Part shown: piece by piece, positions 1 through 64,000 of the stretch
Layout: every line of letters begins with the position of its first letter
Position numbering within the stretch: the first letter of the stretch is position 1
Assembly (NCBI RefSeq): GCF_001571385.1
Contig: NZ_BCNW01000001.1
Coordinates: forward strand, 1-64,000
DNA from: Methanofollis ethanolicus
Lineage (GTDB): Archaea; Halobacteriota; Methanomicrobia; Methanomicrobiales; Methanofollaceae
Length of the DNA: 64,000 bases
Direction: 5' to 3'
Made by a program: the position numbers and the translations under genes
Notes under the pieces: model-generated
Databases searched by the model: none
The model's input: the letters and a program-made list of their open reading frames with translations, nothing else
Told to the model about the DNA's origin: nothing

Positions 1-198
1 GGTCGGGTCGGTGGTCGGGTCGGTGGTCGGGTCGGTCGTCGGGTCGGTGGTCGGGTCGGTCGTCGGGTCGGTGGTCGGGTCGGTGGTCGGGTCGGTGGTC
101 GGGTCGGTGGTCGGATCGTCGATCAGATCATCGGTCATGTCATCGATCAGATCGTCGATCAGATCGTCGATCAGATCGTCGGTCATGTCATCGGTCAG
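1..198. repeat. 12-bp tandem repeat array, in frame with the minus-strand gene
   Basis: Unit GGTCGGGTCGGT (plus strand) is repeated about nine times with few changes (G/C at one position), then seven more degenerate 12-bp units such as GATCAGATCGTC. The period is 12 bp throughout, so the frame is kept and each unit encodes four residues (DPTT or DDLI on the minus strand). The array continues beyond the left edge. Confidence 0.9.
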
Positions 199-387
199 AT
201 CGAACTTCGGTCCCGGTTTCATAAGCGGGATATCCCTCTCCGGATGAAAAGGAGAGACCCCATCACCGGGAAAAGGCCCCCTCATTACCGACATATCCAG
301 ATCGGCACCAGCCGCTAGAGGGGATACAACGGCCAGAAAGATACTACAAAGCACAAAAATCTCCAGAACCTGCTTATCCACGACCAT
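1..387 (-). CDS. Secreted acidic Thr/Pro-repeat protein (partial, runs off left edge)
   Basis: The minus strand is open from an ATG at 387 to the window edge (129 codons, no stop seen). Residues 1-27 form a signal peptide (MVVDKQ, then a hydrophobic stretch ending SPLAAGA). A short non-repetitive region follows, then (at about residue 62) four-residue units: first D-D-L-I / D-D-M-T types, then nine or more D-P-T-T units. At DNA level this is a 12-bp tandem repeat across about 1-198. Asp/Thr/Pro-rich stalks of this kind are common in archaeal surface proteins, often before a C-terminal anchor, which here would lie outside the window. The plus-strand reading of the repeat (Val-Gly-Ser) has no signal peptide and looks like a shadow. 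Function unknown; surface location is inference. Confidence 0.7.
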   Translation of the reverse strand, partial: MVVDKQVLEIFVLCSIFLAVVSPLAAGADLDMSVMRGPFPGDGVSPFHPERDIPLMKPGPKFDLTDDMTDDLIDDLIDDLIDDMTDDLIDDPTTDPTTDPTTDPTTDPTTDPTTDPTTDPTTDPTTDPT

Positions 388-572
388 GCCCCCGCGACGA
401 CCGGTGACCGCACCGGTGCATCGCTTCAGACGATATAATTGCCACAATATAATTTTATCCCCTGCCCTTCAGGAGACAGGGAGACCATGATGCGCCTGAC
501 TCCGTATAACAGCCACATACAGCGACACTACGCCACAAAAGAGATAAAATAAATTTAACCAAAAAAAGGATG

Positions 573-1313
573 TCAGGAGTTCCGCCTCTGCCACCTGACG
601 GCCGCATAGACAGCAACAAGAAGAGCCGCACCGACAAAGGGGAAGAGAAAAGGAACCGTACCACCATCCGTGACAGGGAAGGACACATCCGAGACACCGG
701 TCATCTTCCCGCCGTACACCACATGGGCGCGGACCAGATAGTCCCCTGGTTCCCGGGGAGTAAAGTTCATGGACAGGTTTTCCTCGGCCCCTGCCATGAC
801 CGCCCGCGGCTCACCGTCGATAACGCCGACAAATGCACCGCCCCTGAATACATTGCCCACAAGAGTTGCATTCGTGTCGGCAGGGCCCGGGTTTTGAAAG
901 ACACCGGCGATCCTCAGGACATTTCCCACCACCGCGTTCCCCTCGCAGGCAAGACAGGTCAGGTTTCCGTCCAGAACACCGGCATTTCTCAGAAGAGTCG
1001 CCGGGGAAGAGGCCTCGCCGCTCCCGGTCTCCCTGACAGATACATCCTCATCTACCGTGACATTCCCGTCCGTATCGCCAGCAGGAGGGGCGGTCTGGCC
1101 ACTACCCGACGAACCTCCGCTCCCTCCGCCATCCCCACCAGAAGAGCCACCGGACCCGCCACTCCCGCCGGGAGGAGGTGCAGCATCGGTATCGGTGACG
1201 ACAGTCACATGAGTACTGACAGTGACATTAGCCGCCGCCCCTGAAAGAACGACGACCTGCAGGATACAGAGGGCCACACACAGTACGGCGACCCTCCCGC
1301 TCAACTCTCTCAT
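573..1313 (-). CDS. Secreted/surface protein with Gly-Ser linker and C-terminal membrane anchor
   Basis: 246 residues from ATG 1313, chosen because it opens directly on a signal peptide (MRELSGRVAVLCVALCILQ...); the open frame extends 53 codons upstream into pgk without such a signal. A Gly/Ser-rich linker lies at about residues 43-70, followed by a domain that reads like a CARDB-type beta-sandwich (bases for this: VLRIAGVFQNPG and 'PREPGDYLVRAHVVYGGKM' style strands). The C-terminus has a single membrane helix (FLFPFVGAALLVAVYAAV) and a basic tail (RWQRR), so it is likely held in the membrane with the body outside. Same strand as the Thr/Pro-repeat gene to its left, 185 bp away. Role unknown; cell-surface location is inferred. 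Confidence 0.75.
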   Translation of the reverse strand: MRELSGRVAVLCVALCILQVVVLSGAAANVTVSTHVTVVTDTDAAPPPGGSGGSGGSSGGDGGGSGGSSGSGQTAPPAGDTDGNVTVDEDVSVRETGSGEASSPATLLRNAGVLDGNLTCLACEGNAVVGNVLRIAGVFQNPGPADTNATLVGNVFRGGAFVGVIDGEPRAVMAGAEENLSMNFTPREPGDYLVRAHVVYGGKMTGVSDVSFPVTDGGTVPFLFPFVGAALLVAVYAAVRWQRRNS

Positions 1314-1379
1314 GACATACCCCCAGGCCAAACACCCCGGACATATGCCTGCTGGCATATATCCCTTCCCGCAGGGCTG

Positions 1380-1386
1380 AAAAAAG
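1380..1386 (-). terminator. T-run after pgk
   Basis: Six to seven A on the plus strand (T on the coding strand) lie just past the pgk stop at 1394, preceded by a small inverted repeat CTTCAG/CTGAAG that overlaps the stop region. Archaeal terminators are often simple T-runs. Confidence 0.4.
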
Positions 1387-1393
1387 AAGGGCT

Positions 1394-2611
1394 TCAGACC
1401 CTGAAGATCCCCTGCGACCTTTCCAGCGCATCGATCGCGGGGAGTTTCTTGCCGGTCAGGAATTCGATGCACGCCCCGCCGCCGGTGGAGATGTGAGTGA
1501 AGGCCGACTCGAGCCCCATCTTCTCGATCACCGCGGCCGTGTGACCGCCGCCGACAACGGAGAAGGGCACCTTCGATGAAGCCCTCAGGATCTCGAACGT
1601 TCCCACCGCAAAGGTGGTGTCCTCGAAGACACCCGCGGGGCCGTTCAGTACGACCGTCCCCGAGGACCCTATCGCATCGCAGACGGTCTGAAGGGCGTCA
1701 GAACCGATGTCCATCACCGGGGCGTCGGCCGGGATACGGTCGACCGGGTACTCGGCGCGGGCATTCGCCTCCCGCACCGCCACCTGGTCGGGGAAGAGTA
1801 TCCTGTCGCCGAAACGGGAGAGAAGAGCCTTCGCCCTCTCGATCTCGGCCGCATACTTCAACTGGGCGACGAGATCCCTGGACGGCTTCCCGATATCGTA
1901 GCCGGCGGCGATCAAAAAGACATTCGCCACCACGCCGATGACAATGACACGGTCGGCGATGCCATTCTCAAGCACGTTCTCCGCCACCGCGACAGAGTCG
2001 TCCACCTTCGTCCCCCCCAGGACAAAGGTCACCGGCCGCGGCGCCCCGGTGAAGACCCGGGAGAGATTCGAGACCTCACGCTCCATCAGGAGACCGGCCG
2101 ACGACCGCATCAGCATGGGCAGGCCGACCACGGTCGGCTGTGAGCGGTGGGCAGTGCCAAAGGCATCATTGACAAAGACGTCGCCCATCGCAGCGAGTCT
2201 GCGCACGATATGAGTACCTTTCGCCGCCTCGGGTGCCAGAGTCAGGTTCTCCTCGGCATTGAACCTGACATTCTCAAGCATCAGAACCTCGCCGACATGG
2301 AGGGAGGAGACCGCCTCCCGCGCCGCCCGCCCGAAGATATCGTCGACGTACCCGACAGGGCGGCCGAGCATGTGCCCGAGCTTCTCGGCATGGGCCTGGA
2401 GAGTCGTGAAGTCCTTCTTGCCCGGCCTGCTCTGGTGGGTGAGGATGACGACCCTGGAGTCCTCCAGGTGCCGGATCGTGGGCAGGTGCTCACGGAACCG
2501 TTTGTCGTCCAGGATCTGGTTTGATGTGGGGTCGATGGGGGAGTTCAGGTCCAGGCGGAGAAGGACCGTCTTTCCAGCGGGATCAAGTTCAGAGAGGGTT
2601 CCTATTGTCAT
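1394..2611 (-). CDS. pgk: Phosphoglycerate kinase
   Basis: 405 residues from ATG 2611 (MTIGTLSELDPAG), the usual family length. Interconverts 1,3-bisphosphoglycerate + ADP and 3-phosphoglycerate + ATP in the cytoplasm; in methanogens it mostly runs in the gluconeogenic direction. Family motifs seen: LRLDLNSPID near the N-terminus (substrate-binding Asp/Asn), ILTHQSRPGKKD, FVNDAFGTAHR, VLGGTKVDDS, and the C-terminal glycine-rich VVGGGHTAAVIEKMG with STGGGACIEFL. An upstream ATG in frame (MVAGYLM, 2629) is possible but adds only non-conserved residues; a TATA-like CATTTTATCC lies at about 2664-2672. It stands alone downstream of the ATP synthase operon, separated by 164 bp. Confidence 0.96.
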   Translation of the reverse strand: MTIGTLSELDPAGKTVLLRLDLNSPIDPTSNQILDDKRFREHLPTIRHLEDSRVVILTHQSRPGKKDFTTLQAHAEKLGHMLGRPVGYVDDIFGRAAREAVSSLHVGEVLMLENVRFNAEENLTLAPEAAKGTHIVRRLAAMGDVFVNDAFGTAHRSQPTVVGLPMLMRSSAGLLMEREVSNLSRVFTGAPRPVTFVLGGTKVDDSVAVAENVLENGIADRVIVIGVVANVFLIAAGYDIGKPSRDLVAQLKYAAEIERAKALLSRFGDRILFPDQVAVREANARAEYPVDRIPADAPVMDIGSDALQTVCDAIGSSGTVVLNGPAGVFEDTTFAVGTFEILRASSKVPFSVVGGGHTAAVIEKMGLESAFTHISTGGGACIEFLTGKKLPAIDALERSQGIFRV

Positions 2612-2764
2612 GAGATAACCTGCCACCATAGGGATTATTATGTCCCCGTATCCGTTGGGCGGATAAAATGATATTGGTTTTCGTCCGTATCGGCACGAAC
2701 CCATTCGTCAGCAAAGAAAAACACAGACCACGCCTTCAGGGACGCATGTCGCCGGGGCAGGAAC

Positions 2765-2770
2765 AAAAAA
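2765..2770 (-). terminator. T-run ending the ATP synthase operon
   Basis: T6 on the minus strand begins 5 bases after the atpD stop at 2776. It separates the operon from pgk. Confidence 0.45.
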
Positions 2771-2775
2771 GAGGA

Positions 2776-3423
2776 TCAGGCAGATTCCGCAGCCTTTGCC
2801 GCGGTCTTCGCCTTGATCTTCTTGAGACGGAAGAGTTCTTCGCGCTCCATCTCGTCGAGCCGCATCTTGATAAAGGAGGCGGCGGCCTTCAGTTCAGGGA
2901 TCACCTTGAATTCAAGGGCGTTCACACGCCTCTTGGTGTGGTCGATCTCATCGAGCAGGCGCTTCATCGTCGTCTCGACCTCGGCGCTCTCGATGATCGC
3001 CTCGACGAGTTCCTCGTAGGCCTCGGCAGTCTCGTCGATGACCGACCTGGTCCCGAGCACACCGTAGCCACGCTCGACCAGACTCTTTCTCACCTTCGAT
3101 GCCTCGATCTGGGGGACGACGACGCCCATGATGTTCTTGGACTTGAGGGTGATCTCCGGGTTCTCCTTCACGGAGAACGCCGCAGCCTTCACCCCGATCG
3201 TCCCTTCGACCGTGTTTGCAAGGGCGATCATCTCCTGGGCGTGCTGGTACTTGCGCAGCATCTCGCCCCGGGTGTCCTTCGCCTCTTTCAGCACCTTGAA
3301 GAACTCAAGGATCAGCCCGTCGCGCTTCATCTTGAGGATGTTGTAGCCCCGCTCGGAGAGCTTGATCTTCCGCTTGATGTTGATCAGCTCCGACCTCGTG
3401 GGCTTGACATCTCTGAGCGCCAT
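2776..3423 (-). CDS. atpD: A-type ATP synthase subunit D (central stalk)
   Basis: 215 residues, normal for the family. Subunit D forms the long coiled-coil rotor shaft inside the A3B3 head. The N-terminus (MALRDVKPTRSELINIKRKI) is the family signature; the protein is mostly helical with long heptad-rich ends, and it ends in an Ala/Lys-rich tail. Last gene of the operon, 6 bp after atpB. Confidence 0.96.
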   Translation of the reverse strand: MALRDVKPTRSELINIKRKIKLSERGYNILKMKRDGLILEFFKVLKEAKDTRGEMLRKYQHAQEMIALANTVEGTIGVKAAAFSVKENPEITLKSKNIMGVVVPQIEASKVRKSLVERGYGVLGTRSVIDETAEAYEELVEAIIESAEVETTMKRLLDEIDHTKRRVNALEFKVIPELKAAASFIKMRLDEMEREELFRLKKIKAKTAAKAAESA

Positions 3424-3429
3424 CGGACC

Positions 3430-4824
3430 TTACACCTCTGCCTTTTTCGCACCCTTGCGGTAGAGCGGGTGGAACTTCTGGATCAGGTCGCGGTCGATAC
3501 GCACCAGCTGTTCGACCGGCAGCGTCGCAAGGAGGTCCCAGCCGATATCAAGGGTGTCCTCGATCGTCCGGTTTTCGTCAAGGCCCTGCCTGACAAACCT
3601 GCCCTCGAAGAGGTCGGCAAACTCCAGGAAGCCGCGGTCACGCTCGGAGAGGGCTTCCTTGCCGACGATGGCCACGAGGCCGCGGAGGTCGTTGCCTTCC
3701 GCATAGCCGGCGTACATCTGGTCGGAAACCTTCTTGTGGTCTTCCCGGGTGTGGCCCTTCCCGATACCGAGGTTCATCAGACGGGACAGGGACGGCAGGA
3801 CATTGATCGGCGGGTAGATACCCTTGCGGTGGAGCTCACGGGAGACCACGATCTGGCCCTCGGTGATGTACCCGGTAAGGTCGGGGATCGGGTGGGTGAT
3901 ATCGTCGCCCGGCATCGTGAGGATCGGGATCTGGGTGACAGAGCCCTTCTTGCCCTTGACAATACCGGCACGCTCGTAGATCGACGCAAGGTCGGTGTAC
4001 ATGTACCCCGGGTAGCCGCGGCGACCCGGCACTTCTTCACGGGCCGCACCGATCTGACGGAGGGCCTCGCAGTAGTTCGTCATATCGGTGAGGATGACGA
4101 GCACATGGTAACCGACTTCGTACGCCAGGTACTCCGCGGTCGTCAGTGCGAGACGCGGGGTGATGATACGCTCGACGGCCGGGTCGTCTGCAAGGTTCAG
4201 GAAGACGACGGCCCTCTCAAGGGCGCCGGTCCTTTCGAAGTCGGCCATAAAGTGGTTGGCCTCTTCCTTCGTGATACCCATCGCAGCGAAGACGACGGCG
4301 AACTCCTCGGTGGAGCCCGGCACCCGTGCCTGACGGGCGATCTGCAGGGCGACATCGTTGTGCGGGAGACCTGCACCCGAGAAGATCGGGAGTTTCTGGC
4401 CGCGCACAAGGGTGTTCGTGCCGTCGATGGTCGAGATACCGGTCTGGATGAAATCGGCCGGGGACGCACGGGCGTACGGGTTGATCGCGGCGCCGGTGAT
4501 GTCGAGCCTCTTTTCAGGCACGATCTCGGGACCGCCATCGATGGGCTTGCCGCCGCCGGAGAGAATACGGCCGAGCATCTCCTTCGCGACCGGCATCTTG
4601 ATCGTCTCGCCAAGGAACCTGACGCCGGAGTCACGGCCGATACCTGCAGTGGTCTCGAAACACTGGACGACCACGAGGTCGTCGGAGGTGTCGAGCACCT
4701 GGCCGCGCTTGATAGTGCCGTCCGCGAGGACGATGTTCACAAGCTCGTTATAGCCGACCGGCTCTGTCTTCTCGACGAAGACCAGCGGACCTGCAATCTG
4801 CTTGATCGTTCTGTATTCCTTCAT
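3430..4824 (-). CDS. atpB: A-type ATP synthase subunit B (regulatory, non-catalytic)
   Basis: 464 residues. Forms the A3B3 hexamer with AtpA; binds nucleotide but does not catalyse. Where a P-loop would be, the protein has the degenerate FSGAGLPHN, as expected for B. The opening [22 protein letters not shown] beta-barrel and the motif [18 protein letters not shown] are diagnostic. Its ATG overlaps the atpA stop by 4 bases (ATGA), which suggests translational coupling. Confidence 0.97.
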
Positions 4825-6593
4825 GCCATTCCCGCCTTCAGTCCAGAGAATTCGTCCTTCATTGCCTTCAGGATCCGTTCGAGTTCAGGCTTGTAGTCCT
4901 GGACGAACTTGATCTGCGGCAGGTCGTTCTTCGCCTTGATCGCCAGGATCTGGGACGGCATCACACCGGCGGCGTGGGCCGCGGAGGAGAGGTCGGCGTA
5001 GGCGCGGATCGCCTTGAGGATGTCGAGCTGCTTCTCGAGGGAGCAGTAGGTGTCGACAGCGTCGAAGGCGTTCTGCTGCAGGAAGATCTCACGGAGCATA
5101 CGGGCGACCTCGATGGTGATCTGTTCCTCCTCGGGGAGAGCGTCGGAACCGACGAGCTGCACGATCTCCTGGAGTTCTGACTCCTTCTGCAGAACATTCA
5201 TCGCCCAGCTGCGGAGGGGGTTCCACTCTGGCGAGATGTTCTTGTCGTACCACGTGTTCAGGACGTCGAGGTACAGGGAGTACGAGTTGAGCCAGTTGAT
5301 CGCAGGGAAGTGACGGCGCTGCGAGAGCTTGGCGTCGAGTGCCCAGAAGACCTTCACGATACGGAGGGTGTTCTGGGTGACCGGCTCCGAGAAGTCGCCG
5401 CCCGGCGGCGAAACCGCACCGATGACCGTGACCGAGCCTTCAAGGTTGTTGAGGGTCGTTACACGGCCGGCACGCTCGTAGAACTCGGAGAGGCGGGCTG
5501 CAAGGTATGCAGGGTAGCCTTCCTCGCCAGGCATCTCTTCGAGCCGGGAAGAGATCTCACGCATGGCCTCTGCCCACCGGGAGGTGGAGTCGGCCATCAG
5601 GGAGACGTCGTAGCCCTGGTCACGGAAGTACTCGGCAAGGGTGATACCGGTGTACACGGACGCTTCACGAGCTGCCACGGGCATGTTCGAGGTGTTCGCG
5701 ATCAGGATGGTCCGCTCCATCAGCGGCCTGCCCGACTTCGGGTCCTCGAGCTCCGGGAACTCGGTCAGCACCTCGGTCATCTCGTTGCCGCGCTCGCCGC
5801 AGCCGATGTAGACCACGATCTGGGCGTCAGACCACTTTGCAAGCTGCTGCTGGGTGACAGTCTTTCCCGAGCCGAAGGGGCCCGGAATTGCGGCGGTGCC
5901 GCCCTTGGCGATCGGGAAGAGCCCGTCGAGAATCCTCTGCCCGGTAACGAGCGGGATGTCAGGGTTCATCTTCTCGGTCACCGGCCGCGGCACACGAACC
6001 GGCCACTTCTGCATCAGCTGGATCTCTGAGCCGTCTTCAAGGACACAGACAGTCTCTTCGACGGTGAAAGACCCGCCCTTGATGCTCTTGACCACGCCGC
6101 CCTTCATGTTGGGCGGGACCATGATCTTGTGGAGGATCGACGTGGTCTCCTGAACCGTGCCGACGACCATGCCGGGCACGACGTGATCGCCAGCCTTCAC
6201 GACCGGGACAAAGTCCCACTTCGTCGTCCTGTCAAGGCCGGGTGCGGTCACACCGCGCTCGATGAAACTGCCCATCTTCTCCAGGAGCACTTCGAGCGGC
6301 CTCTGAATGCCGTCGTAGATGCTCTTCAGCAGACCGGGGCCGAGCTCGACCGCGAGCGGCATGCCTGTGTTCACCACCGGTTCGCCTGGCCGGATGCCAT
6401 CGGTGGCCTCATAGACCTGGATGATGACGTTCTCACCCGAGATCTTGATGACCTCGCCCATCAGCTCCTCGTTCCCGACCTTGACCACATCGAACATGTG
6501 GGCGTCGAGACCGACGGCCGTGACGACCGGGCCTGAAATTCTCTTGAGCACTCCTGTCGAAGTGCCTGTCTTTGACGCTGCTTTTACTTCCAC
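4821..6593 (-). CDS. atpA: A-type ATP synthase subunit A (catalytic)
   Basis: 590 residues. Catalytic ATP-making subunit of the membrane-bound ion-driven synthase. P-loop GPFGSGKT at residues 238-245, preceded by the A-subunit-specific non-homologous insert (about 120-190, including [13 protein letters not shown]). The motif [21 protein letters not shown] and the catalytic-glutamate region [13 protein letters not shown] are present. Its start overlaps the atpF stop by 10 bases. No intein is present, unlike in some archaeal atpA genes. Confidence 0.98.
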
Positions 6594-6886
6594 AGATCAA
6601 CACCGACCGATCTCTTTATTCTCTCCCGCATGGAGAGGCCTCCCTCTTCCTCACCGACCGCTATCACTGTCGGCCTCACGGACTCCTCAAGCTGGCTCCG
6701 GAGGCGCAGGGGGAGCCTGTTCATATCGCTGCCACTCAGCACCAGGATGCCCACCGACCCGTCCGAAAGGACGTTGTGGATGGCGTTTTTCAGGGCATCG
6801 TCGCTTTCCGCGGCGATTGTCTTCTGAATGCCCGCAAGCCTGAACCCGATGACGAACTCATTGCTTCCGATAACTGCAATCTCCAT
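6584..6886 (-). CDS. atpF: A-type ATP synthase subunit F (central stalk)
   Basis: 100 residues with a small Rossmann-like fold: [20 protein letters not shown] is typical of the V/A-type F subunit. It sits on the central stalk with D. Two bases separate it from the atpC stop, and it overlaps atpA by 10 bases. Confidence 0.95.
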
Positions 6887-6888
6887 TC

Positions 6889-7944
6889 TTACATCACCAG
6901 GTAACTCTGAATGCGTTCATTCGGCAGGTTGTACTCCTTCCCCCGGGCAATGGCACGGAGGTTTGCAACCTCGTACTTCTTCATCTCAAGGTAGGCAAGG
7001 ATCGGAAGAACCGAGAAGGCATAGAGCTTGGAGAGCCTTTCCATCTGTTTGAGCTCGAACTTCGTCAGCATGACCTCGATCTCGTGGATCGAACGCTGCT
7101 GCTGGAGTTCGTCGAAGACTGCGACGAGTTCGGGGTCCCGCGTCTTCTTCTTCGCGGCGTCGACGAATTCGTCAAGGCTCTCGATCGTGCTCATCCGCAT
7201 CAGTTCATCGACCGTGAAGGCCTTGCCGCCCGGGACGAGCAGATCCCTGATCTCCTCGCCTGCATGCGCGGCGCGGAAACGGAAGAGGTTCATCAGGTTC
7301 CTGAGGTCTATCTCCATCTGGATATAGTTCAGGAAGACGTTGCCGCCCTTGATGCCGCCCTTCGCGTCCGAGATCATCTGGACATAGAGCTGCTTGTAGA
7401 GCTCGTTCTCGAGCTTCGCAAAAGAGCCTGTCTCCAGGGCCTCGTGCAGCCCGGCAGAGAGCACAGGGCCCAGGCGCCGGTCCTTGAGAGACTCCACGAT
7501 CCTCTCGGGGGAGTCTTCGCCAAGGAGCCGGTCGAGGACGTTCTTATCAAGCTCACCCGCGGGGATGAGCACTTCCTTGATCTTCCCGGCCTTCACGCCC
7601 TGGACCTTTCCTCTGAGGATGGTCAGGACATTCTGGATATCCCACCGGCGCAGGTAACTCTGCACGAACCGGATCAGTCCGGACGGGGTGATCTTCAGGA
7701 TCTCCTGATACTCCTTTGCAAGGTTCCAGGAGAGGCCGACCTCGATGAGGTTGATGCCGGAGAAGGACGAACCGAGTTCGTCGATCTCCTTCTTGTACTC
7801 GGTCTCGCCGATGAACCTGGTGATCTCGGGCAGGCTCATGTTGAGCATCCGCAGGTACTCTTCCCGCGGGATCAACTTTGCCTTGCGCACACGCATGCGC
7901 GTGGAGACGTAAATGTATGGGGCAGGACCCCCTACGTCAGCCAT
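6889..7944 (-). CDS. atpC: A-type ATP synthase subunit C (rotor adaptor)
   Basis: 351 residues, homologous to the V-ATPase d subunit; links the central stalk to the membrane c-ring. Seen: [25 protein letters not shown] at the N-terminus (positions only approximate) and the typical [11 protein letters not shown] helix. Mostly helical, no membrane segment. Thirteen bases after atpE. Confidence 0.94.
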
Positions 7945-7956
7945 GCCCTATCCTCC

Positions 7957-8535
7957 TCAGGGGAACAGGATATCAGACGCATCCTTGAGCCCTGACTCCC
8001 ATACCGTCTCCAGGAATGTGCGGTATGTATAATCGATCTTCATCCGGCCGTCGGCGCTCTCGACGACGATCCCGCCCTCAATGGAGACGGGTTCGCCGAC
8101 CGAGAAGCCTGACAGGTCCTTGCTCTCGGCAAGGACCTCTTTTACGGTTGGGATATCACGGGCATTGCAGTACACCACGCCGCCCCCGAGGGCTTCAGCC
8201 GCCAGGGGAAGGAGGGCGCGGAGGGCCTGCGCATGGAAGTCTGCAGGCAGATCGCCAATCCGGGCAATCGTGGCCTCGTGGACTCTGGAGAGGGTGTCTT
8301 TCTCGGCGTTGAGCACTTCACGCTTGACCGAGAGGTTTGCGGCCGAGACTTCCTGGGTAATGATACGCTGGACGTCTCGCTCCACTTCTTCCTCGGCCTG
8401 CTGCTTGATCGACGCCGCACGCTCCTGCGCTTCGCTCAGGATGCGCCTGACCTCTGCATCAGTCTCTGCCTGGATCTGCGCTGCACCTTTCCGGCCTTTT
8501 TCCTTGATATCTCCAACGACAGCTTCCAGTCCCAT
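7957..8535 (-). CDS. atpE: A-type ATP synthase subunit E (peripheral stalk)
   Basis: 192 residues. The N-terminal half is a charged coiled coil (EKGRKGAAQIQAETDAEVRR, ...RAASIKQQAEEEVERDV) that pairs with AtpH to make the peripheral stalk; the C-terminal half (about 110-192) is the globular domain that binds the head (DYTYRTFLETVWES). Twenty-five bases after atpK. Confidence 0.94.
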   Translation of the reverse strand: MGLEAVVGDIKEKGRKGAAQIQAETDAEVRRILSEAQERAASIKQQAEEEVERDVQRIITQEVSAANLSVKREVLNAEKDTLSRVHEATIARIGDLPADFHAQALRALLPLAAEALGGGVVYCNARDIPTVKEVLAESKDLSGFSVGEPVSIEGGIVVESADGRMKIDYTYRTFLETVWESGLKDASDILFP

Positions 8536-8560
8536 CGTTCACTCCGTGTTCACTTCGTAT

Positions 8561-8818
8561 TTAGAAGAGCAGCAGCAGAGCAACGACAAGACCGAAGATG
8601 ACGATAGTCTCGGGGATAACGGTGAAGAGCAGTGCAAGACCGAACATGTCCTTGTTCTCGGCGGTCGCGCCCATGGCGGCGGCACCGATGCCCATCTCAC
8701 CAAGACCGGTACCTACACCGGCAAGGCCGACAGCGAGGCCTGCGCCGACTGCCTTAAGTCCCATCTGCGATGCCTGAATCATTTCGAGAGTCATTTCAGC
8801 AACAACTGGATCTGCCAT
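8561..8818 (-). CDS. atpK: A-type ATP synthase proteolipid subunit K (c-ring)
   Basis: 85 residues forming one hairpin of two membrane helices: a Gly/Ala-rich first helix (VGAGLAVGLAGVGTGLGEMGIG) and a second helix carrying the ion-binding glutamate in TVIPETIVIFGLVVALLLLF. It is a single-hairpin c subunit, not the fused multi-hairpin form found in some methanogens. A strong ribosome site (GGAGG, about 8 bases upstream of ATG 8818) may support the high dose needed for a ring. Confidence 0.95.
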   Translation of the reverse strand: MADPVVAEMTLEMIQASQMGLKAVGAGLAVGLAGVGTGLGEMGIGAAAMGATAENKDMFGLALLFTVIPETIVIFGLVVALLLLF

Positions 8819-8821
8819 AGT

Positions 8822-10798
8822 TTATTCCTCCGTAAACTTTCTCTTCATGCCAAAAGGATTGTACTTCTTTCCTCCACCATTGTAGAACTTGGTGAAGAAC
8901 TCAACATAGTGCAACCTGATAGAGTGCAGGCCGCCGCCCAGAATGCCGAGTGCGATATTGAGCGTATGGCCAAGGAGCAGGACGACAAGACCTATCAGGA
9001 CAATGACCACTCCCGCAATGGTGAGTGATTCGAGCTGCGGGCCGATGATCAGATCGATCGCGATGAAATTTGTAACCATCGCGATCGCGACCGACGAGAG
9101 ACCGACCGCAACCAGACGGGTGTACGAGAGAACGTGACTGATGATCGTCGGGAGCTCCATCAGTTCGAGGGGAGATTCCTGACCGATCAGGACGATGCCG
9201 AGCAGGATAAGGATGGCACCGAAGATGCCCGCGGCGTTCAGACCCATTGCCACCGGTGCAAAACCGGTGAGGTCGACCATCAACGGGATCGGGAACATCG
9301 ACCAGATTGTGATGACGATACCCCACATCGTGGAGAGCCAGCCGAACTGGCCGAGGATCTCCTTCGTGACGTGGGCGTCCTGGTGCATCGCACGCCTGAG
9401 GTTTCTCACATGGAGAAGACGCCCAAGGGAGATATGCAACAGACCGATCCAGACCGAGACTATCAGCAGTTCGGCAACCATCGGGTGATGAATCGCATGC
9501 CCGCCGATATTCAGGTGTCTGGAATAGAAGATCGGTTCCCAGGGTAGAGAGGTCCCGAAGAACTCACTGAAGAGCACACCGAAGATGATGCTCATCGCCG
9601 ATGCGTTCCGCAGGATGTCCAGCAACCGGGTCCAGCCATCGGACGTAAAGATACGCCGCAGGCCATAGGACATCGCAAGGAGCACGACACCGTAGCCGAC
9701 ATCTCCCAGGATCAGACCGAAGAAGATCGGGAAGACGATCGAAAGGAGAAGCGTCGGGTCGAACTCGTCATAGCGCGGGCGCGCGTAGATGTCCATAAAG
9801 AGCTCGGTCGGGTGCGAAAACTTTGGGTTGTCGTACTCGACAGGGACGGCCATCGGGTCGTCGCCGGTTTCGAGCTTGGTGACATAGACCTTGCCGGCGG
9901 TCGCATGGGTGAGGGCGGCAATGATCGCCTCGACCCGCTCCGACGGCACCCAGCCTTCTGCCACAAAGGCGTCTTCCGTTGTTGCAAACCGCAGCGGGGC
10001 CTCCGCCTGTTCCACGACGGCCGTGAAGTATTCGTCGTATGCAACGAGGAATTCACCGTATTCTTTCTTCTTTTCCTCAAGGTTCCGGGCGATCTTCGCG
10101 ATCTCTTCGTTGAGACCGGCGGTTTTTCCCCGGGCATCGTAGATCAGGTCCTTGACAGGGCCTGCGCCTTCGGGAATGGGGACCGACTGGAACTTTGCTT
10201 CGAGCAGGGCGCGGTCAGCCGCGTCCGCATCTGATGCAGGGACAAAGACGACAATGAAGTTTTGCCCGCCCTTGCCGGCAGGGACGAAATGTTTCTCGTG
10301 GGGGACCGGGATCTCGACGTCTGACTCGACGTAGCCTGCAAAGACGGATAGTCCTTCATAGCCGTGATAAAGGTCCATATCAAGAGGAACAGCGGCGAAG
10401 GGTTCGAGTGCGGCAACACGCCCCTCGAGGGTCTTCACCTGTGCCTCAAGTCTGGACCGCTGTGCAGTGAGATCCTCGACATCCCTGACGAATGCGGCAA
10501 GTTTCCGGTCGACTTCGGCCTTCAGTGCGGGGGTATTTTCTTTTCTGGTCGCCGGGAGAGCGTCGGGACTGATCCCGAAGATGTTCTCCATAGACCGGAT
10601 CTTGATCAGTTCGGTAGACGCCGTGCTTGCTTCCGCAAGGGGCATGCCGATCTTGAAACCCTCGTAGGCCTCGTCTTCCTTCTCGACAAAATCTTCAATA
10701 TGAAAAGCGTTCTGGTGGTACAGCTCCCGGATGATCGTATCCATCTGGTCTCTGGATCCTGCAACCAGGATACGACTCATCCGTTCAGGCTGAAACAT
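8822..10798 (-). CDS. atpI: A-type ATP synthase subunit I (membrane stator, V-ATPase a-like)
   Basis: 658 residues from ATG 10798 (MFQPERMSRILVAG). This start is preferred because AAGGAGC lies 6 bases upstream, inside atpH; the next ATG (10780) has no such site. The cytoplasmic half (to about residue 320) has coiled coils that bind the peripheral stalks; the C-terminal half has about 8 membrane helices and the conserved arginine region SHVLSYTRLVAVGLSS, which faces the c-ring glutamate. Overlaps atpH by 14 bases. Confidence 0.95.
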   Translation of the reverse strand: MFQPERMSRILVAGSRDQMDTIIRELYHQNAFHIEDFVEKEDEAYEGFKIGMPLAEASTASTELIKIRSMENIFGISPDALPATRKENTPALKAEVDRKLAAFVRDVEDLTAQRSRLEAQVKTLEGRVAALEPFAAVPLDMDLYHGYEGLSVFAGYVESDVEIPVPHEKHFVPAGKGGQNFIVVFVPASDADAADRALLEAKFQSVPIPEGAGPVKDLIYDARGKTAGLNEEIAKIARNLEEKKKEYGEFLVAYDEYFTAVVEQAEAPLRFATTEDAFVAEGWVPSERVEAIIAALTHATAGKVYVTKLETGDDPMAVPVEYDNPKFSHPTELFMDIYARPRYDEFDPTLLLSIVFPIFFGLILGDVGYGVVLLAMSYGLRRIFTSDGWTRLLDILRNASAMSIIFGVLFSEFFGTSLPWEPIFYSRHLNIGGHAIHHPMVAELLIVSVWIGLLHISLGRLLHVRNLRRAMHQDAHVTKEILGQFGWLSTMWGIVITIWSMFPIPLMVDLTGFAPVAMGLNAAGIFGAILILLGIVLIGQESPLELMELPTIISHVLSYTRLVAVGLSSVAIAMVTNFIAIDLIIGPQLESLTIAGVVIVLIGLVVLLLGHTLNIALGILGGGLHSIRLHYVEFFTKFYNGGGKKYNPFGMKRKFTEE

Positions 10799-11114
10799 GC
10801 AGCTGCTCCTTGAAACGCGAGACGAGCAACTCGACCGCCTTATCAAGATTCGCAAGGCTGTCCGCTTTGAGCTTCGCTGCCCGCTGTTCGCCGTTCTTCA
10901 GGATCTCGGCACGCTTTCTGGCGGCCGTGGTCCCGGCATCAGCGAGACGCGATTTTTTGTATGCCTCTGCATCGGCGGCGGCCTTCTCAACGATGTGTTC
11001 GGCCTCCGCTCTCGCATCCGCAAGCTTCTGCTTCTGCTCAAGCCGAGCGGTGCTGACCATTGACGTATACTCTTCTTCTGCCTGCTTGATGCTCTTTAAA
11101 ACCTCACTCTTCAT
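10785..11114 (-). CDS. atpH: A-type ATP synthase subunit H (peripheral stalk)
   Basis: 109 residues, nearly all coiled coil (KSIKQAEEEYTSMVSTARLE, then Ala/Lys/Glu-rich heptads). Partner of AtpE in the peripheral stalk. First gene of the operon; GAGGAGG lies 6-12 bases before its ATG. Confidence 0.9.
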   Translation of the reverse strand: MKSEVLKSIKQAEEEYTSMVSTARLEQKQKLADARAEAEHIVEKAAADAEAYKKSRLADAGTTAARKRAEILKNGEQRAAKLKADSLANLDKAVELLVSRFKEQLHVSA

Positions 11115-11156
11115 CCAACCCTCCTCTCACGGCCTACACATATTTGATGGAAATTA

Positions 11157-11167
11157 CCTTTATATTT
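11157..11167 (-). promoter_or_regulatory. TATA box of the ATP synthase operon
   Basis: CAAATATAAAGG on the minus strand lies about 45-50 bases upstream of the atpH ATG, which leaves room for a leader of about 20 bases containing the GAGGAGG ribosome site. Confidence 0.6.
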
Positions 11168-11171
11168 GTTG

Positions 11172-11651
11172 TTATTCATCCACCAGAGCACGGTTCACAC
11201 ATATATACAAGATCGTGCACCCCGGAAGAAGGCCTTCAAGCGTGACAGAATCCTCCCCACCCCGGAGGACAAGGCCTGCAAGTTCTGCCCCTGAACAGAG
11301 GAGGCGCTGGTCGGGGTGGGTGCCCCGCACAATCCCGCAGGAGAGGGTGATCTCCGGGGCGGCCGAAACGACCATGGGGATGCGTTTCACACCGGGATGG
11401 CCCTTCGGAAGGGCGACGACCGGATAGTGGTGGTCGCGGACAAGGAGAAGAAGCATCGCCGCCGCCCGCACCGAACCCCCCTCAGGGGCCGAGACGCAGA
11501 CAAGGTCACCGGGCCTGACCGGTTCGCAGTACTCGTCGTCCGCCGTGTCGACAACGAGGGCAAAGCGGTCGCGTGCACGGCCTGCAAGGAGAAAAGAAGA
11601 TGAGGGAGACCTGATAAGGACGAACTCGTCCTCACCCGGGTGGAGGATCAT
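11172..11651 (-). CDS. Conserved hypothetical protein upstream of ATP synthase operon
   Basis: 159 residues from ATG 11651, which overlaps the stop of the upstream zinc-ribbon gene (ATGA). No family recognised with confidence. No membrane segment or signal peptide. It has an N-terminal beta-rich part (MILHPGEDEFVLIRSP, FLLAGRARDRFALVVDTA), the phrase VRPGDLVCVSAPEGG, then an alternating strand/helix body, and ends in TILYICVNRALVDE. Coupling to a zinc ribbon suggests the two proteins act together; what they do cannot be told from the sequence. Confidence 0.7.
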   Translation of the reverse strand: MILHPGEDEFVLIRSPSSSFLLAGRARDRFALVVDTADDEYCEPVRPGDLVCVSAPEGGSVRAAAMLLLLVRDHHYPVVALPKGHPGVKRIPMVVSAAPEITLSCGIVRGTHPDQRLLCSGAELAGLVLRGGEDSVTLEGLLPGCTILYICVNRALVDE

Positions 11652-11800
11652 GTCTGCTCGACGTCCTCCGACTGGCAGGAGGGGCAGACCGGGTGTTTTC
11701 CGACCGTTTTGAAGTGTTCTCCGCATTCCCTGCATTTGTAGGTCTTTCCCTTCACCCGCTCCTCCAGTTCGATATCCGTGCCTCCGCCAATAGAGCACAT
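11648..11800 (-). CDS. Small zinc-ribbon protein (50 residues)
   Basis: ATG at 11800 opens a 50-codon frame (MCSIGGGTDIELEERVKG...) that ends in a TGA overlapping the next gene's ATG. Two CxxC knuckles: C23/C26 (YKCRECGEHF) and C39/C42 (PVCPSCQSED). This is a classic rubredoxin-like zinc ribbon. A longer frame starting at GTG 11798 reads through the same DNA in another phase and is probably spurious. Possible role: RNA- or protein-binding partner of the downstream gene (inference). Confidence 0.75.
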   Translation of the reverse strand: MCSIGGGTDIELEERVKGKTYKCRECGEHFKTVGKHPVCPSCQSEDVEQT

Positions 11801-11872
11801 ACAGGTGAGATCATTTCCCGGATATAAAAGATATTGGTTTTTTCAGGAGGGGCCGCGGGCACCACCCCACAC

Positions 11873-13813
11873 TCACACCAGCAGGTTGAAGGCGACGAGC
11901 GCGACGACAAGCATCACGGCGGCATGTTTCACGCCGGCCCGCACTGAACCCTCGCCCATCTTCCCGGCGACAAGACCGGAGAAGACTGCCTGGACGAGGC
12001 AGACATGGTAGAGAAGGCGCTTGAAAGGGAGGAGGGCAGCAGTGCCGAAGCCCGGCAGCACCCCTTCCATCTCGCCCGCCGAGGCCGCCACATCGCCGAG
12101 GACAGGGAGGAACTGGGAGGCGATGACGACGACGACGAAGATAAAGACGAAGAAGGCAAGGTAGATGACCGCAAGGTAGAGGAGCATCGCCGAGGACCGC
12201 TCCTCCCTGAGCACTGCCGACATCCAGGCGTCCTTTGCCGCTATGGTGAGGATCTCCGAGATGTTCCCGCTCATCCGCGTCGCCGTCGTGATGAGGGTGA
12301 CAGACCGGGAGACGGCCGGGGTCCGCACCCGCCTCTCGAAACGGACGAGCGCATCGGAGACGCTGGCGCCCCAGGCAACGTCCCGGTTGATCCGCCCGAT
12401 CTCGTACGAGAGGACGCCGAGGTTGGTCCGCACCAGGATGACGAGTGCCTGGGCGAGGGTCAGCCCGACCTGGTTCATCCCTGCCATCCTGGAGAGAAAC
12501 TCCGGCACCCCGGCCTCGATGCCCCTGACCTTCCTGTTCCAGAGGCCGTAGAAGACCGCATAGGGAACAAGGATGACAAGGAAGGCGATGACGACATGGT
12601 CGTCGACCAGGGCGATGGCTGTCTCTGCCGATAGTCCCGCGGGCAGGGAGAGGAGGACGGCGCCGAGGTAGACCAGTGCGGCCGGGAGGGAGACGAAGAA
12701 GGTCAGCCCGGGGTCGAGGACAAATGCGCGGAAGGGGTTGCGCAGAAAGGCCCTGACCCCCCTGACCCGGTCGTACTGTGCCAGCTGTGCAAACAGCGGT
12801 TCTTCATCCTCCTCCCCGACAACCCTGATATCTTTAAAGTGGTCGAGCACCTTCACGCGGGTGTAGCGTTCGGGCACGTCCTCCCTGACCGAGATGAGGT
12901 CGACGAAGAGGAGCATGATCAGGGAACCTATCGGGATGAGCACGTATGTGATGAGGGACAACTGGGTGACCGCCGACCCGCCGACCAGCCCCATCACCAC
13001 CATCACGATGACGAGGAAGAGGGGACCAGCCACAAAGACGGTCACATAGGCCTCACCGACGAACTCAAGGGTGGCGATGAACTGTTTCTGCTCGAACCTC
13101 GCCTCGTCCTGGAAGATCCGCACCTGCGTCTCCAGGTAGGCGGAGAGGTTCCCCCCGCTCTCGACGACAGAGAGGAGGTTCTCCAGGAAATCCTTCATTT
13201 TCACCGAGGGCGTCGTCCGGGCCAGGTGCCTGATGGCGGTGAAGACGTCTGAGCCGAAGTAGTCTGTGTCCCGGACCACCTGCCTGAACTCCAGGGCGCT
13301 CTCTCCATATATCCCGGCGTTCTCCGAGAGGGACCGGAAGATCTCCATCACCTCGGCGCCGCCCCGGCGCATCGCATAGATGTACGAGACGGCGTTGTGC
13401 AGGGAGAGGTTGATCTTCGTTGCCCTGTTGCTCTTCTCGACCGCGGGGTACCTGAGGAGGAGGGCATAGGCGAGCAAGCCGCCGATCAGGGCACCGGCAA
13501 AAAAGGCAAGGACGCGCAGGAGGTACCAGAGGGGCGTGCCGCTGCCGACGTCGGGCAGGGGAATGGAGAGGAGGTTGACGATCCCCTCGCCGACCGGGAG
13601 GACTGCCATCCCGGAGAGGATGAATGCAACGATGCCGCAGAACAGTCCGGCACAGAGGGAGATGAGGAGGGCCCTCTGCACATAGGCCCTGACGGTGATG
13701 CCCATGCGGGCCGAAATCAGGTCCTGCCTGATGGTGCCGTACTTCACCGGGTCCCGCCTGATCAGGGCGCCGGCGACCCGCCGGAAAAGGCCGGGGCCGG
13801 GCGCCGGGGTCAT
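11873..13813 (-). CDS. Type II secretion F / TadC-FlaJ family membrane protein
   Basis: 646 residues with two T2SSF-type modules in tandem (about 60-300 and 370-640), each with membrane helices around a cytoplasmic helical domain (for example EIFRSLSENAGIYGESALEF and NQVGLTLAQALVILVRTNLG). Such proteins are the membrane platform of archaeal type IV pili and archaella. The ATG overlaps the stop of the ATPase gene by 4 bases (ATGA), so the two form a motor/platform pair. No pilin or prepilin peptidase gene is seen nearby. Could serve adhesion pili or a secretion system; sequence alone cannot say which. Confidence 0.88.
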   Translation of the reverse strand: MTPAPGPGLFRRVAGALIRRDPVKYGTIRQDLISARMGITVRAYVQRALLISLCAGLFCGIVAFILSGMAVLPVGEGIVNLLSIPLPDVGSGTPLWYLLRVLAFFAGALIGGLLAYALLLRYPAVEKSNRATKINLSLHNAVSYIYAMRRGGAEVMEIFRSLSENAGIYGESALEFRQVVRDTDYFGSDVFTAIRHLARTTPSVKMKDFLENLLSVVESGGNLSAYLETQVRIFQDEARFEQKQFIATLEFVGEAYVTVFVAGPLFLVIVMVVMGLVGGSAVTQLSLITYVLIPIGSLIMLLFVDLISVREDVPERYTRVKVLDHFKDIRVVGEEDEEPLFAQLAQYDRVRGVRAFLRNPFRAFVLDPGLTFFVSLPAALVYLGAVLLSLPAGLSAETAIALVDDHVVIAFLVILVPYAVFYGLWNRKVRGIEAGVPEFLSRMAGMNQVGLTLAQALVILVRTNLGVLSYEIGRINRDVAWGASVSDALVRFERRVRTPAVSRSVTLITTATRMSGNISEILTIAAKDAWMSAVLREERSSAMLLYLAVIYLAFFVFIFVVVVIASQFLPVLGDVAASAGEMEGVLPGFGTAALLPFKRLLYHVCLVQAVFSGLVAGKMGEGSVRAGVKHAAVMLVVALVAFNLLV

Positions 13814-15387
13814 GGGAACAGCCCTGAGAGGTCGTCGAGATGGTCGAGGACGGCGGTGCGGTTGGTGGCGAAGGCCTGGACGATCCGGGAGACACGGCGG
13901 TAATCGACGATCCCCTGCACCTTCATCGCTTCAAGGACACGGATCCGCTCCATGATGTCGGCTTCAAGCCTCCCGGAGTCCCAGCCTCGCGTCTCGACGG
14001 CGTGGGCGTACACCAGGGACCGGCCCGTGTACTCCATCGTGTCGCGCACAGGGTCGTATGCAAAGACCGTGTTCACCCTGAGGTTCCCGGTGCCGGGGTC
14101 CACGCCTGCGACTTCCACGATCTCCTGGCAGCGCCGCACCCTTTCTGTCCCCTGGTAGGTGAGCGCCTGGACGCTGACGATGTCGAGGGCCTGGACCATG
14201 TTCCTCGGGACGTTCAGGGGTTCGTTTTCGAGACGGTGGATGGCGGCGTCGACGGTCCCGGCATGCATCGTGGAGAAGGTGGTGTGCCCGGTGTTCATTG
14301 CCTGGAAGAGGGTCTGCGCCTCCTCGCCCCGCACCTCGCCGACGATGATGAACTCGGGCCTCTGGCGCATCGCCGCCTTGAGAAGGTCGAACATCGAGAT
14401 GGAAGACGATTCTTCGCCCGAGAGGGTGTCCCGGGTCACCGAGGCGACCCAGTTCTCGTGGAAGAGGGTGATCTCCCGCGTATCCTCGATGGAGATGACC
14501 TTCGCGAGGGGCGGGATGAAGAGGGAGACGGCGTTGAGCGAGGAGGTCTTTCCGCTCGCCGTCCCGCCGATAAAGAGGAGGCTCTTGTTGTTCTCGATCG
14601 CCGTCCAGAAATAGGCGAGTTCTTCCGCGGAGAAGGTGCCGAGGTCGAGGAGTTCGATGGGCGTGAAGGGTTCGGCCCGGAACTTCCTGACCGTGAAGGA
14701 GGTGCCCCGCGTCGAGACTTCGCGTCCGAAGGTGAGCTGGAGGCGCGAGCCGTCCGGGAGGGTGGCGTCCACGACCGGGCTCCCCACCGAGACATGTTTT
14801 CCCGAGCGCTGGGCCAGCGAAATGGCAAGGGAGTCCAGTTCCTCCTCGGCAAAGACAAGGTTCGTCCTGATGTTCTTGTGCCGCCGGTGATACAGGAAGA
14901 CAGGGACGCCGACGCCGTCGCAGGAGATGTCCTCGATATCCGGGTCCTTCATCAGGCCGTCCAGGCGGGACCAGCCCAGGAAATCCCGCACCAGGTAATA
15001 CTCGACCTTTGCGAGGGGCAGGCGGTCCAGGGAGACCCCATACTCCCCGATGAGGGCATGCGTCCGGCTGAGGAGGACCCGGCGACGGTCGGCGATCATC
15101 TCCTCCTCGGAGAGGATAAGGACGTCACGCAGGTCCTCATATAGCCTCTCAAGGATCTCGTGCTCAAATTTCGAGAGCACGGGCTCGAAGAGATGGTATT
15201 CAGCCTGCCCGCTCTGCCTGTCCCGGACAATGGCGACGAGGGACCGGCCCTCCTCCACCCAGTACTGCTCGACAGGATCCAGGCCGTTTGGAATCTCGGC
15301 TTCCACAAGAGCGGGATCTGTTCCGGGATCGTACTCCTGAACAGTTTCCGGGCCTCCCGACCCTTTTCGAAAAAACGGCAGATGCAT
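13810..15387 (-). CDS. Type II/IV secretion system ATPase (GspE/TadA/VirB11-like)
   Basis: 525 residues from ATG 15387 (MHLPFFRKGSGG), with GGAG 7-10 bases upstream; the open frame extends further but crosses the divergent promoter. P-loop GGTASGKT at 274-281, Asp-box EDTREITLFHENW (301 on), Walker B-region PEFIIVGEVRGEEAQTLFQAMNTGH and the HAGTVDAAIHRLEN His-box. The N-terminal part (about 60-250) is the usual N-terminal domain ending in SGKHVSVGSPVVDATLPDGS. It powers pilus assembly through the adjacent TadC/FlaJ-like protein. Confidence 0.93.
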   Translation of the reverse strand: MHLPFFRKGSGGPETVQEYDPGTDPALVEAEIPNGLDPVEQYWVEEGRSLVAIVRDRQSGQAEYHLFEPVLSKFEHEILERLYEDLRDVLILSEEEMIADRRRVLLSRTHALIGEYGVSLDRLPLAKVEYYLVRDFLGWSRLDGLMKDPDIEDISCDGVGVPVFLYHRRHKNIRTNLVFAEEELDSLAISLAQRSGKHVSVGSPVVDATLPDGSRLQLTFGREVSTRGTSFTVRKFRAEPFTPIELLDLGTFSAEELAYFWTAIENNKSLLFIGGTASGKTSSLNAVSLFIPPLAKVISIEDTREITLFHENWVASVTRDTLSGEESSSISMFDLLKAAMRQRPEFIIVGEVRGEEAQTLFQAMNTGHTTFSTMHAGTVDAAIHRLENEPLNVPRNMVQALDIVSVQALTYQGTERVRRCQEIVEVAGVDPGTGNLRVNTVFAYDPVRDTMEYTGRSLVYAHAVETRGWDSGRLEADIMERIRVLEAMKVQGIVDYRRVSRIVQAFATNRTAVLDHLDDLSGLFP

Positions 15388-15426
15388 GGCTGACTCCGTG
15401 TTGCTGAAGGGTAGATCGAAGATCCT

Positions 15427-15436
15427 ATTTATCTCT
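15427..15436 (-). promoter_or_regulatory. TATA box for the secretion ATPase gene
   Basis: GATAAATAGG on the minus strand, about 45 bases upstream of ATG 15387, in a 138-bp divergent intergenic gap. Confidence 0.5.
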
Positions 15437-15497
15437 ACTTTTTCGGTCAGGCGCGGGCAAGGTCGTCTGGCACAAAGTGTAACCCTATCTGCTACTC

Positions 15498-15503
15498 TTT
15501 TAT
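15498..15503 (+). promoter_or_regulatory. TATA box deciding a leaderless start
   Basis: TTTATA lies 23-28 bases before ATG 15526, the distance expected for a leaderless archaeal transcript. ATG 15514 would lie upstream of the transcription start. Confidence 0.55.
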
Positions 15504-15525
15504 AGCACGGCGAATGAAGCTTCGC

Positions 15526-16350
15526 ATGGATGTGGAGGCACGAGTTGACGTGAGGATCCCCACCGGGATCGGATCCCTCGATCCTGTCCTTGACGGCGGC
15601 GTCCCCCCGGGATCGATGGTCCTGCTCCTCAGCGAGATCGGGGCAGGAGGGAGCGACTTCGTCCGTACCGCGGCGATCGCCCTCGCCCGGATGAAGCGCG
15701 AGGGACTGAGCCCGGCGCCCCGTGAGGTCCTCTACATCACAATGACACGACTCAAGGAGGACGTCCTCGCCGAGGCAGCACTCTCGGTGAGTCCTGAGAT
15801 GTATCCTCTCCTTGAGGGTGGCGTCCATTTCGAGGATCTTTCCGAGGTCTATTTCGATGCAAGCGTCGTGCCCCCGGAGTGGTACTCGCAGGGCGACGTG
15901 CTCTCCCGGATGCAGAAGCATACCCGGCGGGAAAGCCTCCTCACCGAATTATCGGTCGTCCTCTCCGGGGCAGAGGCGCAGAGCGTGATCATCATCGACT
16001 CCCTCACCGATCTCGCCGCTCAGGCCGGGACAGGCGAGCGCTGGGAGGCCTTCAGCAGTTTCCTGCGGGGCCTCCAGAGGGTTGCGAAACGCTGGGGGTC
16101 GGTGGTCTACCTCCCCCTCACCCGCGGCGTCCTCCCTCCCCTGCAGGAGACCGAGGTCCAGGACTGCGCGGATGCTGTCTTTCTCTTTGCATGGGAGGAG
16201 ACGCAGGGGATGCGACGGCAGAGGACGATGTCTATCCAGAAGTTCAGGGGTGTGATGCCCCACCTGGAGGAGCGGAACCTGGTGAAGTTCGCGATACGGA
16301 TCACGGCAGGGAACGGCTTCGAGGTCTCCAACATCAGGGTGGTCATATAA
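15526..16350 (+). CDS. KaiC/FlaH-like RecA-fold protein with degenerate Walker A
   Basis: 274 residues from ATG 15526 (leaderless start; ATG 15514 adds four residues). The KaiC/RadA opening is clear (RIPTGIGSLDPVLDGGVPPGS), but the P-loop reads SEIGAGGS at 36-43: the canonical lysine position (42) is Gly and the first Gly is Ser. Walker B-like SVIIIDS is at 153-159. So the fold is RecA-like but ATP hydrolysis is doubtful. The stop overlaps the next gene by one base (TAATG). Head-to-head with a pilus ATPase/platform pair, which recalls FlaH next to FlaI-FlaJ in archaellum loci. A regulatory or structural role on the pilus motor is inference. Confidence 0.8.
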   Translation: MDVEARVDVRIPTGIGSLDPVLDGGVPPGSMVLLLSEIGAGGSDFVRTAAIALARMKREGLSPAPREVLYITMTRLKEDVLAEAALSVSPEMYPLLEGGVHFEDLSEVYFDASVVPPEWYSQGDVLSRMQKHTRRESLLTELSVVLSGAEAQSVIIIDSLTDLAAQAGTGERWEAFSSFLRGLQRVAKRWGSVVYLPLTRGVLPPLQETEVQDCADAVFLFAWEETQGMRRQRTMSIQKFRGVMPHLEERNLVKFAIRITAGNGFEVSNIRVVI

Positions 16351-17051
16351 TGGAGGAGGAAGCGAGGGTCATGTTCGGGATCGAGGGGCTCGATGCGATG
16401 CTCGACGGCGGCCTCCTCGAAAAAAGTGTCTGCGCCATTGTCGGGACATACGGCACGGGAAAGACGACGTTCGCCCTTCAGTTCGTCTATGAAGGGCTGA
16501 AGCAGGGGGAGAAGGCGGTCTTTATCTCCCTCGACGAAAGGGCCGAGATGATCTACAAGGATATCGAGAGGAAGGGATGGGATCTGGACACCTACAGGGA
16601 TACGTCCCTCTTTGTGATCAAGCTCGACCCGACAGACTTCACCGTCGCGGTCAACCAGATAAAAAACGAGCTTCCAAGACTTATCAGACAGGTCGGGGCT
16701 ACACGGGTCGTCATCGACCCGATATCCCTCTTCGAGGGCCTCTTCACCGAGGAGGCGACGCGGCGGCACGAACTCTTCAGGTTTGTCGAGATGATGCGGG
16801 ACGAGGCGTGCACCCTCATTCTCACCTCCGAGACAAGTCAGGACAACCCCTATGCGAGCAAGTACGCCCTCATCGAGTATATGGTCGACACCGTCATCCT
16901 CTTGCGGTACGTGCGGCCGTCCTCGATCTCCGAGGTTCACCCCGCCGCCGAGGTCGTGAAGATGCGGGGCTCGAACCACTCGCGCGAGATCAAGCCGTAC
17001 GAGATCCAGCGTGACAGGGTGCAGGTGTACTCGGAAGCGAATGTGTTTTGA
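16350..17051 (+). CDS. KaiC/FlaH-like RecA-superfamily ATPase
   Basis: 233 residues. Intact Walker A GTYGTGKTT at 32-40 and Walker B-like RVVIDPIS at 119-126; the opening RVMFGIEGLDAMLDGGLLEKS is the single-domain KaiC/RAD55 signature. One KaiC domain, no second. Overlaps the preceding degenerate paralogue by one base, so both are made from one transcript and may form a hetero-oligomer. Ends IQRDRVQVYSEANVF. Archaeal FlaH has this same size and fold; the neighbouring GspE and TadC genes make a FlaH-like partner role plausible. Confidence 0.88.
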   Translation: MEEEARVMFGIEGLDAMLDGGLLEKSVCAIVGTYGTGKTTFALQFVYEGLKQGEKAVFISLDERAEMIYKDIERKGWDLDTYRDTSLFVIKLDPTDFTVAVNQIKNELPRLIRQVGATRVVIDPISLFEGLFTEEATRRHELFRFVEMMRDEACTLILTSETSQDNPYASKYALIEYMVDTVILLRYVRPSSISEVHPAAEVVKMRGSNHSREIKPYEIQRDRVQVYSEANVF

Positions 17052-17182
17052 GGGATCGAGAGAGGGGTACTGTGTGAGGCCGCATGCAGGTGGGGGCCGG
17101 GAGAAAATCTCCTATTCGGGTCGATGTCCCCCTGAATTCCATACGGGGCGGTGCGAAACCTCCGCCTTCCCCATACACTCCA

Positions 17183-17227
17183 CCGGGGGACTGCCTCGAA
17201 GACCTCCGGTCTTCTCGTTGCCCCCGG
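17183..17227. repeat. Dispersed GC hairpin with nested inner hairpin
   Basis: Outer arms CCGGGGG and CCCCCGG enclose a 31-base loop that itself contains GAAGACC-TCC-GGTCTTC. It is followed by ACCCCCGAAACAGGATTGG, matching the tail of the other copies (GGACCCCxGxxxAGGATTGG). Confidence 0.75.
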
Positions 17228-17262
17228 ACCCCCGAAACAGGATTGGCCCCGGGAAGCGCGAA

Positions 17263-17306
17263 CAGGATAGGCAGGGGATGGAGATTGCCATCCCCAGCCT
17301 ATCCTG
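17263..17306. repeat. Long near-perfect hairpin
   Basis: Arms 17263-17281 and 17288-17306 (19 bp with one mismatch) around a 6-base loop AGATTG. The arms contain AGGATAGG/CCTATCCT words that recur in the dispersed repeat family. Confidence 0.85.
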
Positions 17307-17560
17307 CACGGCGATCCGGGTGCGGTAGTCTCCCGGTTCAGACACATCAAAAAAAGATATCTACACAGCCAAATTTTTTAGAACTGAACAGGAGTCTTTT
17401 TATCAGCATGGTAGAGGGTTCTGACCTGTTTTGAGATATGCTCCATGAAAATGATCCCGGAGAACGACTCTCCGGGTTTGCACGAGGCTCTGACTCTCAT
17501 CGAGCATCCCCTTTCAGAGATGGAAAGTCCGCCTTCTGCCTTCCCGACCCTATCGCAATC

Positions 17561-17579
17561 CCGGGGGCAGCACCCCCGG
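17561..17579. repeat. Dispersed GC hairpin
   Basis: CCGGGGGCAGCACCCCCGG, perfect palindrome with a 5-base loop; intergenic. Confidence 0.8.
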
Positions 17580-17732
17580 CGCGAGCGTGCGGGAAGGCAC
17601 GCCGAGATTTTCATCCGGTATGCTTGATCCGGGAGATCATGCCCGATTCTCCAGAGCCTGAAGTACACCCAAAATACTCCTCCCTCCCATTAACAGAAGA
17701 ACCGAGAAACACTCCCACAGAAAAAAAGAATT

Positions 17733-17996
17733 TCAGACGGTGATCCCCATCAGGTTGAGGAGGACGAGGAGGACCACCCCGATCACGCCGCCGAGGGCGC
17801 AGATGATCACCGTCGCCCAGGAGATGGCAAGGTCGGTCCCGCCGATGTAACCCATCAGGTGGAAGATGTTGATGAGGTACAGGCAGATGAGGCCGACCAC
17901 GGCATTGATGATCAGGGTCATCCCCTCCTTCACGAAGTAGTAGAGGAGGGCGGCAACTGCGATCACCACGGCGATGGTAATGATGGTTTCTATCAT
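17733..17996 (-). CDS. BofA-like small membrane protein
   Basis: 87 residues with three hydrophobic helices (IITIAVVIAVAALLYYFV; LIINAVVGLICLYLINIF; WATVIICALGGVIGVVLLVLL). Length and the NAVVGLICLYLIN segment fit archaeal members of the pro-sigmaK processing inhibitor BofA family. Archaea lack sigma-K, so the bacterial function does not carry over. It ends the transcript with tldE, whose stop abuts its start region (17996/17997). Confidence 0.75.
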   Translation of the reverse strand: MIETIITIAVVIAVAALLYYFVKEGMTLIINAVVGLICLYLINIFHLMGYIGGTDLAISWATVIICALGGVIGVVLLVLLNLMGITV

Positions 17997-19277
17997 CTAT
18001 TTACCAATCAGACGCTGCTTATTTAACCTTAACGCCGGAAGAATCGCGCTTCCGACGATCCGTTCCTCCCTCCCGATCGCCGCCACGGCGCCGAGGAGGT
18101 CGAAGACATTGCCCGCGAACATGGCGCTTCGCACCGGTTCGCCGAACTCGCCGCCCTCGATCCAGGTGGCATTGGAGAGTTCGACGGAGAAGTCGCCGGT
18201 GAGGGGGTTGGCCGTGTGCGCCCCGACAATGTCGTTCACATAGACCGCACGGTCGTCGTCGACGGTGTCGCGCGGGCCGTCGATGACCATGGTGTGGACG
18301 CCGATGGCGGGAGCACCGCCAGGCCCGGCCCTGACCGCCGAACCCGTGCTCTCCTGGCCATAGCGGTAGGCGGTCCGCAGGTCGTAGGCATAGTGCGCCA
18401 GGACGCCGTGGTCGAAGAAGGTGATCGTCCGCGCCGGCACGCCTTCGGCATCGAAACGCGTGCTCCCCAGGCCCCGGCGGGAGGGGTCGTCGAAGACCGA
18501 GATCTCCTCGCCGATGCAGGTCTCGCCGAGTTTCCCGGCAAGCCAGGACCGACCGGCATGGACGTTCCTCCCCGAGAGAGCGGGTTCGAGGACATAGTCC
18601 AGGAACTGAGAGAGGGCGACCGGCGAGAGGACAATGTCGTAGTCCCCGGTCTCGATCTCGCCGGCGTCGGCGCCGTGCTCTGCGAAAAAGGCCGCCTGTT
18701 CACCGACCCTGCGGGGGTCGAGGTCCATGAAGGGAGAGGCGTCGAACTCGAACCCGGTCGAGCGCTCGTGGATGCACTCCAGGGAACAACCCGTGCTCGT
18801 CCTCTCCTGCTCGTACAGGATGCCGGAAGTGTTTGCGATCGTCACTTTTCCCCGCGCCAGGGAGGCAGAACCGCCGGTGACCGCGGCGTCGTGCTCCGCG
18901 GCGCCCTCCAGCATCTCCATACAGATCGACCGCGCCGTCGCCGCGTCCAGGCGGAGAGAGGCGTCGTTGATCTGCGGGGCGTCGGGGAGGGGGGCAGGGC
19001 CGGGAAGGCCGCCCCAATCCTGCGGGTGGGCGAGGCGGGCGCTTGCAAGGGCAGCGTCAAGGCACGCCTCCCAGTCCTTCGGGCTTGCGGTCGAGGAGAC
19101 GCCGATGCGCCCGCCGACGACGACCCGGATGCCGATGCCGAAGCCCTTCGAACCCCCCGCATTCTCGATCCTGTCGCGTTTCAGGTCGGCGGAGACAGAC
19201 TCCCCTTCGGAGATATAGACCTCCACCTCGTCGGCCTTTGCCGCACCGGCACGGAGGATTGCATCAATCAGTTCCAT
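17997..19277 (-). CDS. tldE: TldE/PmbA-like protein (metalloprotease partner)
   Basis: 426 residues from ATG 19277 (MELIDAILRAGAAKADEVEV). PmbA/TldE family: conserved N-terminal domain (LKRDRIENAGGSKGFGIGIRV) and C-terminal half (SWLAGKLGETCIGEEISVFDDPS, NDIVGAHTANPLTGDFSVELS). TldE lacks the zinc motif and acts with TldD as a heterodimeric protease on unfolded peptides. Its start lies 14 bases inside the tldD 3' end, so the two are coupled. An upstream ATG (19295) is possible. Confidence 0.93.
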   Translation of the reverse strand: MELIDAILRAGAAKADEVEVYISEGESVSADLKRDRIENAGGSKGFGIGIRVVVGGRIGVSSTASPKDWEACLDAALASARLAHPQDWGGLPGPAPLPDAPQINDASLRLDAATARSICMEMLEGAAEHDAAVTGGSASLARGKVTIANTSGILYEQERTSTGCSLECIHERSTGFEFDASPFMDLDPRRVGEQAAFFAEHGADAGEIETGDYDIVLSPVALSQFLDYVLEPALSGRNVHAGRSWLAGKLGETCIGEEISVFDDPSRRGLGSTRFDAEGVPARTITFFDHGVLAHYAYDLRTAYRYGQESTGSAVRAGPGGAPAIGVHTMVIDGPRDTVDDDRAVYVNDIVGAHTANPLTGDFSVELSNATWIEGGEFGEPVRSAMFAGNVFDLLGAVAAIGREERIVGSAILPALRLNKQRLIGK

Positions 19278-20589
19278 TGCCACCCACCACCGCATCTTCA
19301 AGGAGCACATGAGGAGAACCGTCGCTTACCGGCACACTCTGCCCGCCTTTTCCGCAATATCCCTCGTGCATCTCCCGGTCATTCCCGAGGAGCGTGATCG
19401 CATGGAGAGTGCCGAGAATGTCCCCGGAGAGAGAGACGTCCCTGACCATTGTCCCGATCTCGCCGTTCTCGATGATGTAGCCGTACTCGGCGTTGAACTG
19501 GAAGACACCCCGGCCGGGATCAACCTGACCGCCGCGGGAACCCTGCAGCAGCACGCCGTTCCGGCACTCGGCGACGATCTCGTCGTACGAGGCGTCGCCT
19601 TCCTCGATGAAGGTGTTGCTCATCCGCACCAGGGGCGCTTCGCCGGGTTCGGCCCGGGCATGGCCGGCAAAACCGTTGCCGACCGCGGCAAGGGTCTGCC
19701 GGGAGTGCATGTAGGCGTTCACCCTGCCGCTCCGGATCAGTTCGGTCCTCCCGACGGCGACACCTTCCGCGTCCACCGGTTCGAAACCGAAGTACGGGAG
19801 GGAAGGGTCGTCGACAATGGTGAGGAGGGGACTCCCGATGCTCTCCCCGGTCTTCCCGGCAAGCACAGAGTTCCCCTCCTGGATCAGGTCGCCCTCGCTC
19901 GCGTGGCCGATCGCCTCGTGGGCGAAGACGCCGGCGAGTTCGGGGTCGAGCACGGCCCGCATCCTGCCGCCCTTCGCCGCCTTCGCGTCGAGGAGGGCGA
20001 GAGCGGTCTGCGCCGCTTTTTCCCCCATCTCCTGCCTGTGGCGGAGGTTGAGGCCCAGGATCGTGTAGTTGCTCTCCCGGCCCATCTGCATCTCGCCGTT
20101 CCGCGAGGCGACGGCAACCACCGAGAAACCGCAGCGCGGGATCTCGTACGAGTATTCGCAGCCCGAGGAATCGACAAAGCGCACTTCTTCGATCGACTCG
20201 GCATACCGGGCCCGGGTGTTGACAATCCCCGGCAGCCTGGCCGCCCCCTCGATCGAGGAGAGAAGTTCGGTCTTTTCTTCAAGAGAGACCTCGACCGGAT
20301 CCTCTCCGGCCTTCGGCACAGGCAGAACGCCCCGCGGGGCGTCGGCAAGGTCGACCTCGTCGCCTGTGATCGCGGCAAGATCGAGTGCCCGCGCGATCAG
20401 CCTGTCGCAGGGTGCGTCGGGGTCGAAGTTCTCCAGGGCGAGGATGCCCCAGCCCTGCGGGCCGAGCAACCTCACAACAGCCTGGTCAAAAAAACTGGTG
20501 CCTGCGGACTCGACCACACCATTGTCGATGTCGACGTGAGTGGCCGAGCCGCGGACATGCCTGATATCATAGTAACGGACGCTGTCCAT
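19264..20589 (-). CDS. tldD: TldD metalloprotease
   Basis: 441 residues. Catalytic subunit of the TldD/TldE protease. The zinc motif HExxxH is present as HEAIGH within GVFAHEAIGHASEGDLI, followed by GKTGESIGSPLLTIVDDPSL. The C-terminal half includes NTFIEEGDASYDEIV and GGQVDPGRGVFQFNAEYGYI. Followed by tldE with 14-base overlap and preceded by lonB by 2 bases: a small protease operon. Confidence 0.95.
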   Translation of the reverse strand: MDSVRYYDIRHVRGSATHVDIDNGVVESAGTSFFDQAVVRLLGPQGWGILALENFDPDAPCDRLIARALDLAAITGDEVDLADAPRGVLPVPKAGEDPVEVSLEEKTELLSSIEGAARLPGIVNTRARYAESIEEVRFVDSSGCEYSYEIPRCGFSVVAVASRNGEMQMGRESNYTILGLNLRHRQEMGEKAAQTALALLDAKAAKGGRMRAVLDPELAGVFAHEAIGHASEGDLIQEGNSVLAGKTGESIGSPLLTIVDDPSLPYFGFEPVDAEGVAVGRTELIRSGRVNAYMHSRQTLAAVGNGFAGHARAEPGEAPLVRMSNTFIEEGDASYDEIVAECRNGVLLQGSRGGQVDPGRGVFQFNAEYGYIIENGEIGTMVRDVSLSGDILGTLHAITLLGNDREMHEGYCGKGGQSVPVSDGSPHVLLEDAVVGGNGTD

Positions 20590-20591
20590 GC

Positions 20592-22520
20592 TTATGCTGC
20601 CAGATGGGTACCGCCGATCGCCGAGGACTCGAGGGCCTTTTTCACCGGCTCGGCGGCGATTTTCTTGAGTTTGTCCAGGAAGAGCTCGCGGTTCTGCGGG
20701 ACAAGGGCCGCTTCGAGCACCTCCTCGATATGCGCAACAGGGATGACCTCGACCATGGAGCGGTAGCGGTCCTCTATGAGCACGTCGCCCAGGTTCGCCT
20801 TCGGGATGATCACCGTCTTGATCCCGGCCTTGGCGGCCGCCTCGATCTTGTAGGTGACGCCGCCGATGGGCAGGACGTCGCCCCGCACCGAGAGGGAACC
20901 GGTCATCGCGAGGTCCTGCTTCACCGGGATACCCTCGATGGCCGATATGACCGCAGTGGCGACGGAGATGGAGGCCGAGTCGCCCTCGACACCGCCGTAC
21001 GTCCCGATGAACTGGATGTGGATATCCATGTTCTTGATGTCCTTGCCGGTGAACTTCTTCAGGATCGCGGAGACGTTCTTGATCGACTCCTGGGCGATCT
21101 CCTTCAGGAGACCGGTGGCAATGACCGTGCCGGCCGCCCCCTGGGTCGGGGTCACCTCGGCGACGATCGGGAGGACCGAGCCCGAGTCGGCACCCATCAC
21201 GGCAAGACCGTTCACCCGACCGACCTGTGTGCCGGTCACGACGGTGAGGTCGTAGTCACGGCTGCGGTGGATATACTCGTCGGAGATCTGCTGCTCGATC
21301 GAGCGGGCCGTGTTCTTCGCCGCAAGGACGTGCCTGGCCGATGTCACATCGGCACTCTCCTGCCTGGCGATGTCGCCTGCGACCCGGATCAGACCACCCA
21401 TCTCACGGAGTTTCAGGGTGAGGTGGCCCTTCCTGTTGGAACGGCGCTGTGCCTCCCTGATCACCTCTTCGATGGCGCTCCTGTCGAAGTGCGGGATCTT
21501 CCCGTCGTTCTTGACTTCCTGGGCGATGAACCGGATGAACTTCTCCCTGTTCTCCGGGGTGTCGAGCATCGTGTCCTGCATGTAGACCTCGTAGCCGTAG
21601 CCGCGGATACGGGACCGCAGGGCAGGGTGCATCCCCTGCATGGCGTCGAGGTTGCCCGCGGCGATCATGATGAACCGGCAGGGCACGGCCTCGGTCCTGA
21701 CCATGGCACCGCTCGAACGCTCGGACTGGCCGGTGATGGGGAACTCCCCTTCCTGGAGAGCGGTGAGAAGGTTCTGCTGGGAGTGCGGGGTCAGGGTGTT
21801 GATCTCGTCGATGAAGAGCACGCCGCCGTTTGCCCGGTGGATTGCGCCGGCCTCGACGCGGTCGTGGGCCGGGGTCTCCAGGCCGCCGGACTGGAAGGGG
21901 TCGTGGCGGACGTCGCCGAGGAGGGCGCCGGCATGCGAACCGGTGCCGTCGATGAAGGGAGCGATGCTGTTCGGTTCGCTGGAAACGAGGAGTTTCGGGA
22001 TCATCGCATCCTCACGCGGCCGCGAGTACTGGAGGGCCATGAAGATGAAGGCGGCGGCGATGATGCCCATCAGCGCCTGGCCGGCGATGAGAGCGTAACC
22101 GATAATGCCGAAGATCAGGAGCATGACGAGAGTGTTCCTCATCTGCTTCCTCTTCGCGGCCTCGGCCTTGTGAGCCGTCACGATCTGTTTGCCTCTTCCT
22201 GCCGCTACCGTCCTGATGATGGGGTTGTTCGAGTCCTCGACATTCGGGTACACGAGAATGTCCTTGAGCTCCTCCTTGGGGAGGAGTTCGGCCATCGCCT
22301 TCGCAAGCATCGACTTGCCCGTTCCCGGGTTGCCGATCATCATCACGTGCCTGCGCTGGGTGGCCGCTTTCTTAATCACCTCCACGGCTGCGTCCTGACC
22401 GATCACCTGATCGATCAGCCGGGGTGGGACGGTGACCTCGGAAGAGCTTGTGATGGCAGAGCCCTGAAGGAGATCCTCGTCCGTTTTCTTCTCAAGGATG
22501 TTAGAAACAGTGTCTTGCAT
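20592..22520 (-). CDS. lonB: Archaeal membrane-bound Lon protease (LonB)
   Basis: 642 residues from ATG 22520. ATP-dependent protease held at the membrane. AAA+ P-loop GNPGTGKS at 63-70; two membrane helices (about 130-163) inserted in the AAA domain, which marks the archaeal LonB type; Walker B-like [11 protein letters not shown]; proteolytic domain with the Ser of [15 protein letters not shown] and the Lys of [14 protein letters not shown] eight codons upstream is in frame, but the promoter position favours ATG. First gene of lonB-tldD-tldE-bofA-like. Confidence 0.96.
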
Positions 22521-22550
22521 GAGCAGTGCAACCTCATTGGGCAATGATAC

Positions 22551-22557
22551 TTATATA
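22551..22557 (-). promoter_or_regulatory. TATA box for lonB (possibly shared with prs)
   Basis: TATATAA on the minus strand is centred 34 bases from the lonB ATG, giving a very short leader. The same TTATATA read on the plus strand, or TTTAAG near 22573, could serve prs; the gap between the two ATGs is only 85 bp. Confidence 0.5.
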
Positions 22558-22605
22558 CTATTTTCATGATAGTTTAAGTAGTTTCAGCTGGGGGAAAAAC
22601 CAGAA

Positions 22606-23457
22606 ATGAAGGTTGTATGCACAGAAAAATCCCAGATACTCGCCGTTCGGATCGCCGATGAACTCGGGGTCCAGGTAGCCGACACCCGCTTCGCCCGCTT
22701 CCCTGACGGGGAGCTGTACCTGCAGGTCACAGAACCCCTGGACGACGAGACCGTGATCGTGGGGAGCGTCACCGATAATGACGCTTTTATTCAGTTGATG
22801 CTCCTCGTCGACGCCTGCGAGACGACGACAAACACTCTGGTCATCCCGTATCTCGGCTATGCCAGGCAGGACAAGAAGTTCAAGGACGGCGAGCCGGTGA
22901 GCGCCCGCGTCGCCGCCCGGGCCCTCTCCCGCGGGGTCACCGACGTGATCACCGTCAATATCCACGAGAAGGACATTGCCGGGCATTTCGACGTCCCCTC
23001 CCACGACCTCTCGCTTGCGACCGAGATCGGGGAGTACCTGAAAGGCAGGAACCTCGACAACCCCCTGATCCTGGCCCCCGACTCCGGGGCTGCGGACTTT
23101 GCGGCCGAGATCGCGGCCGCAGGCGGGTGGCAGTGTGACTACCTGAAAAAGACCAGAATTTCCGGCGAGGAGGTCAGGATGGAGCCGAAGACCTTCGACG
23201 TCTCCGGCCGCGAGGTCGTCATCACCGACGACATCATCTCGACCGGCGGGACTCTGGCTACGGCGACGAAGATGCTCTATGCCCAGGGTGCGGCGGCTGT
23301 CCATGCCATCTGCGTCCACGGCGTCTTCACCGGCGGGGCCTATGTCCACCTCAGGAGTGCCGGAGTGAAGAGCGTCGTCTGCTCGGACACGATCGAGCGG
23401 GCATGCTCCGAGGTCTCGGCGGCACGGTGCATCGCGGCAGCCCTGCGGAAATGTTAG
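22606..23457 (+). CDS. prs: Ribose-phosphate pyrophosphokinase
   Basis: 283 residues, typical of archaeal (class III-like) enzymes. Makes PRPP from ribose 5-phosphate and ATP for purines, pyrimidines and histidine. Seen: PRPP loop VVITDDIISTGGTL, the flexible catalytic region FKDGEPVSARVAARAL with preceding YLGYARQDK (ATP binding), and the opening FARFPDGELYLQV. Overlaps rtcA by 7 bases. PurF and PurM elsewhere in the window use its product. Confidence 0.96.
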   Translation: MKVVCTEKSQILAVRIADELGVQVADTRFARFPDGELYLQVTEPLDDETVIVGSVTDNDAFIQLMLLVDACETTTNTLVIPYLGYARQDKKFKDGEPVSARVAARALSRGVTDVITVNIHEKDIAGHFDVPSHDLSLATEIGEYLKGRNLDNPLILAPDSGAADFAAEIAAAGGWQCDYLKKTRISGEEVRMEPKTFDVSGREVVITDDIISTGGTLATATKMLYAQGAAAVHAICVHGVFTGGAYVHLRSAGVKSVVCSDTIERACSEVSAARCIAAALRKC

Positions 23458-24437
23458 AGGTCGACGGGGCCGTCGGGGAGGTCGACGGGGCCGTCGGGGA
23501 GGGCGGCGGGCAGGTGGTGAGGACCGCGGTCGCCCTTGCGGCCCTCACCGGCACGCCCATCAGGGTCACGAGGATCAGGGCGAACCGCCCGAAACCCGGG
23601 CTTGCGGCCCAGCACTGCACGGCGGTGCAGGCGGTCGCCCTCGCCTGCGGGGCAGAGATGAGGGGGTGCCGCCGGGAGAGCGACACCCTGACTTTTGCGC
23701 CCGGCAAGGTCGGGAAGACCAAGATCGACCTTGCGATCGGCACGGCCGGGAGCATCCCTCTCGTCCTCCAGGCCTGGTTGCCTGTGGCCCTGGAGGCAGG
23801 GGGGACGATCACCCTCACCGGCGGGACCGAGGTCTCGAAGAGCCCGACCATCGACTATTTTTCCGAGGTGCTCGTGCCTCTCCTCCGCGCCCACGGGGCG
23901 AGGATAGAGGTGGAGGTCCTCGGCCGGGGATACTTCCCGGTCGGCGGCGGGCGGGTGCGGGTCACGGTCGAGCCCTCGACACTCGCCCCCCTCGCCATCG
24001 GAGGGGTGCCTGCCCATGCCGGGATCATCTCCTGCTCCCAGAACCTCCCTGACCACGTGGCCGAGAGGCAGGCACAGGCGGCATCTGCCGCCCTCCCCGG
24101 TTTCCCGGTCCGGATCGAGAGGACGCCCGGGCCTGGCACCGGCACGTCGGTGACGGTCTTTGAAGGGGCGAAAGGCGGCGTCGCCGTCGGGAGGCGCGGC
24201 CTTCCCGCGGAAAAGGTTGGCTGGATGGCGGCAGACGAACTGCTCGCCGCCCGGGCGGTCGCCTGCGATGTCGACGTCCACCTTGCCGACCAGCTCCTCG
24301 TCTACCTTGCGAGGGCCGGGGGGTCGTACTCGGCGCCCGGTGTATCGAGCCACGCGGCGACGACCTGCCACCTGCTCTCCCTCTTCGGCTACGAGATCGC
24401 CGTTTCAGGCACCACACCGGCGGTGTTCTCGGCATGA
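23451..24437 (+). CDS. rtcA: RNA 3'-terminal phosphate cyclase
   Basis: 328 residues from ATG 23451. Converts RNA 3'-phosphates to 2',3'-cyclic phosphates using ATP through a covalent histidyl-AMP; the active-site His lies in [14 protein letters not shown] near the C-terminus. [17 protein letters not shown] and [17 protein letters not shown] are family hallmarks. Odd feature: the start reads [20 protein letters not shown], in which EVDGAVG is doubled by a 21-bp direct repeat (about 23457-23498); family members normally have this block once. Overlaps prs (7 bases) and nob1 (ATGA). Confidence 0.93.
23457..23498 (+). repeat. 21-bp in-frame tandem duplication in rtcA
   Basis: Two head-to-tail identical copies of a 21-base unit starting GAGGTCGACGGGGCC (23457-23477 and 23478-23498). 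It inserts seven residues into the first beta strand of RtcA. Confidence 0.85.
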
Positions 24438-24889
24438 AGGCGGTCCTCGACGCCACGGCGTTCTTCGTGGACCGCCCCTATGCCGGGGAGCTGTACACGA
24501 CGCCCGAGGTCGTCGCCGAACTGGTGGACCTGCGGGCAAAGTGCCGGTACGAGGCACTCCTTGCAGAGTGGCTCGCCGTTGCCAGTCCCTCCCCGGAGAG
24601 CACCCTCGCCGCACGGGAGGCGGCCGGGAAGAGCCGCGACATCGGCGTCCTCTCCCCGACCGACCTCTCCGTGCTTGCCCTCGCCCGCGAACTCGGGGCA
24701 GCGGTGTACACCGACGACTTCGCCCTCCAGAACGCGGCACTGCGCCTCGGCGTCGCCACGGAGCCGATCCAGCAGAGGCGGGCCGCAAAGGTGGCATGGA
24801 AGTACCGCTGCACCGGCTGCGGCCGGTACTTCGGGCACGAAGGGGAGTGCCCGGTCTGCGGGTCGGCGATAAAGAGAAAGAGACGGTAG
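24434..24889 (+). CDS. nob1: Nob1-type rRNA maturation endonuclease
   Basis: 151 residues. PIN-domain nuclease (about 1-120) with acidic residues in [21 protein letters not shown] and [10 protein letters not shown]...VYTDDF, followed by a zinc ribbon with [19 protein letters not shown]. This order, PIN then ribbon, is that of archaeal Nob1, which trims the 3' end of 16S rRNA. The start overlaps the rtcA stop (ATGA), so two RNA-end processing enzymes are co-translated. Confidence 0.92.
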
Positions 24890-24943
24890 GCCTTCAGGGG
24901 GCGATGCCCCCTCCATCGCCGGGAGGAAGAGCCCCGCAAACGC

Positions 24944-24950
24944 TTAAATA
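24944..24950 (+). promoter_or_regulatory. TATA box of the PyrE-like gene
   Basis: TTAAATA lies 23-29 bases upstream of ATG 24973, so the transcript is probably leaderless. Confidence 0.55.
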
Positions 24951-24972
24951 TCCATCCGAAGACCACTCTTCT

Positions 24973-25593
24973 ATGAGTTCCCTCGACGAACTGATCAACA
25001 AGGCGCAGATCCTCCTCTCCGACGGCCATAGCCCGGAGCAGATCGCGGACGAGCTCTCCCTCTCGATGGAGACGGTGACCTGGCTTCTGACGCAGCAGCG
25101 GAGTGCCGAGGCGCCGAAGGACGTGCACATCGACTGGACGGCGATGAGCAGCGACGCGGGGATGCTCGACCTTGTCGGGCAGATGCTGGTCAGGCGGCAC
25201 GAGGGCGCCGCCGCAGACGGGCAGTTCTTCTCCGGCCCCGATGCCGCAGCATACGACACCGTCGTCGGCATCTCCCTCTCCGGAGTCCCGATGGCGACGA
25301 TCATCGCCGGCCGGACAGGGAAGAGGCTTGCGATCTATCACCCGGCAAAACACAGCCCTGCCGAGAAGAAGGTCGGTTCGATCTCCGGGAACTTCGCTTC
25401 CATCGCCGGGCACGCCTGCGTCATCGTCGACGACGTGATCACGACAGGCAGGACACTCCACGAGGTCGTGGACTACCTGCGGTCTCACGGGGCGAGGCCG
25501 GTCGCGATCTGGGTGATCTTTGACAAGAGGGACGTGCGGGCCGTCGAGGGAGTGCCTGTCCTCCCGCTCTGCACGGTCTCGCGGATTGACTGA
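24973..25593 (+). CDS. PyrE-like HTH/phosphoribosyltransferase regulator (GfcR type)
   Basis: 206 residues. N-terminal helix-turn-helix (about 5-40: [20 protein letters not shown]), then an orotate phosphoribosyltransferase-like fold with the PRPP loop [13 protein letters not shown]. This is the archaeal 'orotate phosphoribosyltransferase-like protein' family; in haloarchaea its member GfcR is a transcriptional regulator of sugar metabolism. Whether this protein is enzyme or regulator cannot be read from sequence; the HTH argues for DNA binding. A T7 run follows the stop at once. Confidence 0.88.
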
Positions 25594-25599
25594 GATCCC

Positions 25600-25606
25600 T
25601 TTTTTT
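25600..25606 (+). terminator. T-run terminator after the PyrE-like gene
   Basis: Seven T begin 7 bases after the TGA. The last 33 bases of the gene plus this T-run recur at 26863-26898. Confidence 0.55.
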
Positions 25607-26048
25607 GGCACCAGAGAATCCAATTCTGGCGTGTCCGGGGCACATCAAAAATGTCCCTGAAGAGAAATATAGTTGGAACTTGAGAAAATCGGCTTTGTAG
25701 AAATCCTGGCTCTGTAAAAACCCTCACCTTTTCCGTGTATGAACGTGGCCCAACCGCCTTCCTACATCTTCGCACCGGGGGACTACGCCCCCGGACCCCT
25801 GCTCAGGATTGGTCCCGGGAAGACAGGGTCGGTGTCCTGAAGGAGGAGGCCATCCCTGTCCCCATCTTAATGACAGGGAGTATGGGATGAGGAAGCGATA
25901 GCGACCGTGAGAAAACCGTAGGTTTTCGAGCGGCAACCTCCCGGACCAGACACTTCCGAATATAATTTTTCGGCTTTGTAGAAATCCTCCTCCATCGGTT
26001 GATAGTGCGTGCTGATCCTCTGCCTTCCCCTTCCCGTTCGCCGGGGGA
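25607..26048. repeat. Intergenic tract made of dispersed repeats
   Basis: No gene seen. Contains hairpin CCGGGGGACTACGCCCCCGG at 25775-25794 and, at 26041-26060, a second identical copy. After the first, the text GGTCCCGGGAAG...GAGGAGGCCATCCCTG and CCATCTTAATGACAGGGAGTATGGG closely matches 35175-35255. About 25886-25935 carries an inserted segment with its own hairpin GAAAACC-GTA-GGTTTTC that is absent from the 35.2-kb copy. Both units start with GCTTTGTAGAAATCCT. Confidence 0.8.
25775..25794. repeat. Dispersed GC hairpin
   Basis: CCGGGGGACTACGCCCCCGG, perfect palindrome with a 6-base loop. Confidence 0.85.
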
Positions 26049-26115
26049 CTACGCCCCCGGACCCCCGCGCGAGGATTGGTCCGGGAAGAAAAGGTCGGAG
26101 TCCTGGAGGAGGAGG
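25970..26115. repeat. Long dispersed repeat copy, matches 35068-35212
   Basis: About 140 bases are nearly identical to 35068-35212 (few substitutions): GGCTTTGTAGAAATCCTCC, then TTGATAGTGCGTGCTGATCC, the hairpin at 26041-26060, and GCGCGAGGATTGGTC. Its right end overlaps the decayed cstA 3' end, which appears truncated by it. Confidence 0.85.
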
Positions 26116-26672
26116 GTTGCGAGAATGAAGTACACGGTGATAATCCCCAGCCAGAGGTCGAAGGAGATAGGGACGGCCTCGAAGGTGCTGAGGAGTTTTG
26201 CGGCGCCGATGAGAAAGACCGTGCCCACCAGGAGGAGGAGGACGGCGGCATACACCCGCATCAGGTCTTTGACAAGGGGGCCGAGGTACCGGCCCACCGC
26301 TTCGGGGATAGACTGACCACCATTCCGGTACGAGAGGAGACCGGCACAGTAGTCGTGGACACCACCGACAAGGATGCAGCCGAAGGTGATTCCAGAGGAA
26401 GGCCACCGGCCCCCAGAGAGCGCCGGCGACCGCCCCATAGATCGGTCGAGGCCGGCGATGTTGAGGAACTGGATGAGAAACACCCGCACTTTCCCCATCG
26501 GGACATAGTCGACGCCGTCACCATGGGCGACGGCAGGCGAGGCTCCCGGTGCACCGGCCCCGAAGACACGTTCCAGGCGGGGGGCGAAGAGGAAATAGCC
26601 GAGACCGATAATCCCGAAGAGGGCAAGCAGTGTGAACATAGGGATGCCGGATAAATGCTGGAATAGAATCAT
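26049..26672 (-). pseudogene. cstA: Decayed and truncated carbon starvation protein CstA
   Basis: The frame resembles the N-terminal third of CstA, a large membrane peptide/pyruvate transporter family normally over 450 residues: FTLLALFGIIGLGYFLFAPRLERVFG, IQFLNIAGL, and GCILVGGVHDYCAGLLSYRNGGQSIPEAVGRYLG. Only about 190 residues remain; the last ~18 codons are encoded by the dispersed repeat. Between about 26449 and 26391 the frame is shifted: another phase reads PIYGAVAGALWGPVAFLW, the expected CstA text, so a lost base and a gained base compensate each other. Likely natural start MFTLLAL (26639). Non-functional or sequencing error at two sites; the truncation favours a pseudogene. Confidence 0.75.
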
Positions 26673-26857
26673 CGGAGGGTTGATATTATCCTGGCGATCT
26701 TCTCCGGAACACCGTGGGCATGTTCCTCTCCAGACGGCCAGGAGGCTTTACGATCTTGCCCCCGGCAAAGCACAATCCAACCCAGGGGAAAGACGTTTCC
26801 ATTCCTGGGAGTATCGCCCGCTCAAAAGGCAGTCAGGTGTCATCGTCGGCAACGGCA

Positions 26858-27538
26858 TCACTTCTGCACGATCTCGCGGATCGACTGAGATCCCCCTTTT
26901 TTCTCCGCCGCCAGCGCTGTCACGATGCCGTGACAACGGCAGGCGGTTCCAACAATCATCGGATCGCCCATTTCTGATGCTTCAAGAACGGCGATCACGT
27001 CCGGCCCGGAGAGGGCACCTATGCCCGGGGCCAGTTGCAGGCTTTCAAGGATCCATGCTGCCGGGAAGGCCTGCCTCAAAAGGGCAAAAAGAGGGACGGG
27101 ACGTGTTATCCCTGTGGCCGGGCAGACCTGCGGTGCCGCACAGGCAGAGAGGCACCTTCCCGAAGGGTTGTACGAGACGACAAGAGACCCCTCTCCGGCA
27201 GAGACAAGAATACCAAGTGGAATACGGCAGGAAAGGTGATCAGTGCCGTCGATGTCGGGTACCCGGAGGGAGTGGGCCTGCACAAGGGCCGCCGCGACAT
27301 GGAGAGGAGCGGTGGGGAAGACGTAGGCAGGCCTTTCAGCGAGGATCACTCCGAGAGCGACGGCGATCCCGCCCAGGACAAGCACACACTCGCAAGAGCG
27401 GAGGGACTCTGCCGCGAGGCAGGTCGGGTCGGGATCGACGACCGCACACTGCAGGCCTCGGTCCAGAAGGTAACGGGCGCAGGCAACCCCATACACCCCC
27501 CCACCGATGACCACGCCGTCGAACATGGATGCCATCAT
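26858..27538 (-). CDS. Rossmann-type (FAD/NAD-binding-like) protein with cysteine cluster
   Basis: 226 residues from ATG 27538, which overlaps the upstream stop (ATGA); ATG 27526 (MFDGVVIGGG) is an alternative. N-terminus is a dinucleotide-binding strand-turn-helix (DGVVIGGGVYGVACARYLLDRG, then VVDPDP). The body has SLVVSYNPSGRCLSACAAPQ with CPATG, a Cys-rich patch (C-x3-C-x5-C), then GDPMIVGTACRCHGIVTAL. It is too short for a normal FAD oxidoreductase. The last ~13 residues are encoded by the antisense of a copied 3' end of the PyrE-like gene, so the natural C-terminus may have been altered. Family not recognised. Confidence 0.6.
   Translation of the reverse strand: MMASMFDGVVIGGGVYGVACARYLLDRGLQCAVVDPDPTCLAAESLRSCECVLVLGGIAVALGVILAERPAYVFPTAPLHVAAALVQAHSLRVPDIDGTDHLSCRIPLGILVSAGEGSLVVSYNPSGRCLSACAAPQVCPATGITRPVPLFALLRQAFPAAWILESLQLAPGIGALSGPDVIAVLEASEMGDPMIVGTACRCHGIVTALAAEKKGGSQSIREIVQK
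26863..26898. repeat. Copy of the 3' end and T-run of the PyrE-like gene
   Basis: About 33 bases (TCTGCACGATCTCGCGGAT..., then GACTGAGATCCC and T6) match 25568-25606 with two substitutions and a small indel. Confidence 0.7.
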
Positions 27539-28119
27539 CCGAGATCAGTCACCGGCGCGATCCTCGGGGGCACTGTCCGCGTGACCTTCACCGCCGGGCC
27601 CCGCGGCGGGGCGACGGTGAGGGTGAAGGTCTCACGGGGTTCAAGGGCGCGGGACGGCCAGACCCTGATGACGAACTCCTCGCCAGGTTCGAGGAGGTCG
27701 TCATCGTCGGCGGCGCCGATGGGAAGGGCGTTCAGCCTGTCGGTGATCGTCCAGTTCGGCGGGAGAGGGCTGGTGCTGCAGGTCTCCGAACAGTCTCGCG
27801 TGGCGAAGAGGACAGATGCCTGGCTCATGTTGACGGCTCCGACCGATCCGGGAAAGAGCCTGAGGGAGATGGAGACCGAACCGATCCTGCCGGGATCGGC
27901 CGGGTCGCCAAACCCTTCGAGAGGGGTATCGACGAGGAGGGCCGCCGAAGAACCGGTAAGGGCGTCGGGGACGATGCCGACAGGGTTGTCCATACCCGGG
28001 CCTGTATAGAGATTGAAGGCGATGCCGGCCCCGCCAAGAATGACCAGAAGAAGGATACCCTGTTCCAGCCTGGTGGGGGCAAGGCTGTGATCCATACGCA
28101 GCTTTCGGTGCCGATCCAT
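27535..28119 (-). CDS. Archaellin-like secreted protein
   Basis: 194 residues from ATG 28119 (MDRHRKLRMDHSLAP); ATG 28095 is also possible. A hydrophobic helix follows a short basic/polar start: TRLEQGILLLVILGGAGIAF resembles the class III signal and N-helix of archaellins (TGLEAAIVLIAFV-type). The C-terminal half fits the archaellin domain: LNALPIGAADDDDLLEPGEEFVI (read in two parts), ETFTLTVAPPRGPAVKVTR and the ending PPRIAPVTDLG. There are no other archaellum genes here. Could be a minor archaellin, a pilin or a surface fibre protein. Its stop overlaps the Rossmann/Cys gene. Confidence 0.72.
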   Translation of the reverse strand: MDRHRKLRMDHSLAPTRLEQGILLLVILGGAGIAFNLYTGPGMDNPVGIVPDALTGSSAALLVDTPLEGFGDPADPGRIGSVSISLRLFPGSVGAVNMSQASVLFATRDCSETCSTSPLPPNWTITDRLNALPIGAADDDDLLEPGEEFVIRVWPSRALEPRETFTLTVAPPRGPAVKVTRTVPPRIAPVTDLG

Positions 28120-28223
28120 AAAGAATCTCTGCAGACCGGATCTCTGCGCCAGAAGGCATTTCCCCCGGAGGAGGAAGCACACACTCTGCCCCACTCAGAG
28201 CAGGTGGGGAGAACACCGGACCA

Positions 28224-28231
28224 TATATATA
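28224..28231 (+). promoter_or_regulatory. TATA box of the thermosome gene
   Basis: TATATATA, about 43-50 bases upstream of ATG 28274; the predicted leader of about 22 bases carries GGAGG at 28261-28265. Confidence 0.6.
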
Positions 28232-28273
28232 GAAGTTCTAATCCATATTAATGAGATATCGGAGGATTCTATC

Positions 28274-29866
28274 ATGCTTGCCGGACAGCCAGTTGTCATA
28301 TTACGAGATAACATCGAGCGTACCAAGGGGCACGAGGCGCAGCAGTCCAACATCCTTGCGGCAAAGGCAATCGCCGCCGCGGTACGGACGACGCTCGGCC
28401 CCCGGGGTATGGACAAAATGCTCGTCTCCGGAAGCGGGGATGTTACAATCACGAACGACGGAGCGACGATCCTGCGTGAGCTCTCGGTCCAGCACCCCGG
28501 CGCCAAGATGATGGTCGAGGTCGCCGAGACGCAGGACGACGAGGTCGGCGACGGCACCACCACCGCCTGCATCCTCGGCGGCGCCTTCATGGAGCAGGCC
28601 GGCACGATGCTCACGAAGGAGATCCACCCGACGATCATCGCCCTCGGCTACAGGAAGGGTATGGAGAAGGCGCTGGAGGTCCTCAACGACCTGATCATCA
28701 CGGTCACGCCCGAGGACCGCGAGATCCTCCTGCAGATCGCATCCACCTCGATGACCGGGAAGTCGATCGAGTCGGTGAAGGAGAAGGTCGCCGGGATCAT
28801 CGTCGACGCTGTCCAGGCCGTTGCCGAGGAGAAGAACGGGAAGACCGTCATCGACGAGGACGATGTGGCCGTCACCAAGGAGGTCGGCGACTCGATGGAC
28901 GACGCCGAACTCGTCAAGGGTGTCGTGATCAACAAGACGCGGGTCGCCGACGGGATGCCCCGCAGAGTCGAGAACGCGAAGGTCGCCCTCCTCGCCCAGC
29001 CCCTGGAGATCACGAAGACCCAGGTGAAGTCGAAGATCAAGATCTCCGGGAGCGAGCAGCTCACCGCCTTTGGCGAACAGGAGCGCGAGAGCCTGAAGAA
29101 GCTCGCCGACGCGATCCGTGACGCCGGTGTCAACGTCGTCTTCTGCCAGAAGGGGATCGCCGACGCCGTCCAGTATTACCTGGCGAAGTACGGCATCTTC
29201 GCGGTCGAGGACGTCGCGGAGAAGGACATGAAGTTCGCGGCAAAGGCCCTCAATGCCGTGATCGTGAACAAGGTCCAGGAGATCTCACCCGAGGTCCTCG
29301 GCACGGCCGGGTATGTCGAGCAGTTCGAGGACGCCGACCTGGTGAAGATCGCCGAGTGCCCGAACCCGAAGGCCGTCACCATCCTGCTGCGGGGCTCAAC
29401 CCAGCACCTCATCGACGAACTCGAACGTGCGGTCGAGGACGCCCGCCGCGTTGTCCAGGACGCCCTTGAAGACGGGACCTTCGTCGTCGGCGGGGGCTCT
29501 GTCGAGGTCGAGATGATGCTGCGGATCCGCGACTACGCGGCAAGCGTTGGCGGCAGGACCCAGATCGCCCTCGAAGCCTATGCAGCGGCCTTCGAGGACA
29601 TCCCGAAGACTCTCGCCGAGAACTCGGGCTTCGACCCGATCGACAAGGTCGTCGAACTCAAGCAGGCCCACACCGCCGGCAAAAAGTACGCTGGCCTCAA
29701 TGTCTACACCGGCGAGGTCGTGGACATGAAGGCCGAGAAGGTCTTTGAGCCGGCACGGGTGAAGAAGCAGGCGATCATGTCCGCAACCGAGATGGCGGCA
29801 ATGCTCGTCCGGGTCGACGACATGTTCGTCACCGTCAAGAAGGGTCCCTCGGGCCCTGTCGCCTGA
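28274..29866 (+). CDS. thsA: Thermosome subunit (group II chaperonin)
   Basis: 530 residues. ATP-driven folding chamber of the archaeal cytoplasm. Seen: [28 protein letters not shown], the nucleotide/catalytic motif [17 protein letters not shown], and the C-terminal equatorial part with [14 protein letters not shown] and [12 protein letters not shown]. The tail is short (KKGPSGPVA) rather than Gly/Met-rich. Single gene with a good TATA box and ribosome site, and a hairpin terminator after the stop. Confidence 0.97.
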
Positions 29867-29877
29867 AGCGATGAAAA

Positions 29878-29905
29878 GCCGGGAAAGTCCCGGCACCCTG
29901 TTTTT
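29878..29905 (+). terminator. Hairpin plus T-run after thermosome gene
   Basis: GCCGGG-AAAGT-CCCGGC (29878-29894) followed 6 bases later by TTTTT. Confidence 0.7.
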
Positions 29906-30067
29906 ATCCGGTTGTCCTGCCCGACCGGAGGGTCGGGATATATCCGCCCCTTCTTGGAGAGGAGCGGCGCCGGCAGGCACGGGAGGACGCGGTCACGTAG
30001 AGAGGCGGCGCATCCATGCCATCGCAAAGGTTATGAACGCAGCCGACAGATAATAATAGCCGGACAG

Positions 30068-30152
30068 GCCGGGGTAGTCTAGTCCGGGAAGGCGGTAGCC
30101 TCGAAAGCTACTGGTGTTTGACACCTCGGGAGTTCAAATCTCCCCCCCGGCG
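30068..30152 (+). tRNA. tRNA-Ser (anticodon CGA)
   Basis: 85 bases. Acceptor GCCGGGG pairs with CCCCGGC, discriminator G. Anticodon loop CTCGAAA with CGA; long variable arm (about CTGGTGTTTGACACC) typical of class II tRNA-Ser; T-arm GGGAG-TTCAAAT-CTCCC. CCA is not encoded. No intron. Confidence 0.93.
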
Positions 30153-30386
30153 TTTCCCTCCATTTTGCACGGTGTGACAGGGGAGAGCGGGAGCCCTCCG
30201 GAAAGTTCCTTTTCTGCAGCAGCATATGTGTAGGCATCCTCCCTTCTTCTGACGCATCGCCAGAAGGAGTCTGACGCCATACAGGTGAGAGGGGAGGGAC
30301 ACCGATACGTCGTCCCCGACCCGCACACATATGTGCCCGGCCACCGAAGTACCTGCCTCAATCCCTCCCGGAACCGGAGACACATA

Positions 30387-31193
30387 ATGACCGACACGAT
30401 CAATATCACTTTTACCGAATCATCCGCCGGCGCCCTCAATGCCGCGGGCAGGCCAGCACTCGCCCTCCCTGACGACCTTTCCCTCGGGCCGATCGACCCG
30501 TACGATCTGGAGGCGAGAGAGGCCTTCTTCCGGGCTCTGTATGCCGGGACCGAGTACGAAGCCAGGTACGCCGACGACCTGAACGCTATCACGGCGTTCT
30601 GGGAAGAGACACGGCCCGGCACCGCCCGGCGTGTCGTCTGGCTCACCCGGCGGTCTGCCCGGGAGTACGCCGGTTTCCTGGAGTTCCTCAGCAGGGAGCC
30701 CGACCCCTGCGGGATCGAAGTCGTCGACCTCACCGACGGGATCGATGTCCTGTACGAGGACGAACCCGATCCGGGCCCTGACAGGATCGTCCCGATCAGC
30801 CTCGGCGAACTCGAGCCGGATTGGCTCGCCGCTCAGCAGGACGAAGGACGGGCACTCACACCGGACGAGGCAGAATATTATCTGCGCACCTGGAAACAGT
30901 TAAAACAGGACGAGGACAGTCAGGACGTCCGCACCCTCTGGCGGGGGCAGCTCTGCCATACCGTCTCAGCTACCATCCCCCAGGCCGTCCTTGACGCTGT
31001 CCCGGACGAGTGGACGAGTGCGGCCCGGGTTATCGGCGACGCCCTCGGAGCCCTCTCCATGGAATACGATCAATGCGGCGACGCCTATCTCTATTCTCGC
31101 CTTCTCGGCCTCGTCGAGATGGGGTGGGTCGAGGCCGATGGCGACACCCGGGCGATGCACATCCTGCAGGTGCGCAGGGCGCCGACAGAGTGA
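30387..31193 (+). CDS. DUF1835/DUF3658-type protein
   Basis: 268 residues from ATG 30387 (MTDTINITFTESSAGAL). The N-terminal segment with INITFTESSAGALNAAG and DDLSLGPIDP fits DUF1835; the C-terminal part (about 170-268, IPQAVLDAVPDEWTSAARVIGDAL) fits the associated DUF3658 domain. The molecular function of the family is not known. Very acidic, no signal or membrane segment. These proteins are better known from bacteria, so transfer into this lineage is possible. Preceded by 234 bp without a clear gene, containing the palindrome CACACATATGTG (about 30324-30335). Confidence 0.75.
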   Translation: MTDTINITFTESSAGALNAAGRPALALPDDLSLGPIDPYDLEAREAFFRALYAGTEYEARYADDLNAITAFWEETRPGTARRVVWLTRRSAREYAGFLEFLSREPDPCGIEVVDLTDGIDVLYEDEPDPGPDRIVPISLGELEPDWLAAQQDEGRALTPDEAEYYLRTWKQLKQDEDSQDVRTLWRGQLCHTVSATIPQAVLDAVPDEWTSAARVIGDALGALSMEYDQCGDAYLYSRLLGLVEMGWVEADGDTRAMHILQVRRAPTE

Positions 31194-31230
31194 AGGCCGT
31201 GTCACGGCCGCTGGGGACCTGAAAAAAAGT

Positions 31231-31617
31231 TCAGAGAGGCAGATAGCCGGCCAGCCCTGCCATCAGGAGGAGAAACACAGTCGCCACGGCGAAGACGAAG
31301 ATGAGGGCGATCGTGAGGAGGACAAAGCCGAGGAGGTGGAGAAAACCCGTCTCCCTGTACGGCACCGCACCGTCGTTCACCTTCTGGGCGGTCACGTAGG
31401 CGTCGTAGATGCCATAGGCCCAGACGATGATGCCGGGGACGAGGAGGAGAAGGGAACCGACCATCACCCCGATGAAGAAGAGGAGGCCCTTCCCGTACTG
31501 GCCGTTGTAGGCCTGGCCCATCCCGCCCCAGACAAAGGAGGCGGAAGCGGCGATTGCCGGATCCTTTCGGGGATGGGAGGGGGTCGCATCGCACTCGTGG
31601 GAGAGATCCGATACCAT
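31231..31617 (-). CDS. Small membrane protein, TM2-like
   Basis: 128 residues with at least three helices (KGLLFFIGVMVGSLLLLVPGI; IVWAYGIYDAYVTA; LLGFVLLTIALIFVFAVATVFLLL). The part SFVWGGMGQAYNGQYGKGLLF-IVWAYGIYDAYVTAQK follows the TM2-domain pattern (G-x-GQ-YNGQ-xKG...YDAY), with an additional C-terminal helix. Function unknown. Confidence 0.75.
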   Translation of the reverse strand: MVSDLSHECDATPSHPRKDPAIAASASFVWGGMGQAYNGQYGKGLLFFIGVMVGSLLLLVPGIIVWAYGIYDAYVTAQKVNDGAVPYRETGFLHLLGFVLLTIALIFVFAVATVFLLLMAGLAGYLPL

Positions 31618-31781
31618 GAGAGATCTTGCCCCTCAGAGGATAAACACCCGCCGCTCCCATCCTGCAGGGGGCATCAGCAGACCTGGTCAGAGCGGTCAAC
31701 CGGGCAGACACCCCTCCCCTGACACCGGAGAGAGCCCCCACACGAGCGAACCTATTTCTCCTCCATCCTCCACCCCTCGCC

Positions 31782-32963
31782 ATGGCCGGGCCAGACCAGA
31801 TGACCGCCCCGCGGCAGACCGCCATGAGGCTCATCCTTCTCCTTGGCATCGTCAGCCTCCTCGGCGACATCGTCTCGAACGGGGCGAGGAGCGTCACCGG
31901 CCCGTACCTCCTCACCCTCGGGGGCTCTGCCGCCATCGTCGGCCTTGTCGCGGGTCTCGGGGAGTTCACCGGCTACGGCCTGCGTGTGCTCACCGGCCTC
32001 TACTCAGACCAGACACAGCATTACTGGCGGATCGTCTACCTCGGCTACGGCCTCCTCCTTGCCATCCCCTTCCTCGCCCTGACCGGCACCTGGGAGGTCG
32101 CCGCCGTCCTTCTCATCACAGAAAGGATCGGCAAGGCGATCCGGGCACCGGCACGCGACACCATCATCTCCCTCGCAGCCTCGCCTGTCGGCCGGGGCTG
32201 GGGGGTCGGCGTCCACAAGGCCCTCGACCAGGTCGGCGCGATCATCGGCCCCCTCCTCCTCGCCGCGGCGATCCTGACCGGCGGCGGATACCAGACCGGC
32301 TTCGCCTTCCTCGCCCTCCCGATCGTCCTCCTCTTCGTCTTCCTCGCCATCGGGAAGAGGGCCGTCCCAGAACCTGGCATCTTCGAGAGGTCGGACGAAG
32401 ATGCAGCCGTCCCGGCGGCACGGCGTTTCGTCCCGTACGCCACCTTCCTCTTCCTTGCAATGGCCGGGTTTGCCAGTTTCCCCCTCATCTCCTACCACAT
32501 GAAGGTCCAGGGGCTCATCGCAGACCCGAGCATCCCCCTCATCTATGCCGGGGCGATGGCCGTCTCCACACTGGTCGCCCTTGGCGGGGGATGGGCCTAC
32601 GACCGGATCGGGACGAGAGCCCTTCTCCTCATCCCCCTGATCAACATCGCCATCCCGGCCCTCGCCTTCAGCACCGCCCCATCTCTCATCGTCCTCGGCA
32701 CCCTCATCTGGGGGGTCGGCATCGGCCTCCACGAGACGGTGATGCGGGCGTCCCTGGCCGACCGGACAGCCACCGAGATCAGGGGTCAGGCCTTCGGCTA
32801 CATCTATGCAGTCTATGGCACAGGCTGGTTCCTGGGGAGCACGGTGATGGGCGTCCTGTACGAGGTCTCGGTCGCCCACATCATAGGCTTTGTTGCGATC
32901 ACGGAGGTTCTCGCTGTCGCCGCGTACGTCTGGATGCGACAGGGGCGCGTCAGACGCCTATAG
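31782..32963 (+). CDS. Major facilitator superfamily transporter
   Basis: 393 residues with about 12 hydrophobic helices. Cytoplasmic loop text such as RVLTGLYSDQTQHYWR (motif A position) and TERIGKAIRAPARDTIISLAA is typical of MFS permeases of the 'MFS transporter, DHA/YttB-like' kind. LDQVGAIIGPLLLAAAIL and GRAVPEPGIFE-like features divide the two halves. Substrate cannot be told. GTG/ATG choice: ATG 31782 precedes GPDQMTAPRQTAMRLILLLG; later ATGs at 31800 or 31824 are possible. Confidence 0.85.
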   Translation: MAGPDQMTAPRQTAMRLILLLGIVSLLGDIVSNGARSVTGPYLLTLGGSAAIVGLVAGLGEFTGYGLRVLTGLYSDQTQHYWRIVYLGYGLLLAIPFLALTGTWEVAAVLLITERIGKAIRAPARDTIISLAASPVGRGWGVGVHKALDQVGAIIGPLLLAAAILTGGGYQTGFAFLALPIVLLFVFLAIGKRAVPEPGIFERSDEDAAVPAARRFVPYATFLFLAMAGFASFPLISYHMKVQGLIADPSIPLIYAGAMAVSTLVALGGGWAYDRIGTRALLLIPLINIAIPALAFSTAPSLIVLGTLIWGVGIGLHETVMRASLADRTATEIRGQAFGYIYAVYGTGWFLGSTVMGVLYEVSVAHIIGFVAITEVLAVAAYVWMRQGRVRRL

Positions 32964-33025
32964 AGATAATAGACGAACTATAGACTCATTCGACAATCTT
33001 CATCGAGCATTCTCAAGGACGAAGT

Positions 33026-33529
33026 ATGATGCAGAGCACCCCCCTTCCTGTACAGAACATCTTGACTCCCATCTCCGTCATCATAAACGAACTTGACGAG
33101 GGAATCGCGATTCTGGATCCAAACGGCCAGATTGTTCAGGCGAACCGAAAACTCGAAGAACTTGCAGGATGCAGGCCCTCCTCAGACGCGATAGAGTTCA
33201 TCATAGAACACTTTACGCCTGTACGGGAGAGAAAGGAGATCTTTGCGGCCCTCCTCAAGACAACCTTCAAGAACAGGCTTATCATCAGGGGTTTCCGATG
33301 CCGTTCGCAGGGGAAGGGAGGGCGGCAGATCGAGTATTCTACCCATGTCATAAACAGCGGACCCTTCACAGGCCTCAGGATTGACCAATTCCAGGTAGTG
33401 CAGGAAAGAGAAAGACAGCCACATGCTAGATCTTCGACCGGTTCGACAAAGTCAATGGCAAAGTTCCCGTCAAGGTCCATGACCACCAGAACAGCACCGT
33501 CCTTTGGACAGACGCTGTTGCATTCGTAA
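33026..33529 (+). CDS. PAS-domain protein, probably truncated
   Basis: 167 residues; AAGGA lies 7 bases before ATG 33026. Residues ~15-125 form a PAS sensor domain: VIINELDEGIAILDPNGQIV, then QANRKLEELAGCRPS. After about residue 130 (33415 on) the text is low-quality (RSSTGSTKSMAKFPSRSMTTR) and the opposite strand carries better coding sense, so the natural 3' end, often a histidine kinase or another output domain, seems missing. Ligand unknown. Confidence 0.6.
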   Translation: MMQSTPLPVQNILTPISVIINELDEGIAILDPNGQIVQANRKLEELAGCRPSSDAIEFIIEHFTPVRERKEIFAALLKTTFKNRLIIRGFRCRSQGKGGRQIEYSTHVINSGPFTGLRIDQFQVVQERERQPHARSSTGSTKSMAKFPSRSMTTRTAPSFGQTLLHS

Positions 33530-33714
33530 CAATATGCATATCCCCCGAAAGGGAGAAAAAAGCCACCTCTCGTTTTTTTAAGAAGACCTGAGCCAAACCC
33601 TTCCAGAAATGCACTGTACAAAGTGTCCTGCCGTACACTCGCAGAAGGGGATACAAACGCAGATTCACGTCGGTTCGTGCAACAGGGGCACGTCTCCGGC
33701 CTGCGCCTCGACAC
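33420..33714 (-). pseudogene. Remnant of a cysteine-rich, ferredoxin-like protein
   Basis: From GTG 33714 the minus strand reads SRRRPETCPCCTNRRES, then GGYAYCYECNSVCPKDGAV and VVMDLDGNFAIDFVEPVEDL. The motif C-x2-C-x3-CP resembles part of a 4Fe-4S site. Beyond about 33420 the frame continues only as antisense of the PAS gene, so this looks like a 5' fragment fused to foreign DNA. No confident family. Confidence 0.4.
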
Positions 33715-33741
33715 ATTCAGGAAGAGAGAATAGAACCATCC

Positions 33742-34161
33742 TCAGGGGATGGACAGAGGGAGGTTCCGCACCCCGGTGACCTGAAGGCGAGTCGAGTAGG
33801 TCCCGGCAGAATGGCCGGCCCCGGATACCTGCCCCGCCGCGAGGTCGCGCAGGAGAATATCGCGGATCGCCATGTGGGCATAGACCTGGATATAACTCCG
33901 CTGGTCATGGGTCCACCACCTGTTCACCGGCGCGACATGGCCACAATACGGACACAAACACTGGGCCTCGGGTTCGTCCTCGAACTTGTATATCCTGTTC
34001 GAACAGAGGAGGTTGAAGGAGTTCAGCCGTGCCCGGGAGATCCACTCGACCTCGCGCTCGTTCAGCTGCATCTTGAAGTTCCTCCGGCAGGCAGGGCAGG
34101 TCCGTTCAATATAGCCCTCGTCATCAAAGGGGAACGGAATACGGATATGAATATCATTCAC
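33742..34161 (-). CDS. Zinc-ribbon protein, unknown function
   Basis: 139 residues. Two CxxC pairs: C22/C25 (ERTCPACRRNFK) and C70/C73 (CLCPYCGHVAP), separated by about 45 residues, so one zinc could be bound between them. Begins MNDIHIRIPFPFDDEGYIER and has the motif NRWWTHDQRSYIQVYA after the second pair. No membrane segment. I know of similar archaeal and bacterial proteins without assigned role. Confidence 0.7.
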   Translation of the reverse strand: MNDIHIRIPFPFDDEGYIERTCPACRRNFKMQLNEREVEWISRARLNSFNLLCSNRIYKFEDEPEAQCLCPYCGHVAPVNRWWTHDQRSYIQVYAHMAIRDILLRDLAAGQVSGAGHSAGTYSTRLQVTGVRNLPLSIP

Positions 34162-34355
34162 GGGTGCTCACCACCGGGGGTCTCCTCCGGGAGGGCCCGG
34201 ACATGAGTGTTCCCCATCCATCGAATGTTACCTCCTCTCATATACCCTTCGATATGGTGGTGTGCCCGGGCACATGACATCTTTCCCCCGACACATGCAG
34301 GAAAACCTGCAGTATCGGGAAGTTAGATATGGCGAGGTGTCCGAGTGGTGGTGGA

Positions 34356-35057
34356 ATGTTCCTCCTCTGCCACCTCGCCGCCGGTATCGTCCTCGGCCTC
34401 ATCCTCGCCGGGGCGGTTGGGGAGAGGCGGGCCGTCGTTGCGGCGTGCGCTCTCGGCGCCATCCTCCCCGACCTCGTCGACAAGCCCCTCGGCTATATTA
34501 TTCTCGCGGATTCGGTCGGCTACGGCAGGATCTATACGCATACTCTCCTCTTCCTCGTCCTCGCCCTTGGAGTCGGCCTCATCATCTTCTGGAGGTTCAG
34601 ATCCCCTCTCGTCCTTGCCGGTGCGGCCGGGGTCGCCTCCCACCAGGCCCTCGACACGATGTGGGCTTATCCGGCAAACTGGCTCTATCCATTTCTCGGC
34701 CCCTTCACGGGAAGAGCGGAGAGCCGCGACCTCTGGTCTCTCCTCATGTCCGAACTCTCCGAACCGTCAGAGTGGGTTCTCCTTGCGGCCCTCTTCATCG
34801 TCGCCCTTCTCCTCCTGAAGAAAGAGTTCAGGACGGCACTTTTCGACCGGGCAGGCCCGGCCCTTGAAAAGGTCAGACTGCCCCTCGGGGGAGCGCTCAT
34901 GCTCCTTGCCGGCATCATGATCCTTTCAGGGGTGTTCTCCCTGCACGGGATCCCGACCGGCCTCGAAAAGCCCGTGGACCTCGTCCTCTGCGGCCTTGTC
35001 CTTGGAGGCGCCGGCCTTGCGATTGCGCGGATCCACCGCCTGATCGACAGTGCCTGA
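34356..35057 (+). CDS. DUF457 / YdjM-like membrane-bound metal-dependent hydrolase
   Basis: 233 residues from ATG 34356 (MFLLCHLAAGIVLGL), preferred to ATG 34329 because family members open on FxxHLxxG. Histidines and acids in CHLAAG, AILPDLVDKPLG, RIYTHTLLF and GVASHQALDTMW are the expected metal ligands. Five to six membrane helices. Family members are annotated as inner-membrane metal-dependent hydrolases; substrate unknown. Followed directly by a dispersed repeat. Confidence 0.82.
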   Translation: MFLLCHLAAGIVLGLILAGAVGERRAVVAACALGAILPDLVDKPLGYIILADSVGYGRIYTHTLLFLVLALGVGLIIFWRFRSPLVLAGAAGVASHQALDTMWAYPANWLYPFLGPFTGRAESRDLWSLLMSELSEPSEWVLLAALFIVALLLLKKEFRTALFDRAGPALEKVRLPLGGALMLLAGIMILSGVFSLHGIPTGLEKPVDLVLCGLVLGGAGLAIARIHRLIDSA

Positions 35058-35067
35058 AAGACCTGAA

Positions 35068-35365
35068 AAAAAGGCTTTGTAGAAATCCTCCTACATCGGT
35101 TGATAGTGCGTGCTGATCCTCTGCCTTCCCCTTCCCGTTCGCCGGGGGACTACTCCCCCGGACCCCCGCGCGAGGATTGGTCCCGGGAAGAAAAGGTCGG
35201 AGCCCTGGAGGAGGAGGCCATCCCTGCCCCTATCTTAATGGCAGGGGGTATGGGGGACGGCAGCCCCCGGGACCAGGCATTTCTGAACAGAATTTTTTCC
35301 CCTATCACTTCAGGAAGTACTTTCCCGCAAGGGTTTCTACAGAGCCGAAAAAAAGGAAAGAGATA
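35068..35365. repeat. Dispersed repeat copy filling an intergenic gap
   Basis: About 35068-35212 matches 25970-26115 and the rest (to about 35300) matches 25815-25960 without the inserted inner segment. Contains hairpin 35142-35161 (CCGGGGG-ACTACT-CCCCCGG) and a second hairpin GGGGGACGGCAGCCCCC at about 35252-35268. No gene. Confidence 0.85.
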
Positions 35366-37606
35366 TTACTGCTTCCGGATCATCCGGTAACTCACGACCG
35401 CAAGGGCAACGACGACGACCAGGATGACGAGGGTCGGGAGGAGCGGGAAACCGCCCTCACCGGCTGGCGCTGGGGTCTCGCCTGTCTGGACTGTGGTTTC
35501 GCCGACCGGGACGGTCGTCGTCGTGGTCTGGCCGGTTGTGGCCGTGGTCACGGCCACAAGCCCGATCACAGAGAGGCCGTTGGGGGACTGGGCCTCGAAG
35601 ACATACTGTTTGTCGGCATTATAGCCCTTGAAGACCGTCTCCAGCACCTCGGTGGTGCCGTCGTCGGCCTGCCTGACGATCCTCATTTCATTGACACCGC
35701 CGTGGGCGGTCACCCATGCCGGGTCGACTGCCATCGTGATCGTCGCCGGGCCGGTCGCTTCAATGCCGGTCTTCTTGACGGTGAGAGTGTAGGCGACGTC
35801 GCCGACGTCGAGGCCTCCGCTGCGCAGGGCAAAGCGGTAGGCCGATACGACGCCCTCTGCCGGCTTTTCGTCGAGGGTGGCCGAGAGGTGGGCGCCTGCA
35901 GGGAAGGAGGAGAAATGGGCGACGAAGTTCGCCGCCGCACCGCCGACCTTATCGAAGGTCCCGGTCATCGGAGTGCACTTCACTGTCACGTCGGTGACCG
36001 TGCCGGTGACGATATCGCCATTGCGGGAGATGCCAGAGGTCTTGATCACATAAGTCAGGCCGTTCTGCTCGACGGTGATCGTGTCGCCCGCAACCTTCAC
36101 GCGCTTTGCCTTGGATAGATCAAGGGAGAGAGTCTGCGCGTTCCCGCTGGTGGCGAAGGTCGCGCCGGGGACGGTGAAGGTGGTGTAGACGCTCGAAGCG
36201 GTGGAACCGCTCTCCGGTGAGACGACCTCCGAGGGCGTGTAGCTGCCACCGCCGCCACCGCCACTACCGCCACTGCTGGTCGGCGTGGGCGCGACGCTGA
36301 CCGTGACCTCTTTCTGGTCGAGGGCGACGATGTCATGGTCGGCATTCAGACCCGCGGCATAGACATAGTAGGTGCCTGTGCCGAGGGTATTGAGTGCGGA
36401 TGCCGGGACGGTCGCCGCCGCGCTGTTTGCATGACCGGAGCAGCCGTACCCGGGGGTGATGGCGATGTCCGACCACCGGGTGCTCGGGGCCGGGGCCGCA
36501 CCGCCGACCGCGGTGATGGCGTACGTGACTGGCTGGCTGCCGCCGATCTCATGGGTGACGCCCCAGACAAGGAGGTCGGCGATAGTGGCGGACGTACCCA
36601 TCGAGTCCCAGTGGTCCTTCGCATTCGTAGCAAGAGTGCTGACGTCGACGCTCGCGGCGACGTCGTAGGTCGCGCCCTTCCTGACGATCAGGTAGGCGGT
36701 GTCGGTGACGCCGGCCTGGTTGCTGAAGGAGATAGTTGCGTCGGAGGCCCTGCCCACGGTAATTCCTGCCGGGGTCGTCTGGCCGTTCCAGGTGAGCGAC
36801 CGATCACCGTCCATGATCACGACAGGCAGGGAGGCGAGCACGTAGATCTTCTCCCCAGTCGAGTCGTACCGGGTCGCCGTCAGGGCGTACTTGCCCGGCG
36901 TTGGGGCGGTCGCCGCCACGCCACTCATGGATGCGGTGTTACCCGCATTGGCGGAGAACGAGGAGAGAGGCACCTGATTGTCCACAAGAGTCTGGCCGAT
37001 ACTGTTTATCGAACCGGAGAAAGTACCGACCTGCGTCATCTGCCCGGTCGAGGGGTCATAGTGGACGACAGCCTGCGGAGCATAGAGATAGAGGAACTTC
37101 GAGGCGTTAAAGAGAGCAGAAATACTGCTGTCGCTGGAAGGGGTATAACTCTCGTTGTTCTTCGCAATGATCGGGTTTCCCGACGCGCCTCCGGAGACTT
37201 CCAGATGGGGCGTCGGCACATGGAGGGAGGTGTAGACGGAATAGTCAGCCACCCCGGCCATGGAGAGGGGCCGTTCAAGACTGGCCCTATCAGTCAACCT
37301 GACCGTGACACCATGGACAGTTGCCCGGTCTGTTGTGAAGGATCTGTTGAGGTACCTGACAGAGGGAGACCTGATCGTCTTCAGGTCTCCCGGGATCGTC
37401 TCCAGCATCCATGCCTTCGACACCGCAGGGTCGGCGACGTCGACAACCTCCAGATAACGGACACTCATGTCATTATACTGGTAGGTTTTGTCGAGAGTCA
37501 CGTTCATGACGGTGGGGCACGCAGACGCTGGCACGATGAGGAGGCAGAGGAGTCCGAGGAAGAGGAGCGGACTCAGGAGCATCCGTGATCGTACACGTTT
37601 CGACAT
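35366..37606 (-). CDS. Large surface protein with PGF-pre-PGF-like domain and C-terminal anchor
   Basis: 746 residues. Signal peptide MLLSPLLFLGLLCLLIVPASA (about 9-29). Long beta-rich ectodomain with a Cys pair region (ITPGYGCSGH), a Gly/Ser linker (TPTSSGGSGGGGGGSYTPS, about residue 455), and then a domain ending ADDGTTEVLETVFKGYNADK...FEAQSPNGLSVIGLVAV, which resembles the archaeal PGF-pre-PGF domain. A Thr-rich stalk (TTATTGQTTTTTVPV) and one C-terminal helix (LPTLVILVVVVALAVVSY) with basic tail follow. Likely N- and O-glycosylated surface protein. Shares a 86-bp divergent promoter region with the next surface gene. Confidence 0.85.
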   Translation of the reverse strand: MSKRVRSRMLLSPLLFLGLLCLLIVPASACPTVMNVTLDKTYQYNDMSVRYLEVVDVADPAVSKAWMLETIPGDLKTIRSPSVRYLNRSFTTDRATVHGVTVRLTDRASLERPLSMAGVADYSVYTSLHVPTPHLEVSGGASGNPIIAKNNESYTPSSDSSISALFNASKFLYLYAPQAVVHYDPSTGQMTQVGTFSGSINSIGQTLVDNQVPLSSFSANAGNTASMSGVAATAPTPGKYALTATRYDSTGEKIYVLASLPVVIMDGDRSLTWNGQTTPAGITVGRASDATISFSNQAGVTDTAYLIVRKGATYDVAASVDVSTLATNAKDHWDSMGTSATIADLLVWGVTHEIGGSQPVTYAITAVGGAAPAPSTRWSDIAITPGYGCSGHANSAAATVPASALNTLGTGTYYVYAAGLNADHDIVALDQKEVTVSVAPTPTSSGGSGGGGGGSYTPSEVVSPESGSTASSVYTTFTVPGATFATSGNAQTLSLDLSKAKRVKVAGDTITVEQNGLTYVIKTSGISRNGDIVTGTVTDVTVKCTPMTGTFDKVGGAAANFVAHFSSFPAGAHLSATLDEKPAEGVVSAYRFALRSGGLDVGDVAYTLTVKKTGIEATGPATITMAVDPAWVTAHGGVNEMRIVRQADDGTTEVLETVFKGYNADKQYVFEAQSPNGLSVIGLVAVTTATTGQTTTTTVPVGETTVQTGETPAPAGEGGFPLLPTLVILVVVVALAVVSYRMIRKQ

Positions 37607-37692
37607 AGCACACAGATAGATTTTTGAAAAGATATACTTTATTATTAATAACGGGAATAAAACTACGGAATTTTTAGATTTAGGTAGTTACC
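37607..37692. promoter_or_regulatory. AT-rich divergent promoter between two surface-protein genes
   Basis: Unusually AT-rich for this genome (runs of A/T across 37617-37680). AGTATATC on the minus strand (about 37637-37644) is about 31-38 bases from ATG 37606. AT-rich words at 37650-37675 could serve the plus-strand gene at 37693. Confidence 0.5.
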
Positions 37693-38892
37693 ATGACCTC
37701 TCATCAAAAAGGCTGCATCGTATTGATCATCCTCCTTTGCACCATGGCCGGGACAGCATATGCCGCCACGATCACGGCATCTCCTGACCAGATCGACGAG
37801 GGTGGGACGGTGCGCATCAGCATCTCCGACCTCCAGGACGGCGCATCCTTCTCGCTCAGGATCGATGCGAAGTTCGCGGTCTCGCCATCGTCGAAATTCA
37901 CGTACAGCACGGACAACTTCGTGCTGCCCATCGCCCTGAGAGACGCCGAGACGACCGTGCATACGGAAAACGCGCAGACCATCGAGGTGGCCATTAAAAA
38001 AGGTGGGACCACGAAGGGGATGAGGGGGATCGCCGATGCCAGCGGATCGATCACCACCACACTCCTCGACAACATCACCGCAGGCACCTATGACCGGATC
38101 AGCCTTACCGGCACGGCGATGGAAGGCAAGAACACCATCGTCACAGGTGTAAGCCTCACCGGCGAGAAGCAGGGGCCGAACAATTCTGAGATCTCCTTCA
38201 CCGTAAACGGCATCCAGGACGGCACCGTTACGATCACCGCCCTTGTCGACGGTGCGGAGAAACTGAGAAAGGTCGTCACCATCGGGAAAGGCATCTCACC
38301 GGTCGAGACATCCTCATCATCAGGGAGTTCGGGCGGGGACGGAGGGAAAGCCGCGGCAACGTCCACGCCTTCACCCACCGTTGCATCGGTGGACGGCACG
38401 GTCAGGCTGACAGGCACGGGCACGGGCGGGATCTCCATCCTCAACGTGAAGGCGGAGAAGGTACCCGCGGAATGGCAGGCTCTCACCGGCGTCTATACCC
38501 TCACCCCTGCAGGAACTGCCTTCTCTCCGAAGGCAGGCCTGAACTTCAGGATCCCGGCGGCGGCAGACCCCGAAACCGGGACACTCTTCCTGGCACGCTA
38601 TGACGGCGGGGCATGGCACCAGGTGCCTTCCCGGATCGACGGCGACTGGATCCGCGCGGAGATCCCGGCGGCCGGCACCTACGCCCTCATGACCTTCGCC
38701 CCGACGGCCACGGCCCAGACACCGGTCATGACGGCGACCGGTAGTGAGACCACGGCGGCCCCTTCGATGACAACAGTTCTATCGTCGACTCCCGTGCCTC
38801 CGTCCACCCAGAAATCAGGATTGAGCATTTATCCTGCACTCGGAGTTCTTATCAGCCTCCTGTATCTCGCAGGGAGACAGAAGAGAGAATAA
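37693..38892 (+). CDS. Surface protein with Ser/Gly linker, Thr/Pro stalk and C-terminal anchor
   Basis: 399 residues. Signal peptide GCIVLIILLCTMAGTAYA. Two beta-rich parts: a first domain (ITASPDQIDEGGTVRISISD...) and, after the Ser/Gly linker SSSSGSSGGDGG (about 213), a second (FSPKAGLNFRIPAAADPETG, WHQVPSRIDGDWIRAEIPAA) that resembles domains placed before C-terminal anchors in methanogen surface proteins. Thr/Ser/Pro stalk, then helix YPALGVLISLLYLAG and RQKRE. Opposite strand to the larger surface protein; DUF1616 gene follows 45 bp later. Confidence 0.8.
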   Translation: MTSHQKGCIVLIILLCTMAGTAYAATITASPDQIDEGGTVRISISDLQDGASFSLRIDAKFAVSPSSKFTYSTDNFVLPIALRDAETTVHTENAQTIEVAIKKGGTTKGMRGIADASGSITTTLLDNITAGTYDRISLTGTAMEGKNTIVTGVSLTGEKQGPNNSEISFTVNGIQDGTVTITALVDGAEKLRKVVTIGKGISPVETSSSSGSSGGDGGKAAATSTPSPTVASVDGTVRLTGTGTGGISILNVKAEKVPAEWQALTGVYTLTPAGTAFSPKAGLNFRIPAAADPETGTLFLARYDGGAWHQVPSRIDGDWIRAEIPAAGTYALMTFAPTATAQTPVMTATGSETTAAPSMTTVLSSTPVPPSTQKSGLSIYPALGVLISLLYLAGRQKRE

Positions 38893-38937
38893 TATTATAA
38901 ACATCCTGACAAGAGATCACGAAAAAAAGGGGATGAC

Positions 38938-39924
38938 ATGGACCAGGAAGAGTATTATCAGAGAATCTTCGAGGGCTTCGAGCCGCATAACGTACCAAAA
39001 GACCTCGCCATCGTCATGTTATGTACCGTGGTGAGCATCCTGTGCGTCTACCTCCCGATTCTCAACACAAGTCCCCTCCGGGTGGCCTTCGGCCTGCCCA
39101 TGGTCCTGTTCATCCCGGGTTATGCACTGATCGCCGCACTCTTCCCGGAGAAGGACGACCTCGACGGGATCGAGAGGGTTGCGCTCTCTTTCGGCCTCTC
39201 GATCGCGGTCAGCCCCCTGATAGGGCTTGCCCTGAACTACACCCCCTGGGGGATCAGGCTCGACCCCATACTCACAGCCCTCACCCTCTTCACCTTCGCC
39301 ATGCTTGCCGTCGCCCACTGGCGACGGGCGGTGGTCCCGGCGGAGAAACGATTCGTCGTACCCTTCAGGGAGATGGCGACAGAGGCAAAGGCAGACCTCT
39401 TCCCCGAGAACCAGTCACGCACGGACAGAGCCCTCTCCATCGTCCTCGTCCTTGCAATTCTCCTTGCCATCGTCACGACCATCTACGTGCTCGCCGTTCC
39501 CAAGGAAGGAGAGCACTTCACCGAGTTCTACATCCTCGGGCCTGGCGGAAAGGCCGCAGACTATCCGACCGCCTTTGCGGCAGGGAGCAACCAGTCGGTG
39601 ATCATCGGCATCGGGAACCACGAGTACCGCGACATCACCTATACCGTCGAGGTACTGCTCACATCCCAGGCCTTCGACCCGACGACCAACACTTCTGTCC
39701 TCCGTGACATGGAGATGATCGATCGGTTTGCCGTCACCGTTCCCCACAACCAGACAGTCGAGGTGCCTTTCCCCTTCACGATCGAAAGAACCGACATGAA
39801 CCGCCTGGACTTCATTCTCTTCAACGAAACTTTACCATCAGACGGCGTCTGGGGAAAGAACAGGCTTGACGCCGCGTACCGGGACCTCCACCTCTGGATA
39901 GGGGTCAGGCCACCGGTACAATGA
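38938..39924 (+). CDS. DUF1616 membrane protein
   Basis: 328 residues. N-terminal part has about four helices, with LRVAFGLPMVLFIPGYALIA and the signature FPEKDDLDGIERVALSFGLS typical of DUF1616. A further helix (about 165-190, ALSIVLVLAILLAIVTTIYVL) leads to a C-terminal extracellular beta domain (FTEFYILGPGGKAADYP, IGIGNHEYRDITYTVEV). In archaea these proteins often accompany glycosylation or surface-protein genes, which fits the neighbours. Converges with and overlaps the minus-strand gene at 39905 by 20 bases. Confidence 0.88.
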   Translation: MDQEEYYQRIFEGFEPHNVPKDLAIVMLCTVVSILCVYLPILNTSPLRVAFGLPMVLFIPGYALIAALFPEKDDLDGIERVALSFGLSIAVSPLIGLALNYTPWGIRLDPILTALTLFTFAMLAVAHWRRAVVPAEKRFVVPFREMATEAKADLFPENQSRTDRALSIVLVLAILLAIVTTIYVLAVPKEGEHFTEFYILGPGGKAADYPTAFAAGSNQSVIIGIGNHEYRDITYTVEVLLTSQAFDPTTNTSVLRDMEMIDRFAVTVPHNQTVEVPFPFTIERTDMNRLDFILFNETLPSDGVWGKNRLDAAYRDLHLWIGVRPPVQ

Positions 39925-40669
39925 TGAGGTGAAGGCCGTCACCCGCAGGCGTCGCCGAGGCGATCCTGCAGGGCCGGCCAAGCCCTTCTGCCGCGATGCA
40001 GGCGACGAGGCTGCAGAACGGACACCCGACCATTGTGCAACACTTTGGGGATGCCGCCCGAACCCTTCTGCACCCCTCGATCAGGGCAAAGTCGGTCAGG
40101 TCAACGACGAGGTTCTCGCCCTCGAACAGCACCGATGCCGTAGCAGCGATCTCAAGCCCGTCCTCGATCACCTCCCTGATCGCCTCGCAGAGGTGTTCCT
40201 TCTCATCAGGAACCTCGAACGAAGCATTTGTCCGGAGGTACGAGAGAAGGGGTGCACAGAGAGGTGTGATGACCACAGCGTCACCCTCCGGCGTCATGCA
40301 GTAGGAGGTGGCGTCAGGAACAACGCCGGGCACCTTCGATCCTGCCGGTATCATCTCCAGGATCCTGCCATATTCATCCGGTGGGAGGAACCTGGCATCG
40401 CCCTGGACACCAAGGTCCGCGATGAGGGTCGCAACCGCAATCGTGCCCTGGACAGGGAGAAGCGCGGCGATCGCGGGGTCGAGGGACTCCTTCTTCGAGA
40501 GGGCAAGGAAAAAAGCCCCGGTGACAAAACACCCGAAGCCGGAGAGGACGAGCATGGCTGTTGTGAGGTCGCCACGGCCGCTGACGACGGCAAGGAGAAG
40601 AGCGGCCGCAGCAGCCAGAAGAAGCAGGAGTGCGGCCTGAAATGTCGTATCCATCTCAGAAAATCTCAT
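39905..40669 (-). CDS. Membrane-anchored cytoplasmic-domain protein with Cys cluster
   Basis: 254 residues; ATG 40669 overlaps the upstream stop (ATGA). Two N-terminal helices (AALLLLLAAAAALLLAVVS; LTTAMLVLSGFGCFVTGAFFLAL) and a soluble domain with PPDEYGRILEMIPAG and a Cys-rich part, CCTMVGCPFCSLVACIAAEG, near residue 205. The cysteines could bind a metal. Last gene of the MoxR-DUF58 cluster. No assigned function known to me. Confidence 0.72.
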   Translation of the reverse strand: MRFSEMDTTFQAALLLLLAAAAALLLAVVSGRGDLTTAMLVLSGFGCFVTGAFFLALSKKESLDPAIAALLPVQGTIAVATLIADLGVQGDARFLPPDEYGRILEMIPAGSKVPGVVPDATSYCMTPEGDAVVITPLCAPLLSYLRTNASFEVPDEKEHLCEAIREVIEDGLEIAATASVLFEGENLVVDLTDFALIEGCRRVRAASPKCCTMVGCPFCSLVACIAAEGLGRPCRIASATPAGDGLHLIIVPVA

Positions 40670-41121
40670 AGGTCACCCTTTTGTGCTTTCCAGACTGTTC
40701 TGGCCCATGAAACAGCGACGAAACCAGTCCCTGCAAGGACTGTCAGGGCGAGTGAAGCCAGGGGAAGGGCCGCATGTCGCATACCTGCCAGGGGAACGGC
40801 GAGGAGGAACAGCAGCACCGAGAAGACCAGATAGGCCTTTCTCTCGCCTTTCGTGGCAAAGCAATCCAGTTCAGCGCCCGCACAGGCGAGGACAGGGAGC
40901 ATGACGGTGACGGCCCAGAGAGGGGAGGAGAGGCCGGCCGCAACTGCAACAAGGCACCCGGTACAGAGGTGCAGGAACCACCGTCCCTCCGCAGTCCGGG
41001 TCAGCGCCACCACACCGATGTACGCGGCGGCCGCCGCAAGTCCCGGGAGGTACTCCCCGCCGGCGATCGCGGCCAGAACCCCGGCAAGCACGACGGCTCC
41101 CTGCCAGATCCTCAGGTCCAT
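40666..41121 (-). CDS. Small membrane protein of the DUF58 cluster
   Basis: 151 residues with four or five hydrophobic helices and no recognised domain. ATG 41121 directly follows the DUF58 stop (TGA-ATG, no spacer). Membrane partner in the cluster (inference). Confidence 0.72.
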   Translation of the reverse strand: MDLRIWQGAVVLAGVLAAIAGGEYLPGLAAAAAYIGVVALTRTAEGRWFLHLCTGCLVAVAAGLSSPLWAVTVMLPVLACAGAELDCFATKGERKAYLVFSVLLFLLAVPLAGMRHAALPLASLALTVLAGTGFVAVSWARTVWKAQKGDL

Positions 41122-42402
41122 TCAGATCACCTCCACCTGAAGAGTGCGGCCTGCCCCGACCTCCCTTTCCACATGCCCCTGCTCCTCTGCCGGCACCCTG
41201 AGTCTGACGCCGAGTCCTTGATGGAGCGCTTCCATGACGACCTGGGAGAGGTGGCTGCAGTCACCGCGGCCGGTCGCATAAATGACGACCGCCGCGGCCC
41301 CGGACGAGCGCATCGCCCCGGCAACCGCCAGCCTGAAGGGGAGAGGACCTTTTTCACCCCCGAAAGTCGGAATGAGAGAGATGAGGCGCCCCCTGAATGC
41401 CCCCTCTCCACCGGCAGGGGGGGCGCGGACCCGTGCCCGCACACTTGCCGGGTCCAGGTAGCGGTAGAGATGGCCGGCCCGTTCAATCGGTCGGATCGCA
41501 GCAAGGGCGGCAATAAATTCTTTTTGTTCCGGGGAACCCCGTACGTACGTAACAATCTCTCCTCCAGAGATAAGAAGGAGCGGGCAGGCGTCGAAGTGCG
41601 TGCAGATCCCTTCGGCTTCCCCGCTGGCGGCGATCGAGAACCGGGCAAAGTCCTCCGCCCGGGGGGAGTCATGGAGATCGGGCAGGTCGATGATGACCAG
41701 AGGCGCACCGCCGCTGAGGCCCTCGGGCTCGCGGATATAGAGAGACCCAAACTTTGCCGAGAGTTTCCAGTCGATACGAGCCAGGTCTTCGCCAGGGATG
41801 TATTCGTGAAACCCCCGGATATCCTCGCCAGCAAGGAGGGACTGCCCTCCCCCTTCGCCCAGACCCTCGCCGATACCCCGGCCGTACCCCTGTTCCCGGA
41901 TAGATTCGGGGACAACACGGAGGAAAGGCAAACAGAGATCAGAGCGGCTCACCCTGACCGTTCCCGAGAAGAAAGGGTCACGAACGAAAAGGGCAACACC
42001 TCCGAAGGAAGTTTCGCCGGCGGCCATAGGCCTGAGGACGTACCTGATAGAAATATGGCCAGACTTCCGTTCTTCGGCGACCTGAACTCCATCGAGGATC
42101 GCAACAGCCGGCAAAATGTCCTCCGCACTGACAGAAAGAGGAAAGGAAGCGTCGTAGGTAACGAGTGTCCTCACCGGCAGGCGGCCCCCCTGCCGTATAA
42201 TTCTCTTCCCTGCCGTCCGTTCAACAACCACCGAACTCACAAGATCCGTGACGGCACGGCAAAAAAGGGCGGCCCTGAAGAGTATGAAGAGAGCGATCAC
42301 ACCGGAAACAGCAACCCCGGCAATATCGTCAAAGAGCGCTGCATAGACGCCAAGGGTCAGGGCAAGCACTCCCAGGCCCTGCACCGCGGGACCGGCCCTC
42401 AC
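41122..42402 (-). CDS. DUF58 protein (MoxR partner)
   Basis: 426 residues from GTG 42402. Two N-terminal helices (LGVLALTLGVYAALF; AVSGVIALFILFRAALF), a beta domain, then the DUF58 signature EYIPGEDLARIDWKLSAKFG followed by LYIREPEG. The rest is a von Willebrand-like domain (PLVIIDLPDLHDSPRAEDF). DUF58 proteins co-occur with MoxR AAA ATPases, which act as chaperones for VWA/DUF58 partners. Lies 3 bases after moxR. Confidence 0.9.
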   Translation of the reverse strand: MRAGPAVQGLGVLALTLGVYAALFDDIAGVAVSGVIALFILFRAALFCRAVTDLVSSVVVERTAGKRIIRQGGRLPVRTLVTYDASFPLSVSAEDILPAVAILDGVQVAEERKSGHISIRYVLRPMAAGETSFGGVALFVRDPFFSGTVRVSRSDLCLPFLRVVPESIREQGYGRGIGEGLGEGGGQSLLAGEDIRGFHEYIPGEDLARIDWKLSAKFGSLYIREPEGLSGGAPLVIIDLPDLHDSPRAEDFARFSIAASGEAEGICTHFDACPLLLISGGEIVTYVRGSPEQKEFIAALAAIRPIERAGHLYRYLDPASVRARVRAPPAGGEGAFRGRLISLIPTFGGEKGPLPFRLAVAGAMRSSGAAAVVIYATGRGDCSHLSQVVMEALHQGLGVRLRVPAEEQGHVEREVGAGRTLQVEVI

Positions 42403-42405
42403 AGC

Positions 42406-43374
42406 TCAGGACACCTCGACGATCTGGAGAATCTCGCGCACAACCTCCCCTGTCGTCACATCGCCGATGAGGGCCTCGCGTTCGAGGATGAGGCGGTGAC
42501 CGAGAACAGCGGGCGTGACCGCCTTGACGTCGTCAGGAATAACATAGGTCCTCCCCTGCAGGGCGGCATGGGCCTTCGCACCCCGCAACAGGGCAAGGGA
42601 ACCGCGGGCGCTCGCGCCAAGCCTGATGTCTCCATGGGTCCTCGTTGCAGCCACAATATCGGCAATGTAGTGGAGGATCGCCTCGCTGGCATAGATCTGC
42701 CTGACAACGCCGATCATCCGGGCAATCTCTTCCGGCGTCAGGAGGGGGGCGAGGGAGACCTCGTAGTCTATCCAGTGAAGACGCCCGGTCTGGTCGCGCC
42801 GGAGAAGTTCGAGTTCGTCGTCAGAGTCAAGGTAGGAGAGGGGGAGGCTGAACATAAACCGGTCGCGCTGTGCTTCCACAAGAGAAAACGTCCCCTCGAA
42901 CTCATAGGGGTTCTGCGTTGCCAGCACAATATACGGTTTCGGGAGGGAATGGGTCTCGCCGTCGATCGTCACCTGGTGCTCGCTCATCGCTTCGAGGAGG
43001 GCGGACTGGGTTTTCGGGGTCAGGCGGTTGACCTCGTCGACGAGGAGAACGTTCGAGAAGACCGGCCCCTTCTGCAGGACAAACTTGCCGGTCTCCGGGG
43101 AGAAGATTCTCACGCCCAGTATGTCGGCGGGCTGGACGTCCACCGCACCCTGGACCCGCCTGAATGAGGAGGAAAGAAGGCGCGCCATGATCTTCGCGAT
43201 CGTCGTCTTTGCCGTCCCAGGAACGCCCTCAAGCAGGACCGCACCTTCGGTGAGGATGCCGATGAAGGTCATCTGGATGAGAGGTTCGTTGCCGACCACA
43301 TAGCGCTGTGCGGCCTTGAGGATCTCCGCATAGGTATCGGCGATCTGGTTCACACTCTCCTCTGTCACGCCCAT
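42406..43374 (-). CDS. MoxR-family AAA+ ATPase
   Basis: 322 residues from ATG 43374 (MGVTEESVNQIADTYAEIL). Walker A GVPGTAKT at 50-57, Walker B VLLVDEVNR at 109-117, sensor region YIVLATQNPYEFEGTFSLVEAQRDRF. MoxR proteins are thought to act as metal- or assembly chaperones for neighbouring VWA/DUF58 proteins. Lies just behind the DUF4350 gene stop (43380). A longer start (43395) would overlap that gene. Confidence 0.93.
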   Translation of the reverse strand: MGVTEESVNQIADTYAEILKAAQRYVVGNEPLIQMTFIGILTEGAVLLEGVPGTAKTTIAKIMARLLSSSFRRVQGAVDVQPADILGVRIFSPETGKFVLQKGPVFSNVLLVDEVNRLTPKTQSALLEAMSEHQVTIDGETHSLPKPYIVLATQNPYEFEGTFSLVEAQRDRFMFSLPLSYLDSDDELELLRRDQTGRLHWIDYEVSLAPLLTPEEIARMIGVVRQIYASEAILHYIADIVAATRTHGDIRLGASARGSLALLRGAKAHAALQGRTYVIPDDVKAVTPAVLGHRLILEREALIGDVTTGEVVREILQIVEVS

Positions 43375-43379
43375 GCCGT

Positions 43380-44255
43380 CTACTTCCCGTTCCATTTTCT
43401 GAAATAACATGCAGCCGCAAGGATGAAAAGGGCAACGATACCGATCTGGAGAAGGGGCCGCTCCTTCACCCATCTGATGGCCCCGGTCACAGGCCCGGCC
43501 GTTGCCGTCCTGCTCCCCTCCTGGTCGACGAGAAGCCCCGGGCGGAGGGCGAGGAGGTTCTCGATGAACTGCCTGTTGTCCTTCCCCGTGCCTGCCATTG
43601 AGTTGAGGAAGATGCCGGGATCGCTGACGACGATCACCTCGCCCCCACCAATCTTCTCGCGGGCGCAGACGATGAAGCGGCCCATCTGTTCGTCACCATC
43701 AAGAGAGGAGTTCCCATCGGTGTCGACCCAGGAGAGAAGAGAAGTCTGGAGAAGGGGGTCGCCACCCTCCAGTGCCGCCGGCCTGTCGAGAAGGACGGCC
43801 GAAACATTCAGAAGAATCGAAGCATTTTCAACGGGGTATGCCGCAACCGCTGCGGCGGCACCGTATTCCCGGTCCACAGAGACGACAGGGCCGGAGAGGA
43901 TCCGGACCGAGGCATCGAGCGCCCTGAGCATGGCGTCACCGTCCCCGAAATCGTCGCAGAGAATGATCGTGTTGTTGCGCGCCAGGAAGGCGCGCCAGGC
44001 TGCAACCCGTACGGGGTCAGGAGATCCGGAGGGGGCGATGACCAGGAGAGATACATCGTTGTAACCAGCGAGGTCGGCAGGGTCGCGGACCTCGTGCACA
44101 CCCTTCTCCTCAAGGAGGGCGAAGAATGAGGATGTGCCATTCCACTGGACATTGTAGCGACTATACTGGTCGTAGGAGGTGGTGAGGTGAATCCCGGCGA
44201 CAAGGAGGAGGACCAGGAGGGCGGCCACCGCAACAAGAGCACCGCCCCCCCTCAT
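43380..44255 (-). CDS. DUF4350 membrane protein with EF-hand-like loop
   Basis: 291 residues. N-terminal helix (ALVAVAALLVLLLVAGIHL), an extracellular Rossmann-like DUF4350 domain (SSFFALLEEKGVHEV, SLLVIAPSGSPDPV, NNTIILCDDFGDGDAMLRAL), and a C-terminal helix (LQIGIVALFILAAACYF). Within it is the 12-residue loop DTDGNSSLDGDE (about 186), which matches the EF-hand calcium-loop pattern D-x-D-x-N-x-x-x-D-x-x-E. ATG overlaps the previous stop (ATGA). Classical partner of MoxR and DUF58. Confidence 0.87.
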   Translation of the reverse strand: MRGGGALVAVAALLVLLLVAGIHLTTSYDQYSRYNVQWNGTSSFFALLEEKGVHEVRDPADLAGYNDVSLLVIAPSGSPDPVRVAAWRAFLARNNTIILCDDFGDGDAMLRALDASVRILSGPVVSVDREYGAAAAVAAYPVENASILLNVSAVLLDRPAALEGGDPLLQTSLLSWVDTDGNSSLDGDEQMGRFIVCAREKIGGGEVIVVSDPGIFLNSMAGTGKDNRQFIENLLALRPGLLVDQEGSRTATAGPVTGAIRWVKERPLLQIGIVALFILAAACYFRKWNGK

Positions 44256-45436
44256 CTCACTCCTCCCGAGACATAGATCCCTGCGGATCCCGGAAGCCCC
44301 TGAAACCGGGAAAAGTATTCTGCCTGGATTGCGGCAGGGTCGAGGTCGGCGCAGAGGTCAGGGTGGAACCATGACGCGAGGTACTGGCGGCCGATGAAAT
44401 ACTGCGGCCCCTCGACGAGGGAGGTGTGGACCACGAAGACCTGCCCGGCTTTTACGGCACGGGTACCGGACCAGCCCGGCCTCCTGCCGATTGCATTTCG
44501 TACCTCGATGAAACGAACGGGGATCCGGTCGCCATACCCGCCCATCAGGTACGGCTCGCTGCCGACACGTTTGACGACATATTCAGGGTCCACAGCAAGA
44601 ACCGCAGTGTCGCTCACCTTTTCGGTGCCGCTGAAGGCAGGCCGGCCACCGGCGGCTTTGACTTCCTCGCAGAGAGGCGTCCCCTCCCCGCACGCGGTGT
44701 AGTCAACGACGTCCTCGGCATAGACGACCGGCGCCTCGCGCGGGTGAAGGCCAGCCAGGCAGGCGCGCACCCGTTCCTCTTCCTCGTCGATGAAGCGGGA
44801 GAGAGCGGCGGCACCGTCGTTCAGGCCAAGAAGATCTCCAAGAGCCCTGACGTCCCCGAGATAGGATGCGGGGGAGGAGCAGGCGACACGCACGACAGGA
44901 AGGCCGGCCTCTGAAATGGCCTGTGCAGCACGGTCCCCGCCTGCGCCCGCCTCGACGAAGACGGCATCGGGAGCGAGGGAGAGGAGCGCGGCAGTGTCGG
45001 GGTGTTCGGGGCTCCCGACCACTGCACGGCCCGCCATCTCAGGGAAGAAAGCCGAGGCCTGTGCCGTGGCCGAATCGATCCCGACAACATTCTCCGTCGG
45101 GTACCCGATCGAACGGAGGGTCTCCAGCACGGAGGGGTGCATGACGGCTGCACGCCTGACGGGCCGGTCAAACGAAGAGGGGGTGCTCCCTGCCACACCG
45201 GCCCATGTCCAGGGCCTGCCGCCCCAGTAATAATAGACAAAGGCGGCGTCGGCAAGGTCGTCCCGCGGCGGTGCCTGACCGGTGCCATTCCGGTATTCGG
45301 TGTCCAGGTAGGCAAAGGCCGCCGAGACAAACTCCCCCTCGGAGAGGACGTCATCGCCATTGCCGTCACAGGGCAGGGCCGCTAGAGACGGAGTCACCAG
45401 CAGGAGGAGGAATACGGCGACAGGGACAGACCTCAC
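44252..45436 (-). CDS. Secreted BtuF/FepB-like binding protein with EF-hand-like loop
   Basis: 394 residues from GTG 45436, which overlaps the preceding TGA. Signal peptide (VAVFLLLLVTPSLA). Right after it lies DGNGDDVLSEGE (24-35), a perfect 12-residue EF-hand/dockerin-like loop. Then a helical-hinge substrate-binding domain of the cobalamin/iron-siderophore type: VVGIDSATAQASAFFPE, PEHPDTAALLSLAPDAVFVE, ALGDLLGLNDGAAALSRF, DPEYVVKRVGSEPYLMGGYG. No permease or ATPase of an ABC importer is adjacent. It may deliver its ligand elsewhere or sense it. Confidence 0.85.
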   Translation of the reverse strand: MRSVPVAVFLLLLVTPSLAALPCDGNGDDVLSEGEFVSAAFAYLDTEYRNGTGQAPPRDDLADAAFVYYYWGGRPWTWAGVAGSTPSSFDRPVRRAAVMHPSVLETLRSIGYPTENVVGIDSATAQASAFFPEMAGRAVVGSPEHPDTAALLSLAPDAVFVEAGAGGDRAAQAISEAGLPVVRVACSSPASYLGDVRALGDLLGLNDGAAALSRFIDEEEERVRACLAGLHPREAPVVYAEDVVDYTACGEGTPLCEEVKAAGGRPAFSGTEKVSDTAVLAVDPEYVVKRVGSEPYLMGGYGDRIPVRFIEVRNAIGRRPGWSGTRAVKAGQVFVVHTSLVEGPQYFIGRQYLASWFHPDLCADLDPAAIQAEYFSRFQGLPGSAGIYVSGGVR

Positions 45437-45930
45437 AGAGACCGCCCCCGGAAAAAGGCCGCGGCACCCAGGGCACACAGGGCGGCCCAGGCCGTCCAGC
45501 CAGGCAGGCCCGGGGTCGGCCGGGGGGTCCCGGCACCCTCTTCGGATCCGGTCCTGACGGCAACCTCCGTCCCATCGATAGCGCCGTGTTTGTCGGCAAG
45601 GAAATCTTCCCATACGCCGGTAAAGGTGCCACTGCCGGTATCGGGGGCACGGACGCGGTACCTGACAATGGTGTCGTTCAGGACGACGAAGGAGATCTGC
45701 TGCCCCTTGATCGAGACTCTGCCGGGCGGATGGGTGGTGGAGACGAAGGTGAAGCCCGGGGGGACCGTCTCGACGATGCCGCCGACGGTGGTCCCGCTCA
45801 GGTCCAGAGTCACCATAAACTCCTCGCCGGGAGGAGGGGCGGCCGCGATTTCCCGTACAGGGACCGCCTGCACGGGGGCGGCTGCGACCGCCGCGACCAT
45901 GCAGAGGAGCAGGATGAGGGCAGGCTTCAT
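45433..45930 (-). CDS. Secreted protein with C-terminal membrane anchor
   Basis: 165 residues. Signal peptide MKPALILLLCMVAAVAAAPVQA; a single beta-rich domain (FMVTLDLSGTTVGGIVETVP, GFTFVSTTHPPGRVSI, ISFVVLNDTIVRYRVRAP) resembling a cohesin-like or PKD-type sandwich; Pro-rich GTPRPTPGLPG linker; C-terminal helix GWTAWAALCALGAAAFF and RGRSL. ATG overlaps the helicase stop by one base (TAATG). Next to an EF-hand/dockerin-like protein, so a cohesin-dockerin-like pairing is conceivable (inference only). Confidence 0.8.
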   Translation of the reverse strand: MKPALILLLCMVAAVAAAPVQAVPVREIAAAPPPGEEFMVTLDLSGTTVGGIVETVPPGFTFVSTTHPPGRVSIKGQQISFVVLNDTIVRYRVRAPDTGSGTFTGVWEDFLADKHGAIDGTEVAVRTGSEEGAGTPRPTPGLPGWTAWAALCALGAAAFFRGRSL

Positions 45931-48080
45931 TATGGAAAATCTGGGGAAGAGGCTCCAGATATAGTTTCCTCACCCGTATGCACCGGCGCGGCGGCAAGGA
46001 CCGCGGCAAGGGTGTCACAGTCATGGATGTCGGCCACGACCATCCGGGCAAAGAGAGGGAGAGGGAGGAGGGGGCCGAACTTCCAGTCGGCCGGGTCGGG
46101 CAGGGGGAGGGCGAGGGCAATGGAGGCGGCAGACCGGGCCCGTATCACACAGAGGGCGCCGTACACCTCCCCGGCCGGGTCAGGGCCGGTCACCCCTTCG
46201 ACGAGGAGGCAGAGGTCGGATGCCCTGACCTTCGGGCCGTCGCCGAGGGCCTGCGCGAGGAGAGAGGCGAGTACCCTGTTGAAACGGCCGCCATGGCAGG
46301 AGAGGACAAAGATGCCTTCTGAGCATTCGGTGACAAGGAAACCTTCGGCAGGGATGCCGGCCCCGATCTCGGTGGCGATGCCCCGGACCGCCGCCTGTTC
46401 CCGGTTGGCCAGGGGGAGGGATGACCTGCCGCGGGCGAGGATGCCCTGCACGGAACGGGCGATGACCGGGCTCATCGGCGCACCGCTTCCCGACCAGAAA
46501 GGGCGGCGGTCGGAGGCGCGCGAGCCCCCACCCTCACCGACGACAGTGGCGATGCGGTGGCCGGGGTCGAGGGCGATGATCCGCCACCGCCGCCCGCCCA
46601 GGGTGCAGACTGTCCCGACTCCCCCGGCGACGAACCGCGCGTCGAGGTCGCCCACCTCCTCGCCTTCCGGCGTGAGGGCCCGGAAAGCGGCGCCCGTGGA
46701 AAAGACAGAGAGGAGGGCCGACCAGTGGGACCGGGAGAAGTCACGCTCTGCCGCGGGGCCGGGCATCAGGAAGGGGCCGTCGGCGGCAAGGTAATTGGTG
46801 GCGAGGAGGTGGTCGACGATGGCCCCGGCGTCGTCGGGCGCGATGCCGGCAAGGACCGGGGACGAAAGAAGGGACGAAAGGAGGGGACGGCGCGGGAGAC
46901 GTCCCGCACCGATGAGGGCGAGGAAAAGTTGCTGGACAAAGACCGTGTACGGGAGGGAGGGAGGCCTGAGGGGTTCGACCTCACGCCGCGCCGCCGCTTC
47001 GATCGCGCCGGCCGCCAGGAGGAGGTCGAGGTCCGACCCGAGGACGAAGGCCATCCGCGCAGCCCCGCCGCGCCTGCCTGTGCGGCCGAGGCGCTGAAGG
47101 AAGGAGGAGACGGATGCCGGGGGGCCGACCTGCACGACAAGGTCGAGGCCGCCGATGTCGATGCCGAGTTCCAGGGTGCTCGTGCAGATGACGCAGGAGG
47201 AGGGGACGGAGAGGGAGTCCTCGGCCTCCCGCCGCACCGCAGCAGAGAGGGACGAGTGGTGGACGGAGAGGCGATCGACCTTCCCTTTGAGGGCGGTGGC
47301 AAGTCCTTCGGCCTCGCTCCGACTCCGCACAAAGACGAGGGCCCGTTTGCCAGCGACCAGACCGGCGACGGCGACGGCCTGCTCCTCCTTCCCCATGGCA
47401 AGAGTGAAGGAGAACTGCTTCTTCCCGGGCCTGACCGGAGAAGCGACGAGGCCGGCCTCGCGGCCGGGGCCGGAGAGCCAGGCAAGGATCTCGCCGGGGT
47501 TGCCGACCGTGGCCGAGAGGCCGATCCTCTGGAGGGGCCGGCCGGCGAGACGGTCGAGACGGTCGAGGAGACACCGGATCTGGACGCCGCGCAGGTCGGC
47601 GGCAAAGGCGTGGACCTCGTCGACAACGACGAACCTGAGGTGCGCGAGGTCGGGCCTGAGAGAGCGGTCGAGGAGGATCACCTCCAGGGACTCGGGCGTC
47701 GTGAGGAGAATGTGGGGCGGGTCGCCGCCCGACCAGGAACGCTCGCCCTTTCCGACGTCCCCGTGCCACTTTGCGACCGAGAGGCCGGCAGGGGTGCAGA
47801 TCTCCAGCATCCTCTCCTCCTGGTCGTTGATCAGGGCTTTCAGGGGAGAGAGGCAGAGGCAGGCGACGCCGGGAAGACCGCCCTTCAGGACCGTATCGAT
47901 CACCGGGATGAGCGCTGCCTCGGTCTTGCCCCCGGCCGTGCCGGCGACGACAAGGAGGTCGCGGCCGTCGGCGGCGGCCTGGCAGGCCGCCTCCTGCACC
48001 GGGCGCAGGTCGTCCCAGCCGAGGCGACCGGCAATAATGCCCTGAAGAGTGGGATGGAGGGAGGAGAAGACAGCCGACAT
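45930..48080 (-). CDS. Lhr-like DEAD/DEAH-box helicase
   Basis: 716 residues from ATG 48080 (MSAVFSSLHPTL). Superfamily 2 helicase: Q-like LRPVQEAACQAAADG, Walker A AGTAGGKT (46-53), DEVH box (154-157), SAT motif IGLSATVGNP, and C-terminal motif FLQRLGRTGRRGG. The following domain with RRWRIIALDPGHRIATVV resembles the Lhr/Hel308-associated C-terminal region. Shorter than bacterial Lhr. Probable role in DNA repair or RNA metabolism. Unexpectedly heads the operon of envelope genes, with one-base overlap. Confidence 0.88.
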   Translation of the reverse strand: MSAVFSSLHPTLQGIIAGRLGWDDLRPVQEAACQAAADGRDLLVVAGTAGGKTEAALIPVIDTVLKGGLPGVACLCLSPLKALINDQEERMLEICTPAGLSVAKWHGDVGKGERSWSGGDPPHILLTTPESLEVILLDRSLRPDLAHLRFVVVDEVHAFAADLRGVQIRCLLDRLDRLAGRPLQRIGLSATVGNPGEILAWLSGPGREAGLVASPVRPGKKQFSFTLAMGKEEQAVAVAGLVAGKRALVFVRSRSEAEGLATALKGKVDRLSVHHSSLSAAVRREAEDSLSVPSSCVICTSTLELGIDIGGLDLVVQVGPPASVSSFLQRLGRTGRRGGAARMAFVLGSDLDLLLAAGAIEAAARREVEPLRPPSLPYTVFVQQLFLALIGAGRLPRRPLLSSLLSSPVLAGIAPDDAGAIVDHLLATNYLAADGPFLMPGPAAERDFSRSHWSALLSVFSTGAAFRALTPEGEEVGDLDARFVAGGVGTVCTLGGRRWRIIALDPGHRIATVVGEGGGSRASDRRPFWSGSGAPMSPVIARSVQGILARGRSSLPLANREQAAVRGIATEIGAGIPAEGFLVTECSEGIFVLSCHGGRFNRVLASLLAQALGDGPKVRASDLCLLVEGVTGPDPAGEVYGALCVIRARSAASIALALPLPDPADWKFGPLLPLPLFARMVVADIHDCDTLAAVLAAAPVHTGEETISGASSPDFP

Positions 48081-48137
48081 GGAGAAAAGTGCGGTCTTCG
48101 TCCATAACAAGTTTTCATCGCCGAAGAGCAAACCATC

Positions 48138-48144
48138 ATATATG
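48138..48144 (+). promoter_or_regulatory. TATA box of the pterin dehydratase gene
   Basis: ATATATG centred about 24 bases before ATG 48164; the transcript is probably leaderless. Confidence 0.5.
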
Positions 48145-48163
48145 AGGACGGAGAGGCACTACC

Positions 48164-48511
48164 ATGCCTCTCAGCAAGGAGTCGGCACGGCCCATCGTGC
48201 CCGGTGCAGCGCCGCTCACCAGACCGGAAATGCTGGCCCTCCTCCCCGACGTGCCGGGGTGGTGTCTGGAGAACGGACGGTTGAGACGGAGGTTCGTCTT
48301 CAGGTCCGTCGGCGAGGCATGCACCTTCATCAACGAGGTCATCGCCCTTGGATCGGAAAGCGCCAGCCACTACCCTGACATCTGTCTCAGGAAATACCAC
48401 GAGGTGGAGGTCTCCTGGTACACCCACTCCTCAGGGGGGTTGACGCGGACAGACTTCGTCCTTGCCGCACAACTGGGGGAGAGGACAGGGCCGAAAGGGT
48501 TCTTCAGATAA
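48164..48511 (+). CDS. Pterin-4-alpha-carbinolamine dehydratase family protein
   Basis: 115 residues. Family motif seen: SESASHYPDICLRKYHEVEV and SWYTHSSGGLTRTDFVLA, with the His-x-Pro-Asp and later His expected in the active site. Dehydrates 4a-hydroxytetrahydrobiopterin in other organisms; archaea lack that aromatic hydroxylase cycle in most cases, so the physiological substrate here may be another pterin (molybdopterin or methanopterin are possible) or the protein may have a structural role. Confidence 0.9.
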   Translation: MPLSKESARPIVPGAAPLTRPEMLALLPDVPGWCLENGRLRRRFVFRSVGEACTFINEVIALGSESASHYPDICLRKYHEVEVSWYTHSSGGLTRTDFVLAAQLGERTGPKGFFR

Positions 48512-48520
48512 TCCAAACAC

Positions 48521-48528
48521 TTTTTTTT
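48521..48528 (+). terminator. T8 run after the pterin dehydratase gene
   Basis: Eight T start 9 bases past the stop. The rest of the gap to the tRNA (48529-48684) shows no gene. Confidence 0.5.
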
Positions 48529-48684
48529 ACCGGCACACGGGAAAATGGGGCAATGTCAAAGGTGAGCACGCTCTCTTTCAGGGCGGCAATCCTCGCGCTT
48601 CTTTACCCGACCGCTTCGGTTTCATCGTCTATGGGAGGAAGAGAAAGGGCAGTACATTAATCTATCCCCTGCTGCGAGGGAAAC

Positions 48685-48690
48685 TATATA
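48685..48690 (+). promoter_or_regulatory. TATA box of the initiator tRNA
   Basis: TATATA about 30 bases upstream of the first base of the tRNA. Confidence 0.55.
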
Positions 48691-48718
48691 CGCTGTGACA
48701 ACCTTGTTAATATACCGG

Positions 48719-48793
48719 AGCGAGGTAGGGTAGTCAGGAAATCCCGACGGGCTCATAACCCGTAGACCGATGGTTCAAATCCATCCCTCGCTA
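48719..48793 (+). tRNA. Initiator tRNA-Met (anticodon CAT)
   Basis: 75 bases. Acceptor AGCGAGG pairs with CCTCGCT (A1-U72, an archaeal initiator feature), discriminator A. Anticodon arm has three G-C pairs GGG-CTCATAA-CCC, the other initiator mark. T-arm GATGG-TTCAAAT-CCATC. CCA not encoded; no intron. Confidence 0.93.
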
Positions 48794-49422
48794 CTATTCT
48801 GATACTTTTTCAAAGCGCAGAGCGTTTTTTCCCCACGACAACACCGTACAGCCCAGGGGCCACATAAAACAAGCATATTTCGCCTGCGGGCAGCTCGAAG
48901 ATGTGCCTGAGATACTGTCAAACCACCACGAGCACATCCACCCCGGGATGACAGGAAAGAGGATCAGAACTTCTTCTGCCCGAAACATCCAGTCCATGAG
49001 GTCATCCCAGAACTGATCAGACCCTCTGTCCTGTCAATGGAATGATCGGTATGCGGTTCTGAAAAATCCTGTTCTGGTGTCTTGTCCGGGGGGTTTCACC
49101 CCCCGGTCCCCCCATCATTGCGATAGGGGGGGATGGCAGTCTTCTTCGATATACAGGGATTATCCTTCCCCCGTCCTATCCTATTTTCGGGGGTCCGGGG
49201 GCGTCAGTCCCCCGGAAGAGAGGTCGGGGAAGGCGGGGATTTCGCACGATTCTTCAGGGAATTCAGGAAAATATCGACCCGAACATGATATTCTCTCCCG
49301 ACCCCTCGCAGGGGGACCGGGGCCCCCGGATCTTTTGGAGGGACAGAAACTCCTGCCCCGATCCCCGTTCACTCCTTCTGCGAGTGCGACAGCGAGAGAA
49401 AGAAGAGAAAGAAGAAAAGGGA
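48794..49422. other. 629-bp intergenic region: gene-poor, with dispersed repeat
   Basis: 48794-49060 shows no convincing gene; a plus-strand stretch (about 48863-49015) without stops reads AYFACGQLEDVPEILSNHHE, possibly a remnant of an old gene. 49065-49345 belongs to the dispersed repeat family, with hairpins at 49086-49106 and 49195-49215. Confidence 0.65.
49086..49215. repeat. MITE-like dispersed element bounded by inverted hairpins
   Basis: Left end CCGGGGGGTTTCACCCCCCGG followed by TCCCCCC; right end GGGGGT followed by CCGGGGG-CGTCAGT-CCCCCGG. The two ends are inverted relative to each other around about 70 bases. The left half is nearly identical to 53154-53196, including CATTRCGATAGG and the upstream AAAAATCCTGTTCTG. 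Confidence 0.8.
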
Positions 49423-50835
49423 TCAGTCCAGTTCCAGACGCGTCTGGACGCTCCCTTTCGCAAACTCAATGCACCGGCAGTCGCAGCACTCCCCGCAGAC
49501 CTCGACCGGGTACTTCCCGGTGAGGCAGGCGGTGCAGAGGTTGCCGATGTCGATGCCGATCGCCTCCACCATCCTGTCCAGAGGGACATGGTAGAGGGAG
49601 TCGGCATGGATGAGGTCGCGGACCTCGTCGGTACTCCGCTCATTTGCGATGAGTTCGGTCCGTGTCGGGAAGTCGACCCCGAGATAACAGGGAGCGATGA
49701 TCGGGGGCGAACCGACCCTGAGATGAACTTCTTTCGCCCCGGCGTCTCTGACGATGTCGATGAGCCGCCGTGAGGTCGTGCCCCGGACAACCGAGTCGTC
49801 GATGAGCACGACAGACTTGTTCTCCAGGTGCTTCTTGATCGGGTTGAGCTTGATGCGCACGGCGTTCTCCCGCTTCCGCTGGTTCGGCATGATGAATGTC
49901 CGGCCCATATACCGGTTCTTCATCAGGCCCTCCAGGTACGGGGTACCCGACGCCGTCGAATAACCGATCGCGTATGCCGTCCCCGAATCAGGCACCGGGG
50001 CGACCATGTCGGCGCCGACCGGCGCACCGCGGGCGAGAACCTCACCGATCTTCCGGCGGGCGTCATAGACAAGAGTGCCGTCGATGACCGAGTCTGCCCG
50101 TGCGAAATAGACATACTCGAACATGCAGTGGGCGCGCCGGTCAGACGTCGCGATCTGGACAGACCGGATCCCGTTCTCCGTGACCGTGATCAGTTCGCCG
50201 GGCCGCACGTCCCTGAGCAGGGTGCCGTTCAGGGCGTCGATCGCAACGCTCTCCGAGGCCACGATATATCCGGTCTCGGTGCGCCCGATGCAGAGGGGCT
50301 TGATCCCGAGAGGGTCGCGGAAGGCGTACAGCGTCTCGTCGAGCATCAGCACGACCGAGTACGACCCCCGCAACTTCCGCATCGCCACACCGACGGCGTC
50401 CTCGACAGAGCCCGAGTCGCGGAGCTCGTGGGCGAGGATCGTCGCGATCACCTCGGAATCGGTGCTTGTGCAGAAGATCTGTCCGTCCTGTTCATAGGCG
50501 GACCGCAGGGCATCGGTATTCACGAGGTTGCCGTTGTGAGCAAGGGAGAGCGTATGATCTCTACAGACAAAATTGAATGGCTGGATGTTCTCCGGCAGGT
50601 TTGCACCGGTCGTCGGATACCGGACATGCCCGATACCAACGTTCCCGCTGAGCTTCTGGAGTATCTGCTCATCAAATACCTCGGCCACAAGCCCTTTGCC
50701 CTTGTGGACATAGGGCCGGTGGTCAAAAGTGGACATCCCCGCGCTCTCCTGCCCGCGGTGCTGGAGAGCGTACAGGGCATAGTATAGCGGGAAAGAGACA
50801 CCGCCAGCATCCACGATGCCAACGATCCCACACAT
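49423..50835 (-). CDS. purF: Amidophosphoribosyltransferase
   Basis: 470 residues from ATG 50835; Met removal leaves the catalytic Cys (MCGIVGI). First committed step of purine synthesis: PRPP + glutamine to phosphoribosylamine. Glutaminase domain (to about 235: HRGQESAG, GHVRYPTTG, LAHNGNLVN), then the phosphoribosyltransferase domain with VVLIDDSVVRGTTSRR. Cysteines in AHCMFEYVYFARAD, APCYLGVDFP and LCTACLTGKYP match the 4Fe-4S ligands of Bacillus-type PurF, so an oxygen-sensitive cluster is likely. No propeptide. Third gene of lsm-rpl37e-purF, 16 bases after L37e. Confidence 0.96.
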   Translation of the reverse strand: MCGIVGIVDAGGVSFPLYYALYALQHRGQESAGMSTFDHRPYVHKGKGLVAEVFDEQILQKLSGNVGIGHVRYPTTGANLPENIQPFNFVCRDHTLSLAHNGNLVNTDALRSAYEQDGQIFCTSTDSEVIATILAHELRDSGSVEDAVGVAMRKLRGSYSVVLMLDETLYAFRDPLGIKPLCIGRTETGYIVASESVAIDALNGTLLRDVRPGELITVTENGIRSVQIATSDRRAHCMFEYVYFARADSVIDGTLVYDARRKIGEVLARGAPVGADMVAPVPDSGTAYAIGYSTASGTPYLEGLMKNRYMGRTFIMPNQRKRENAVRIKLNPIKKHLENKSVVLIDDSVVRGTTSRRLIDIVRDAGAKEVHLRVGSPPIIAPCYLGVDFPTRTELIANERSTDEVRDLIHADSLYHVPLDRMVEAIGIDIGNLCTACLTGKYPVEVCGECCDCRCIEFAKGSVQTRLELD

Positions 50836-50851
50836 GATCTGACCTGAAAAC

Positions 50852-51034
50852 TTAATGGGTCGGGATCCGGGAACGCTTCGTCGTCCACTTGTGACTGACC
50901 AGTTTCTTGCTCCGCCCGAAACCACAGGCAGAGCAGACCTTGTGCCGTGCGTGGAAGGACATCTTCCCGCACCGGCGGCAGATAATGTGACTGTGCTTCT
51001 GCCGCTTACCCATTGATGGTGTACCTTTCGTCAT
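50852..51034 (-). CDS. rpl37e: Ribosomal protein L37e
   Basis: 60 residues. Zinc finger C19/C22 and C34/C37 ([24 protein letters not shown] region), basic throughout, starts [13 protein letters not shown] as is usual. Part of the large ribosomal subunit. Pairing with an Lsm gene is a common archaeal arrangement. Confidence 0.96.
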
Positions 51035-51049
51035 AACCGTTCACCGTAA

Positions 51050-51277
51050 TTATTCAACAGAGGGAGATATATAGATCACATTGTCCCCGCGTACGATCAA
51101 CGTACCGCGTTTCTCCACCTTGCCTTCGATCTCTTCTTCGGCCCGATCGAGGACGAGGTTTAAATGGACGTCGTAACCCTGCAGGACTCCGCGGATCTCA
51201 CGCCCGCCTTTCAGAGAAATGATAACAGGCTGGCCGTTGAGCACCTGATCCAGAATCTCTAGTGGTCTTTTTGTCAT
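51050..51277 (-). CDS. Sm-like archaeal RNA-binding protein (Lsm/SmAP)
   Basis: 75 residues, the normal length of SmAP1. Sm1 motif ([27 protein letters not shown]) and Sm2 motif ([14 protein letters not shown], the RGD/N signature). Forms a heptameric ring that binds U-rich RNA. First gene of the Lsm-L37e-purF transcript. Confidence 0.95.
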
Positions 51278-51330
51278 GGCAATTACCTTTCAGACCTCTT
51301 CAAGAGTACCATACGTGCGTGGGGAATCTA

Positions 51331-51340
51331 CTTAAATATA
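51331..51340 (-). promoter_or_regulatory. TATA box for the lsm-rpl37e-purF operon
   Basis: TATATTTAAG on the minus strand, about 55-60 bases before the lsm ATG. A separate TTTAAA at 51354-51359 on the plus strand fits the divergent PUA gene (ATG 51388). Confidence 0.55.
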
Positions 51341-51387
51341 CCGCGTCGAACGGTTTAAAGCGGAATAGACCAGAATCGTGGTGAACA

Positions 51388-51885
51388 ATGGAAGAGATAA
51401 AGGTCAAAAAAAGGCACACGATCAAAAAATCAGAGATCGCGCGCATCAGAAACGCCCTGAAAGATGAAATCGGAGACGAAGAGACACTTTTCACATCAAA
51501 GAGTATCGAGGTCGTAGAAACGACGTCGGCCTTCAGCATCTATCTGGTGGAGAAAAAACCCGCTTTCATGGCCTTCGAGGACTGGATCTTCCCGACGGTG
51601 CGTGGGGCGATCGATCATCCCTTCGCCGCCCGGAGGATCACGATCGATTCCGGGGCCGTGCCGTACGTGATGAACGGTGCCGACATCATGCGCCCCGGCA
51701 TCGTCGCCGCCACGCCGGACATAAAGAAGGACAGTCCGTGTATCATTGCCGAGGAGAGGTACGGCAAGCCCCTCGCGGTGGGCATCTCCCTGTACGACGC
51801 GGCAGACCTCCTTGCACTGGAGAAGGGAAAGGCCGTCAGGACGGTTCACCGCGTCGGAGACCTGATCTGGAACCTGGAACTCTGA
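51388..51885 (+). CDS. PUA-domain RNA-binding protein (MCTS1-like)
   Basis: 165 residues. N-terminal domain (KKRHTIKKSEIARIRNALKD, about 1-80) and C-terminal PUA domain (about 82-160: GADIMRPGIVAATPDIKKD, GKPLAVGISLYDAADLL). This layout matches archaeal relatives of MCTS1 and the N-terminal part of eIF2D, linked in eukaryotes to translation recycling/re-initiation. Divergent from lsm. Confidence 0.87.
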   Translation: MEEIKVKKRHTIKKSEIARIRNALKDEIGDEETLFTSKSIEVVETTSAFSIYLVEKKPAFMAFEDWIFPTVRGAIDHPFAARRITIDSGAVPYVMNGADIMRPGIVAATPDIKKDSPCIIAEERYGKPLAVGISLYDAADLLALEKGKAVRTVHRVGDLIWNLEL

Positions 51886-51902
51886 GGATGGATTGGATAG
51901 CA

Positions 51903-51910
51903 TTAAATAA
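51903..51910 (+). promoter_or_regulatory. TATA box deciding the sepF start
   Basis: ATTAAATA/TTAAATAA is 23-30 bases upstream of ATG 51933, consistent with a leaderless transcript that begins at that ATG rather than at ATG 51888. Confidence 0.55.
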
Positions 51911-51932
51911 ATTCCATTCTACAGTTCTTTCC

Positions 51933-52304
51933 ATGGGTAAATTTCTCGATTCCATCATGGGCAAGAGCGCTCCTGCACATCAGGACGACTATATGGAACT
52001 GGATCTGGCATCGTATGAGGGTACGGCCAGTGACGAGCCCGCATCGATGCTTGTGAAAGTCGCCCAGATCGCCGATATCAAGGACACCCCCCGCGTGAAG
52101 GACGAGGTTTACAATGGCAATGTTGTCATCGTCGACATATCCCGGCTGAAACTTGACAAGATCATGTACGAGCGGGTCTTAAAAGACCTCAGGGAGGTTG
52201 CCAATGATGTCAACGGCGACATCATCGGCCTCGGGGACCAGCATTACGTCATCGTCACCCCCATGTCCGTGAAGATCTCCCGTGAGAGGATCGGAGGAGC
52301 GTAG
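51933..52304 (+). CDS. sepF: Archaeal cell-division protein SepF
   Basis: 123 residues from ATG 51933 (MGKFLDSIMGKS). Short amphipathic membrane-targeting helix at the N-terminus, acidic linker, then the SepF core (VKVAQIADIKDTPRVKDEVY, GNVVIVDISRLKLDK, DVNGDIIGLGDQHYVIVTP). In archaea SepF anchors FtsZ to the membrane at mid-cell. An upstream ATG (51888) would add 15 residues and lies upstream of the predicted transcription start. TAG overlaps the next start by one base. Confidence 0.92.
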   Translation: MGKFLDSIMGKSAPAHQDDYMELDLASYEGTASDEPASMLVKVAQIADIKDTPRVKDEVYNGNVVIVDISRLKLDKIMYERVLKDLREVANDVNGDIIGLGDQHYVIVTPMSVKISRERIGGA

Positions 52305-52843
52305 TGCGGAACGTCCTGCATGCGCCCTGTCCGATCTGTAAACAGGAGATCGAGTATATCTACCAGACGGAAGAAATCCCATATTTTTCCGAGATCCTCA
52401 TCGAGAGCGCGGTCTGTCCCTGCGGTTGGCGGATGGCCGACACCTTCATTCTCCGGAACGGCCAGCCCGAAAGAAGCGAGATACGGGTCTCGGGCGAGGA
52501 CGATCTCTCGGTGCGGGTGGTGCGCAGTTCTGCCGGCACGATCGAGGTGCCCGAACTCGGGATCACGGTGAATCCCGGGCCGGCGTCGGAGGGGTTCATA
52601 ACCAATGTCGAGGGGGTGCTCGACCGGATCGAGGACGCTCTCGATATCGCCCTGAAGACGGCCGACAGCGAGGAAAGGGACCGGGCCCTCTCCATCAAGG
52701 CGCAGATCGAGGCGGTCAAGCGCGGCGAGGAGAGCATCACCCTGGTCATCGACGACCCCTCGGGCAACTCCGCAATTATCAGAAACCCGAAGGACGCTGA
52801 TGCCGACCAAGAAGAAGAACAGGCCGGGCAGACCTCGCCCTGA
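52304..52843 (+). CDS. ZPR1-type zinc-finger protein
   Basis: 179 residues from GTG 52304. One ZPR1 module: zinc finger PCPICKQE (C-x2-C) with the second pair in AVCPCGWRM, followed by the beta-barrel (SGEDDLSVRVVRSSAGTIEV, GITVNPGPASEGFITNVEGV). Eukaryotic ZPR1 has two such modules and helps fold EF1A; archaeal single-module proteins may act likewise. Coupled to sepF by a one-base overlap (TAGTG). Confidence 0.88.
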   Translation: MRNVLHAPCPICKQEIEYIYQTEEIPYFSEILIESAVCPCGWRMADTFILRNGQPERSEIRVSGEDDLSVRVVRSSAGTIEVPELGITVNPGPASEGFITNVEGVLDRIEDALDIALKTADSEERDRALSIKAQIEAVKRGEESITLVIDDPSGNSAIIRNPKDADADQEEEQAGQTSP

Positions 52844-53423
52844 CCTGATACGATCTTTTCTGGCTCTTTTGAATCTGTATCCCGACCGATCTTTTCCCTG
52901 ATCGCATGATGAGCGGCGTGGACCCCTCCACCTTCCTCTCACTCTCCGCCTATCAGCCCCCTTCTCCACCATCGAGACTGGAGGGCGGCAATCCACGACA
53001 GGCAGGAGGAGGAAGGCGGCTGAGCTGCGTTTTCTCTCAGGGAATGGGGAGAGATATAGACCGGAGCATGATGATTTACTGGCTTTGTCGAAACCCTCGC
53101 GAAAGTCCTTCCCGAAGCGAGAGGGGGAAAAATCCTGTTCTGAAGGGCCTGTTCCGGGGGGTTTCACCCCCCGGTCCCCCCACCATTACGATAGGACAAT
53201 GGACGGTAGACATCTTCAGGCTGCAGGGTTTATCCATTCAAGGTCCAATCCTGAGCGGGGGTCCGGGGGCTGCGAACGGAGTGAGCACAAGAAAATCTCT
53301 GATTTTCGGCGTCAGTCCCCCGGCCTCGATTAAGGGAAAAAGGTTGATCGGCACTTCTCTTCATGGGATCATAGGAAGAATTGACAGAGGCAGGAGGGCT
53401 TCAACAAAACCAAAAAAAGAAGA
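52844..53423. other. 580-bp intergenic region with dispersed repeat
   Basis: No gene seen. 53130-53330 holds a full copy of the repeat family (hairpins 53154-53174 and 53263-53323). A T7 run on the minus strand (53411-53417) follows the purM stop. Confidence 0.75.
53154..53323. repeat. MITE-like dispersed element with hairpin nested in right-end loop
   Basis: Left end CCGGGGGGTTTCACCCCCCGG plus TCCCCCCACCATTACGATAGG; right end GGGGGTCCGGGGG ... TCCCCCGG. The right-end loop is extended to about 47 bases and contains GAAAATC-TCT-GATTTTC. The copy at 49086 has only a 7-base loop there. Confidence 0.8.
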
Positions 53424-54419
53424 TCAGTGGATCTTCACGCCGCGGAGGTACGCACCGCTCTCCGGGACGACGGTGCCCGCCACCTGCACGTCGGGGATGA
53501 CCGCCCTGAGGGCAGGGAGGTTTGCCTCGGGGATGACAAAGGCATAACCCATACCCATATTGAAGGTGCGGTACATCTCGTTCTCGTCAAGACCGCCCAA
53601 CTCCTGGATCCAGGCAAGGATCTCGGGGACAGGCAGGGGGTCGGTGATGTCGAAACCGTACTTCGAGAGGCGGGTGAAGTTCAGGAGGCCGCCGCCGGTG
53701 ATGTGGCACATGCCGTGGACGTCGCAGACCGCGGCGGCGTCGAGGGCCTCGCGGTAGATCCGCGTCGGCGTGAGGAGGGCCTCGCCGACCGTCCGTCCCG
53801 ACGGGAGGACGACGTCGTAACCGCCGTTCTCCAGGGCGACCTTCCGGGCGAGGGTGTAACCGTTCGAGTGGACGCCTGTCGAGGGCACGCCGACGATGAG
53901 GTCGCCGGGGGCGATCGTCTCACCGGTGACGACCTTATCTTTCTTCTGGGCGCCAAGGCAGGTGCCTGCAAGGTCGAGGCCGGTGACAAGGCCCTTCAGG
54001 GTCGCAGTCTCCCCGCCGACGATGTTCATGTTCGCCTGGCGCGCCCCTTCATTGAGGCCGATCCCGATCTGGCGCATCTTATCCACGGAAATACCCTCAG
54101 TGGCGATATAATCGACGAAGGCCACCGGCTCCAGGTTCATCACGAAGAGGTCGTTGACATTCATCGCCACACAGTCGATGCCGACCGTCGACCAGTCCTG
54201 CAGGCCGTCGGCGACGAGCATCTTCGTGCCGACGCCGTCGACGGCAAGGGCGAGCACCATGTCGCCGAAGTCGATGAGCCCGGCAAAGTGGCCGACGCTC
54301 CCGAGCATCGGGAAGGAGCCCTGACGCCGGTAGGAAAGCTGGTCAATAAGCGTGCGCACGCCCCGCGCTTCGAGATCGATGTCCACGCCGGCTTCGGCGT
54401 ACCCTGTACCTTTACTCAT
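53424..54419 (-). CDS. purM: Phosphoribosylformylglycinamidine cyclo-ligase (AIR synthetase)
   Basis: 331 residues. Makes aminoimidazole ribonucleotide from FGAM and ATP in purine synthesis. Starts with the expected loop-forming MSKGTGYAEAGVDI; motifs GDMVLALAVDGVGTKMLVA, VAMNVNDLFVMNLEPVAFVD, GGETATLKGLV and PSTGVHSNGYTLARKV are those of PurM. Overlaps the aspartate kinase stop by 8 bases. Confidence 0.96.
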   Translation of the reverse strand: MSKGTGYAEAGVDIDLEARGVRTLIDQLSYRRQGSFPMLGSVGHFAGLIDFGDMVLALAVDGVGTKMLVADGLQDWSTVGIDCVAMNVNDLFVMNLEPVAFVDYIATEGISVDKMRQIGIGLNEGARQANMNIVGGETATLKGLVTGLDLAGTCLGAQKKDKVVTGETIAPGDLIVGVPSTGVHSNGYTLARKVALENGGYDVVLPSGRTVGEALLTPTRIYREALDAAAVCDVHGMCHITGGGLLNFTRLSKYGFDITDPLPVPEILAWIQELGGLDENEMYRTFNMGMGYAFVIPEANLPALRAVIPDVQVAGTVVPESGAYLRGVKIH

Positions 54420-55815
54420 CTTTACATTCCTCAGAAAGCCTGAATTCGTCGTGGAGCACCTGCAGTGCCTTTCTGCTCTCGTCCTGCCGCACCACGAACG
54501 AGACGTTCACCTCTGACGAACCCTGCGAGATCATCATCACATTGACCCCGGCCTGACCGAGGGCGGTGAAGATCCTGCCCGATATCCCGGGCGTCCCGGC
54601 CATGCCTGCGCCGATGACCGCGATCGCCACGACGTTCCGGTCGGAGGTGACCTCGCGGACAAGGCCGCTCTTCACCGGGGCCGAGAGCACCTCGAGGGCG
54701 AGAGGCAGGTCGTTCTCCTCGATGATCAGGGAGATGTTCGCCTGCGACGAGGCCTGCGAGATCATCATCACATTGATCCCGGCGTCGCCGAGAGCGGTGA
54801 AGATCTCCCTGGCCACGCCCGGCCTGCCGATCATCTGGACACCGTTGATGTTGACGAGGGCGACGCGGGCGATGTGGGTGATCGCCTTGACGACACGCTT
54901 CTCCTTCTGCTCCTGCCGGCGGACGACTGTGCCGGGAGAGTCAGGGTTGAAAGTATTCTTCACCCGGACGATGGTGTCCTTCTCCATCGCGGGTTCGATC
55001 GTCTTCGGGTGGAGGACCTTCGCCCCGAAGTACGAGAGTTCCATCGCTTCGCGGTAGCTGACATAGGGCAGGACACGGACATCTGCAATGATCTTCGGGT
55101 CGGAGGTCATCACGCCGTCGACGTCGGTCCAGATCCAGATCTCGTCGGCGTCGATGGCGCGGCCGACGATCGCAGCCGAGTAGTCTGAACCGCTGCGGCC
55201 GAGAGTGGTGACGATGCCTTCGGGGGTGCAGCCCATGTAGCCGGTGATCACCGGCATGCCGTCCATGAGCAGGGGGACGACCCGGCTGTGAATACGGGGG
55301 TCGCTCTGCGGCAGGACAAGAGCGTCGCCGTGCTTGCTCGTCGTCAGGATCCCGGCTTCGCAGCCGTCAAGGGCGGTGGAGGGAATGCCCCGCTCCCTGA
55401 TCGCGGCCGAGAGGATGAGCGCCGAAAGACGCTCGCCATAGCTGACGATATAGTCCTTCGAACGCTGGGTGAGTTCATGGAGGGCGTGAACCGCCGTAAG
55501 GATGTGTTCGAGGTTGACAAGGCGCTCGTTGATGACAGCCCCCACCTCTTCGGCCTGGCCGGGAGCGGCGGCTTCGAGCGTCTTGAGATGTTTCGCCCGG
55601 AGAGCCTGGATAAATGCGGCAATCGGGGGCTCTTCTACAGATGATTCGGCCTCGGCAGCGATCGCATGGAGTTGATCGGTGACGCCCGACATCGCCGATA
55701 CGACGACCGCCACCTCATGCCCTTCGGCATGGTAGCGGGCGAGGATGTCGACAGTCCGCCCGATCGCCCCGGCATCGCCGACCGAGGTGCCGCCAAATTT
55801 CATTACAAGCCTCAT
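54412..55815 (-). CDS. lysC: Aspartate kinase
   Basis: 467 residues. Phosphorylates aspartate, first step to lysine, methionine, threonine and isoleucine. N-terminal kinase domain (LVMKFGGTSVGDAGAIGR, VVSAMSGVTDQL, GRSGSDYSAAIVGRAIDAD) and C-terminal regulatory part with two ACT domains (about 310-460: NINGVQMIGRPGVAREIFTAL and IGAGMAGTPGISGRIFTALG), so feedback inhibition by an end product is expected. Divergent from tfrA across 68 bp. Confidence 0.95.
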   Translation of the reverse strand: MRLVMKFGGTSVGDAGAIGRTVDILARYHAEGHEVAVVVSAMSGVTDQLHAIAAEAESSVEEPPIAAFIQALRAKHLKTLEAAAPGQAEEVGAVINERLVNLEHILTAVHALHELTQRSKDYIVSYGERLSALILSAAIRERGIPSTALDGCEAGILTTSKHGDALVLPQSDPRIHSRVVPLLMDGMPVITGYMGCTPEGIVTTLGRSGSDYSAAIVGRAIDADEIWIWTDVDGVMTSDPKIIADVRVLPYVSYREAMELSYFGAKVLHPKTIEPAMEKDTIVRVKNTFNPDSPGTVVRRQEQKEKRVVKAITHIARVALVNINGVQMIGRPGVAREIFTALGDAGINVMMISQASSQANISLIIEENDLPLALEVLSAPVKSGLVREVTSDRNVVAIAVIGAGMAGTPGISGRIFTALGQAGVNVMMISQGSSEVNVSFVVRQDESRKALQVLHDEFRLSEECKDE

Positions 55816-55883
55816 TTATGGCTCACTCTCACTGGTCCCACACAATGGTATTTATGTACTGACACTTCCCACGGTATAATAGG

Positions 55884-57506
55884 ATGCGCGCGCTGGATAG
55901 TATCGACTGCCATACCCTTGTCATCGGGAGTGGCGGCGCCGGAGTGAGGGCGGCGATCGAAGCCGACCGGTATGGCGAGACGGTCCTCCTCTCGAAGAGC
56001 ATCACCGGAAAGGGGGGGTGCACGACGATGGCGGAGGGCGGGTACAACGCCGTTTTGCGGGAAGGTGATGCCTGCTCGGTGCATGCGGAGGACACCCTCA
56101 GGGGAGGGGCGTACCTCAACGACCCGGCCCTGGTCGAGGCTCTTGCCGCCGACGCCCCCGCGCGCCTTGCCGACCTCGTCTCCTGGGGCGCCGTCTTCGA
56201 CGCCTCCGCGGACGGCGAGGTGGCCCAGCGATCTTTCGGCGGGCAGAGTATCCCGCGGACCTGCTATGCAGGCGACAGGACAGGGCACGAGATCATGGCG
56301 ACGCTGATGGAGCGTCTCCGCGGGAGCGGGGTCGAGCGGATCGAGGAGACCGCCGCCATAGATCTCCTGAAGGACGGGGAGAGGGTCTGCGGAGCCCTCG
56401 TCCTCGACAAAAAAGGCGAGATCGTTCCTATCAGGGCGGACGCCGTCGTCCTTGCCGCAGGCGGGGGGGCGAGAGCCTATGACGTCTCCACGAACTCCGG
56501 GACAGGGACGGGGGACGGTTTCGCCCTGGGGTACCGGGCCGGGGCCGAACTCATCGACATGGAGATGGTCCAGTTCCACCCGACAGGCGCCGTGTACCCG
56601 TACGACGCCCGCGGTCGCCTGGTCACCGAGGCGGTGCGGGGCGAGGGCGGGCGCCTCATCAACACGTCGGGCGAGCGCTTCATGGCATATTATGACGAGA
56701 AGAGGATGGAACTCTCCACCAGGGACGTCGTCGCCCGGGCGATCGCCACCGAAGTGCTGGAGGGACGGGGGACGACGAACGGCGGCGTCTGGCTCGACGT
56801 CACCCACCTCCCGGCAGAGACGATCGAGGAGCGCCTGCCCGTGATGCTGGCACAGTTCCTCAGGTTCGGCGTGGACATCAGGAAAGAACCGATGGAGGTC
56901 GCCCCGACGGCCCACCACATCATGGGCGGCCTTCGCATCACCCCTGAGGGGCAGACAAGCCCCCCCGGCCTCTTTGCCTGCGGCGAAACGGTGGGCGGGG
57001 TCCACGGGGCAAACCGCCTCGGCGGCAACGCCCTGGCCGACACCCAGGTCTTCGGGAAGCGGGCAGGCGAGGCCGCGGGGAAGGCGCCGAAACGTGTCGC
57101 ACGGATCGACCCGGCGCAGGTCGAGGCGCAGGAGCGGCGTATCGCCGCGTTCTTCGAGGGCACCGAGTCCCCTGACGGCGTGAAGGGGCGCCTCCAGCAG
57201 GCGATGTGGAACGGCGCCGGGATCAGGCGGGACAGTGCCGGGCTGAAGCGGACCCTGGCAACCGTCGAAGAACTCGCCGCGTTGCCTCTCAGGGCGGCGA
57301 CACCGCGGAACCTCATCGAGTGCTGCGGGGTGCAGAACCTCTGCACGACCTCGATGCTCATCTGCAGGTCGGCCCTCCTGCGCCCGGAGAGCCGCGGCGC
57401 TCACTGGAGGACCGACGTCGCCCAGACCTGGGACGCACAGACCTCTCCTTTCGGTCACACGCACATCAGCCGTGCCGGCGCTTCCATCGAGGAGATGAGG
57501 GGATGA
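55884..57506 (+). CDS. tfrA: Thiol:fumarate reductase subunit A
   Basis: 540 residues. FAD subunit of the methanogen enzyme that reduces fumarate to succinate while oxidising coenzymes M and B to the heterodisulfide. FAD fold LVIGSGGAGVRAAIEADRYG, the covalent/flavin region GKGGCTTMAEGGYNAV, active-site part QFHPTGAVY, RLVTEAVRGEGG, and the C-terminal FAD motif GANRLGGNALADTQVFGKR. Contains the Cys-rich part CCGVQNLC near the C-terminus. Soluble; no membrane anchor subunit follows. ATGA overlap with tfrB. Confidence 0.95.
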   Translation: MRALDSIDCHTLVIGSGGAGVRAAIEADRYGETVLLSKSITGKGGCTTMAEGGYNAVLREGDACSVHAEDTLRGGAYLNDPALVEALAADAPARLADLVSWGAVFDASADGEVAQRSFGGQSIPRTCYAGDRTGHEIMATLMERLRGSGVERIEETAAIDLLKDGERVCGALVLDKKGEIVPIRADAVVLAAGGGARAYDVSTNSGTGTGDGFALGYRAGAELIDMEMVQFHPTGAVYPYDARGRLVTEAVRGEGGRLINTSGERFMAYYDEKRMELSTRDVVARAIATEVLEGRGTTNGGVWLDVTHLPAETIEERLPVMLAQFLRFGVDIRKEPMEVAPTAHHIMGGLRITPEGQTSPPGLFACGETVGGVHGANRLGGNALADTQVFGKRAGEAAGKAPKRVARIDPAQVEAQERRIAAFFEGTESPDGVKGRLQQAMWNGAGIRRDSAGLKRTLATVEELAALPLRAATPRNLIECCGVQNLCTTSMLICRSALLRPESRGAHWRTDVAQTWDAQTSPFGHTHISRAGASIEEMRG

Positions 57507-58963
57507 AGAGCATCACCTTTACAATCGCGCGTTTCGATCCCGAGTCCGAGAAAGAACCGCATTTCGAGGAATACTCTGTCGAGGTGCACGAGGGGGCGCG
57601 GGTTCTCCATGCTCTCCATGCCGTCCACGCACAGGACCCCTCCCTTGCCTATCGCTGGTGTTGCGGTTCGGGCCAGTGCGGCAGTTGTGCGGTCCGCGTG
57701 GACGGCGACCCCGCCCTTGCCTGCCTTACCGAGGCACGGGACGGGATGGTCATCGCACCTCTCGACCTCCCTGTGGTGAAGGACCTGGAGGTGGACCTCG
57801 CGCCGTACCTCGGCCGCCTCTCCTTCCTCATCCCGGGCGGGTGCGGGGGTTTCCCGACAAAGGAGGAAATCAATGCGATCAAGCCCCTGCGGGAGTGCAT
57901 CGAGTGCATGTCCTGCGTCTCGGTCTGTCCGGCCCTGAAGGTGACGGACTTTGCCGGGCCGACGGCGATGCGGCAGGAACTCCGCCTCGCTCTCGACCCG
58001 AGAGACGCCGGCGACCGCATCCCTGAGGCCGTCGAAAAGGGGCTCTTCTGCTGCACAAGTTGCCAGAAGTGCTGGAAGGTCTGCCCGAAGGAGATCAAGA
58101 TCCCGGGAAAGGCGATCGAAAAACTGCGGGAGATCGCAAACAGGCAGGGCCTGACCCTGCCAAGACACGCCGAGGTGGCCGAACTTGTCAGGCAGACCGG
58201 CCGGAGCGTCACCAGGACAAAGAAGACCCTCCTCGAACAGGTGCCCGAGGTGACCGAGCCGTACGGCGAGGTGCGGGCGACTGTCGGGTTCTTTGTGGGC
58301 TGCATGTACAACGGCCGTCTCCCCGAGACCGCTCTCGACATGCTCGAAGTGATGAGAAGGAACGGCATCAGGGTTGTCATCCCGCACGAGCAGGTCTGCT
58401 GTGGGTCGCCCCTGATCAGGACAGGCCAGACCACCTTCCTCGACCACCTGAAGAGGCGGAATATCGAGGCATTCAGGACCCGGGATATCGACACCGTGAT
58501 GACGATGTGCGCCGGGTGCGGGTCGACCCTGAAGCATGATTACAAAACCCCGTTCAGGGTGATGGACGCCACCGAGGTGTTGACAGAGTACGGGATCGAG
58601 GACCCGGCAAAACTCCCCCTCACCGCGACCTACCACGACCCCTGCCACCTCCTGCGAGGGCAGGACGTCCGCGACCAGCCGCGGGAACTCCTGAAATTGG
58701 TTGTCGACCGCTTTGTCGAGACACCGAACCAGTGCTGCGGGTCGGGCGGCGGGGTCCGCGCCGGTATGCCGGAGGAGGCGGCCGCACTCGGGAAGATGCG
58801 GGGCGAGGCCTTCGAGAAGAGTGGGGCCGAGATCGTCGTCTCATGCTGCCCCTTCTGTGAGTTCCATATTTCGGAAAATACGAAACTCCCGGTGAAAGAC
58901 CTCATGACCCTGCTACGCGAGGGGTACGAGGAGAAGGATCGAAAGGAGCAGAAAAAGGCGTAG
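57503..58963 (+). CDS. tfrB: Thiol:fumarate reductase subunit B
   Basis: 486 residues. N-terminal [2Fe-2S] ferredoxin domain with C54-x4-C59-x2-C62-x11-C74; two 4Fe-4S motifs, CIECMSCVSVCP and CCTSCQKCWKVCP; then two CCG domains like those of heterodisulfide reductase HdrB (QVCCGSPL ... MCAGCGSTLKHD; HDPCHLLRG ... NQCCGSGGG ... SCCPFCEFH). The Hdr-like half is where CoM-SH and CoB-SH are oxidised. Its ATG overlaps tfrA (ATGA). Confidence 0.95.
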   Translation: MKSITFTIARFDPESEKEPHFEEYSVEVHEGARVLHALHAVHAQDPSLAYRWCCGSGQCGSCAVRVDGDPALACLTEARDGMVIAPLDLPVVKDLEVDLAPYLGRLSFLIPGGCGGFPTKEEINAIKPLRECIECMSCVSVCPALKVTDFAGPTAMRQELRLALDPRDAGDRIPEAVEKGLFCCTSCQKCWKVCPKEIKIPGKAIEKLREIANRQGLTLPRHAEVAELVRQTGRSVTRTKKTLLEQVPEVTEPYGEVRATVGFFVGCMYNGRLPETALDMLEVMRRNGIRVVIPHEQVCCGSPLIRTGQTTFLDHLKRRNIEAFRTRDIDTVMTMCAGCGSTLKHDYKTPFRVMDATEVLTEYGIEDPAKLPLTATYHDPCHLLRGQDVRDQPRELLKLVVDRFVETPNQCCGSGGGVRAGMPEEAAALGKMRGEAFEKSGAEIVVSCCPFCEFHISENTKLPVKDLMTLLREGYEEKDRKEQKKA

Positions 58964-59261
58964 ACCTGCGCCCGGACCAACAAAAATACCATTTCTGGCG
59001 TTTAGAAATCCTGTTTTGACATATCGGAACAGGGGGAATGACGCCCCCGACCCCCGAATCAGGATAGGGCCGGGGCGGCCAGCACGCGCAGAGATAGCCT
59101 CCCGAGGATTTACCATGAAAATGATCCAGACGTTCAATTCTGGAGTTATGGATGAGAATTTGAACACACAAATTTCTCTCATACCTGATATACGGAGAAC
59201 AAAACCGCCCTCAGAACGATCGGGCCCTCTGCCTTCCCGCCCCTATCTTCGTCCCGGGGAT

Positions 59262-59280
59262 CCGGGGGCAGCGCCCCCGG
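59262..59280. repeat. Dispersed GC hairpin
   Basis: CCGGGGGCAGCGCCCCCGG; arms of 7-8 bp; same loop as the copy at 17561. Confidence 0.8.
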
Positions 59281-59351
59281 CGTGAAGATGTGGGAAGGGG
59301 TGATGATCAGGCGTGCCGCCCCGACCGCAGAGTCTTCACCGCCGTCTCGCA

Positions 59352-59371
59352 CCGGGGGCGTTGCCCCCCGG
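59352..59371. repeat. Dispersed GC hairpin
   Basis: CCGGGGGCGTTGCCCCCCGG, followed by ACCCCCCACGGATGAAGATAG. Confidence 0.8.
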
Positions 59372-59628
59372 ACCCCCCACGGATGAAGATAGCCGAGGGG
59401 CGGCAATTGAACAGTATCCTTCAGGTGCCCTGTTGCAAGGAGAGGAATCAAGTATCCCTCCGCACTCAGGAGAACTGCAACGAGAAATTTTCATCACGTA
59501 TGCTTGAGCCAGGGGTTCATGCCTGATTCTCCAGAGCCCCATTTTTTCGTCGGAGATCACTGCAAGACAGATCCCGACCAACACTATATTATCACGACCC
59601 GCCGATCAGGAGGGATCAGGAGACCCCC

Positions 59629-61620
59629 ATGGATGCCACCATCCTCAGCAACATTGTCGTCATCTTCGCCCTCTCCATCGCGATCATCTTCGTCACTTCA
59701 CGCCTGAAGGTGCCCGGCATCGTCGGGTTCCTCCTTGCGGGGATGGTCGCCGGACCCTATGCCCTGGGACTCGTGCAGGAGACCGAAACCGTCGAGGCCC
59801 TCGCCGAGATCGGGGTGGTCCTCCTCCTCTTCACCATAGGGATGGAGTTCTCATTCACCGAACTCCTGCGGATACGGCGGGCCGTGCTCGTCGGCGGCAC
59901 CCTCCAGGTGCTCCTGACCGTCACGGCGGTGGCCGTCGGCGCATGGGTCGCCGGCATCCCCCCGGCACAGGCCGTTTTCCTCGGTTTTCTCCTCTCCCTC
60001 TCCTCGACGGCGATCGTCCTCTCCCTGTTGCAGGGGCGCTCAGAGGTCGAAAGCCCGCATGGGAGGACAGCCCTCGGGATCCTCATCTTCCAGGACCTCG
60101 CGATCATCCCGATGATGCTCCTTGTCCCGATGCTCGCCGGGACCGAAGGGGTGGGATGGACGTCTGTCCCCCTCTTCCTCGCCACCTCCGTCGGGATCAT
60201 CGGGTTTGTTATTGTATCGGCGAAATGGCTTGTCCCGATCGCCCTCTACCATGTCGCCCGCCTGCGGAGCCCGGAGATCTTCCTCCTCTCTATCCTGGTC
60301 ATCTGCCTCTTCACCGCCTGGCTCACCCAGAGCGCCGGCCTCTCCCTCGCCCTGGGTGCCTTCCTGGCCGGGCTGATCATCTCCGAGTCCGAGTACTCCC
60401 AGGACGCCATCGGTGCCGTCATCCCCTTCAAAGAGGTCTTCACGAGTTTCTTCTTCGTCTCGGTCGGCATGCTCCTCGACGCCGGTTTCTTCCTGGCCAA
60501 CCCCGTGATCATCCTCATCATCACCGCGGGCGTCATCGTCGCCAAGGCCCTCGTCGCCGGCGGTGTCACCCTCGCCATCGGTCACTCCCTCCGCACGGCC
60601 GTCCTCACGGGTCTTGCGATCAGCCAGATCGGCGAGTTCTCTTTTGTTCTCTCCAGTGCCGGCCTCAGCGCAGGGCTCATCGACGGGACACTGTACCAGG
60701 CCTTCCTGGCGATGGCGGTCGTCACGATGATCGCCACACCCTTCGTCTTCTCCGCAGCGCCGAAGGTCGCCGACAGGGCGATGCGCCTCGACCTTCCCGA
60801 GCGGATCAGGCGGGGCACGATCAGGGAAATGTTCGCGAAGGAGCCCGAGATGAACGACCACATCATCATCGTCGGGTTCGGGATCGGCGGGAAAAATGTC
60901 GCCAGGGCGGCGCAGGCGGCGAAGATCCCGTACGTGGTCATCGAGACGAACCCGGAGACGGTGAGACTGGAGAGGGCGAAAGGAGAACCGATCCACTACG
61001 GTGACGCCACACGGAGAGCGGTCCTCGGCCACGCCGGCATCAGGACGGCAAAGGTGCTTGTCGTCGTCATCTCCGACCCCTCGGCGACACGGCGGATCAT
61101 CGCCGCCGCCCGCCGGGCAAACCCGCACCTGCGGATCATCGCCCGCACCCGGTATGTCGGCGACATCGACGAACTCGCCGGCCTCGGCGCCGACGAGGTG
61201 ATCCCCGAGGAGTACGTCACATCGATCGAGATCTTCACCCGCATCCTCACCGCCTATCTTGTCCCGAGGGACGAGATCGAGCGGTTCACTGCGGATGTGC
61301 GGGCCGACGGCTACGTGCTCTTCCGGTCGGCGGAGGCCGTACAGCCCGGCCTCCACGACATCGGGTTCTACCAACCGGGTGCCGAGGTGGAGAGCCTGCG
61401 GGTCGGAGAGGGGGCGCCCATCGCGGGCATGACCCTCGCAGAGGCCGACCTCCGGCGGAAGCACGGCGTCACCATGCTTGCAGTCCGCCGGGGGACGCGG
61501 GTGATCGCCGCCCCCGACGGGGAGACGACAATCCTTGCAGGCGACGTCTGTGTCGTCATCGGCCCGGAAGACAGGATCGCCGCTGTCGACCACCTCTTCA
61601 GGGAGAAAAAAGGGGAGTGA
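59629..61620 (+). CDS. CPA2-family cation:proton antiporter with RCK domain
   Basis: 663 residues. About 12 helices (1-380) of the Kef/CPA2 type, with motifs LLLFTIGMEFSF, FLLSLSSTAIVLSLL and GILIFQDLAIIP (the FQD region carries the ion-binding Asp). Then a TrkA-N/RCK nucleotide-binding domain (about 407-520: DHIIIVGFGIGGKNVARAAQ) and a TrkA-C domain (about 570-655). Ligand (NAD(H) or nucleotide) binding to RCK likely gates K+ or Na+/H+ exchange. Preceded by a GGAG-rich leader. Confidence 0.93.
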   Translation: MDATILSNIVVIFALSIAIIFVTSRLKVPGIVGFLLAGMVAGPYALGLVQETETVEALAEIGVVLLLFTIGMEFSFTELLRIRRAVLVGGTLQVLLTVTAVAVGAWVAGIPPAQAVFLGFLLSLSSTAIVLSLLQGRSEVESPHGRTALGILIFQDLAIIPMMLLVPMLAGTEGVGWTSVPLFLATSVGIIGFVIVSAKWLVPIALYHVARLRSPEIFLLSILVICLFTAWLTQSAGLSLALGAFLAGLIISESEYSQDAIGAVIPFKEVFTSFFFVSVGMLLDAGFFLANPVIILIITAGVIVAKALVAGGVTLAIGHSLRTAVLTGLAISQIGEFSFVLSSAGLSAGLIDGTLYQAFLAMAVVTMIATPFVFSAAPKVADRAMRLDLPERIRRGTIREMFAKEPEMNDHIIIVGFGIGGKNVARAAQAAKIPYVVIETNPETVRLERAKGEPIHYGDATRRAVLGHAGIRTAKVLVVVISDPSATRRIIAAARRANPHLRIIARTRYVGDIDELAGLGADEVIPEEYVTSIEIFTRILTAYLVPRDEIERFTADVRADGYVLFRSAEAVQPGLHDIGFYQPGAEVESLRVGEGAPIAGMTLAEADLRRKHGVTMLAVRRGTRVIAAPDGETTILAGDVCVVIGPEDRIAAVDHLFREKKGE

Positions 61621-61623
61621 GGG

Positions 61624-62775
61624 TCACCGGGAGAGGAGGTACGCGTGCGCCTCCAGGGCCGCCTTCGCACCCTCGCCCGCGGCGATGATGATCTGTTTTC
61701 CCCGGATGGAGGTGACGTCCCCGGCCGCAAAGATGCCGGGCACACTTGTGTGGCAGTTTTCGTCGACGATGATCTCGCTGCCGGCATTGGTCCGGACAAG
61801 GTCCCGGACGGCCCCGACATTTGGTTCGTGGCCGATCTCGGCGAAGACGCCGTCGACGGCGATCTCCTCCTCGGCTCCCGTCTCCTTCTGCCGGACCCGC
61901 ATGCCGGTGAGCACTGTCTCGCCGACAAGACCGGAGACGACATAGGGTTGGTGGACGGCCACGTTCTCCTTTGTCTTCAGGAGGTCGAGATAGACGGCGT
62001 CGGCCTTCAGGGTGCTCCTGACGATGAGGTGAACCGTCCGCGCGATCTTCGCCATTTCGAGCGCTGCGGTCACCGCGGAGTTGCCGCCGCCGACGACGGC
62101 GACGGCTTTGCCCCTGAAGAGGGGGCCGTCGCAGGTGGAGCAGACCGAGACGCCCCGGCCCCAGAACCTCTCTTCACCCTCGACACCGAGGCGGCGGGAG
62201 CTGCGGCCGGTAGCGACGATGATGCTCCTCGCCCTGACAGTCCGGTCGCCATAGGTGGTGACGACGAAGCGGTCGTCCTCCCTCCTGACGCCGATAGCCC
62301 GGTCGAGTTCGAGGCTGATGTTCAGGCCCCGCGCCTGCTCCTCGAACTTTGCCATCAGGTCCTCGCCCGAGACCACCCGGTAGCCCATATAGTTCTCGAC
62401 CGCCCAGCTCTCCATCGCCTGTCCACCGATGTTCTCCGAGATTATCAGGGTGGAGAGGAGTTTCCGCGTCGTGTACACCCCGGCGGTGAGGCCGGCGGGG
62501 CCGGCACCCAGGATGACAACATCGTAGAGTTCGTCCTTTTTCTCGGTCCCGAAGAGGGCGTTGAGGCGCGGGGCGTCGAAGCCGACGATCACGTCCTCCC
62601 CCACCACCGTCACCGGCACGCCGAGTTGCTTCGAGACCCGGAAAAGTTCCCGTACCGCCTCCTCGTCCTCGCCGACGTCGATAGTCTCGTATTCTATCCC
62701 GTGTTTCTCCAGGAAGGCCTTGACCATCCGGCAGTACGGGCACTGCTTCGTGGAGTAGACTTTCACCTCCGGCAT
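61624..62775 (-). CDS. trxB: Glutaredoxin-thioredoxin reductase fusion
   Basis: 383 residues from ATG 62775. Residues 1-78 are a glutaredoxin-like domain with active site CPYC (C12/C15) and GVPVTVVGEDVIVGFD; residues about 84-383 are thioredoxin reductase with FAD motif GAGPAG (90-95), redox pair CSTC (C212/C215), NAD(P)H motif GGGNSA (229-234) and GIFAAGDVTS. The fused domain may be the direct electron acceptor. Predicted leaderless: TTTTATC is 23-29 bases upstream. Convergent with the antiporter (3-base gap). Confidence 0.93.
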   Translation of the reverse strand: MPEVKVYSTKQCPYCRMVKAFLEKHGIEYETIDVGEDEEAVRELFRVSKQLGVPVTVVGEDVIVGFDAPRLNALFGTEKKDELYDVVILGAGPAGLTAGVYTTRKLLSTLIISENIGGQAMESWAVENYMGYRVVSGEDLMAKFEEQARGLNISLELDRAIGVRREDDRFVVTTYGDRTVRARSIIVATGRSSRRLGVEGEERFWGRGVSVCSTCDGPLFRGKAVAVVGGGNSAVTAALEMAKIARTVHLIVRSTLKADAVYLDLLKTKENVAVHQPYVVSGLVGETVLTGMRVRQKETGAEEEIAVDGVFAEIGHEPNVGAVRDLVRTNAGSEIIVDENCHTSVPGIFAAGDVTSIRGKQIIIAAGEGAKAALEAHAYLLSR

Positions 62776-63280
62776 AAGGGGGGGTTGGAAGGCCGGGATA
62801 AAAGGGTTGTGCAGGTCGGGGATCGATGGCGACCCTTCCACCTTCGCGCCAGATTTGCACCGGGGTGGTGGAAACGATGCGGCGGCAGAAGGGGACCGTT
62901 CCTGACAGGTATGTGCGTACAGAGTACAGTATGAGAAGTGTGTACAGGTACCCGGGATAATTTGCACACGATCCGGAGAACATACGGCACGCCCGCGGGG
63001 GTGGTGTGTGCCGGTCTGTGAAACGCGGGGTGGTGCAAACGTCGGCGAGCACCCGGCGTGCACGGCCCAGTTGCCGGATCGGCGGCTGCCGGCGACGGAT
63101 TTCCCCGGTGCAAAACCGGCGCGAAGGAGAGAAAAGGGGTGCAACGGTGCAAAAGACAGGGGGCCGCAGTCTCCGCTTTACAATCTCTGTATGATGTATC
63201 CGATCCACTATTCCCGACGTTTTTCAAAAACCGCCGGGAACGAATGTTTCACGGGCGGTTTTCCAGAAAAAAAGAGAGGT
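62776..63280. other. 505-bp intergenic region with repeated GGTGCAAA motif
   Basis: No convincing gene on either strand. Contains TTTTATC (62798-62804) as minus-strand TATA for the fusion gene, and six copies of TTTGCACC/GGTGCAAA-like words at 62854-62861, 62961-62968, 63032-63039, 63107-63114, 63138-63145 and 63146-63153. Also TGTACAGAGTACAGTATGAG (about 62920) with a nearby GTGTACAGGTACC. Confidence 0.6.
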
Positions 63281-63781
63281 TTATTCAACCTTGATGAAGT
63301 TCTTCCCGGCCTCACCGCAGATCGGGCACTTCTCCGGCGCTTTCCCGATCTCGATGTTCCCGCACCAGGGGCAGAGGAAGACCTCGGCGCCCTCGAAGTC
63401 CTTCCCGGCGAGGACGGCCTCAAGGGCCTTCGTATAGAGGCCTGCATGGACCTGCTCGGCCTTCATCGCGTGGGTGAAGATAGCGACGGCCTCGGGCTTG
63501 CCCTCTGTCTTCGCCTCTTCGACGAAAGCCGGATACATCTCGGTGAACTCGTCGGTCTCCCCTTCGATGCTCTCCTGGAGGTTCTCGGCCGTCTTTTTGA
63601 TCCCGCCCATCACGGAGAGTTCGCGCTTCGCGTGGATCGCCTCGGCCTGCGATGCGGCGCGGTACAGGCGTGCCACGTTCTTGAAACCTTCTTTGTCCGC
63701 CTTCTCCGAGAAGGAAAGGTACTTGCGGTTCGCCTGCGACTCGCCGGCAAATGCTGCCTTGATATTCTCCAGTGTTGCCAT
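63281..63781 (-). CDS. rbr: Rubrerythrin
   Basis: 166 residues from ATG 63781 (MATLENIKAAFAGES). Peroxide-scavenging non-haem iron protein. Ferritin-like four-helix domain with E-x2-H pairs (AEAIHAKRE; KAEQVHAGLY) and carboxylates of the di-iron site (ESQANRKY, EFTEMYPAFVEEA), followed by a C-terminal rubredoxin domain (CPWCGNIEIGKAPEKCPICG). An upstream in-frame ATG (63787) is possible. Lies beside the redox fusion gene in the same direction. Confidence 0.96.
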   Translation of the reverse strand: MATLENIKAAFAGESQANRKYLSFSEKADKEGFKNVARLYRAASQAEAIHAKRELSVMGGIKKTAENLQESIEGETDEFTEMYPAFVEEAKTEGKPEAVAIFTHAMKAEQVHAGLYTKALEAVLAGKDFEGAEVFLCPWCGNIEIGKAPEKCPICGEAGKNFIKVE

Positions 63782-63911
63782 GACCATCACTTCGACAGGC
63801 ATCCATAAAAAAATATTCCCGCCCCTCCCCGCCGGGCCGGGCATAAAGGAGCACATCTGTCCATTCAAGCACCCATATGACACCGATCCAGAAGAGGAGA
63901 GTATTCGAAGA

Positions 63912-63919
63912 TTTATATA
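63912..63919 (+). promoter_or_regulatory. TATA box of the radC-like gene
   Basis: TTTATATA, 24-31 bases before ATG 63943; leaderless start expected. Confidence 0.6.
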
Positions 63920-63942
63920 CTGCGAGGGCGGATCACCCCCTG

Positions 63943-64000
63943 ATGAAACAGATGCGGGAGGTGCCCGCCCGCGAGCGGCCACGGGAGAAGATCGCGGCGA
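63943..64000 (+). CDS. Start of a RadC-like (JAB domain) protein (partial, runs off right edge)
   Basis: The first 19 codons read MKQMREVPARERPREKIAA. The M-P/V-x-x-ERPREKI pattern is the typical start of RadC-family proteins, which carry a C-terminal JAB/MPN metal-binding domain. Only the start is in the window. The strong TATA box at the leaderless distance supports ATG 63943. Confidence 0.65.
   Translation, partial: MKQMREVPARERPREKIAA

Follow-up and report, generated by a model that had tools for sequence, protein, structure and literature searches.

A type IV pilus-class motor of Methanofollis ethanolicus is encoded beside a pair of KaiC-like proteins, one of which lacks a canonical Walker A motif

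Gene layout and the motor

The window analysed here, a stretch of 64,000 nucleotides, is the start of the 2.7 Mb genome of Methanofollis ethanolicus, and the locus lies at 15.5 kb within it. Four genes, referred to as J, I, H1 and H2, are flanked by an A-type ATP synthase operon on one side and by pmbA-tldD on the other. The original prediction described a secretion ATPase and a membrane platform divergent from two overlapping RecA-fold genes, and we found all four in this arrangement:

11172-11798, minus strand: P5, conserved uncharacterised gene, 3' of J
11873-13813, minus strand: J, FlaJ/TadC-type membrane platform of 646 aa with two T2SSF domains (PF00482, 117 bits)
13813-15387, minus strand: I, GspE/VirB11-type secretion ATPase of about 524 aa, type IV pilus class (PF00437, 119 bits)
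15388-15513, no strand: divergent intergenic region between I and H1, 126 bp, with a TTTTATAG box at 15498-15505
15514-16350, plus strand: H1, putative KaiC/ArlH-fold pseudo-ATPase of 278 aa (PF06745, 31.7 bits)
15631-15660, plus strand: degenerate P-loop of H1 (S-E-I-G-A-G-G-S-D-F)
16240-16248, plus strand: KxR motif of H1 (K243-F-R245), KaiC-type trans-acting finger
16350-17051, plus strand: H2, KaiC_arch_3 (TIGR03880) ATPase of 233 aa

The stop codon of H1 and the start codon of H2 share 1 nt, and the stop of I overlaps the start of J. The 703-aa open reading frame called for I runs too far upstream of the real start of this gene. For H1, the true start is probably the ATG at 15526 (residue 5), because this agrees with the starts in relatives and with the TTTTATAG box at 15498-15505. 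The gap separating I from H1 ranges from 103 to 3067 bp in relatives, with a median of 426. The conserved gene order at this locus is A-type ATP synthase, P5, J, I, H1, H2, BofA, PmbA and TldD. P5, which has no Pfam match, has a counterpart near J with 45-57% identity in most relatives, and it still lies near J in family f6 despite intervening genes. The BofA-like membrane protein (17733-17996, minus strand; PF07441, 45.7 bits) is kept in most relatives, where it separates H2 from PmbA/TldD.

I carries an intact Walker A motif (GGTASGKT) in a T2SSE domain (PF00437, 119 bits) and reaches 387 bits against the NCBIfam ArlI model, under the cut-off of 550. In the tree of I proteins it belongs to a separate Methanomicrobiales clade, which includes the unlinked copies of genus g13; the genome's own ArlI branches far outside this clade, and its second pilus ATPase falls elsewhere too. 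The best NCBIfam models for J are ArlJ/FlaJ and UpsF, both below cut-off. Archaellum genes with a true ArlH (269 bits) and archaellins are located at 1.82 Mb on contig C1, 1.8 Mb from the locus. That the four genes are themselves the archaellum motor was ruled out, since ArlH, ArlI and the archaellins are encoded there. The score and tree position of I, together with the linkage described below, support a second filament motor, distinct from the archaellum and paired with a two-protein KaiC/FlaH-like module.

No filament subunit genes were found at the J-I-H1-H2 locus. The earlier remark that no pilin gene lies nearby holds for this locus, but 23 PF07790 pilins above cut-off are encoded in the genome, all outside it, and in one family an archaellin-family gene follows J. 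According to passages of a survey of archaeal pili, archaea often encode pilins away from the motor operon (PMC4858521). The exceptional family is f6, Methanomicrobiaceae as assigned through the named locus L158, in which an archaellin-family gene is located directly 3' of J on the same strand in 7/7 f6 loci retrieved and in L158; five copies scanned against PF01917 gave 67-95 bits:

L068, 1921-2514, strand of J: archaellin-family gene 3' of J
L069, 1266-1841, strand of J: archaellin-family gene 3' of J
L070, 1598-2176, strand of J: archaellin-family gene 3' of J
L071, 1586-2173, strand of J: archaellin-family gene 3' of J
L079, 9658-10245, strand of J: archaellin-family gene 3' of J
L084, 1864-2475, strand of J: archaellin-family gene 3' of J
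L085, 2182-2766, strand of J: archaellin-family gene 3' of J

Such a gene is absent after J from all other loci among the 105 with J. It is likely a filament subunit of the I/J motor in family f6. Three of the f6 loci have a cation-efflux-like ORF (name read from the sequence) between the archaellin gene and P5. Two I-H1 gaps of other genomes were inspected for pilins: that of L058 holds a NosD/beta-helix protein and no pilin, and that of L074 shows none, one of its ORFs having no Pfam match in the scan and a larger one lying outside the scan. Within the window, an ORF of 219 aa at 27535-28194 (minus strand) begins with a hydrophobic helix and matches the archaellin domain at 26.2 bits (cut-off 29.5); elsewhere in the order, genomes contain ORFs of about 200-234 aa that match it just as weakly. 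It is possibly an extra filament subunit beyond those counted.

A degenerate ATP site in H1 and an intact one in H2

The Walker A lysine had been noted as missing from the first RecA-fold protein, and this was confirmed: the P-loop of H1 reads LLLSEIGAGGSDF in place of the expected GxxxxGK[ST], and that of H2 reads AIVGTYGTGKTTF. We compared 102 H1 sequences, comprising 59 rows from the order Methanomicrobiales (the H1 of the window being represented twice), 16 from other lineages and 27 termed haloarchaea-like, a label inferred from their acidic proteins. GK[ST] occurs in 0/102, and the lysine itself in 5/102, each time without the following S/T. The GxG glycines and the Walker B aspartate are present in 102/102, and an acidic residue (E/D) and a phenylalanine past the P-loop are almost invariant. 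Where KaiC has its catalytic EE, the H1 proteins of the order have T-[RK]. A decaying pseudogene or a sequencing error was ruled out, as the loss is universal while other sites are invariant. Judged from this conservation pattern, H1 appears to be a maintained pseudo-ATPase constrained by something besides its own catalysis, and the lack of GK[ST] in every homologue fits a protein that cannot bind nucleotide in the normal way.

The KxR motif of H1 shows a different distribution. In KaiC, K224 and R226 of this motif reach the gamma-phosphate of the ATP bound by the neighbouring subunit (PMC9599734). The first position of the motif in H1 is K or R in 59/59 sequences of the order, the second is R in 58/59; in the other lineages we counted K in 15/16 and R in 12/16. 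The haloarchaea-like proteins have lysine in 0/27, with Q, E or S at this position, and arginine in 26/27. A mixed oligomer with H2 would best explain such a motif in a protein without an ATP site of its own, because H1 keeps a finger directed at a neighbour though its own site is dead.

H1 matches the general KaiC family weakly (PF06745, 31.7 bits). It consists of a single RecA-like domain and does not have the tandem arrangement of KaiC. Its AlphaFold2 monomer (pLDDT 85) is most similar to KaiC and archaeal RecA-like ATPases, with a TM-score of 0.75, by target length, to FlaH of S. acidocaldarius (4yds). H2 scores 324.9 bits against TIGR03880 (KaiC_arch_3; cut-off 249.45) over positions 1-224 of 224. 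It has an intact P-loop, the acidic pair (DE/EE), Walker B and a KMR finger, and in its orthologues of the order K38, E63, D123, K204 and R206 are conserved in 46/46. The AlphaFold2 monomer of H2 (pLDDT 88) gives TM-scores of 0.8-0.88 to the CI domain of KaiC.

An identity of the pair with FlaH could not be upheld, since H1 and H2 reach 32.1 and 37.8 bits, respectively, against the NCBIfam ArlH model with its cut-off of 215, and the true ArlH lies elsewhere in the genome. In a tree that sampled H1, H2, ArlH, KaiC CI, KaiC CII and RadA-type proteins, all H1 sequences formed one clade with a support of 100, as did ArlH; the KaiC CI and KaiC CII domains likewise formed one fully supported clade each. 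In this tree H2, which has a single domain, stands beside KaiC CI-type proteins, and H1 and ArlH are separate clades whose union, when constrained, is neither favoured nor rejected (p-AU 0.45). H1 is a family of its own, as it forms a single clade and has weak KaiC and ArlH scores.

Linkage, co-occurrence and loss

Using I, H1 and H2 as markers, we followed the layout across the order in 159 genomes. H1 is present in 119 of these, 104 of which have the exact divergent arrangement of I and H1-H2, so that the pair is linked to the pilus genes in most relatives, contrary to what would have spoken against the original prediction. Exceptions are mostly contig ends or belong to one genus. Among the H1 genomes that depart from the layout, six have I on another contig (five of g13 and one fragmented assembly), two of g13 have I at a distance on the same contig, three are without a listed I match beside the pair, and four show gene or contig breaks.

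The 40 genomes of the order without H1 have no H2 above the family cut-off, with the exception of G158 (on a short contig), and their best match to I is only the more distant paralogue. Genera g2, g6, g11 and g13 each contain genomes with and without the set; the set of H1, H2 and I was therefore lost as a unit more than once. Family f8 has I homologues and is without H1 and H2.

Genus g13 is probably Methanocorpusculum. Its H2 has a Walker A of the GR type and has lost the acidic pair, and the H1 of genome G038 is broken by an in-frame TGA. The H1-H2 module looks to be decaying in this genus. The pair has moved away from I/J in the following two loci:

L065 (genome G038), 5546-6430: H1-H2 pair of g13
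L075 (genome G049), 5833-7411: H1-H2 pair of g13

The divergent arrangement of I and H1-H2 also occurs in other classes (L178, L179, L180, L181, L183 and L185), and it is found without detected flanking genes in L061, L062, L074, L178-L181, L183 and L185. The pair stands without nearby I/J in L182, L184, L186 and L220-L222. Genome G180 has two H1-H2 pairs, one adjoining I/J (L183) and one alone (L182). Near the pair, genomes of family f14 encode one more KaiC-like protein, whose P-loop is intact (L178, 3985-4854; L179, 8563-9486).

Across 393 genomes of the phylum, H1 was detected in 187, H2 in 177 and both in 176 (176/188), these being raw counts that ignore shared ancestry, so that the Fisher p-value computed from them does not stand for a probability. 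Nine of the 11 genomes with H1 alone belong to g13 and have a diverged but adjacent H2. Outside the order, 120 of 123 genomes have both H1 and H2. In the haloarchaea-like genomes, H1, H2 and the motor occupy three separate loci, and a search of these for H1 or H2 next to pilus genes returned none; H1 has a beta-RFAP-synthase-like gene and a gene for a coiled-coil protein in its vicinity, and H2 a NAD kinase-like gene (names read from the sequence). Given this separation from pilus genes, the pair is not strictly a pilus component.

Possible regulation of the motor and relation to known systems

These results suggest that H1 and H2 are a paired regulatory switch. We propose a KaiC/ArlH-like regulator of the type IV pilus-class motor with split labour between its two subunits, because the ATP site of H1 is dead in every homologue while that of H2 is intact and the two reading frames overlap, and because of the arrangement with I, the joint absence of H1, H2 and I, and the co-occurrence of H1 with H2. 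Against the proposal speak the haloarchaea-like genomes, with their three separate loci and an H1 finger deprived of its lysine, the lineages and g13 genomes in which the pair stands away from I/J, and family f8 with its I homologues but neither H1 nor H2. That H1 pairs with H2 is highly probable, and an action of the pair on the motor is somewhat probable; the proposal as a whole we consider evenly poised between right and wrong.

In the proposed mechanism, H2 would bind ATP and probably hydrolyse or exchange it. H1 would be unable to use ATP in its own site, and its KxR finger could reach the ATP of the neighbour. The two proteins are translated together, and their likeliest assembly would be a mixed dimer or ring, in which H1 would have a structural or gating role and the nucleotide site would be that of H2. 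ArlH binds the C-terminal domain of FlaI in a nucleotide-dependent manner and stimulates it at a 1:1 ratio (PMC6011876). By analogy we infer that H1-H2 may dock on the motor ATPase I as ArlH does on the C-terminal domain of ArlI, and that docking would switch the I/J-driven assembly of a filament built from subunits of other loci. The part played by H1-H2 towards I/J would match that of ArlH towards ArlI/ArlJ.

The strongest competing reading sees in the pair a general switch of signalling or gene expression, comparable to the haloarchaeal KaiC-like CirA or GvpD, which would act on transcription or on a partner protein and not on the motor. A regulator of the I/J operon would usually sit where the pair does, divergently beside it; in haloarchaea-like genomes the two are always paired although their genes lie apart from those of the pilus, and CirA influences motility and cell shape in Haloferax (PMC13286277). 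However, the joint loss with I across several genera and the linkage in several classes favour a tighter tie to the motor, and a Pfam scan of H1 and H2 showed no DNA-binding domain. We consider such a switch possible, though rather doubtful. It is unlikely that H1 binds nucleotide in an unusual manner as a non-hydrolysing sensor, as does SaFlaH, which binds ATP without hydrolysing it (PMC6011876): the P-loop glycines and the aspartate are invariant in 102/102 despite the lost lysine, but this lysine is gone in 97/102, the remaining five are without the S/T, and the Walker A substitution K39A alone strongly reduces nucleotide and FlaI binding of PfFlaH (PMC6011876). Least probable, and very much so, is that the pair and the motor are mere neighbours in a conserved stretch without a functional tie, since, although the flanking genes too are kept in order, H2 and the I orthologue are both missing from genomes that have no H1, and I is found with H1-H2 in other classes and in loci without the flanking genes.

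The split-labour regulator may be one instance of a broader arrangement. Tentatively, and with more doubt than confidence, H1-H2 could be an ancient heteromeric KaiC ring throughout the phylum, in which the dead subunit gates the ATP site of the live one in trans, serving as a general switch that is tied to pili in methanogens and unlinked, with an altered finger, in haloarchaea. If the two proteins do form a mixed ring, they would provide a natural test of KaiC-type signalling, namely of which subunit senses, which one hydrolyses and how a trans finger is used without a site in cis. The finding also names a definite gene pair that can be deleted in a tractable haloarchaeon. Of the archaeal pilus or secretion system with a two-component FlaH-like regulator that had been envisaged, the motor and its linked module stand; the FlaH identity and a strict tie to pili do not.

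The locus resembles the ArlH/FlaH system in placing a single-domain RecA/KaiC fold near a secretion ATPase and a FlaJ-type platform, with 4yds among the best matches of H1. It differs in having two proteins, of which H1 is without Walker A, in a motor of another clade, and in its location outside the archaellum (arl) operon, with the true ArlH encoded elsewhere. H2 is a member of KaiC_arch_3 (TIGR03880), a family that has been named without a function and that here has a constant dead partner. With cyanobacterial KaiC, a CI/CII hexamer, H1 and H2 share the CI-type fold and the KxR motif; in contrast to KaiC they are not tandem domains, and one subunit type has no ATP site.

Like the euryarchaeal type IV pili described in passages of PMC4858521, the present system has a VirB11-type ATPase (I) and a TadC-like platform (J), with pilins encoded at other loci; it differs by the H1-H2 module and, in one family, by the archaellin gene that follows J. 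According to the same passages, Methanomicrobia could co-transcribe the KaiC families arCOG01172 and arCOG01173, treated there as ATPases, with VirB11/TadC (Makarova et al. 2016, PMC4858521). This is very probably the association seen here, and the link between the motor and KaiC-like proteins is thus not new. Neither a dead partner nor obligate pairing nor the KxR pattern is mentioned in the passages concerned, and in the openly readable literature there appears to be no report of the universally dead partner, of its pairing or of the retained finger. FlaH has been described as exclusive to archaellum operons and absent from archaeal pilus operons (PMC6011876); here, a pilus-class motor appears to have a KaiC/ArlH-like partner of its own, a pair with one subunit kept dead throughout the phylum.
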